Origin: a virus | IMG/VR virus record: IMGVR_UViG_3300020733_000083 | Location: 1-22,797 of that record | Direction: 5' to 3' (one strand) | Length of the DNA: 22,797 nt | In this document: in pieces, positions 1 through 22,797 of the stretch | Layout: every line of letters begins with the position of its first letter | Numbering within the stretch: position 1 is the stretch's first letter | Position numbers and translations under genes: made by a program | Notes under the pieces: generated by a model | Told to the model about the DNA's origin: nothing | Databases searched by the model: none | Seen by the model: only the letters and a program-made list of their open reading frames with translations

Positions 1-15
1 AAAGTAGCGTTTCAT
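1..15 (-). CDS. Start of a further small gene, cut by the left edge
   Basis: An ATG at 15..13 opens a frame (M-K-R-Y-F) that runs off the left edge. It is preceded by AAGGGG at a suitable distance (AAGGGGACAAGA then ATG), in the same sequence context as the starts at 279 and 407. Only five codons are visible, so nothing can be said about the product. The call rests on the repeated ribosome-binding context. Confidence 0.4.
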
Positions 16-36
16 TCTTGTCCCCTTACTCGGATT
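13..36 (-). repeat. Junction repeat, copy 1
   Basis: Read on the minus strand this is AATCCGAGTAAGGGGACAAG followed by AATG. It is nearly identical to 405-428 and to the core of 277-296. It supplies the Shine-Dalgarno sequence and start for the gene leaving the left edge. In one frame it also reads R-V-R-G-Q-E-stop, like the C-termini of the two neighbouring small genes, but here that frame is not part of an intact gene. Confidence 0.75.
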
Positions 37-48
37 GATTCATCAACT

Positions 49-279
49 TCATACGATTGACCCCGCTAAGTCACAAAGTCTGTCGTAATCTCTGTAATGC
101 AAGTTATCCAAAATGTGGTTGCATTGTGTTTTGTAATATCCCCATTCCATTAATGCTTGCCATGAATTAAATTCATCGTCTTGTTCCAAAAATTCATAAG
201 ATTCAAACAAATTACTTGATGCAATATGTCTGTAAATACAGTAATCTTTGTATTTTTGTAAAAGTTCTTTGTCTGTCAT
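49..279 (-). CDS. Hypothetical small protein, 76 aa
   Basis: A 76-aa soluble, acidic and aromatic-rich protein beginning MTDKELL with no recognised domain, Cys cluster or membrane segment. It starts at an ATG placed just after AAGGGGACAAGA, and its ATG overlaps the stop of the upstream 43-aa gene (ATGA), so translation is probably coupled. An ungapped hand alignment with the 75-aa protein at 928-1155 shares M-T-D, L-L, D-Y, R, A, D-E, L, W and Y at equivalent positions (about 18 of 60), suggesting the two are diverged duplicates. Function unknown. Confidence 0.7.
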   Translation of the reverse strand: MTDKELLQKYKDYCIYRHIASSNLFESYEFLEQDDEFNSWQALMEWGYYKTQCNHILDNLHYRDYDRLCDLAGSIV

Positions 280-407
280 TCTTGTCCCCTTGCTCGACGT
301 GCAATCAATGCGCTGTCACGCAATTCTTTGCCAAATGCTAAACGCAACAAGTCAAACCATGTAAATTCAACGATGTCACTCTTGAATGGTTGTGGTGTAA
401 ATTTCAT
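276..407 (-). CDS. Hypothetical small protein, 43 aa
   Basis: A 43-aa frame starting MKFTPQPF and ending A-R-G-Q-E. Its ATG (407..405) overlaps the TGA of the upstream 77-aa gene, and its own TGA overlaps the ATG of the 76-aa gene, so it fills the gap exactly. AAGGGGGCAAGA precedes the start. The last residues match the C-terminus of the 77-aa neighbour because both genes end inside copies of the same junction repeat, so this protein may be a recombinant of an unrelated N-terminus with that tail. Function unknown. Confidence 0.65.
   Translation of the reverse strand: MKFTPQPFKSDIVEFTWFDLLRLAFGKELRDSALIARRARGQE
277..296 (-). repeat. Junction repeat, copy 2
   Basis: On the minus strand CGAGCAAGGGGACAAG followed by AATG. 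It encodes A-R-G-Q-E-stop at the end of the 43-aa gene while providing the ribosome-binding site and start of the 76-aa gene. Same element as 13-36 and 405-428. Confidence 0.75.
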
Positions 408-637
408 TCTTGCCCCCTTGCTCGGATTGCGTTGGCGCAAATTAGTTCAACTCGTAGTGTGTAGTAGTCGCTTATGCTGTCCATGCCATCACATATCTTT
501 GCACACGCCTCACGCTCTTTAGCTGTTGCACGTTCCTCCACCAGTTTGGCAAAGGCTTCAATCCGTGTATCAAACTTTGCATGATGCTCGTCATAACCAG
601 CCTGTCTAGCCAATTCAATAATTTCATCTTGTGTCAT
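404..637 (-). CDS. Conserved small phage protein, 77 aa
   Basis: A 77-aa protein starting MTQDEIIELARQAG, with a central Lys/Glu/Ala-rich helix (about residues 28-47) containing E-R-E-A-C-A-K, and ending A-I-R-A-R-G-Q-E. This arrangement resembles a family of short uncharacterised proteins common in phages of proteobacteria; I recall the pattern but have not searched. The ATG at 637 overlaps the stop of the upstream 29-aa frame (ATGA), and GAGG lies about 10 nt upstream. No catalytic motif is visible. Function unknown. Confidence 0.8.
   Translation of the reverse strand: MTQDEIIELARQAGYDEHHAKFDTRIEAFAKLVEERATAKEREACAKICDGMDSISDYYTLRVELICANAIRARGQE
405..428 (-). repeat. Junction repeat, copy 3
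   Basis: On the minus strand AATCCGAGCAAGGGGGCAAG followed by AATG. It codes for the end of the 77-aa protein (I-R-A-R-G-Q-E) and acts as ribosome-binding site for the 43-aa gene. It differs from copy 1 at only two positions across the element. Confidence 0.75.
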
Positions 638-723
638 AGCGGTGCGTCCTCGTAGTTGTCAGGGTTGAACTTCGGTGGTTTGTTGTTGTCTTTGTTGTTT
701 GGGAATTGCGGGAAAGGCCACAT
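634..723 (-). CDS. Hypothetical mini-protein, 29 aa
   Basis: A 29-aa frame starting MWPFPQF, rich in Asn, Pro and Lys. Its ATG (723..721) lies one base after the TGA of the 68-aa gene, and its own TGA overlaps the ATG of the 77-aa gene. A longer version of the frame reaching 825 exists, but it would lie inside the 68-aa gene, so the internal ATG is preferred. There is no strong Shine-Dalgarno sequence, and translation may rely on coupling. Function unknown. Confidence 0.55.
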   Translation of the reverse strand: MWPFPQFPNNKDNNKPPKFNPDNYEDAPL

Positions 724-724
724 A

Positions 725-931
725 TCACACCTGCACATTCTTGACTGCCCAAGTGCAGGCGTACACAATTTCGTTGGCATACGGGTCGTTGCCTTCTTTG
801 GCTTCGCATGCCGCAACGCACGCATCTTTCATAGCCTCAGCCCCAAGCTCATAGGCGTTGGTCATGGCCATCACGGTATTGGGGTCGCATCCAGTGATAC
901 GCAGCGTATTGATCAATTCTTGTTTAGTCAT
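725..931 (-). CDS. Hypothetical small protein, 68 aa
   Basis: A 68-aa protein starting MTKQELINTL, predicted helical, with Cys residues in C-V-A-A-C and near the C-terminus. The ATG at 931 overlaps the upstream stop (ATGA), with GAGAGG six bases before the spacer ends. An in-frame TTG two codons earlier is less likely to be the start. It is one link in a chain of coupled small genes. No recognised domain. Confidence 0.75.
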   Translation of the reverse strand: MTKQELINTLRITGCDPNTVMAMTNAYELGAEAMKDACVAACEAKEGNDPYANEIVYACTWAVKNVQV

Positions 932-1155
932 ACCCAACCTCTCAAAATATTCATTGCTTTCATTTCTTTGCCCAACAACATGCCAAACAAAAAGTTGCTA
1001 TCTTCCAAATATTCAACCCAAGCAAACAAATTGTCATAGCCGAGCAGTTCGTCGCCTTCTGCAAAAGCTTTTTTAGCGTCTATCAAAGCCGCTGTAGCCA
1101 ACCACCGCACATAGTAATAGTCAGCCAATAACATCAAAAGCGCGTCATCAGTCAT
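928..1155 (-). CDS. Hypothetical small protein, 75 aa
   Basis: A 75-aa protein starting MTDDALLMLLADYYYVRW, rich in Leu, Ala and aromatics but without a clear membrane segment. AAAGGGGGCGACAA precedes the ATG, which overlaps the stop of the upstream 37-aa gene. It aligns without gaps to the 76-aa protein at 49-279 (about 18 identities in 60 by eye), so the two look like a diverged duplicated pair. Function unknown. Confidence 0.75.
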   Translation of the reverse strand: MTDDALLMLLADYYYVRWLATAALIDAKKAFAEGDELLGYDNLFAWVEYLEDSNFLFGMLLGKEMKAMNILRGWV

Positions 1156-1265
1156 TTGTCGCCCCCTTTGTGCAGGTCAAGCATCCAATACAACGCGCCT
1201 ACGAAAGCGCCAATGCCCAGCGCCATTACAGCCACAAGCGCAAAAATGTTTATCAAGTCGTCCAT
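1152..1265 (-). CDS. Small single-span membrane protein, 37 aa
   Basis: A 37-aa frame starting MDDLINIFALV, with one hydrophobic stretch at about residues 5-30 and a short charged tail (H-K-G-G-D-K). AAAGGG lies upstream of the ATG, and its TGA overlaps the ATG of the 75-aa gene. It fills an otherwise empty gap. A membrane-inserted micro-protein among early accessory genes could modulate the host envelope, but that is inference only. Confidence 0.65.
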   Translation of the reverse strand: MDDLINIFALVAVMALGIGAFVGALYWMLDLHKGGDK

Positions 1266-1285
1266 GTTGAGCCCTTTGTAAAAAG

Positions 1286-1522
1286 TTATTTGATTTGGTG
1301 GTAGTCTTCTGCCCAACGCACCACTTGCTCCAAACTTTCCCAGCGGTCTCCGTGGTGCTTTTTGATGTGGTCGATCGGCATAGGAGCGTTGAGCTTTTGC
1401 ATCATGCGGTCAGCTTTGCTCTCGCCAATGTGTACGGCAATTGCCTTGAGTTCGGCAGGCGTCAGATTCTCAAACACCCATTCATCGGTCTTTGGATCCC
1501 ACCGCGCTTGTGCTGGATTCAT
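1286..1522 (-). CDS. Hypothetical protein, 78 aa, first gene after the operator-promoter
   Basis: A 78-aa protein starting MNPAQARWDP, with paired Trp residues near the C-terminus (W-E-S-L-E-Q-V-V-R-W). The start at 1522 is chosen because AAAGGA lies seven bases upstream. A longer frame reaching 1570 would run back through the promoter at 1551-1586. As the first gene after that promoter it is probably strongly and early expressed. No known domain recognised. Confidence 0.75.
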   Translation of the reverse strand: MNPAQARWDPKTDEWVFENLTPAELKAIAVHIGESKADRMMQKLNAPMPIDHIKKHHGDRWESLEQVVRWAEDYHQIK

Positions 1523-1550
1523 TGCAATGTCCTTTACTGAAGTTGATTGA

Positions 1551-1586
1551 GCCTGAATCATATAGCACAATGATTCAGGCTGTCAA
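1551..1586 (-). promoter_or_regulatory. Strong promoter with overlapping palindromic operator
   Basis: On the minus strand TTGACA (1586..1581), a 16-base spacer, then an extended -10 TGC-TATATG (-10 hexamer 1564..1559). Between and across these lies a perfect inverted repeat, GCCTGAATCA (1551-1560) and TGATTCAGGC (1571-1580), with a 10-base spacer. The palindrome covers the -10 and the spacer, as expected for a repressor operator. Transcription would begin near 1552, giving a leader of about 30 bases before the gene at 1522. Function is inferred from sequence only. Confidence 0.7.
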
Positions 1587-1600
1587 GAAGTTTTTGACAG
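1580..1600. repeat. Second inverted repeat upstream of the promoter
   Basis: CTGTCAA (1580-1586) and TTGACAG (1594-1600) form perfect 7-bp arms around GAAGTTT. One arm contains the -35 hexamer, and the repeat abuts the operator palindrome at 1551-1580. It could be a second regulator site or a hairpin just after the primase-helicase stop at 1607. It lacks a following T-run on the minus strand, so it is a poor intrinsic terminator for that gene. Confidence 0.6.
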
Positions 1601-1606
1601 ATATTT

Positions 1607-3925
1607 TTATGCAGCTTTTTTCTGCATATTGACCACGACGTTTTTGGCCTCGATGGGCGTTTCAATCATGCGGCGCAGCTCGGATTTGCTATGGGTTTCG
1701 GCAATCTCTGGGGCACAGAAGATGCGTTTTTTGTTGGGGAAATCGGTAGAAGCGATGCGCCCCATGTCCTTCCAACCAGCTTCTTTGAGCGCGTGCAGCA
1801 GCGCGGCTTGAGGGATCTTTGTGCCGCTGGGCGCCACGCCCGTGAGCCGATCGCATACGCTGTGGAATGGGCTGCCGATCATGCCGCGCTGGAACTCGCC
1901 CAAACGGTTGCGCAACATCTCCACAATGAACGACTCGGCCATGCTCATGCCGTGCTCCACCAAGTTCATCTTGAACTCGGTCATCATCGGTGTTTCGGAT
2001 GGGTTGAACTTGGACACATCGCGGTTTTTGAGCCACAAGGCCACAGCCTGAAAGCCCCCAGCGTGGTACCAATCCCACATTGCCTTGGCGCGGTCTGCGG
2101 CCATGCGCGGGGCTTGCGACCAAACGCAGAACCAGCGACGATCTTGTGAAGGCAAGGAAATTGGCACAGGGTCATTGGAAAATGCCAACACAAACGTGCG
2201 GTTGACCATCATGTAAGGGTGCAGCCCCTTGCGGTTGATGGGTAGCATGTCGGGCGGCGCCGCAATGATGGGCTTGAGCTTATTGGCCAATGCCCTGCGG
2301 GTGGCCGCGTCGGGTTCTTTCAATTCGTTGATCAAAAGGATTTCAGATTCAAGCTGATAGCCCCACTGCGAATTCACGCTGTCGCTGTCCATGATCCCAC
2401 GGTTGCGCAGGTTGGCGCCGCAGACCGACCAAATAAACGGTGCCCACATCGTATCTTTGCCCGAACCCTCATCGCCGCCGTGCAAAATAGCGTGGTTGAT
2501 CTTGATGTGTGGGTTTTGCAGCTTAAACGCCATGACGTTGAAGATGTGCTCAAGCTCCGTGTCGTTAGGGATAAGCTCACGGCAATGCGCCAGCCAAGGC
2601 TCGATGTCCGAAGGCGTCACGCCTGACAAATCTGGCCGCGCGTCGCGCCAGCGGTTGCCGTAGAGCTGGCCGTCGCGTTTGAGCAGCACGCCGTCGCCGG
2701 GGGCGTAAGTGATGCCCACCAGCGCCTGCGCGTTGCGGCGGTCGCGGTTCTCATCAAAACACACCGACGCCTCGATGCGCCTGCCCGTGTGGATAGACTT
2801 GCAGCTTATATGGCGGTACAGGGCGTTGAAGGTGCTGCGAGAAATTTCGCGGCGCTCCACTTGGTCGAAGTACGCATCATCATCTTGGATATAGGCGAAG
2901 CGCCCATACCAATCATCTTTTTGCATCCGGCCAAGTTCTTTTTGCTCTATCTCAGCGATCGCTTCATCGGCAGTCGCCTGAAACATGTCCGAGGGCTGGA
3001 TCTTCGCCAGCGCCTCGCCCATTTTCTCGCTCAACAACTCTGAGCGTATGCCGGGCTCATGCTTAGGTGCACCCAATGTCGTCAGCCATTCAAGATATGC
3101 CCGTGAATTCAGCCCTTCGCAGGAGCTGTGGTAACAGCAAAACGACCGATGGATCGGGTTGTACCGCGCCATTGGATTGCCGTCACTGTGCTTGTCGGCT
3201 TGTGGGCAGAGCACGCCAGCCCAGCCGGACATATTGGGGCGCTCAAACAACATGGCGTTGTCGGCCACGAAATTGAGGATTTCATCGTCGCCGTCGTCTT
3301 CAAGCTTGACACCGCGCATGGTGGCGCTGTCTGCGTCGCCGGGCACCACGCCCAAAGCGTTGCAGATTTGGTCAAGCGTGAACTCGCGCTCGGGGTGGAA
3401 CTCCACCAACTTGGATTCAAAGAAATCTTTGCCCGCTTTCAGGTTGACCGAGCCGGGGATGCGGAAGTTGCGCACGGCGTTGATCGCGCCCTTGTCGGTG
3501 AACCCAGCTTCGGCGACGGCTTTGATGGCTGCGGCAAATTCGCCTTTAGTGGGCTGCTCGGAAAATGTGTAGCCCCATTGATAGTTGCCGGGCGAAGTCT
3601 CCATGATCCAAGTCGGCTCAATGGGCGGCGTCTTGGATTTGGTGCCCACGTCGTCAAGCACCATGACCAACACATATTCGCAGTTGGCGGCGCTGGCCGA
3701 GGGCTTGTTGCCCGCAAAGCGATCCAAAATAAAACAGCCCGTGTTGGCGTAAAACGCCGAACCGGGCTTGACGATGTGATCTGGCGGGAAGGCTGGCCAA
3801 ACGTATTTTGGCGTGCCGTCGTTGTGCAGTACAGGCTCTCCGTCCTTGCGTACTGGTTTTTGTTGAACGAGCAAAACCGTCTCGCCCTCTGGGGCAAGAC
3901 CCGCGATATAATCGATGAACTCCAA
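1607..3925 (-). CDS. Primase / SF3-type helicase fusion (DUF5906-like), 772 aa
   Basis: Replication primase-helicase. The N-terminal part looks like an archaeo-eukaryotic-type (RepB-like) primase: L-D-D-V-G near residue 90, S-P-G-N-Y-Q-W near 111-117 and R-N-F-R-I-P-G near 152-158. A Cys/His cluster follows (C240, C263, C264, H266, C269) and may bind zinc. The C-terminal half is a helicase of the DUF5906/SF3 type, with Walker A G-G-D-E-G-S-G-K-D-T at about 483-492, Walker B E-I-L-L-I-N-E at about 528-534, and S-N-D-P-V-P followed by Q-D-R-R-W-F. The start is a TTG at 3925, seven bases after AAAGGAG; no ATG lies in frame nearby. It would make primers and unwind DNA for the adjacent polymerase. 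Confidence 0.9.
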   Translation of the reverse strand: MEFIDYIAGLAPEGETVLLVQQKPVRKDGEPVLHNDGTPKYVWPAFPPDHIVKPGSAFYANTGCFILDRFAGNKPSASAANCEYVLVMVLDDVGTKSKTPPIEPTWIMETSPGNYQWGYTFSEQPTKGEFAAAIKAVAEAGFTDKGAINAVRNFRIPGSVNLKAGKDFFESKLVEFHPEREFTLDQICNALGVVPGDADSATMRGVKLEDDGDDEILNFVADNAMLFERPNMSGWAGVLCPQADKHSDGNPMARYNPIHRSFCCYHSSCEGLNSRAYLEWLTTLGAPKHEPGIRSELLSEKMGEALAKIQPSDMFQATADEAIAEIEQKELGRMQKDDWYGRFAYIQDDDAYFDQVERREISRSTFNALYRHISCKSIHTGRRIEASVCFDENRDRRNAQALVGITYAPGDGVLLKRDGQLYGNRWRDARPDLSGVTPSDIEPWLAHCRELIPNDTELEHIFNVMAFKLQNPHIKINHAILHGGDEGSGKDTMWAPFIWSVCGANLRNRGIMDSDSVNSQWGYQLESEILLINELKEPDAATRRALANKLKPIIAAPPDMLPINRKGLHPYMMVNRTFVLAFSNDPVPISLPSQDRRWFCVWSQAPRMAADRAKAMWDWYHAGGFQAVALWLKNRDVSKFNPSETPMMTEFKMNLVEHGMSMAESFIVEMLRNRLGEFQRGMIGSPFHSVCDRLTGVAPSGTKIPQAALLHALKEAGWKDMGRIASTDFPNKKRIFCAPEIAETHSKSELRRMIETPIEAKNVVVNMQKKAA

Positions 3926-3944
3926 GTCATTTCTCCTTTGTTTG

Positions 3945-3972
3945 CGCCCGTCTACCAACGGGCGTTTTCTTT
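3945..3972 (+). terminator. Hairpin plus T-run, oriented against the operon
   Basis: CGCCCGT (3945-3951) and ACGGGCG (3958-3964) form a perfect GC-rich 7-bp stem with a 6-base loop, followed on the plus strand by TTTTCTTT. This is a typical intrinsic terminator for plus-strand transcription, yet both flanking genes are on the minus strand. On the minus strand no T-run follows, so it would act there only as a hairpin between polymerase and primase, just upstream of the primase ribosome-binding site. Confidence 0.55.
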
Positions 3973-5941
3973 ACTTGCCGTAACGCTCCATCACCTTAAT
4001 ATCGGCGTTCAATGGCAAGCCCTGTGCCCATTCGGGCGGCGTACACATCACTCGTTTCATTTCGGCGACAACAGCATCAGGTTGATTGGTTTCGACAACG
4101 ATTTCATCGTGCACGTGCAGCACGACGTCATCGATGTTGCGAAGAGAATGCCGCAGGATGTCATTCGCTGCGGCTTGTGTGATATTTTCACATGCAAGCC
4201 CTTTCCACAATCTTGCACGTGGCCATTCTTTTGCTTCAGCGGCAGGCTTCCAAGCAGCTTTTGCATAGGTAACGGCATCATCTTCCAAACGTGCGAAGGG
4301 ATAACATAGTACTCGACCAGAAGGCAATGCGTACCATAGGTGAACCCCATCAAACATATAGGTTACTCGCCCTGCTGAGAACTCAGCATTTGGATTACGC
4401 ATGGCTCTGGTGTAAGCTTCTTCCAGCTGTTGCCAGAATCTCACCGCCCAAGGATTCGCGCGGCGCCACGCATCAACAGTGCGACGAGAATCAGACTCAG
4501 GAAGAATGATTCCGTAATTACGACCCATAGCGGTAAAAGCGCCAACACCACCGCCATACCCGCAACTAAGAATAGCAACCTTACCAATTTGACGGCGTTC
4601 AGAACCACCAGTTTGCTCAATTTCATCTTCGATCTCACTTTCAGGGCAATGGAAAATACCTGCGGCCTCGCGGATATAAATGTCCCGACCTGAGCGAAAC
4701 ACATTCAGCACTTCTTCAGCGCGGTCATGGTTGGAGCACCAAGGATTCATGCGCGCTTCAATGGCAGACCAATCGGCCACGACAAACACTTTGCCCTTGG
4801 CCGGAACCATCGCCGGACGCAACATGCCTTTGAGCACATCGGTCACACGGTTGCCAAACTGCGGCACGATTTTGCCCTTGGCCACCATGACGTCACGCAC
4901 GCGCTGAGGCTCTTTGGCGCATTTGCGCGTGAAGTTGTGCACCTGTAAGCCCATGCTCGAAGCCCTACCCGTGGCGCTGCCGCCATTGAACATGAACGCT
5001 CCGCGCACGCGCTGATCCTCAAAGTCAGCCAACGATGCCATGCGTCGGAACTTGGCCACAGACGACGCCCACAGATCGTCGGCGCATTGAATCACGTCAG
5101 CCACGTGAGGTGGAATCTCATCGGGATTTTCATCCGCAAACACAAGTAAGTTAGCGCGTACTGACTTATCAATGGAGTATTTGCGTTCGCCGTCTTTGTA
5201 GCTCTCCATCATTTTCTTGGCTTCATCGCCCACGCGCTCCAACACCCATTGACGCATTCTGGGGCTTCGCACGCTGGTGATCTCGCCTTCGGTAATGTCT
5301 TGCACCAGCGTTTCGATGTCTTCGAGCTCGATGGTGGCGTAATACATGGCGGCTTGCGCCAAGTCCACATCCACGCGCACGCCACGGTCGTTGATGCGCT
5401 CGTTGATGTGGTAGTCCAACAGCTCCAAGTCTGTAAGCTGGCGCTGCATTTGACTGTTCTCGCGCATGGCACGAACGTCTTGTTCACAATAATCAACCAT
5501 CTCTTGCATGAGCTTGGGGTCTTCGTTGAACTCGCCATCTTGATTGGGGATGGACAGCAACCGGATCAATTGCGAACCGCGAAAGTCTTTGCGCATCCCA
5601 GCGCCAATAAATCGCCCTACGTCATCCAGTGAGCCGGGGGCGCAGTTGGCGCGCGCTTGAGCAGCTGTGCAATAGAACTGCTCCAGCTTGAAATTGATTT
5701 GTAAAACATACCAGAAGATCAGTCGCTCGAACGCAGCGTTGTGCGCGCGGATCTGACCTTTGAATTCTTTGACCTCTTTTGGAAAAGGTTGGCCGGGCAC
5801 CCATGTGACGACATCTTCGTCGTCAAAGGCGTAGGACATGCAAAGCACCTCAGTGCTAAGGTCTTGGGCATAGTTGTATGCGCCGTGGATGAGTAGATTG
5901 CAACGACTTCGTGTTTCAAAGTCAAGCCATAAAACAGACAT
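3971..5941 (-). CDS. Family A DNA polymerase with 3'-5' exonuclease domain, 656 aa
   Basis: Replicative DNA polymerase. Exonuclease motifs are intact: D7-F-E9, H-N-A-A-F-E around 67-72, and Y151-C-E-Q-D155. Polymerase motif A is A-D390-W-S-A-I-E-A-R, motif B is R450-Q-I-G-K454 followed by Y462-G463, and motif C is H611-D612-E613. No 5'-nuclease domain is present, as is usual for phage polymerases. GAGG lies upstream of the ATG. It sits between the ssDNA-binding candidate and the primase-helicase in one operon. A gap of 98 bases with an inverted repeat precedes it. All key residues are present, so it should be active. Confidence 0.95.
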   Translation of the reverse strand: MSVLWLDFETRSRCNLLIHGAYNYAQDLSTEVLCMSYAFDDEDVVTWVPGQPFPKEVKEFKGQIRAHNAAFERLIFWYVLQINFKLEQFYCTAAQARANCAPGSLDDVGRFIGAGMRKDFRGSQLIRLLSIPNQDGEFNEDPKLMQEMVDYCEQDVRAMRENSQMQRQLTDLELLDYHINERINDRGVRVDVDLAQAAMYYATIELEDIETLVQDITEGEITSVRSPRMRQWVLERVGDEAKKMMESYKDGERKYSIDKSVRANLLVFADENPDEIPPHVADVIQCADDLWASSVAKFRRMASLADFEDQRVRGAFMFNGGSATGRASSMGLQVHNFTRKCAKEPQRVRDVMVAKGKIVPQFGNRVTDVLKGMLRPAMVPAKGKVFVVADWSAIEARMNPWCSNHDRAEEVLNVFRSGRDIYIREAAGIFHCPESEIEDEIEQTGGSERRQIGKVAILSCGYGGGVGAFTAMGRNYGIILPESDSRRTVDAWRRANPWAVRFWQQLEEAYTRAMRNPNAEFSAGRVTYMFDGVHLWYALPSGRVLCYPFARLEDDAVTYAKAAWKPAAEAKEWPRARLWKGLACENITQAAANDILRHSLRNIDDVVLHVHDEIVVETNQPDAVVAEMKRVMCTPPEWAQGLPLNADIKVMERYGK

Positions 5942-5970
5942 GAGTGTGAGCCCTCGGAAAATAAGGTACG

Positions 5971-6026
5971 GCTATTCAGGAGAGTGGCAGGTGCTAACGC
6001 TTATACAAGCCGAATTCCTGAATAGC
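5971..6026. repeat. 11-bp inverted repeat with 34-base loop upstream of the polymerase gene
   Basis: GCTATTCAGGA (5971-5981) and TCCTGAATAGC (6016-6026) are perfect complementary arms in the 98-base gap between the ssDNA-binding candidate and the polymerase. On the minus strand the loop contains TTGTATAAG, which resembles an extended -10 element, but no good -35 is seen. It may be an RNA hairpin controlling polymerase expression or a protein-binding site. It is the longest non-coding gap in the replication operon. Confidence 0.65.
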
Positions 6027-6039
6027 TTTCCCCGATCAA

Positions 6040-6717
6040 TTAAACAGCAGCACGACGGCGGCGTGTTGGCGCAGTCTCAGCAGGTGCTTCAGCTTCAGTT
6101 GCAGGTTCAGGCGCATCACCACCTTCGGCCTCAGCAGCTGGCGCAGCTTCTTCGGTCATACCCATCCAGCCCACGATTTCAAACACGGGTGTGTAGATAC
6201 GGCCATAAGACTTGTGACTGTAGTGATCCTTTTTCAAAGACACAATGGCCACAGGCTTGCTTGGGTCTTTTTCGATCTGATCAGCAATGGCTGCGCCCAA
6301 AGTTTGAACAGCGCGTTTGCCGCCCACAGAAGTGGTGGTGTAGCGTGCTTCCATACCAGCGTCTTCGCCGTTGGTGCATTTCATCGACAAACCGACTTGT
6401 GATTCCCAACCCTTTTTAGCGCCTTTAGGTGCTTCATCCAGATCAGGCAATGGCTCATTGATGGCAACCATCTTCTCGCCCAAAACGTCGCCGTCACCCC
6501 AAGCAATAAAGCCGTGGATGAAGCTGAATGGGTTGATAGCCCATTGTGAATCAGATTCGATTTCGGTTTGATCAGCGCCAAAAACCCAGTGGCCTGTCTT
6601 GTCCATTTTGATGATGACGTGACCTGCGTTTTCCACTTTCATGGTACGCAAAGCGTTGGCAACATTCGCAACAGCGGGAAGACCAGCAGATTTAAAAACT
6701 GAGAGTTGATTTGACAT
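6040..6717 (-). CDS. Putative ssDNA-binding protein, 225 aa
   Basis: A 225-aa protein starting MSNQLSVFKSAG, with a folded region to about residue 182 containing H-W-V-F-G-A-D, N-P-F-S-F-I-H-G-F and a Y-G-R-I-Y-T-P stretch. The tail (about 185-225) is Ala/Glu/Pro-rich and ends R-R-R-R-A-A-V. The position between a DUF2800 nuclease and the polymerase is where many phages encode a DUF2815 ssDNA-binding protein. This sequence is not clearly DUF2815, so the function rests on synteny and on recalled similarity to equivalent phage proteins. AAGGA precedes the ATG. Confidence 0.6.
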   Translation of the reverse strand: MSNQLSVFKSAGLPAVANVANALRTMKVENAGHVIIKMDKTGHWVFGADQTEIESDSQWAINPFSFIHGFIAWGDGDVLGEKMVAINEPLPDLDEAPKGAKKGWESQVGLSMKCTNGEDAGMEARYTTTSVGGKRAVQTLGAAIADQIEKDPSKPVAIVSLKKDHYSHKSYGRIYTPVFEIVGWMGMTEEAAPAAEAEGGDAPEPATEAEAPAETAPTRRRRAAV

Positions 6718-6726
6718 TTTTTTTCC

Positions 6727-7866
6727 TTAGTTAAGTTTAGAGAGGGCAGCAGTCATTTGCTGTCCGATTTTCAATACGGCGGGGCGGGGATCGCTCTCCG
6801 ACGCCATCGTAGTGCCTGATGAAATCGCCATGACGAGATCGTCTGGCAACTCCAACTTGCGCTTTTTAAGCACCTTCTCAACTTGAGCAGGGCTTAGTAA
6901 TTCTGGTTTGCTGAAGATGTCGTCAAAGTTTAACTCCATCTTGAACAAGGCTTGCATGGTTTCATCTTTGTTCAACTTCCATTGGCGCGTAGCGCGTTTG
7001 GAAACGAGCTTGAATCCGGGCACAGGTGCACCTGAGTCAAGGATCTGATGCGCCAGCGCGCGCACGTCCTTGATCCAATCTTCTAGCGCGTCTGCCACAA
7101 CAAGGTACTCAGATAACTTGGTCTTGTCGATTGCTTGAATGGCAATCTTTTGCACGCGCTCGACTTCGCCTGTCTTCAAAGGGCAAGTGGGTTTGGCCGC
7201 GCACCAACGGCAGTGCGATCCATCTTTTATGGGCGCATCAGGCGTTTGCGCCAGCTTCACAGCGCGCGCCAATTCGACCTCAAATTGTTTGATGCGCTCT
7301 ACACTTGTTGTCCAGCGCTTAACTTCTGGCGGTTGAACGATGATGATCTCTACCTCATCGATGTCTTCAAACGCCCATTGCACAGCTGGCGTGCGCATGG
7401 CAGCGCCTGCGTAGAACAAACCTTGGTCGTTTTCTTCAGCCTCAACGACAACGCCGTCGCCAAATTTCCAATCGAGAATGACAGCCTTGCGACCCAGTTT
7501 GCCGATAACGTCAGCTGAACCAAACGCGCCGGGAATGAAGTCGCCGAAGTTCACGTAGTTCTCAACGACCAAATCCATCTGGCAATCTGGATCGATCTCG
7601 TCCAAGGCTTTGAGCGCAGGCACAAGTTTTTCTTCAAAAAGCTCTTCTGTCAGCTCAATGCCTTCGTGCTTGCGCCCAATGACTGAACGTGGTTCTAAGT
7701 CCTTGCCCAAAATGTCAGCGATGGCATCATGCAGCAGGGTGCCACGATCTGCATGTTCGCTTGAGGGCTTGGGCGGCATCTTGGCGCACAACGCCACAGA
7801 GCCGGGACAGTTGATGACTCGTTTAGCGGTTGAACCGCCGACGATGGATGAGTGAAGTGAGGCCAT
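6727..7866 (-). CDS. DUF2800 Cas4/RecB-like PD-(D/E)XK nuclease, 379 aa
   Basis: Nuclease of the RecB/Cas4 superfamily (DUF2800). Visible motifs are R-G-T-L-L-H46, G-S-A-D119 (motif I), V-I-L-D132-W-K134 (the D-x-K core) and Q148-G-L-F-Y152. C20 in V-I-N-C-P, together with C219, C222 and C228 (spacing CxxCx5C), matches the four-Cys arrangement that holds a 4Fe-4S cluster in Cas4 and AddB-type nucleases. Its ATG overlaps the previous stop (TAATG). It probably processes DNA ends during phage replication or recombination. The family is clear; biochemical activity is inferred. Confidence 0.88.
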   Translation of the reverse strand: MASLHSSIVGGSTAKRVINCPGSVALCAKMPPKPSSEHADRGTLLHDAIADILGKDLEPRSVIGRKHEGIELTEELFEEKLVPALKALDEIDPDCQMDLVVENYVNFGDFIPGAFGSADVIGKLGRKAVILDWKFGDGVVVEAEENDQGLFYAGAAMRTPAVQWAFEDIDEVEIIIVQPPEVKRWTTSVERIKQFEVELARAVKLAQTPDAPIKDGSHCRWCAAKPTCPLKTGEVERVQKIAIQAIDKTKLSEYLVVADALEDWIKDVRALAHQILDSGAPVPGFKLVSKRATRQWKLNKDETMQALFKMELNFDDIFSKPELLSPAQVEKVLKKRKLELPDDLVMAISSGTTMASESDPRPAVLKIGQQMTAALSKLN

Positions 7867-8102
7867 TAGTTTTTCCCTGTTAATTCAGCATAAAGACGGT
7901 TGCAATCTTTTTCGGTGTTCATCACCATGCTCATGCAGTCTTCCATAAACAATTGTTTGTGTTCATCGACAGGCGGTTTTTCTTCGATGATGATTTCTTC
8001 GCGCGGTTGTTCTTTCGGTGCAGGCGTTGCCGATGTGACATAAACCACAAACAAAAAGAAACAAACAATGCTGGCGCAGACGTTTTTGATGAAGTCAAGC
8101 AT
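7866..8102 (-). CDS. Small membrane or exported protein, 78 aa
   Basis: Starts MLDFIKNVCASIVCFFLF, with one hydrophobic segment at about residues 7-25 followed by a Pro/Glu-rich linker and a C-terminal helix with two Cys residues. T-S-A after the hydrophobic segment could be a signal-peptidase site, so the protein may be either anchored or exported. The start at 8102 has GAGG seven bases upstream; the frame extends further but would overlap the lipoprotein gene. It sits directly after that gene in the first part of the leftward transcript. Confidence 0.75.
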   Translation of the reverse strand: MLDFIKNVCASIVCFFLFVVYVTSATPAPKEQPREEIIIEEKPPVDEHKQLFMEDCMSMVMNTEKDCNRLYAELTGKN

Positions 8103-8110
8103 GTTGCACC

Positions 8111-8356
8111 TCAATATCTGTAGGTTTCGCATTGAACGTCGATAGGCGTTTGGATACGCCCAAAATCGCTGGGCTGAAACACATACCGCACAACAGGCTT
8201 GAGTTTGGCATCGGTGCATTGCTTGGATGCCTCGATGACTTGATCGCGGGACATACCTTCGATCTTTTTGACGCTGGATAACGGCACGGGCGCGTTGGCC
8301 AACATTGCGCATCCAGACAGCCCTGAGAGCAGGGCAATGAGAAGAGCTGATTTCAT
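8111..8356 (-). CDS. Small lipoprotein, 81 aa, first gene of the leftward operon
   Basis: Starts MKSALLIALLSGLSGC: a short basic N-terminus, hydrophobic core and a lipobox L-S-G-C16, so the mature form would be a lipidated protein of about 66 residues. Two further Cys residues (about 47 and 76) could form a periplasmic disulfide. AAAGGA precedes the ATG at 8356. The frame extends to 8401 but that would cross the promoter. Being the first gene after the divergent promoter of the replication operon is odd for an envelope protein and suggests an early function such as superinfection exclusion; that is inference. Confidence 0.8.
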   Translation of the reverse strand: MKSALLIALLSGLSGCAMLANAPVPLSSVKKIEGMSRDQVIEASKQCTDAKLKPVVRYVFQPSDFGRIQTPIDVQCETYRY

Positions 8357-8389
8357 TTGAGAGTCCTTTACTTGAATGTTTGAACCCTC

Positions 8390-8418
8390 ACTATAGCACA
8401 AAAATTTATTTGTGCTAA
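8390..8418 (-). promoter_or_regulatory. Leftward promoter of the replication operon
   Basis: On the minus strand a -35 TTAGCA (8418..8413), a 17-base spacer, and an extended -10 TGC-TATAGT (hexamer 8395..8390). It would start RNA near 8383, about 27 bases before the lipoprotein gene at 8356. The -35 and the TGC part of the -10 are the two arms of a 9-bp palindrome shared with the opposite promoter. Confidence 0.65.
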
Positions 8419-8421
8419 ACT
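8393..8421 (+). promoter_or_regulatory. Rightward promoter, probably giving a leaderless mRNA
   Basis: On the plus strand ATAGCA (8393-8398), a 17-base spacer and an extended -10 TGC-TAAACT (hexamer 8416-8421). The expected start of RNA, about seven bases later, falls at or next to the ATG at 8429, and no Shine-Dalgarno sequence is present. It overlaps the leftward promoter almost completely. Confidence 0.55.
8394..8417. repeat. Palindrome between divergent operons
   Basis: TAGCACAAA (8394-8402) and TTTGTGCTA (8409-8417) are perfect 9-bp arms separated by AATTTA. Each arm provides the -35 of one promoter and the extended -10 start of the other. The same TTGTGCTA string is present at the -10 of the promoter at 1551-1586. 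Confidence 0.75.
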
Positions 8422-8428
8422 TTCTGAC

Positions 8429-8713
8429 ATGATTGAAAAAGAAGTCGAAAATTATTTTGTTTGGAAAGTCGCCATGTTAGGCGGTAAGTCCTACAAATTT
8501 AAATCACCCAACCAGCGCGGCGTGTCTGATCAGGTTGCCTGCATGGTAAACGGCCATACGTGGTTTGTCGAACTTAAACGACCCAAAGGCGGCAAGCTGT
8601 CTGAATTACAAAAGCTGTTTGCAAGAAACATGCTGGGGTTGAATCAGAAGTATGCGCTGTTGAATACCAAGGAACAAATTGATGAGTGGGCAAAACAGTT
8701 TGAAATTGCGTGA
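8429..8713 (+). CDS. VRR-NUC domain nuclease, 94 aa
   Basis: A stand-alone virus-type replication-repair nuclease of the PD-(D/E)XK superfamily. The core is G-V-S-D34 followed by F-V-E48-L-K50, then S-E-L-Q61. At 94 aa it has the usual size of minimal phage VRR-NUC proteins, which are known to act as structure-specific (Holliday-junction-type) nucleases. It is the first gene of the rightward operon and overlaps the helicase start by 32 bases. The ATG has no Shine-Dalgarno sequence and lies right at the predicted RNA start. Confidence 0.9.
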   Translation: MIEKEVENYFVWKVAMLGGKSYKFKSPNQRGVSDQVACMVNGHTWFVELKRPKGGKLSELQKLFARNMLGLNQKYALLNTKEQIDEWAKQFEIA

Positions 8714-10037
8714 CTACCAAGAGGTAGCCGCCGACTTCATCTTCGAGCACGACAGAGCAATGGTGCTGGCGCCTGTTGGCGCGGGCAAGACTGCTATCAC
8801 GCTTACGGCCATGCAAGACATGATCAACAGCGGCCACGTCAACGGTTGGTTGGTCTTAGCCCCAAAGCGTGTGTGTACGGATGTATGGCCTGTGGAGTTG
8901 CCCAAGTGGGCACCCAAACTGTCTATGGCTTTAGCCGTAGGCACGCCCAAACAACGTCAAGCTGCGGTGGCGTCTGACGCCCATGTGGTCGTGATCAATT
9001 ACGACAATTTGCAATGGTTGGCCGAACAAGACTTATCTAGTTTTGACGGCATTGTGTTTGACGAGCTCACACGATTGAAAAATGCGTCAGGCAAACGCTT
9101 TAAGGCGTTGCACAAAGTCATCGATCACTTCAAGATTCGCTGGGGTCTGACAGGCTCGTTTACCAGCAATGGCCTTGAAGATGTGTTCGGTCAATGCAAA
9201 ATCGTTGACACCAAGCTCTTAGGCCGAAGCAAGGGCGCGTTTCTTCAGCAATTCTTCGTGTGTATCAACCGCGACTACGGCGATTGGGCGCCCCGTCCCG
9301 GCGCGCTGGAAGGCGTCATGGCTAAGATCAAGCCTGCCACCTATGTGCTCGATGCTGGCGACTACAAAGACAAACTGCCACCCTGTCATACGGTGGAGAT
9401 GCGCTGCGACATGGAGCGCCAACACTACGAGAAAATGAAAGCTGATTTCGTTGTGGAATTTCCCGACGCGCGCGCCGTGGCTGCAAACGCTGCGGTGGTG
9501 ACAGGCAAATTGCAACAGATGGCCAGTGGATTCGTTTATGAGACAACCAAAAAACCAAACCCAGAAAAGCCCGGTAAGTTCATCGTCACTCAAAAACCTG
9601 TTTGGTTTAGTTCGCACAGGTTTGATCTTCTTGAAGACCTTTTGGAAGAGAACCAAAGAGCCAACACAATTGTCGTCTATAACTATCAAGAAGAATTGGC
9701 CGAGCTTTTACGGCGCTATTCCCATGCCGTCACCATCGACGACAACGACGCAATTGGACGTTGGAACGCTGGGCGAGTTGAGCTACTACTTATACATCCT
9801 AAGTCAGCAGGACACGGACTCAATCTACAGCATGGGGGGTGCCGAATGGTATTTTTGTCCTTGCCTTGGTCGTTGGAGCTGTACGAACAAACTGTGGGAA
9901 GACTACATCGCAGCGGTCAACGGTTCGCGGTGTGGGTCTACATTCTGCTCACTAACAAGACAGTAGATGAAAAGATTTGGGCGGCGCTCCACGATAAACG
10001 CGCCATTAGTGACATTGCAATGGAGGAACTTAGATGA
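8682..10037 (+). CDS. SNF2-type DEAD/DEAH helicase, 451 aa
   Basis: Superfamily 2 ATPase/helicase. Motif I is A-P-V-G-A-G-K-T near residue 30-37, motif II is V-F-D-E-L near 126-130, motif III region is L-T-G-S-F-T near 157-161, and motif VI is Q-T-V-G-R-L-H-R-S-G-Q near 403-413, typical of SNF2 proteins. The ATG at 8682 lies eight bases after AAGGA and inside the end of the VRR-NUC gene; a TTG one codon earlier is less likely. Phages often pair this helicase with VRR-NUC, DUF2800 and a family A polymerase. It probably remodels replication or recombination forks. Confidence 0.92.
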   Translation: MSGQNSLKLRDYQEVAADFIFEHDRAMVLAPVGAGKTAITLTAMQDMINSGHVNGWLVLAPKRVCTDVWPVELPKWAPKLSMALAVGTPKQRQAAVASDAHVVVINYDNLQWLAEQDLSSFDGIVFDELTRLKNASGKRFKALHKVIDHFKIRWGLTGSFTSNGLEDVFGQCKIVDTKLLGRSKGAFLQQFFVCINRDYGDWAPRPGALEGVMAKIKPATYVLDAGDYKDKLPPCHTVEMRCDMERQHYEKMKADFVVEFPDARAVAANAAVVTGKLQQMASGFVYETTKKPNPEKPGKFIVTQKPVWFSSHRFDLLEDLLEENQRANTIVVYNYQEELAELLRRYSHAVTIDDNDAIGRWNAGRVELLLIHPKSAGHGLNLQHGGCRMVFLSLPWSLELYEQTVGRLHRSGQRFAVWVYILLTNKTVDEKIWAALHDKRAISDIAMEELR

Positions 10038-10198
10038 CACGACTCAAAGCCTATGAGATAAAACTTAAGGCACTCAAAGCTGAATTGCGCATCCGCGCAA
10101 GGACGCTCAACTCAGCGCAGCGCAGCCACAACAGCACTGTAAAAAAATTAACCGCACTGGAGGAAAAAATTGGAAAACTTAAATTGGCGCGAACTTAA
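10034..10198 (+). CDS. Small basic coiled-coil protein, 54 aa
   Basis: A 54-aa frame starting MTRLKAYEIKLKALK, very rich in Lys, Arg, Leu and Ala with heptad-like spacing. Its ATG overlaps the helicase stop (ATGA), with GGAGGAAC upstream, and its end overlaps the start of the 64-aa gene by 29 bases. Likely a helical DNA- or protein-binding accessory. No named family recognised. Confidence 0.7.
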   Translation: MTRLKAYEIKLKALKAELRIRARTLNSAQRSHNSTVKKLTALEEKIGKLKLART

Positions 10199-10364
10199 CA
10201 GCGTGCTGACGTCAAAGACGGAAGATGAGGTGTTGGAGATGCTCAACGCCGAACGAGTGGGCGCTAAACGCCTATCTGTCTTGGAACGTTTGCACCAACG
10301 CTATAACACCCTGCGCGTAGCACGTGAACGCATTGAACTTTTAAAAGAAGCGAGGAACAAATGA
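10170..10364 (+). CDS. Conserved small phage protein, 64 aa, TTG start
   Basis: Encodes M-E-N-L-N-W-R-E-L-N and a long amphipathic helix (V-L-E-R-L-H-Q-R-Y-N) up to the end. The start is a TTG at 10170 placed six bases after a perfect GGAGG, with no ATG alternative. The pattern resembles short uncharacterised proteins of many proteobacterial phages. The end overlaps the next ATG (10361). Function unknown. Confidence 0.8.
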   Translation: MENLNWRELNSVLTSKTEDEVLEMLNAERVGAKRLSVLERLHQRYNTLRVARERIELLKEARNK

Positions 10365-10690
10365 GCAAGATTGCACAAACCCTAGCCCAACGCCAAAAGA
10401 CCCACGGCAATTTCGCTACCCATGCTGAAATAAGTCAAAAGCTAAAAGCCGTCATGTACGAGTCTGAGGGCTGGCAAGACTTACCGTATGAGCACTGCGA
10501 GGCACTTGAGATGATTGCGCACAAGATAGCTCGTATCTTGAATGGCGACCCATGTTTCATTGATAGCTGGCGAGACGTTTGCGGCTATTCTCAATTAGTT
10601 GTCAATAAATTGACAAATTTTGAAGGTGCTACAGATGTCAAAGTCACTCGTCAGATTGTAAAGAATGGTGAGTTGGTTGACGCAAAGTAG
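10361..10690 (+). CDS. DUF6378-like phage protein, 109 aa
   Basis: A 109-aa protein with Q-K-T-H-G-N-F near residue 12-18, H-A-E-I-S-Q-K-L-K, E-A-L-E-M-I-A-H-K-I-A-R, L-N-G-D-P and D-S-W-R-D-V-C-G-Y. This conserved pattern is that of the DUF6378 phage family, which has no assigned function that I can name. The ATG overlaps the stop of the preceding gene (ATGA). Its last codons contain the -35 of the putative promoter for the next gene. Confidence 0.8.
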   Translation: MSKIAQTLAQRQKTHGNFATHAEISQKLKAVMYESEGWQDLPYEHCEALEMIAHKIARILNGDPCFIDSWRDVCGYSQLVVNKLTNFEGATDVKVTRQIVKNGELVDAK

Positions 10691-10704
10691 CTTTATGATA
10701 TTAT
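10677..10704 (+). promoter_or_regulatory. Possible own promoter of the HNH-like gene
   Basis: TTGACG (10677-10682), 16 bases, then TATTAT (10699-10704) preceded by TGA, an extended -10-like context. The RNA would start at about 10711, i.e. at the ATG (10710) itself, which lacks a usable Shine-Dalgarno sequence. The sequence is locally AT-rich, so a chance match is possible. Confidence 0.4.
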
Positions 10705-10709
10705 AGGTT

Positions 10710-11258
10710 ATGACCAATAGATCAAAATGGAAAAATCCTTCGGGCACCAAGACTTATTTTGCTTGGCGCAACATGTGCAGACGTTGTCAAGATAAAAAAG
10801 ACATTGCGTGGGTTAACTATGGCGGAAGAGGAATAACTGTATGCGCCAGATGGTTGAAAAGTTACGACAATTTTTTTGCTGATATGGGTGAAGTCCCTGA
10901 CGGCAAATCTTTGGATAGGTTAGACACAAATAAAGGTTATAGCCCTAACAATTGTCGATGGGCTACAAAAGAAGAGCAATTGAATAATCAGCGACGTAAC
11001 GTGAGACTGACTCACAACGGTATGACGTTGACTGTTTCTCAATGGGCTAAGAAGCTTACATTGCGCACTGATACTTTATTTAAGCGTTTACAACGTATGC
11101 CGATAGAAAAGGCTTTGGTAAGTGGAAAATTGAGAACTTGGGTTCACGGCACAAGAGCCGGATACGAGTCACATAAGTGCAGATGCACTCTTTGTACAGA
11201 AAGCAATAATGCAAGACACAGGGCTCAACGAGCTGCCCGTAAAAGAAAGGAAAAATAA
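10710..11258 (+). CDS. HNH-like putative endonuclease with DNA-binding domain, 182 aa
   Basis: N-terminal part has C23-R-R-C26, Y-G-G-R-G-I-T-V-C-A-R-W, S-L-D-R-L-D and G-Y-S-P-N-N-C-R-W-A-T, a pattern found in phage HNH-like proteins related to mobile endonucleases. A helix-turn-helix-like segment follows (T-V-S-Q-W-A-K, T-L-F-K-R-L, about 108-127). The tail has G-T-R-A-G-Y and C-R-C-T-L-C, a possible small zinc-binding motif, and ends in a Lys/Arg-rich stretch. The gene is visibly more AT-rich than its neighbours and may be a mobile insertion. Nuclease activity is inferred; it could instead be a regulator. Confidence 0.6.
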   Translation: MTNRSKWKNPSGTKTYFAWRNMCRRCQDKKDIAWVNYGGRGITVCARWLKSYDNFFADMGEVPDGKSLDRLDTNKGYSPNNCRWATKEEQLNNQRRNVRLTHNGMTLTVSQWAKKLTLRTDTLFKRLQRMPIEKALVSGKLRTWVHGTRAGYESHKCRCTLCTESNNARHRAQRAARKRKEK

Positions 11259-11482
11259 TGGCTTTACCATCATCCCCAGCTAACGAGCACATTTGGACGC
11301 CTTCGGGCACTGATATTCAAGAGAGATGGCGCGCGCTAGGTTGGGTGCCACCTTCTGAGATCAAACAGTACCAAGACAAGTGGAGCTACTATCAGAACTT
11401 GCCTTTGCGCAAGCTCGATGATGAAGCCAAAAAGCAGTACGAACTTGTGCTCAAAAAGGCAAAGGTGGCGCGCATCAAGTAG
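11258..11482 (+). CDS. Conserved small phage protein, 74 aa
   Basis: A 74-aa protein with I-Q-E-R-W-R-A-L-G-W-V-P-P-S-E near residue 20-34 and L-P-L-R-K-L-D near 48-54. The pattern is common in short phage proteins located near replication genes, with no known function. The ATG overlaps the preceding TAA (TAATG), with AAAGGA upstream. It is the last gene of the rightward operon and overlaps the end of the convergent zinc-ribbon gene by eight bases. Confidence 0.75.
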   Translation: MALPSSPANEHIWTPSGTDIQERWRALGWVPPSEIKQYQDKWSYYQNLPLRKLDDEAKKQYELVLKKAKVARIK

Positions 11483-11693
11483 GGCGCCCAGTGATACGTC
11501 GAATGCGTTGCGTTAGCTCATAGTCTTCGCGGCAATCGATGTTACAAAATAGGCCGTTGTTCTCGACTTGCGCATTGCAACAGAGACAACGGCCTAAATG
11601 TCTGGACTGTCCGGCATTCTTACGGATATTGTCTATAGCTTGATTGCGAAATTGCTCTTCGGTTTCCGTAGCTTTGTCGAACATGTCAGTCAT
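11475..11693 (-). CDS. Zinc-ribbon protein, 72 aa
   Basis: Starts MTDMFDKATE. The C-terminal half has C-L-C-C ... F-C-N-I-D-C-R-E-D-Y, a four-Cys ribbon of the type found in small phage and TraR-like proteins, likely binding zinc. The ATG at 11693 is preferred over a TTG at 11711; the ribosome-binding site is weak (GTGGTAA). It lies after the lysozyme gene at the end of the late minus-strand operon and meets the rightward operon tail to tail. Role unknown. Confidence 0.75.
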   Translation of the reverse strand: MTDMFDKATETEEQFRNQAIDNIRKNAGQSRHLGRCLCCNAQVENNGLFCNIDCREDYELTQRIRRITGRPT

Positions 11694-11707
11694 CGCGTTA
11701 CCACGTA

Positions 11708-12157
11708 TCAAGAATTAAACAGCACGGTTTCGGCGTGGCGGCGTTTCACCAATCCGGGCAACACATGGCCGCCGCCTTTGACCCAATCGCCAAAGTGCGT
11801 AGACGCGGTGGCAAAGTCACCTTCATTGACCAGCTTCAACAAAGTGCTGTGTTGCAAATTGCCAGCGCCGCAGTTGAATGCAAAGTCAACCAAAGCGTCA
11901 AATTGGTGCTGAGTCAGCTCGACTTTGACGAGACGTTTGACAGCTGCTTCAGCGCTGCGCACGTCATGGCGCAAAAATTCTTCGGCTTGCGCGTGATCAA
12001 TGGTCATGCCGGGGTGCACATCCGCACCTGTATGTCCATAGCCGATAGTCCAAGGATCGCCGCCTGTACCGGGATCAGGATAGGCCGTCAGGCGACAGCC
12101 CTCAGAGTCCTCGGTAACGTCAAGACCAGCTTGGTCGTAATTCAAATTCTCATTCAT
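11708..12157 (-). CDS. Endolysin, GH24 lysozyme, 149 aa
   Basis: T4-type lysozyme that cleaves peptidoglycan glycan strands. The catalytic signature is intact: E19 in D-S-E-G-C, D28 in A-Y-P-D-P, then T37 in W-T-I-G-Y-G-H-T, with the G-T-G-G-D-P insertion seen in many phage lysozymes. No signal peptide or signal-anchor is present, so it would need a holin to reach the periplasm. AAGGAG lies upstream, and its ATG overlaps the Rz stop (ATGA). Its order after Rz differs from lambda, where the lysozyme precedes Rz. Confidence 0.93.
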   Translation of the reverse strand: MNENLNYDQAGLDVTEDSEGCRLTAYPDPGTGGDPWTIGYGHTGADVHPGMTIDHAQAEEFLRHDVRSAEAAVKRLVKVELTQHQFDALVDFAFNCGAGNLQHSTLLKLVNEGDFATASTHFGDWVKGGGHVLPGLVKRRHAETVLFNS

Positions 12158-12588
12158 TTAGCACTCCTTACTTGGTTGTAAAAATCAATCAATTCGTTGA
12201 GCTGTCGGATCGCTTTGTCCCCGTCTGCTGCGATGGTGACAAGAGATTGAGCAGCCGTTGGGTCAATGTCGCATCTTGCTTCGACCCCAGCTCTGGCGGC
12301 AGAGGCGGGATCGCTGGCGGGTTGTACGGCACGGAGCGAGAGGCGCAACTCGCCAGAAGCAACGTCAGACTTAAGTTTAATAATTTGTTGGTCAGCTTTT
12401 GCATTTGCATCTCTCAATTTGATTGCGTGATCGTTGGCCTCTTGCACGCGCTGTTGTTCGACTTGTCGGGTTTGCTCATTCAGTTGCGCAATCTGCGCCA
12501 CGTCTTCCAAGCGTTGATAGTGGATACCTTCAAAGAAAGCAGCCACGCACAGCGCCAGCGCGCCAAGAATCATATAGGGATTAAACAT
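12154..12588 (-). CDS. Rz: Inner-membrane spanin Rz-like, 144 aa
   Basis: One N-terminal membrane segment (about residues 5-20, M-I-L-G-A-L-A-L-C-V-A-A-F-F) followed by a long periplasmic coiled coil with many Gln, Glu and Lys residues. This is the i-spanin topology. Size and gene position (between holin candidate and lysozyme) fit. The start overlaps the end of the holin candidate by eight bases. A second gene, Rz1, is nested inside in another frame, as in lambda. With Rz1 it would fuse the inner and outer membranes at the last step of lysis. Confidence 0.88.
   Translation of the reverse strand: MFNPYMILGALALCVAAFFEGIHYQRLEDVAQIAQLNEQTRQVEQQRVQEANDHAIKLRDANAKADQQIIKLKSDVASGELRLSLRAVQPASDPASAARAGVEARCDIDPTAAQSLVTIAADGDKAIRQLNELIDFYNQVRSAK
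12189..12404 (-). CDS. Rz1: Outer-membrane spanin Rz1 lipoprotein, nested in Rz, 71 aa
   Basis: Encoded in a different frame wholly inside the Rz gene. It starts MQKLTNKLLN and has a lipobox L-L-A-S-C at about residue 16-20, then a Pro-rich segment (V-P-Y-N-P-P-A-I-P-P-L-P-P-E-L), the hallmark of o-spanins. Two ATGs are six bases apart; the second (12404) has GAGAG at good distance. The predicted mature form is about 52 residues. The nested arrangement matches the lambda Rz/Rz1 type. Confidence 0.88.
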   Translation of the reverse strand: MQKLTNKLLNLSLTLLLASCASRSVPYNPPAIPPLPPELGSKQDATLTQRLLNLLSPSQQTGTKRSDSSTN

Positions 12589-12856
12589 TGTCGCCCTTTT
12601 CTTTTACACGAGATTCTGTTTTCTTGGCAATTATCTTGTCAATAATCGTTGGCAAGAAAATCATCAAAGGCGTCAGAATGGCAAACATCGCTTTGTCGTT
12701 CAGACTTTGGCCTTCCATTGGCTGCGACACATGGATCAGCCCATAAAGTATAGCGAAGATGCCCCCTACGAAAGCGATAGACAATGACGCTTCCAACAGC
12801 ATCAGCGAGAGCGATTCAAAGAAATCACCCCATTGTTCAGGCGTCCAATTTTTCAT
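12581..12856 (-). CDS. Holin candidate, 91 aa
   Basis: Two predicted membrane segments (about residues 16-42 and 57-76) and a charged C-terminal tail (K-K-T-E-S-R-V-K-E-K), the topology of class II holins. It lies directly before Rz and overlaps it. No other protein in the cassette fits better, though several other small membrane proteins are nearby. Function inferred from topology and position. Confidence 0.7.
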   Translation of the reverse strand: MKNWTPEQWGDFFESLSLMLLEASLSIAFVGGIFAILYGLIHVSQPMEGQSLNDKAMFAILTPLMIFLPTIIDKIIAKKTESRVKEKGDNV

Positions 12857-13029
12857 GGTTTGTCCTTATTAATCTTTACTAGCTGCTCAGGGCAAGTTGC
12901 AGTGACTGAACAGATTGGCGGCTTGCATTCTTTTTTGTCCCAGTTGGTTGGGTCTTGGCATGGATACCTAAAATGATCTTCGCAACCTGATAACAATATC
13001 AGCAAAGCTATTGCGATGCTTTTTTGCAT
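12853..13029 (-). CDS. Cys-rich lipoprotein, 58 aa
   Basis: A 58-aa frame starting MQKSIAIALLILLSGC, with a clear lipobox L-S-G-C16, then E-D-H-F-R-Y-P-C, W-D-K-K-E-C-K-P-P-I-C and T-A-T-C-P-E. Four Cys residues remain after the lipid-bearing one and could form two disulfides in the periplasm. Its stop overlaps the holin candidate start (ATGA), and its start overlaps the 67-aa gene by 22 bases. I recall similar short lipoproteins next to lysis genes in aquatic phages but cannot verify it here. Role unknown. Confidence 0.8.
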   Translation of the reverse strand: MQKSIAIALLILLSGCEDHFRYPCQDPTNWDKKECKPPICSVTATCPEQLVKINKDKP

Positions 13030-13211
13030 ATTTCCAGCTCCTGTTTCAATTCTTTGATTTTGCGCAAGCCCAATTTACGTTCTTCCATTGTCCACCAATA
13101 TGCGCCTGACGCAATCAGCATCACAAGCGCGACCGTCAGCGCGATAGCCGTTATCCGTAGATTTCGTATCGTCGCGTCATATCTTCCTGAATCAGCAGTT
13201 CTATCGCGCAT
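13008..13211 (-). CDS. Small single-span membrane protein, 67 aa
   Basis: N-terminal 17 residues are polar (M-R-D-R-T-A-D-S-G-R-Y-D), followed by one membrane segment at about 20-42 and a Lys/Glu-rich helical tail ending K-K-A-S-Q. It overlaps the preceding 192-aa gene by 61 bases and the following lipoprotein gene by 22 bases. Such an arrangement is compatible with an accessory spanin-like, antiholin-like or structural membrane protein. No family recognised. Confidence 0.65.
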   Translation of the reverse strand: MRDRTADSGRYDATIRNLRITAIALTVALVMLIASGAYWWTMEERKLGLRKIKELKQELEICKKASQ

Positions 13212-13729
13212 ACGGTGCCTACGATGGTTACAACTCCTAGGATGATAGCCAATACCAAGGAAATATTTTGACGAATTCGTGCCAAACGGTACTGTCTTTT
13301 GGCCTCAGCTTGCTGCTCGGCCAGTTCTTTGGCTCGTTTTGCCGCCTCACGCTCGTTGATCAGGCGTTGACGCTCATCCACAATTTCTCGCCACAGGTCT
13401 GGCATACCCAGCTCATAGCGCACCATGTGCTCTAGTTCGGCGTAGTAGCGCCGTATCTCTCGCAAGCGCATCACGTTATCGATAGCTTCCATCGTGACAT
13501 TGCGCGGTTTGCCAGCGGCCATGTCCTTTTTGGCCTGCTCTTTTTGTTTTTCGTGCTCGTCTTCTAGATGCTGTTGGCCTTGGAAAAACGAAGAAAGCAT
13601 CCCCCCAACTTCGTGGGTGATGCCAGACAGATCATGGCCTGTTTTCTTTAAATCTTGGTAGATGCCGATGGCACCTTGGATACCCGAATACGCGGCCTTA
13701 CATGCTGCAAAGGCGGTTATCGGATCCAC
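13151..13729 (-). CDS. Phage protein with C-terminal membrane anchor, 192 aa, GTG start
   Basis: Starts at a GTG (13729), one base after the stop of the 59-aa gene, with only a weak AAGTGA upstream. The N-terminus is D-P-I-T-A-F-A-A-C-K-A-A-Y-S-G-I-Q. The middle is charged and helical (E-R-Q-R-L-I-N-E-R-E-A-A-K-R-A-K-E), and one membrane segment lies at about 156-181. It resembles uncharacterised proteins found near lysis or tail genes in aquatic phages, from memory. A tail-anchored protein with a large cytoplasmic coiled coil is the most that can be said. Confidence 0.75.
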   Translation of the reverse strand: MDPITAFAACKAAYSGIQGAIGIYQDLKKTGHDLSGITHEVGGMLSSFFQGQQHLEDEHEKQKEQAKKDMAAGKPRNVTMEAIDNVMRLREIRRYYAELEHMVRYELGMPDLWREIVDERQRLINEREAAKRAKELAEQQAEAKRQYRLARIRQNISLVLAIILGVVTIVGTVCAIELLIQEDMTRRYEIYG

Positions 13730-13730
13730 A

Positions 13731-13910
13731 TCACTTTACATGCGACAAGAATGTAAAGACTATACCTGCCATCGAACAAATCATAAGCCCCGCAGAGGTG
13801 ATCATAATTTGTTCGATGCGCTTTAGACGCGCGTTGATGACTTCATAGCGCAACGCACAAACTTCTTCGTGCGTACTTAATCGGGCATCAGTTTGGTCAA
13901 TGGTCGCCAT
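13731..13910 (-). CDS. XhlA-like small membrane protein, 59 aa
   Basis: A 59-aa frame starting MATIDQTDARLSTHEEV, with a polar helical N-terminus (about 1-34) followed by a membrane segment at about 37-56. This is the topology of XhlA-type holin-associated proteins. It lies between the 83-aa gene and the 192-aa gene with almost no spacing. No good Shine-Dalgarno sequence precedes it, and coupling is likely. Assignment is by topology only. Confidence 0.65.
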   Translation of the reverse strand: MATIDQTDARLSTHEEVCALRYEVINARLKRIEQIMITSAGLMICSMAGIVFTFLSHVK

Positions 13911-13913
13911 ATA

Positions 13914-14165
13914 TCAAGCCTGTGCTGGTTCGCTTGAAGATGGTGCGGCTTCGGTTTGTGTTTCAACTGGTGTTTCAGCTGGTGCAGCAGCTTTAACAGC
14001 ATCTTCAATGGCTTGCATCTGAGCGCCGACGACTTGCTGGAACTGAATGGTCAACAGCGCTGTCTCGACCGATGGGCGGCTACCGATGTAGTCAAAAATT
14101 GCCTTGACCAAGCCAGCAGGCACAGTGACAGGTTGCGTAGTAAAAATTTGTTGAGGTTGCATCAT
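13914..14165 (-). CDS. Hypothetical Ala/Pro/Glu-tailed protein, 83 aa
   Basis: N-terminal half has T-V-P-A-G-L-V-K-A-I-F-D-Y-I-G-S-R-P; the C-terminal third is low-complexity (Ala, Glu, Pro, Ser). GGAG lies before two adjacent ATGs, of which the second has better spacing. It sits between fibre-associated genes and the membrane-protein block. No domain recognised. Confidence 0.65.
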   Translation of the reverse strand: MMQPQQIFTTQPVTVPAGLVKAIFDYIGSRPSVETALLTIQFQQVVGAQMQAIEDAVKAAAPAETPVETQTEAAPSSSEPAQA

Positions 14166-14216
14166 TAAACTCCATTTTTACCAACAAAAGGGTGTTGGCT
14201 TCCCTTTGAAAGTGTA

Positions 14217-14642
14217 TCACGCATTATCAGAAATTGCGCTTTCTACAGGCGCAATAGCATCCCGCAATTGTTGGGTTGTCGTACATGAAGCAATAGTCGT
14301 TCTTGCAGTAGACAACAAAGAAAGCCAATCAGTGTCTGAAAGTTTATTTTCTATGCCAGCGCCTGTATTTGTTGCTCTATGATTTACTTCTATTTTTGCA
14401 ATAGAATTTAATTTTGATTGTTGTTGAGCAATAGCTTTTGTAATATTGACAGATATTGTTGAACCATTTAATTCCCATGAATTAAAAAAATCATTGTCTG
14501 AAATAGGCAAAATAGAATCATCAACAATTATTGAATGGTCAGGAGTGTCTTTTGTTTTTACATCATCAATATGAATTTCACCTGTAGGGACACAAACAGA
14601 AACACCGCCATCTTCATTTGTGAAAACAATTACTTGAGCCAT
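14217..14642 (-). CDS. Conserved phage protein near the fibre gene, 141 aa
   Basis: Begins MAQVIVFTNEDGGVSVCVPTG, followed by K-D-T-P-D-H-S-I-I-V-D and D-F-F-N-S-W-E-L-N-G-S. This N-terminal pattern recurs in short phage proteins encoded beside tail-fibre genes. AAGGAAAAATA precedes the ATG, and it lies ten bases after the fibre gene. It may be a fibre-assembly or fibre-associated protein; function is not established. Confidence 0.75.
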   Translation of the reverse strand: MAQVIVFTNEDGGVSVCVPTGEIHIDDVKTKDTPDHSIIVDDSILPISDNDFFNSWELNGSTISVNITKAIAQQQSKLNSIAKIEVNHRATNTGAGIENKLSDTDWLSLLSTARTTIASCTTTQQLRDAIAPVESAISDNA

Positions 14643-14651
14643 TATTTTTCC

Positions 14652-17600
14652 TTATCTAAAAATTGCCACATTAACAGTGAGTTGGTTTTGCGCCGAACCA
14701 GTATCAGTTCCAAAACCTGTCAAACGCAAAGATGTCGTTGCTGGCGCTGTTTTTCTGCTTCCTTGAATACCAGCATATCCCGAGCCAGAACCGTCAACCC
14801 CGTTGTTCACGCCCGTAACATACGCATAGTTTGTATCAGCAAGCGTTATTGAAAAGTTTACCGTGTAATCACCTGTTCCATTGTAAGTAACTGAACTTAC
14901 ATTTAAAGAAGCCCTTGGTGAGTTTGTGCCGCTTATAGTTCCATTAAAGTTAACCCACAATTGACAAACGCCGCCACTCATAGGAGAACTATTTGTAATG
15001 GTCACACCACCAGTGGATGCACTAACAGAAATGCCAGTGCCAGCAGAAATTGAAGTTACAGGAGTTGCATAGGTTTGGTCGCCACGCAAATATGTAGAAC
15101 TGGAAGCAGTGCCTGAACCAAGTCTTGCAGTTGGCACAGTTCCTGATGCAAGATTGGAAGCATTGGTGTAGTAGCTTGCGGATTGTCCATTCAACTGGGT
15201 AGCGTTAGTTGCTGTACCAACAGTTAAAGTACTTGGCGCAACATAAGTAGGCGCGCTTGCGCCAGCTGTTAGAACATAACCTGAAGTGCCAAGAGCAAGG
15301 AATGAAGTCGCTCCCGAACCTGTGTTGTATGCCAAAGAGCCAGCCGCACCACCCAAAATATTGGTTGTATTGGTTGAGTTTGTTACAGCTGTTGTTCCAA
15401 TTGCTGTTGCAATTTGAGAGCCAGTAGCCGCAGAAAGCGCAGTTCCATTGCCGTATAAAACGCCAGTGATACTTGTGCTTAAAGTAATTGCGGGTGTAGT
15501 TGTTGCGGTTGCAACAGTTCCAGCAAAACCGTTTGCGGAAACAACAGAAACACTTGTCACAGTGCCCGAACTACCTGAACCGTTAGATGCGGCTGTGATT
15601 CGACCGTAAGCATCAACGGTAATGTTCGCTGCTGTATAAGAACCTGCGGTCACAGCCGTTGTTGACAAAGCCAATACTGGAGTTGTTCCACCAGTAGATG
15701 AAATTTGACCTGTCGTGCCGCTGACCGATTGGACAGGCGTATAAGTCAAAGCAGTAGTGACATCGCTAGAAGTAAGCGTTACAGCGCCTGTTCTAGTGTT
15801 GAAAGAAGTCACACCACCAGCGCCATTTGATGCGGCTGTGATTCGACCGTAAGCATCAACAGTAATGTTTGCTGTTGTATATGAGCCAGCTGTGACAGCT
15901 GTAGTGCCAAGAGCAATCGTGACAGCCGAAGAACCGTTGTAACTTGTTCCTGTCAAGCCAGTGCCAATTGTCAAGGCATTCAAGTTTGAGCCAAGAGAAA
16001 CACCCGAAATGGTACTGTTAGCTAATTGACTATTACTAATAGTTCCTGATAATGCTGTTGTTGGTATGGTTGTCGATGCAGTCATTGCACCTGTTCCATT
16101 TCCATACACATACCCCGTCAATGATGTTGCGCCAGTTCCACCATAAGCCGCACCAATCGCATTGCCATTCCAAGTGCCATTAGTATATGAACCAGCCCAA
16201 GAAAGTGTATTGGTAGACCAACTTGCATTTGATGGCGCAACATTATGGTAATCCCAAGAGCCAGCCGCAATCGAATTGCTTATCAAAACAACTTGAATAT
16301 ATGCGCCCGATTGGGTAGTGCAAACTGTTGTTCCCGAATTGTTTTTAATAACAATCGTGCCTGACGATTGGTTATTGTTAAAAGTAAACAATGCACCATT
16401 TGGCAATGTTGTTGCATCAGGCAATTGAATTGTTTGACCGCCTGAACCTGTAATCAACCAATTTTGAACCGATGCAACTGTCAAAACAATTGCTGTCCCA
16501 CTTGCGGCTTGTGAAGTAAAACCTTCAAAAACACAATTTGCATTGATGTTTGCATTGGCATCACGCAAAACAACTGAATTTGCACCGCTGGATGCCGTGA
16601 CTCCAGTTCCACCATTGGCAACAGCCAAAACTCCTGTCACCCCAGTTGTCAAAGGCAATCCAGTAGCATTGGTCAAAGTACCCGAAGAAGGTGTACCCAA
16701 TGCGCCGCCATTGACCACAAAAGCGCCAACACTGCCAGTATTTAAAGCAAGAGCAGTTGCAACGCCTGTTCCCAATCCTGTGATTGAAGTCACAGCTGGT
16801 GTCACTGTTGTATTACTAGCCGCTGTCAGCTGACCTTGAGCATTGACAGTGAAAGTGCCGACCTGAGTGGCAGAGCCATAAGAACCAGAACTCACAGTAG
16901 TGTTGGTGATGCTGAATGTGTTACCTGTCAGCGTCAGTCCTGTGCCAGCCAAATAAGTGCCAGCGCCACTAAATTGAACCCAAGTGACGGGGGTAGTGCC
17001 CAGAGTGCCGCCCGGGTCAACTGTACAAGTCCACCCAGTGTCAGCTTGTGTTGTACCTTCTTCCACAAACACAAACGCAGAAACCAACTGACTCCATGTA
17101 TTTGCATCCGATGAGCGAGTCCATGCGCCCGAGGAAGAAACATAAATACCATTGTTTTGAGACAGCGATTGGTTTTTAACCAAAACTCGGCTTGAAGATG
17201 TTGTCACACCATCAATAGTTTGTTCGCCTGACAATGTAATGTTTGCAGTTGTTGCAACCAAAACTGGGGATTTAGGAGCAAGACCTTGAGCTACTGTGTC
17301 AACATACAACTTGTTTGCAATGTCGGTCGTATTTACAGGGGCTGAAGAAATAGAACCAGTGGTCAAAGTGACCGCATTGATGGTTGTATTTGTTACCGCA
17401 GTAATTTGACCTTGTGCATTAGTGGTGATAACAGGAACTTGATACGATGAACCGTAAGTACCCGCTGTTCCCACATTACCAAGTGCAATAGTGACCGCTG
17501 AACCTCCGTTGTAGGATGTTCCTGTCAATCCTGTTCCAATGGTCAAGGAATTGGAAACTTGGGTCGCAGTTCCTGTCAAATTGGCTGTGATTGTTCCAGC

Positions 17601-19778
17601 ACTAAAGTTGCCTGAAGCATCTCGAGCCACAATGGTTGATGCTGTGTTTGCATTTGTTGCATCAGTGGCGATTGTCACAGCCGATGAACCATTGTAGGAA
17701 CTGCCTGTCAAATGAGTTCCAAATGTCAAGCTGTACAAATTAGACCCAAGCGAAACACTTGAAATGGTGCTGTTGGCTAATTGAGCGTTTGTAATAGTTC
17801 CTGAAAGGGCTGTTGTAGGAATGGTGGTCGATGCTGTCATCGTGCCTGTACCATTGCCGTACACATAACCAGTTAATGTTGTTGCACCTGTTCCACCATT
17901 AGAAGGTGTAATTGTTGTTGCATTCCAAGTTCCTGTTGTAACAGTGCCGAGCGTGACCAAGCTGGTAGAACCAGCCAAGGGCGATGCACCAACAGAGTTA
18001 TAGGAAATGGTGACAGGTGAACTGCCATTAAAAGTTGAACCTGATGCCGCACCTGACCCGCTGTTGTTGAATGTCAAAGCATTGGGTGTGTCAGCGGTCA
18101 CGGTTGTTGAGCCGCCCAAAGAAACCAAATTCCCATTGATTGTGATTGACGAATAAGTCAATCCTGAATTTGGAATGGTAGTTTGAACACTGATTTGACT
18201 GCCGCCATTGGCATATACATAACCTGTGTAATTGCCAAGCGTGACCGCACCCGATGCGCTCAATGTTGTGAATTTACCAGTGCTAGGAGTTGTTGCTCCG
18301 ATTGGCGTATTGTCCAAACTGTCAAGAGTTAAAGAAACTCCCGAAATCGTCCCGCCTGTAATTGCAACAGAATTTGCATTTTGGGTGGACATTGTTCCCA
18401 AGCCTGAAACTTGGGTATTGCTGATTGCAATAGAGACAGTTGAAGCGGCGGTCAGTTGGCCTTGGGCATTTACCGTAAAAGTGCCAACCGAGCCAGCCGA
18501 GCCATAAGACCCAGCAGTCACAGCCGTGTTCGCAATAGAAACTGTTTGAGAAGCCGAACCGTCAAAACTTCCGCTGTTTAATCCAGTTCCAAAAGTCAAA
18601 GGATGAATTGTGGCGGCTGTAATTGTTCCGCTTCCACCCAATGCAACAGTCACGCCGTTGTAAGTCACTGAACTGTTGTTCAACGCACTATTTGGAATGT
18701 TTGTCAGGGTATTTGTTGAGCCATTGATGCTGACACCAGCAAAAGTTGTCAAAGTTCCACCAAGCGCCAAATTGATCGAACCAATAGTCACTGATGAATT
18801 TTGCAAACTTGAATTTGGAATCGGCGCATTGATTTGACTTGGAGCAATGCTGATTGGTGTATTTGATGCACTGGTTACTTGACCTTGTGCATTCAAAACC
18901 AGTGTTGGCACTGATGCCGCAACACCATAAGAACCAGCGGCCACACCTGTATTTGTGATGCTGAACTGTGTTCCAGTTAATGTCAAACCCGTACCAGCGG
19001 TATAAGTGCCCATACCTGAGAACTGAGTCCAAACAATAGGAGTGACTCCAATTGTCCCCGACTCGGGCGCGATCACATTCCAGCCAGTGTTGGTATAGAG
19101 AGTGCCGTTTTGAACAAATGTCGAAGCGCCGGGTACTTGTGACCATGCCGACATATCGTTTGATCTAGCCCAAGCCGTAGTGCTCGCAACATAAATACCG
19201 TTATCAGCTTGATTTGATTGATTTTTTACAAGAACCCTGTCGCCCGCCAAAGTGGTGTATCCGTCAATGACTTGCAATCCTGACAAAGTAATTGCAGTAG
19301 TTGTCGCGCATTGACATTCGCCTTTTGAAGTTCCTTGCGAAATTGAATCTGCATAAGCCTTGTTTACCAAATCAGTGGCTTGTGTTGGCGCGGAAACAAC
19401 TTGCCCTGTTTGGGTAAGCATATTTGAGAATGATGCCGAATAAAGCCCATTCTCCAAACCATAAATTTGAGCAAATGCACTACCAGTGCCAGCAGTCATC
19501 AAGTTTACAATATAACTGCCAATTGCCCAAGCTTTAGCAACTGTACCTTCTTGTCCTCGCTGTACAGTCAATACGTCGTCAGCTATGTTAGTGCAAAGGA
19601 CAATTTCATTAATGAGTTGACTTTGCGTACTAACAAGCGTCAATTTAATTGCTTGATTTGTAGAAGGTGCTGGAAAGTATGACCCAGTTCCCGCCGCAAC
19701 AGTGATGGTTGTGTCGGTGCTTGCAATCGGAAGAGCAAGAGCAGTTTGCGCTTGATTTGCAAATAATAAAGTGGTCAT
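14652..19778 (-). CDS. Giant repetitive tail-fibre / receptor-binding protein, 1708 aa
   Basis: A Ser/Thr/Gly/Ala-rich fibre protein. The N-terminal ~100 residues match the N-terminus of the 376-aa fibre-like protein (shared R-G-Q-E-G-T) and probably attach to the tail. The middle holds six copies of an N/D-A-Q/Y-G-Q/R-x-T-A-x-S motif and two large duplicated blocks. Near the end, T-Q-L-N-G-Q-S-A-S-Y-Y-T-N-A-S-N-L-A-S-G and T-Y-L-R-G-D-Q-T-Y-A are standard fibre repeats. The last ~105 residues (from W-V-N-F-N-G, with N-G-T-G-D-Y-T-V-N-F) resemble receptor-binding tips of phage fibres. GAGG precedes the ATG. No protease or chaperone motif was recognised. Confidence 0.85.
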   Translation of the reverse strand: MTTLLFANQAQTALALPIASTDTTITVAAGTGSYFPAPSTNQAIKLTLVSTQSQLINEIVLCTNIADDVLTVQRGQEGTVAKAWAIGSYIVNLMTAGTGSAFAQIYGLENGLYSASFSNMLTQTGQVVSAPTQATDLVNKAYADSISQGTSKGECQCATTTAITLSGLQVIDGYTTLAGDRVLVKNQSNQADNGIYVASTTAWARSNDMSAWSQVPGASTFVQNGTLYTNTGWNVIAPESGTIGVTPIVWTQFSGMGTYTAGTGLTLTGTQFSITNTGVAAGSYGVAASVPTLVLNAQGQVTSASNTPISIAPSQINAPIPNSSLQNSSVTIGSINLALGGTLTTFAGVSINGSTNTLTNIPNSALNNSSVTYNGVTVALGGSGTITAATIHPLTFGTGLNSGSFDGSASQTVSIANTAVTAGSYGSAGSVGTFTVNAQGQLTAASTVSIAISNTQVSGLGTMSTQNANSVAITGGTISGVSLTLDSLDNTPIGATTPSTGKFTTLSASGAVTLGNYTGYVYANGGSQISVQTTIPNSGLTYSSITINGNLVSLGGSTTVTADTPNALTFNNSGSGAASGSTFNGSSPVTISYNSVGASPLAGSTSLVTLGTVTTGTWNATTITPSNGGTGATTLTGYVYGNGTGTMTASTTIPTTALSGTITNAQLANSTISSVSLGSNLYSLTFGTHLTGSSYNGSSAVTIATDATNANTASTIVARDASGNFSAGTITANLTGTATQVSNSLTIGTGLTGTSYNGGSAVTIALGNVGTAGTYGSSYQVPVITTNAQGQITAVTNTTINAVTLTTGSISSAPVNTTDIANKLYVDTVAQGLAPKSPVLVATTANITLSGEQTIDGVTTSSSRVLVKNQSLSQNNGIYVSSSGAWTRSSDANTWSQLVSAFVFVEEGTTQADTGWTCTVDPGGTLGTTPVTWVQFSGAGTYLAGTGLTLTGNTFSITNTTVSSGSYGSATQVGTFTVNAQGQLTAASNTTVTPAVTSITGLGTGVATALALNTGSVGAFVVNGGALGTPSSGTLTNATGLPLTTGVTGVLAVANGGTGVTASSGANSVVLRDANANINANCVFEGFTSQAASGTAIVLTVASVQNWLITGSGGQTIQLPDATTLPNGALFTFNNNQSSGTIVIKNNSGTTVCTTQSGAYIQVVLISNSIAAGSWDYHNVAPSNASWSTNTLSWAGSYTNGTWNGNAIGAAYGGTGATSLTGYVYGNGTGAMTASTTIPTTALSGTISNSQLANSTISGVSLGSNLNALTIGTGLTGTSYNGSSAVTIALGTTAVTAGSYTTANITVDAYGRITAASNGAGGVTSFNTRTGAVTLTSSDVTTALTYTPVQSVSGTTGQISSTGGTTPVLALSTTAVTAGSYTAANITVDAYGRITAASNGSGSSGTVTSVSVVSANGFAGTVATATTTPAITLSTSITGVLYGNGTALSAATGSQIATAIGTTAVTNSTNTTNILGGAAGSLAYNTGSGATSFLALGTSGYVLTAGASAPTYVAPSTLTVGTATNATQLNGQSASYYTNASNLASGTVPTARLGSGTASSSTYLRGDQTYATPVTSISAGTGISVSASTGGVTITNSSPMSGGVCQLWVNFNGTISGTNSPRASLNVSSVTYNGTGDYTVNFSITLADTNYAYVTGVNNGVDGSGSGYAGIQGSRKTAPATTSLRLTGFGTDTGSAQNQLTVNVAIFR
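15911..16145 (-). repeat. Fibre duplication B, copy 2
   Basis: Encodes a block from G-G-T-G-A-T-S-L-T-G-Y-V-Y-G-N-G to S-Y-N-G-S-S-A-V-T-I-A. It matches 17668-17901 closely, including T-A-S-T-T-I-P-T-T-A-L-S-G-T. Boundaries approximate. Confidence 0.7.
16803..17335 (-). repeat. Fibre duplication A, copy 2
   Basis: Encodes a block of about 178 residues from D-I-A-N-K-L-Y-V-D to N-A-Q-G-Q-L-T-A-A-S-N. It contains R-V-L-V-K-N-Q, N-N-G-I-Y-V, and G-T-G-L-T-L-T-G, all shared with 18850-19383. Boundaries approximate. Confidence 0.7.
17668..17901 (-). repeat. Fibre duplication B, copy 1
   Basis: Counterpart of 15911-16145 about 1.75 kb away, sharing most residues including G-Y-V-Y-G-N-G-T-G and Q-L-A-N-S-T-I-S. 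Boundaries approximate. Confidence 0.7.
18850..19383 (-). repeat. Fibre duplication A, copy 1
   Basis: Counterpart of 16803-17335 about 2.05 kb away, sharing R-V-L-V-K-N-Q, D-N-G-I-Y-V-A-S, S-D-M/A-x-x-W-S-Q, T-G-W and W-T/V-Q-F-S-G. Boundaries approximate. Confidence 0.7.
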
Positions 19779-19802
19779 ACAGTCCTCAAGCGAAACTTGT
19801 TT

Positions 19803-20075
19803 TTACAAAATTGTGTAAGTGTCGTTAGCCGCACCAGTAAATTTGACAGTGGTAGCAGGATACGTCAGCGCATAAACCAGTTGACCTGTTTCAGTCAAAG
19901 TTGGTGTGACAGCTGAATAGTAAGTCGTACCATTGTCAAAAGAAAGTTGGATTGCTCGGCTTCCGTTCGATGAGTTAAGAATTAGCGTTGCGGGGTATTG
20001 AATGCCGGGGTTTGGCAAAGCGACAACAGCTGTTGTTGTTGTCAAAGTTCCTGTGATTGGGCTTCCGTAATTCAT
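19803..20075 (-). CDS. Small putative tail-associated protein, 90 aa
   Basis: A 90-aa Thr/Ser-rich, beta-rich protein beginning MNYGSPITGTLTTTT, with S-F-D-N-G-T-T-Y-Y near the centre and F-T-G-A-A-N-D-T-Y at the end. It is flanked by fibre genes in the same operon with GAGGAG upstream. Its composition suggests a virion-surface or fibre component. No family recognised. Confidence 0.7.
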   Translation of the reverse strand: MNYGSPITGTLTTTTAVVALPNPGIQYPATLILNSSNGSRAIQLSFDNGTTYYSAVTPTLTETGQLVYALTYPATTVKFTGAANDTYTIL

Positions 20076-20085
20076 GTATTTCTCC

Positions 20086-20376
20086 TCACTGTTTAGGATG
20101 TTTCGCTTTTACAGCCTGACAAGCTGCAATGTAAGCTTGGATTTGTGTTTGATCATCTTTTACGATTCCGTCAAGATAATCGTGAAAATCAGGGTATTCA
20201 AGAGCTCTTTTTTGTGCGTATGACAATGAATCTATGGCAGCTTTCTGTCGCGCGTCATTTATAGCTTCAATTTGATTTTTATCAATCAAAGTAGCGTTGT
20301 CGGGAATAAGATGGTCTTGAGAACCGTCACTTTCAAAGGCATGAATTTTTCCATCTTGTGATCTATAAAATTTCAT
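20086..20376 (-). CDS. Conserved phage protein, possible fibre-assembly factor, 96 aa
   Basis: N-terminus M-K-F-Y-R-S-Q-D-G-K; C-terminal part has A-Q-K-R-A-L-E-Y-P, D-Y-L-D-G-I-V-K and a terminal A-V-K-A-K-H-P-K. The Y-P-x-x-x-D-Y-L-D-G-I-V-K pattern is common in short phage proteins next to tail-fibre genes (XkdW- or tail-assembly-like). AAGGATTAAAA precedes the ATG. Function is inferred from context. Confidence 0.72.
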   Translation of the reverse strand: MKFYRSQDGKIHAFESDGSQDHLIPDNATLIDKNQIEAINDARQKAAIDSLSYAQKRALEYPDFHDYLDGIVKDDQTQIQAYIAACQAVKAKHPKQ

Positions 20377-20385
20377 TTTTAATCC

Positions 20386-21516
20386 TTAACGAAGTTCTAT
20401 CCATGCGCTAATGGAGATGCTAGTGTTAACAACTAACTCATAGCTTCCATTAACAGGTACAAGAAAAGAAATAACTGAATTGCTCGTATTATCGCCAACA
20501 GGTATGGCATAAGAGCCGTTAACTAACACTCCTACGCTGTTAACATAAGTTTCATAAATGTAAACTTGTATTGGCTTACCTGTGGTGTTGTAATAAACAG
20601 TGTTTTGACTTCTACTAGAAGTGACATCCTGATAAGATTGAACTGTACTTCCAATTCCCGCATTATTTGCAAAAGCTGTTGTCGCAAGCTGGGTTGAATT
20701 AGTGCCTGTTGATGCGGTTGGTGCAGCTGGCGTGCCTGTCAAAGTTGGACTGTATATGGGCGCATAGTTTGCTAAATTATTTTGCACATACGCAGTTGTC
20801 GCCAATTTTGTACTGCTATCTGAGTTGCTGGGTGTAGGCGCTGCCGGAACTCCAGTGAATGTAGGGCTATTAATTGGCGCATACAAAGAGAAGTTTACGC
20901 TGCCGTCTGTGATAACCCACGCACCATACGTAGAACTGTAAGACAAAGTGATGGGGTATCCGGCGCCGGGTATTTCTCCACCTACCAGAGCCGCATCGTT
21001 ACTTAAAACAATAGGTATAGCACCTGTCACTGTAGAACCTAAAGTCAAATTCAGAGTCGCTGCGCCCGTATTTGCTGCGGTAGATTTGACAACAATAGAC
21101 ATGCCATCGGGGATAGCTGTCAGATTTGAAGGTATGGTGGCAGATAGCGCGTTCCCTGTTCCTGTAGCAACAGCGTACAGATATGTTTGAGCTTGCAATT
21201 GTTCAGACTGAACTAAATCTGCCATTGTTGCGGCAGTATCATAATTTCCAACAATGTCGTTCAGAGAAAACGGAGATGCCGTAGTTCCTTCTTGGCCTCG
21301 GATAACCGTCAAAGTATCTCCTGAACGAGCTGTACAAATACAAATTTCGTATAGTGTTGGAGTAGATACGCTATTGAGCGTTATTCTGAAACCTTGGCCA
21401 GTAGAAGGACTCGGAAAAAGCGTGCCTGTTCCAGAAGCCACGGTAATTGACGTAGCAGTACTGGTGATGGATGACGCCAGTGTAGTTTTTGCGTTGTTGG
21501 CAAAAAGTGTGATCAT
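20386..21516 (-). CDS. Second tail-fibre-like protein, 376 aa
   Basis: Residues 1-100 share their pattern with the 1708-aa fibre (F-A-N, G-T-G, F-P-x-P-S-T, L-T-V-x-R-G-Q-E-G-T). Residues 214-287 hold two tandem phage fibre repeats (S-P-T-F/L-T-G-x-P-A-A-P-T ... L-A-T-T-A-Y/F). The last ~90 residues form a short C-terminal domain. AAGGTATTGAC precedes the ATG. It is probably a shorter fibre or an adaptor sharing the attachment point of the giant fibre. Confidence 0.82.
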   Translation of the reverse strand: MITLFANNAKTTLASSITSTATSITVASGTGTLFPSPSTGQGFRITLNSVSTPTLYEICICTARSGDTLTVIRGQEGTTASPFSLNDIVGNYDTAATMADLVQSEQLQAQTYLYAVATGTGNALSATIPSNLTAIPDGMSIVVKSTAANTGAATLNLTLGSTVTGAIPIVLSNDAALVGGEIPGAGYPITLSYSSTYGAWVITDGSVNFSLYAPINSPTFTGVPAAPTPSNSDSSTKLATTAYVQNNLANYAPIYSPTLTGTPAAPTASTGTNSTQLATTAFANNAGIGSTVQSYQDVTSSRSQNTVYYNTTGKPIQVYIYETYVNSVGVLVNGSYAIPVGDNTSNSVISFLVPVNGSYELVVNTSISISAWIELR

Positions 21517-21525
21517 GTCAATACC

Positions 21526-22155
21526 TTAAGCGACGGTGTAGGTGTATTGGAATGGTACATTCAAAATGCCATCCTGTATAGCCGCAGCCAAAAAAGTTTT
21601 AGCTGCTGACGCTGTGGAAATTGTGATTGTGATCTGGCTAAGTGATGTGTACGTAACGCTAACACCGTAAGTGTTGTCGATATTAGGCGCAACGCCATTC
21701 ACCCCATTCAAAAATCTTACTACACGCCTTTTTAGCCAATTTGTGTTGTATTGAAAACCATCGCCTTTATAGAAATCCCACGTCAATATTCTTTTGTAAT
21801 AGTCGTCCGTAACTACATAAGATGAACTGGGCGAAGCTATGCCGTTTTCATTAAAGGCGTCAGTGTTGTATGCTTCTGTGTTGTATACGCCTTGATTTGA
21901 AAACACTATCGGCGAAGATACCGATGGTCTAGGTAGACCATACAAATTTGTGCCTACCCAATCTAACAATACGCCAGAAATCACTGAGTTCGTATAGATT
22001 GGCAAATTCAATGCGTTGATGGTGTTCAGATTGGCCTGCGATAGCTGGTTGTACGCAGTGAACAGCGCATTCAAGCTATCAATCGATGCTTGAGAAACCC
22101 TATCTGGGTCTTGCCATTGTTGGTACAGATATGCAGGCAATGTTTGGGTAATCAT
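21526..22155 (-). CDS. Baseplate/tail protein, 209 aa
   Basis: Starts MITQTLPAYLYQQWQDPD. It has a helical N-terminus, then V-I-S-G-V-L-L-D-W-V-G-T-N-L-Y-G-L-P-R-P, a phrase typical of phage proteins (DUF2612/Mu gp48-like) located after baseplate J. W-L-K-R-R-V-V-R-F-L-N-G and a beta-rich C-terminus follow. The position between a baseplate J-like gene and fibre genes supports a baseplate wedge or tail-tip role. AAGGG lies upstream of the ATG, three bases after the J-like stop. Confidence 0.75.
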   Translation of the reverse strand: MITQTLPAYLYQQWQDPDRVSQASIDSLNALFTAYNQLSQANLNTINALNLPIYTNSVISGVLLDWVGTNLYGLPRPSVSSPIVFSNQGVYNTEAYNTDAFNENGIASPSSSYVVTDDYYKRILTWDFYKGDGFQYNTNWLKRRVVRFLNGVNGVAPNIDNTYGVSVTYTSLSQITITISTASAAKTFLAAAIQDGILNVPFQYTYTVA

Positions 22156-22158
22156 GTT

Positions 22159-22797
22159 TTACCCTTGTGTGATCGCTACCAAGGCTGCTGAAGTAGAGAA
22201 GTAACTTTCAGGATCGCCATAATACAGTGCAGTTCCAGACGTAGGAGAAGTCACCACGCCTGCAATTGTGATGGTAAACAACATCCGCGACAGATATGCG
22301 GGAGGAATTACCGCAGCGATGGCATTCTGAAATACAGCCTGAAGTTCAAATCCATTGATGGGTTGGCCAACAGCAATGCTGTTAATGTAGCTGACAATCG
22401 CAGGAGCCCCCAAAGAAGCAACCGCAGATGGCGACACATAGTTCGCATATGTTGTGTTCCAAGTCAAAGCAACTTGAACAGTCTGGACGGGAGGGTTTAC
22501 AAATGTGATGTTGTAAGTGTCTGGATAGTCATTCACCGACACAGTGACATTGCGCAAATTAGGTGTTACCACGCCGCCGGATGAGTATGCCGAATATCCA
22601 GTAGTGTTAACACCTATACTGAAAGTTTTATTCGACAGCACTGTGATCGTATAACTCGCGTTATATGCGCTGGGTGTAACACCAGCAATCGTGACGACTT
22701 GGCCTGTCGTATACCCGTGATTCAAATTAGTCGTCACGACGCCGGGGTTAGCTTGCGTGATTCCGGTTACTGACAATGTAGACCCCACCAACATTGA
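22159..22797 (-). CDS. Baseplate J-like protein, C-terminal part (cut by right edge)
   Basis: The frame is open to the right edge (a Ser codon precedes the first visible Met), so this is the C-terminal ~212 residues of a longer gene. Residues ~15-70 contain N-H-G-Y-T-T-G-Q-V-V-T-I and a T-F-S-I-G strand, resembling small beta domains often inserted in phage tail proteins. The C-terminal part has V-S-V-N-D-Y-P, I-V-S-Y-I-N-S-I-A-V-G-Q-P-I and a hydrophobic-aromatic end, as in baseplate J wedge proteins. Assignment is moderate. Confidence 0.7.
   Translation of the reverse strand, partial: SMLVGSTLSVTGITQANPGVVTTNLNHGYTTGQVVTIAGVTPSAYNASYTITVLSNKTFSIGVNTTGYSAYSSGGVVTPNLRNVTVSVNDYPDTYNITFVNPPVQTVQVALTWNTTYANYVSPSAVASLGAPAIVSYINSIAVGQPINGFELQAVFQNAIAAVIPPAYLSRMLFTITIAGVVTSPTSGTALYYGDPESYFSTSAALVAITQG

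Follow-up and report, generated by a model that had tools for sequence, protein, structure and literature searches.

Two overlapping, back-to-back predicted extended -10 promoters between the nuclease and replication operons of a freshwater phage family

Our analysis strongly suggests that a 32-bp block at positions 8390-8421 of a phage DNA fragment consists of two overlapping, back-to-back extended -10 promoters of the sigma-70 type, that these serve the replication and nuclease operons of a probably lytic phage, and that the palindrome lying in the block is incidental to them. The fragment is a 22.8-kb IMG/VR virus record (the window, that is, the whole stretch of 22,797 nucleotides that was analyzed), and it is 99.5% identical to a stretch of a 51.8-kb contig, G001. 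The phage is a freshwater one and probably lytic.

The block separates two divergent sets of genes. To the left, the first minus-strand ORF is small and lipoprotein-like, and its ATG is at 8356-8354. Then follow, on the same strand, the genes of a DUF2800 nuclease (6727-7866), a phrog_9528 protein (6040-6717) and a DNA polymerase A (3971-5941), which together span 3971 to 7866, and, after DNA polymerase A, that of a DUF5906 primase (1607-3958); all four were assigned by PHROG or domain matches. To the right, the plus-strand operon begins with a VRR-NUC-type endonuclease gene at 8429-8713 (phrog_93 endonuclease, E=1.5e-19; its homologues are annotated as VRR-NUC) and continues with an SNF2/DEAD helicase gene at 8679-10037, which has SNF2-rel_dom and Helicase_C matches. 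The rightward cluster also includes an HNH endonuclease gene (10677-11258), possibly a mobile endonuclease, with a strong extended -10 promoter match of its own (TTGACG-16-TATTAT). A minus-strand gene at 14652-19778 encodes a 1708-residue protein that is tail-fibre-like by sequence, and this gene contains diverged internal repeats, for example 273 nt at 15913 and 17668 that are 75% identical. No tRNA or structured RNA was found in the window, and megablast gave no match to named phages. The closest record by polymerase was the environmental record MW202483 (55% identity), in which the divergent gap differs from that of the window. Because seven of nine related nuclease genes in bacterial assemblies sit in betaproteobacterial bins, the phage host is probably from a betaproteobacterial group.

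The leftward promoter consists of the extended -10 element TGTGCTATAGT (8390-8400, minus strand), in which TG stands upstream of the hexamer TATAGT (8395-8390), and of a weak -35, TTAGCA (8418-8413), which matches at 4 of 6 positions and falls within the right palindrome arm. The rightward promoter is built in the same way from the extended -10 element TGTGCTAAACT (8411-8421, plus strand), with TG upstream of TAAACT (8416-8421), and a -35 of 3 matches in 6, ATAGCA (8393-8398), within the left arm. The spacer is 17 bp in both directions. Both promoters thus carry TRTGn directly upstream of the -10 together with a -35 of the weak kind that extended -10 sigma-70 promoters tolerate, and because both -35s are weak, both would really be of the extended -10 type. 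The leftward promoter scored 9/12 with the TG counted, on an E. coli-like model that a probably betaproteobacterial host may not match, and the activity of the promoters and the host factor that would read them are predicted accordingly. The motif TRTGnTAnanT was not enriched genome-wide (2 observed vs 4.1 expected in G001), so the case for promoters rests on position and conservation. An earlier note on this DNA had described two overlapping divergent promoters with 17-bp spacing both ways, in which each palindrome arm is part of its own extended -10 and of the opposite -35; this description can be read directly in the sequence, and both boxes proved to be conserved in relatives. Both promoters fit in the same 32 bases, and because each -10 occupies the -35 of the other, only one RNA polymerase, judging from its footprint size, would bind at a time. 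The geometry of the predicted promoters therefore supports the exclusion that the same note had proposed. The leftward promoter would drive the replication operon of nuclease, phrog_9528 protein, DNA polymerase A and primase, and the rightward one a leaderless message for the VRR-NUC nuclease and the SNF2 helicase.

The two messages are predicted to begin differently. The rightward -10 ends 7 nt ahead of the nuclease ATG: the discriminator TTCTGAC is followed directly by the ATG at 8429 (8422-8431, plus strand), which leaves no space for a Shine-Dalgarno sequence. Given this distance, transcription is predicted to begin on the A of the ATG or on the adjoining base (8428-8429), and a leaderless mRNA is predicted. 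The leftward leader (8357-8389, minus strand) has GG.TCAAACA near the predicted start, at about 8383, and a Shine-Dalgarno sequence, AAAGGA, before the ATG of the lipoprotein-like ORF. In most relatives, of both geometry classes described below, the leftward leader keeps GG.TCAA(A/T)CA, and the distance of this motif to the -10 is nearly constant; it may be an element of the initiation region or of the leader. A 21-bp predicted leaderless promoter unit, TGTGCTAAACTTCTTGACATG, was also seen ahead of a small MNRLTQLKAKLRAAQAELAIRT gene in other loci (L101, L114, L140, L145, L174 and others). This gene resembles the ORF at 10034-10198 of the window, where the TGTGCTAAACTTCTTGACATG promoter is absent.

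A protein search with the nuclease yielded 80 loci, in whose selection promoter DNA played no part. The gene neighbourhood was the same in all relatives long enough to compare, and their upstream regions fell into two geometries. Class A, in which each -10 lies on the -35 of the other promoter, comprises the window, L005, L012, L050 and most of L060-L081. Class B, in which the -35 hexamers overlap, as TTGACAA/TTGTCAA or similar, and the palindrome is absent, comprises L007-L011, L014, L023, L036 and others. Among 23 diverged clusters from this protein-selected set, the gap between the -10 and the ATG was 6-7 nt in 20, and the promoter score exceeded that of shuffled sequences (p<=0.05) in 15 for the rightward and in 11 for the leftward promoter; this test was weak in some clusters (leftward p=0.64 for L012), and a convincing promoter pair was missing from three (L024, L053 and L061). 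The predicted distance from start to start was 41-47 or 52-64 bp across the 23 clusters. What is conserved in these relatives, and in the 62 sites described below, is both TRTGnTAnanT boxes, their overlap, and a rightward -10 that ends 6-7 nt before the nuclease ATG.

Polymerase competition at the overlap is possible as its selected function: strong firing one way would suppress the other and so set the ratio or order of the left and right replication arms. This would be compatible with the two-promoter explanation and would add a purpose to the overlap. That the overlap is kept in two geometries argues for it, as does the precedent that overlapping promoters can work as switches (PMC4207663). 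However, the compact intergenic space suffices to explain the overlap, and five bidirectional promoters of E. coli fired too seldom at basal level to compete, with competition emerging there only upon strong activation of one direction (PMC12825309). We consider competition as selected function rather unlikely, and somewhat less likely again its fuller form, in which the lytic freshwater phage family keeps an obligatory overlap in two geometries, and the amount of leaderless nuclease/helicase message relative to polymerase/primase message is set by competing RNA polymerases without a regulator. If the overlap is selected, the family would offer natural replicates in two geometries for polymerase competition and would also suit tests of conserved leaderless translation in lytic phages.

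The palindrome, which the earlier note had placed correctly, occupies 8394-8417 without strand and consists of TAGCACAAA (8394-8402), AATTTA (8403-8408) and TTTGTGCTA (8409-8417), with perfect 9-bp arms. It would be a by-product of the two back-to-back extended -10 elements, palindromic in look because both promoters carry the same TGTGC-TA box as RNA-polymerase recognition sequence. Alternatively, it could be a dimeric operator, at which a regulator of phage or host origin would bind TAGCACA...TGTGCTA, cover both promoters and perhaps also the similar site at 1563, and switch the arms together. The perfect arms in the window would fit such an operator, as would the local rarity of an inverted repeat of this kind (arms of at least 9 bp, loop of at most 12), which turned up in just 0.36% of the sequences made by shuffling the 72-bp intergenic gap, and 7-bp arms are intact in L005 and, among the matches listed, in about one third of relatives with similar geometry. 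A dimer operator would, however, be expected to show fixed spacing and coupled arms.

These expectations were compared with a second set of sites, for which viral contigs were scanned for the rightward box and ATG alone, leaving the left arm free; the matches listed included 62 distinct nuclease sites. One set of conserved columns was in part dictated by the pattern searched for, and was left out as independent evidence. In the left box of the 62 listed sites, TG, TA and the final T of TRTGnTAnanT were kept, and the second base (TGTG/TATG), the n and the middle -10 bases varied. The 7-bp arms were identical in just 21 of the 62, and the n agreed between arms in 34, where independent arms would give about 29-32 (a hand calculation from column frequencies which, given the relatedness of the sequences, does not amount to a formal test). 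Arm spacing among the listed sites was 6, 10, 11 or 12 bp; for six sites with a tabled spacer of 16-17 the script had chosen a wrong register, and their leftward -10 is TATG-TATAAT. In L005, whose nuclease gene is identical at 254 of 285 positions, both boxes and the discriminator were unchanged (30/30), with 5/9 in the middle. The 21-bp rightward unit was also found alone in relatives, without the left arm, after another rightward gene and before a small MNRL... gene. Thus, in most relatives the two arms diverge independently, their spacing differs by as much as 6 bp, and the altered positions are those at which an extended -10 element can vary, a pattern that is exactly what two such elements predict. 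Conservation of the palindrome with the same spacing in related phages had been put forward as a test of its role; the flanking genes are kept in the relatives and the palindrome is not. On this arm-by-arm comparison the operator was rejected as the main explanation, and on the sequences compared the palindrome as such would not be the functional unit that is conserved.

The similar site at 1563 does not favor an operator either. The motif TTGTGCTA occurs exactly three times in the window vs about 0.85 expected; two copies are the palindrome arms and the third is at 1570-1563 on the minus strand. The earlier note had placed this copy at the -10 of a promoter at 1551-1586. It does adjoin a promoter, but it lies just upstream of the -10 and is not an extended part of it in the same register: the best -10 is TATGAT (1562-1557), without TG, and the consensus TTGACA (1586-1581) stands 18 bp away. 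The promoter belongs to a second leftward promoter-leader-RBS cassette (1518-1590, minus strand) resembling the leftward promoter at 8418-8357. From promoter to ATG the two stretches align with a local score of 51 vs a maximum of 35 in 2000 shuffles, and the alignment takes in GG.TCAA.CA and AGTAAAGGAC, so what recurs is a repeated promoter-leader cassette and not merely an 8-mer. The contigs that share the 1563 site are all near-identical ones (L003/L223 and L222), and for this reason single control of the three sites was rejected; in other relatives it is absent from the same place, where unrelated sequence, often with a terminator-like hairpin, follows the primase gene. Around the -10 of this second promoter we observed a perfect inverted repeat at 1550-1581, AGCCTGAATCAT-ATAGCACA-ATGATTCAGGCT, with 12-bp arms and an 8-bp loop, which encloses the third TTGTGCTA copy as well and is also confined to the near-identical contigs, and beside it, at 1580-1600, a second hairpin, CTGTCAAGAAGTTTTTGACAG, followed on the plus strand by a T-rich tract and terminator-like for rightward transcripts.

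Searches for HTH_3 (PF01381) and integrase (PF00589) domains found neither in G000 nor in the 51.8-kb G001, records that may be incomplete, and a temperate-phage repressor switch of the CI/Cro type was rejected on this basis. Ten other ORFs of the window had no regulator-like PHROG match, and a small HTH_3 protein was present in three relatives (G024, G026 and G029). The idea that a single regulator controls all three promoters is thus unsupported on three points: the palindrome is unconserved, the HTH_3 search of the 51.8-kb contig found none, and the third copy is absent from the same place in other relatives. Taken together with the lone rightward element, these data make a dimeric operator improbable. 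Least likely by far is that the palindrome arose by chance in AT-rich intergenic DNA and that one side lacks a promoter: shuffling the whole window gives about one repeat of this kind, and just two are present (8394-8417 and 1550-1581), but this one is placed exactly between the divergent genes of the replication region, and both of its boxes are conserved in relatives. The two-promoter explanation also carries a more general lesson: symmetry in a pair of promoters can look like an operator, and selecting relatives on one half alone separates the two readings.

The predicted pair can be compared with several known systems. In the temperate phage lambda, PRM and PR are divergent, PRM gives a leaderless cI message, and the operators between the two promoters are bound by CI and Cro. 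The pair described here shares with lambda the divergent phage promoters and one leaderless message, that of cI in lambda and, as predicted, that of the nuclease here, but, unlike in lambda, neither a repressor (HTH_3) nor an integrase was found in G000/G001. At E. coli bioA/bioB, an imperfect palindrome lies across two overlapping divergent promoters and is bound by BirA. The phage block likewise has a palindrome over overlapping divergent promoters, but its symmetry is not conserved. The bioA/bioB pair is one of the bidirectional promoters studied by Warman, Grainger and colleagues (PMC12825309), in which pseudo-symmetric DNA, as predicted here, lets polymerase bind in either orientation. 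Bidirectional promoters of E. coli and Salmonella share a -10 and have starts 7-25 bp apart (PMC10268837), whereas the phage pair has two separate -10 boxes and predicted starts about 45 bp apart, and thus falls outside that definition.

The closest likeness in form is to the Pc/Pr promoters of plasmid pLS20 (Ramachandran et al. 2014, PMC4207663), whose -10 and -35 boxes coincide reciprocally with the -35 and -10 of the opposite promoter. Because Pc/Pr has been described, the reciprocal form is already known, and the statement in the earlier note that no switch of this form had been described is wrong in general; a limited search of the open-access literature found no phage example. In pLS20, as predicted for the phage, there is room for one RNA polymerase only. 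The switch of pLS20 combines polymerase exclusion with looping and with the plasmid's own regulator, Rco, a repressor of Pc and an activator of Pr (PMC4207663); in the phage, by contrast, no regulator was found when HTH_3 was searched in G000/G001. One promoter of pLS20 is of the extended -10 type, whereas both phage promoters are predicted to be so and one message is predicted to be leaderless. What is new, as read from sequence, is therefore a conserved example of this arrangement in a family of probably lytic freshwater phages, with one arm predicted to be leaderless.
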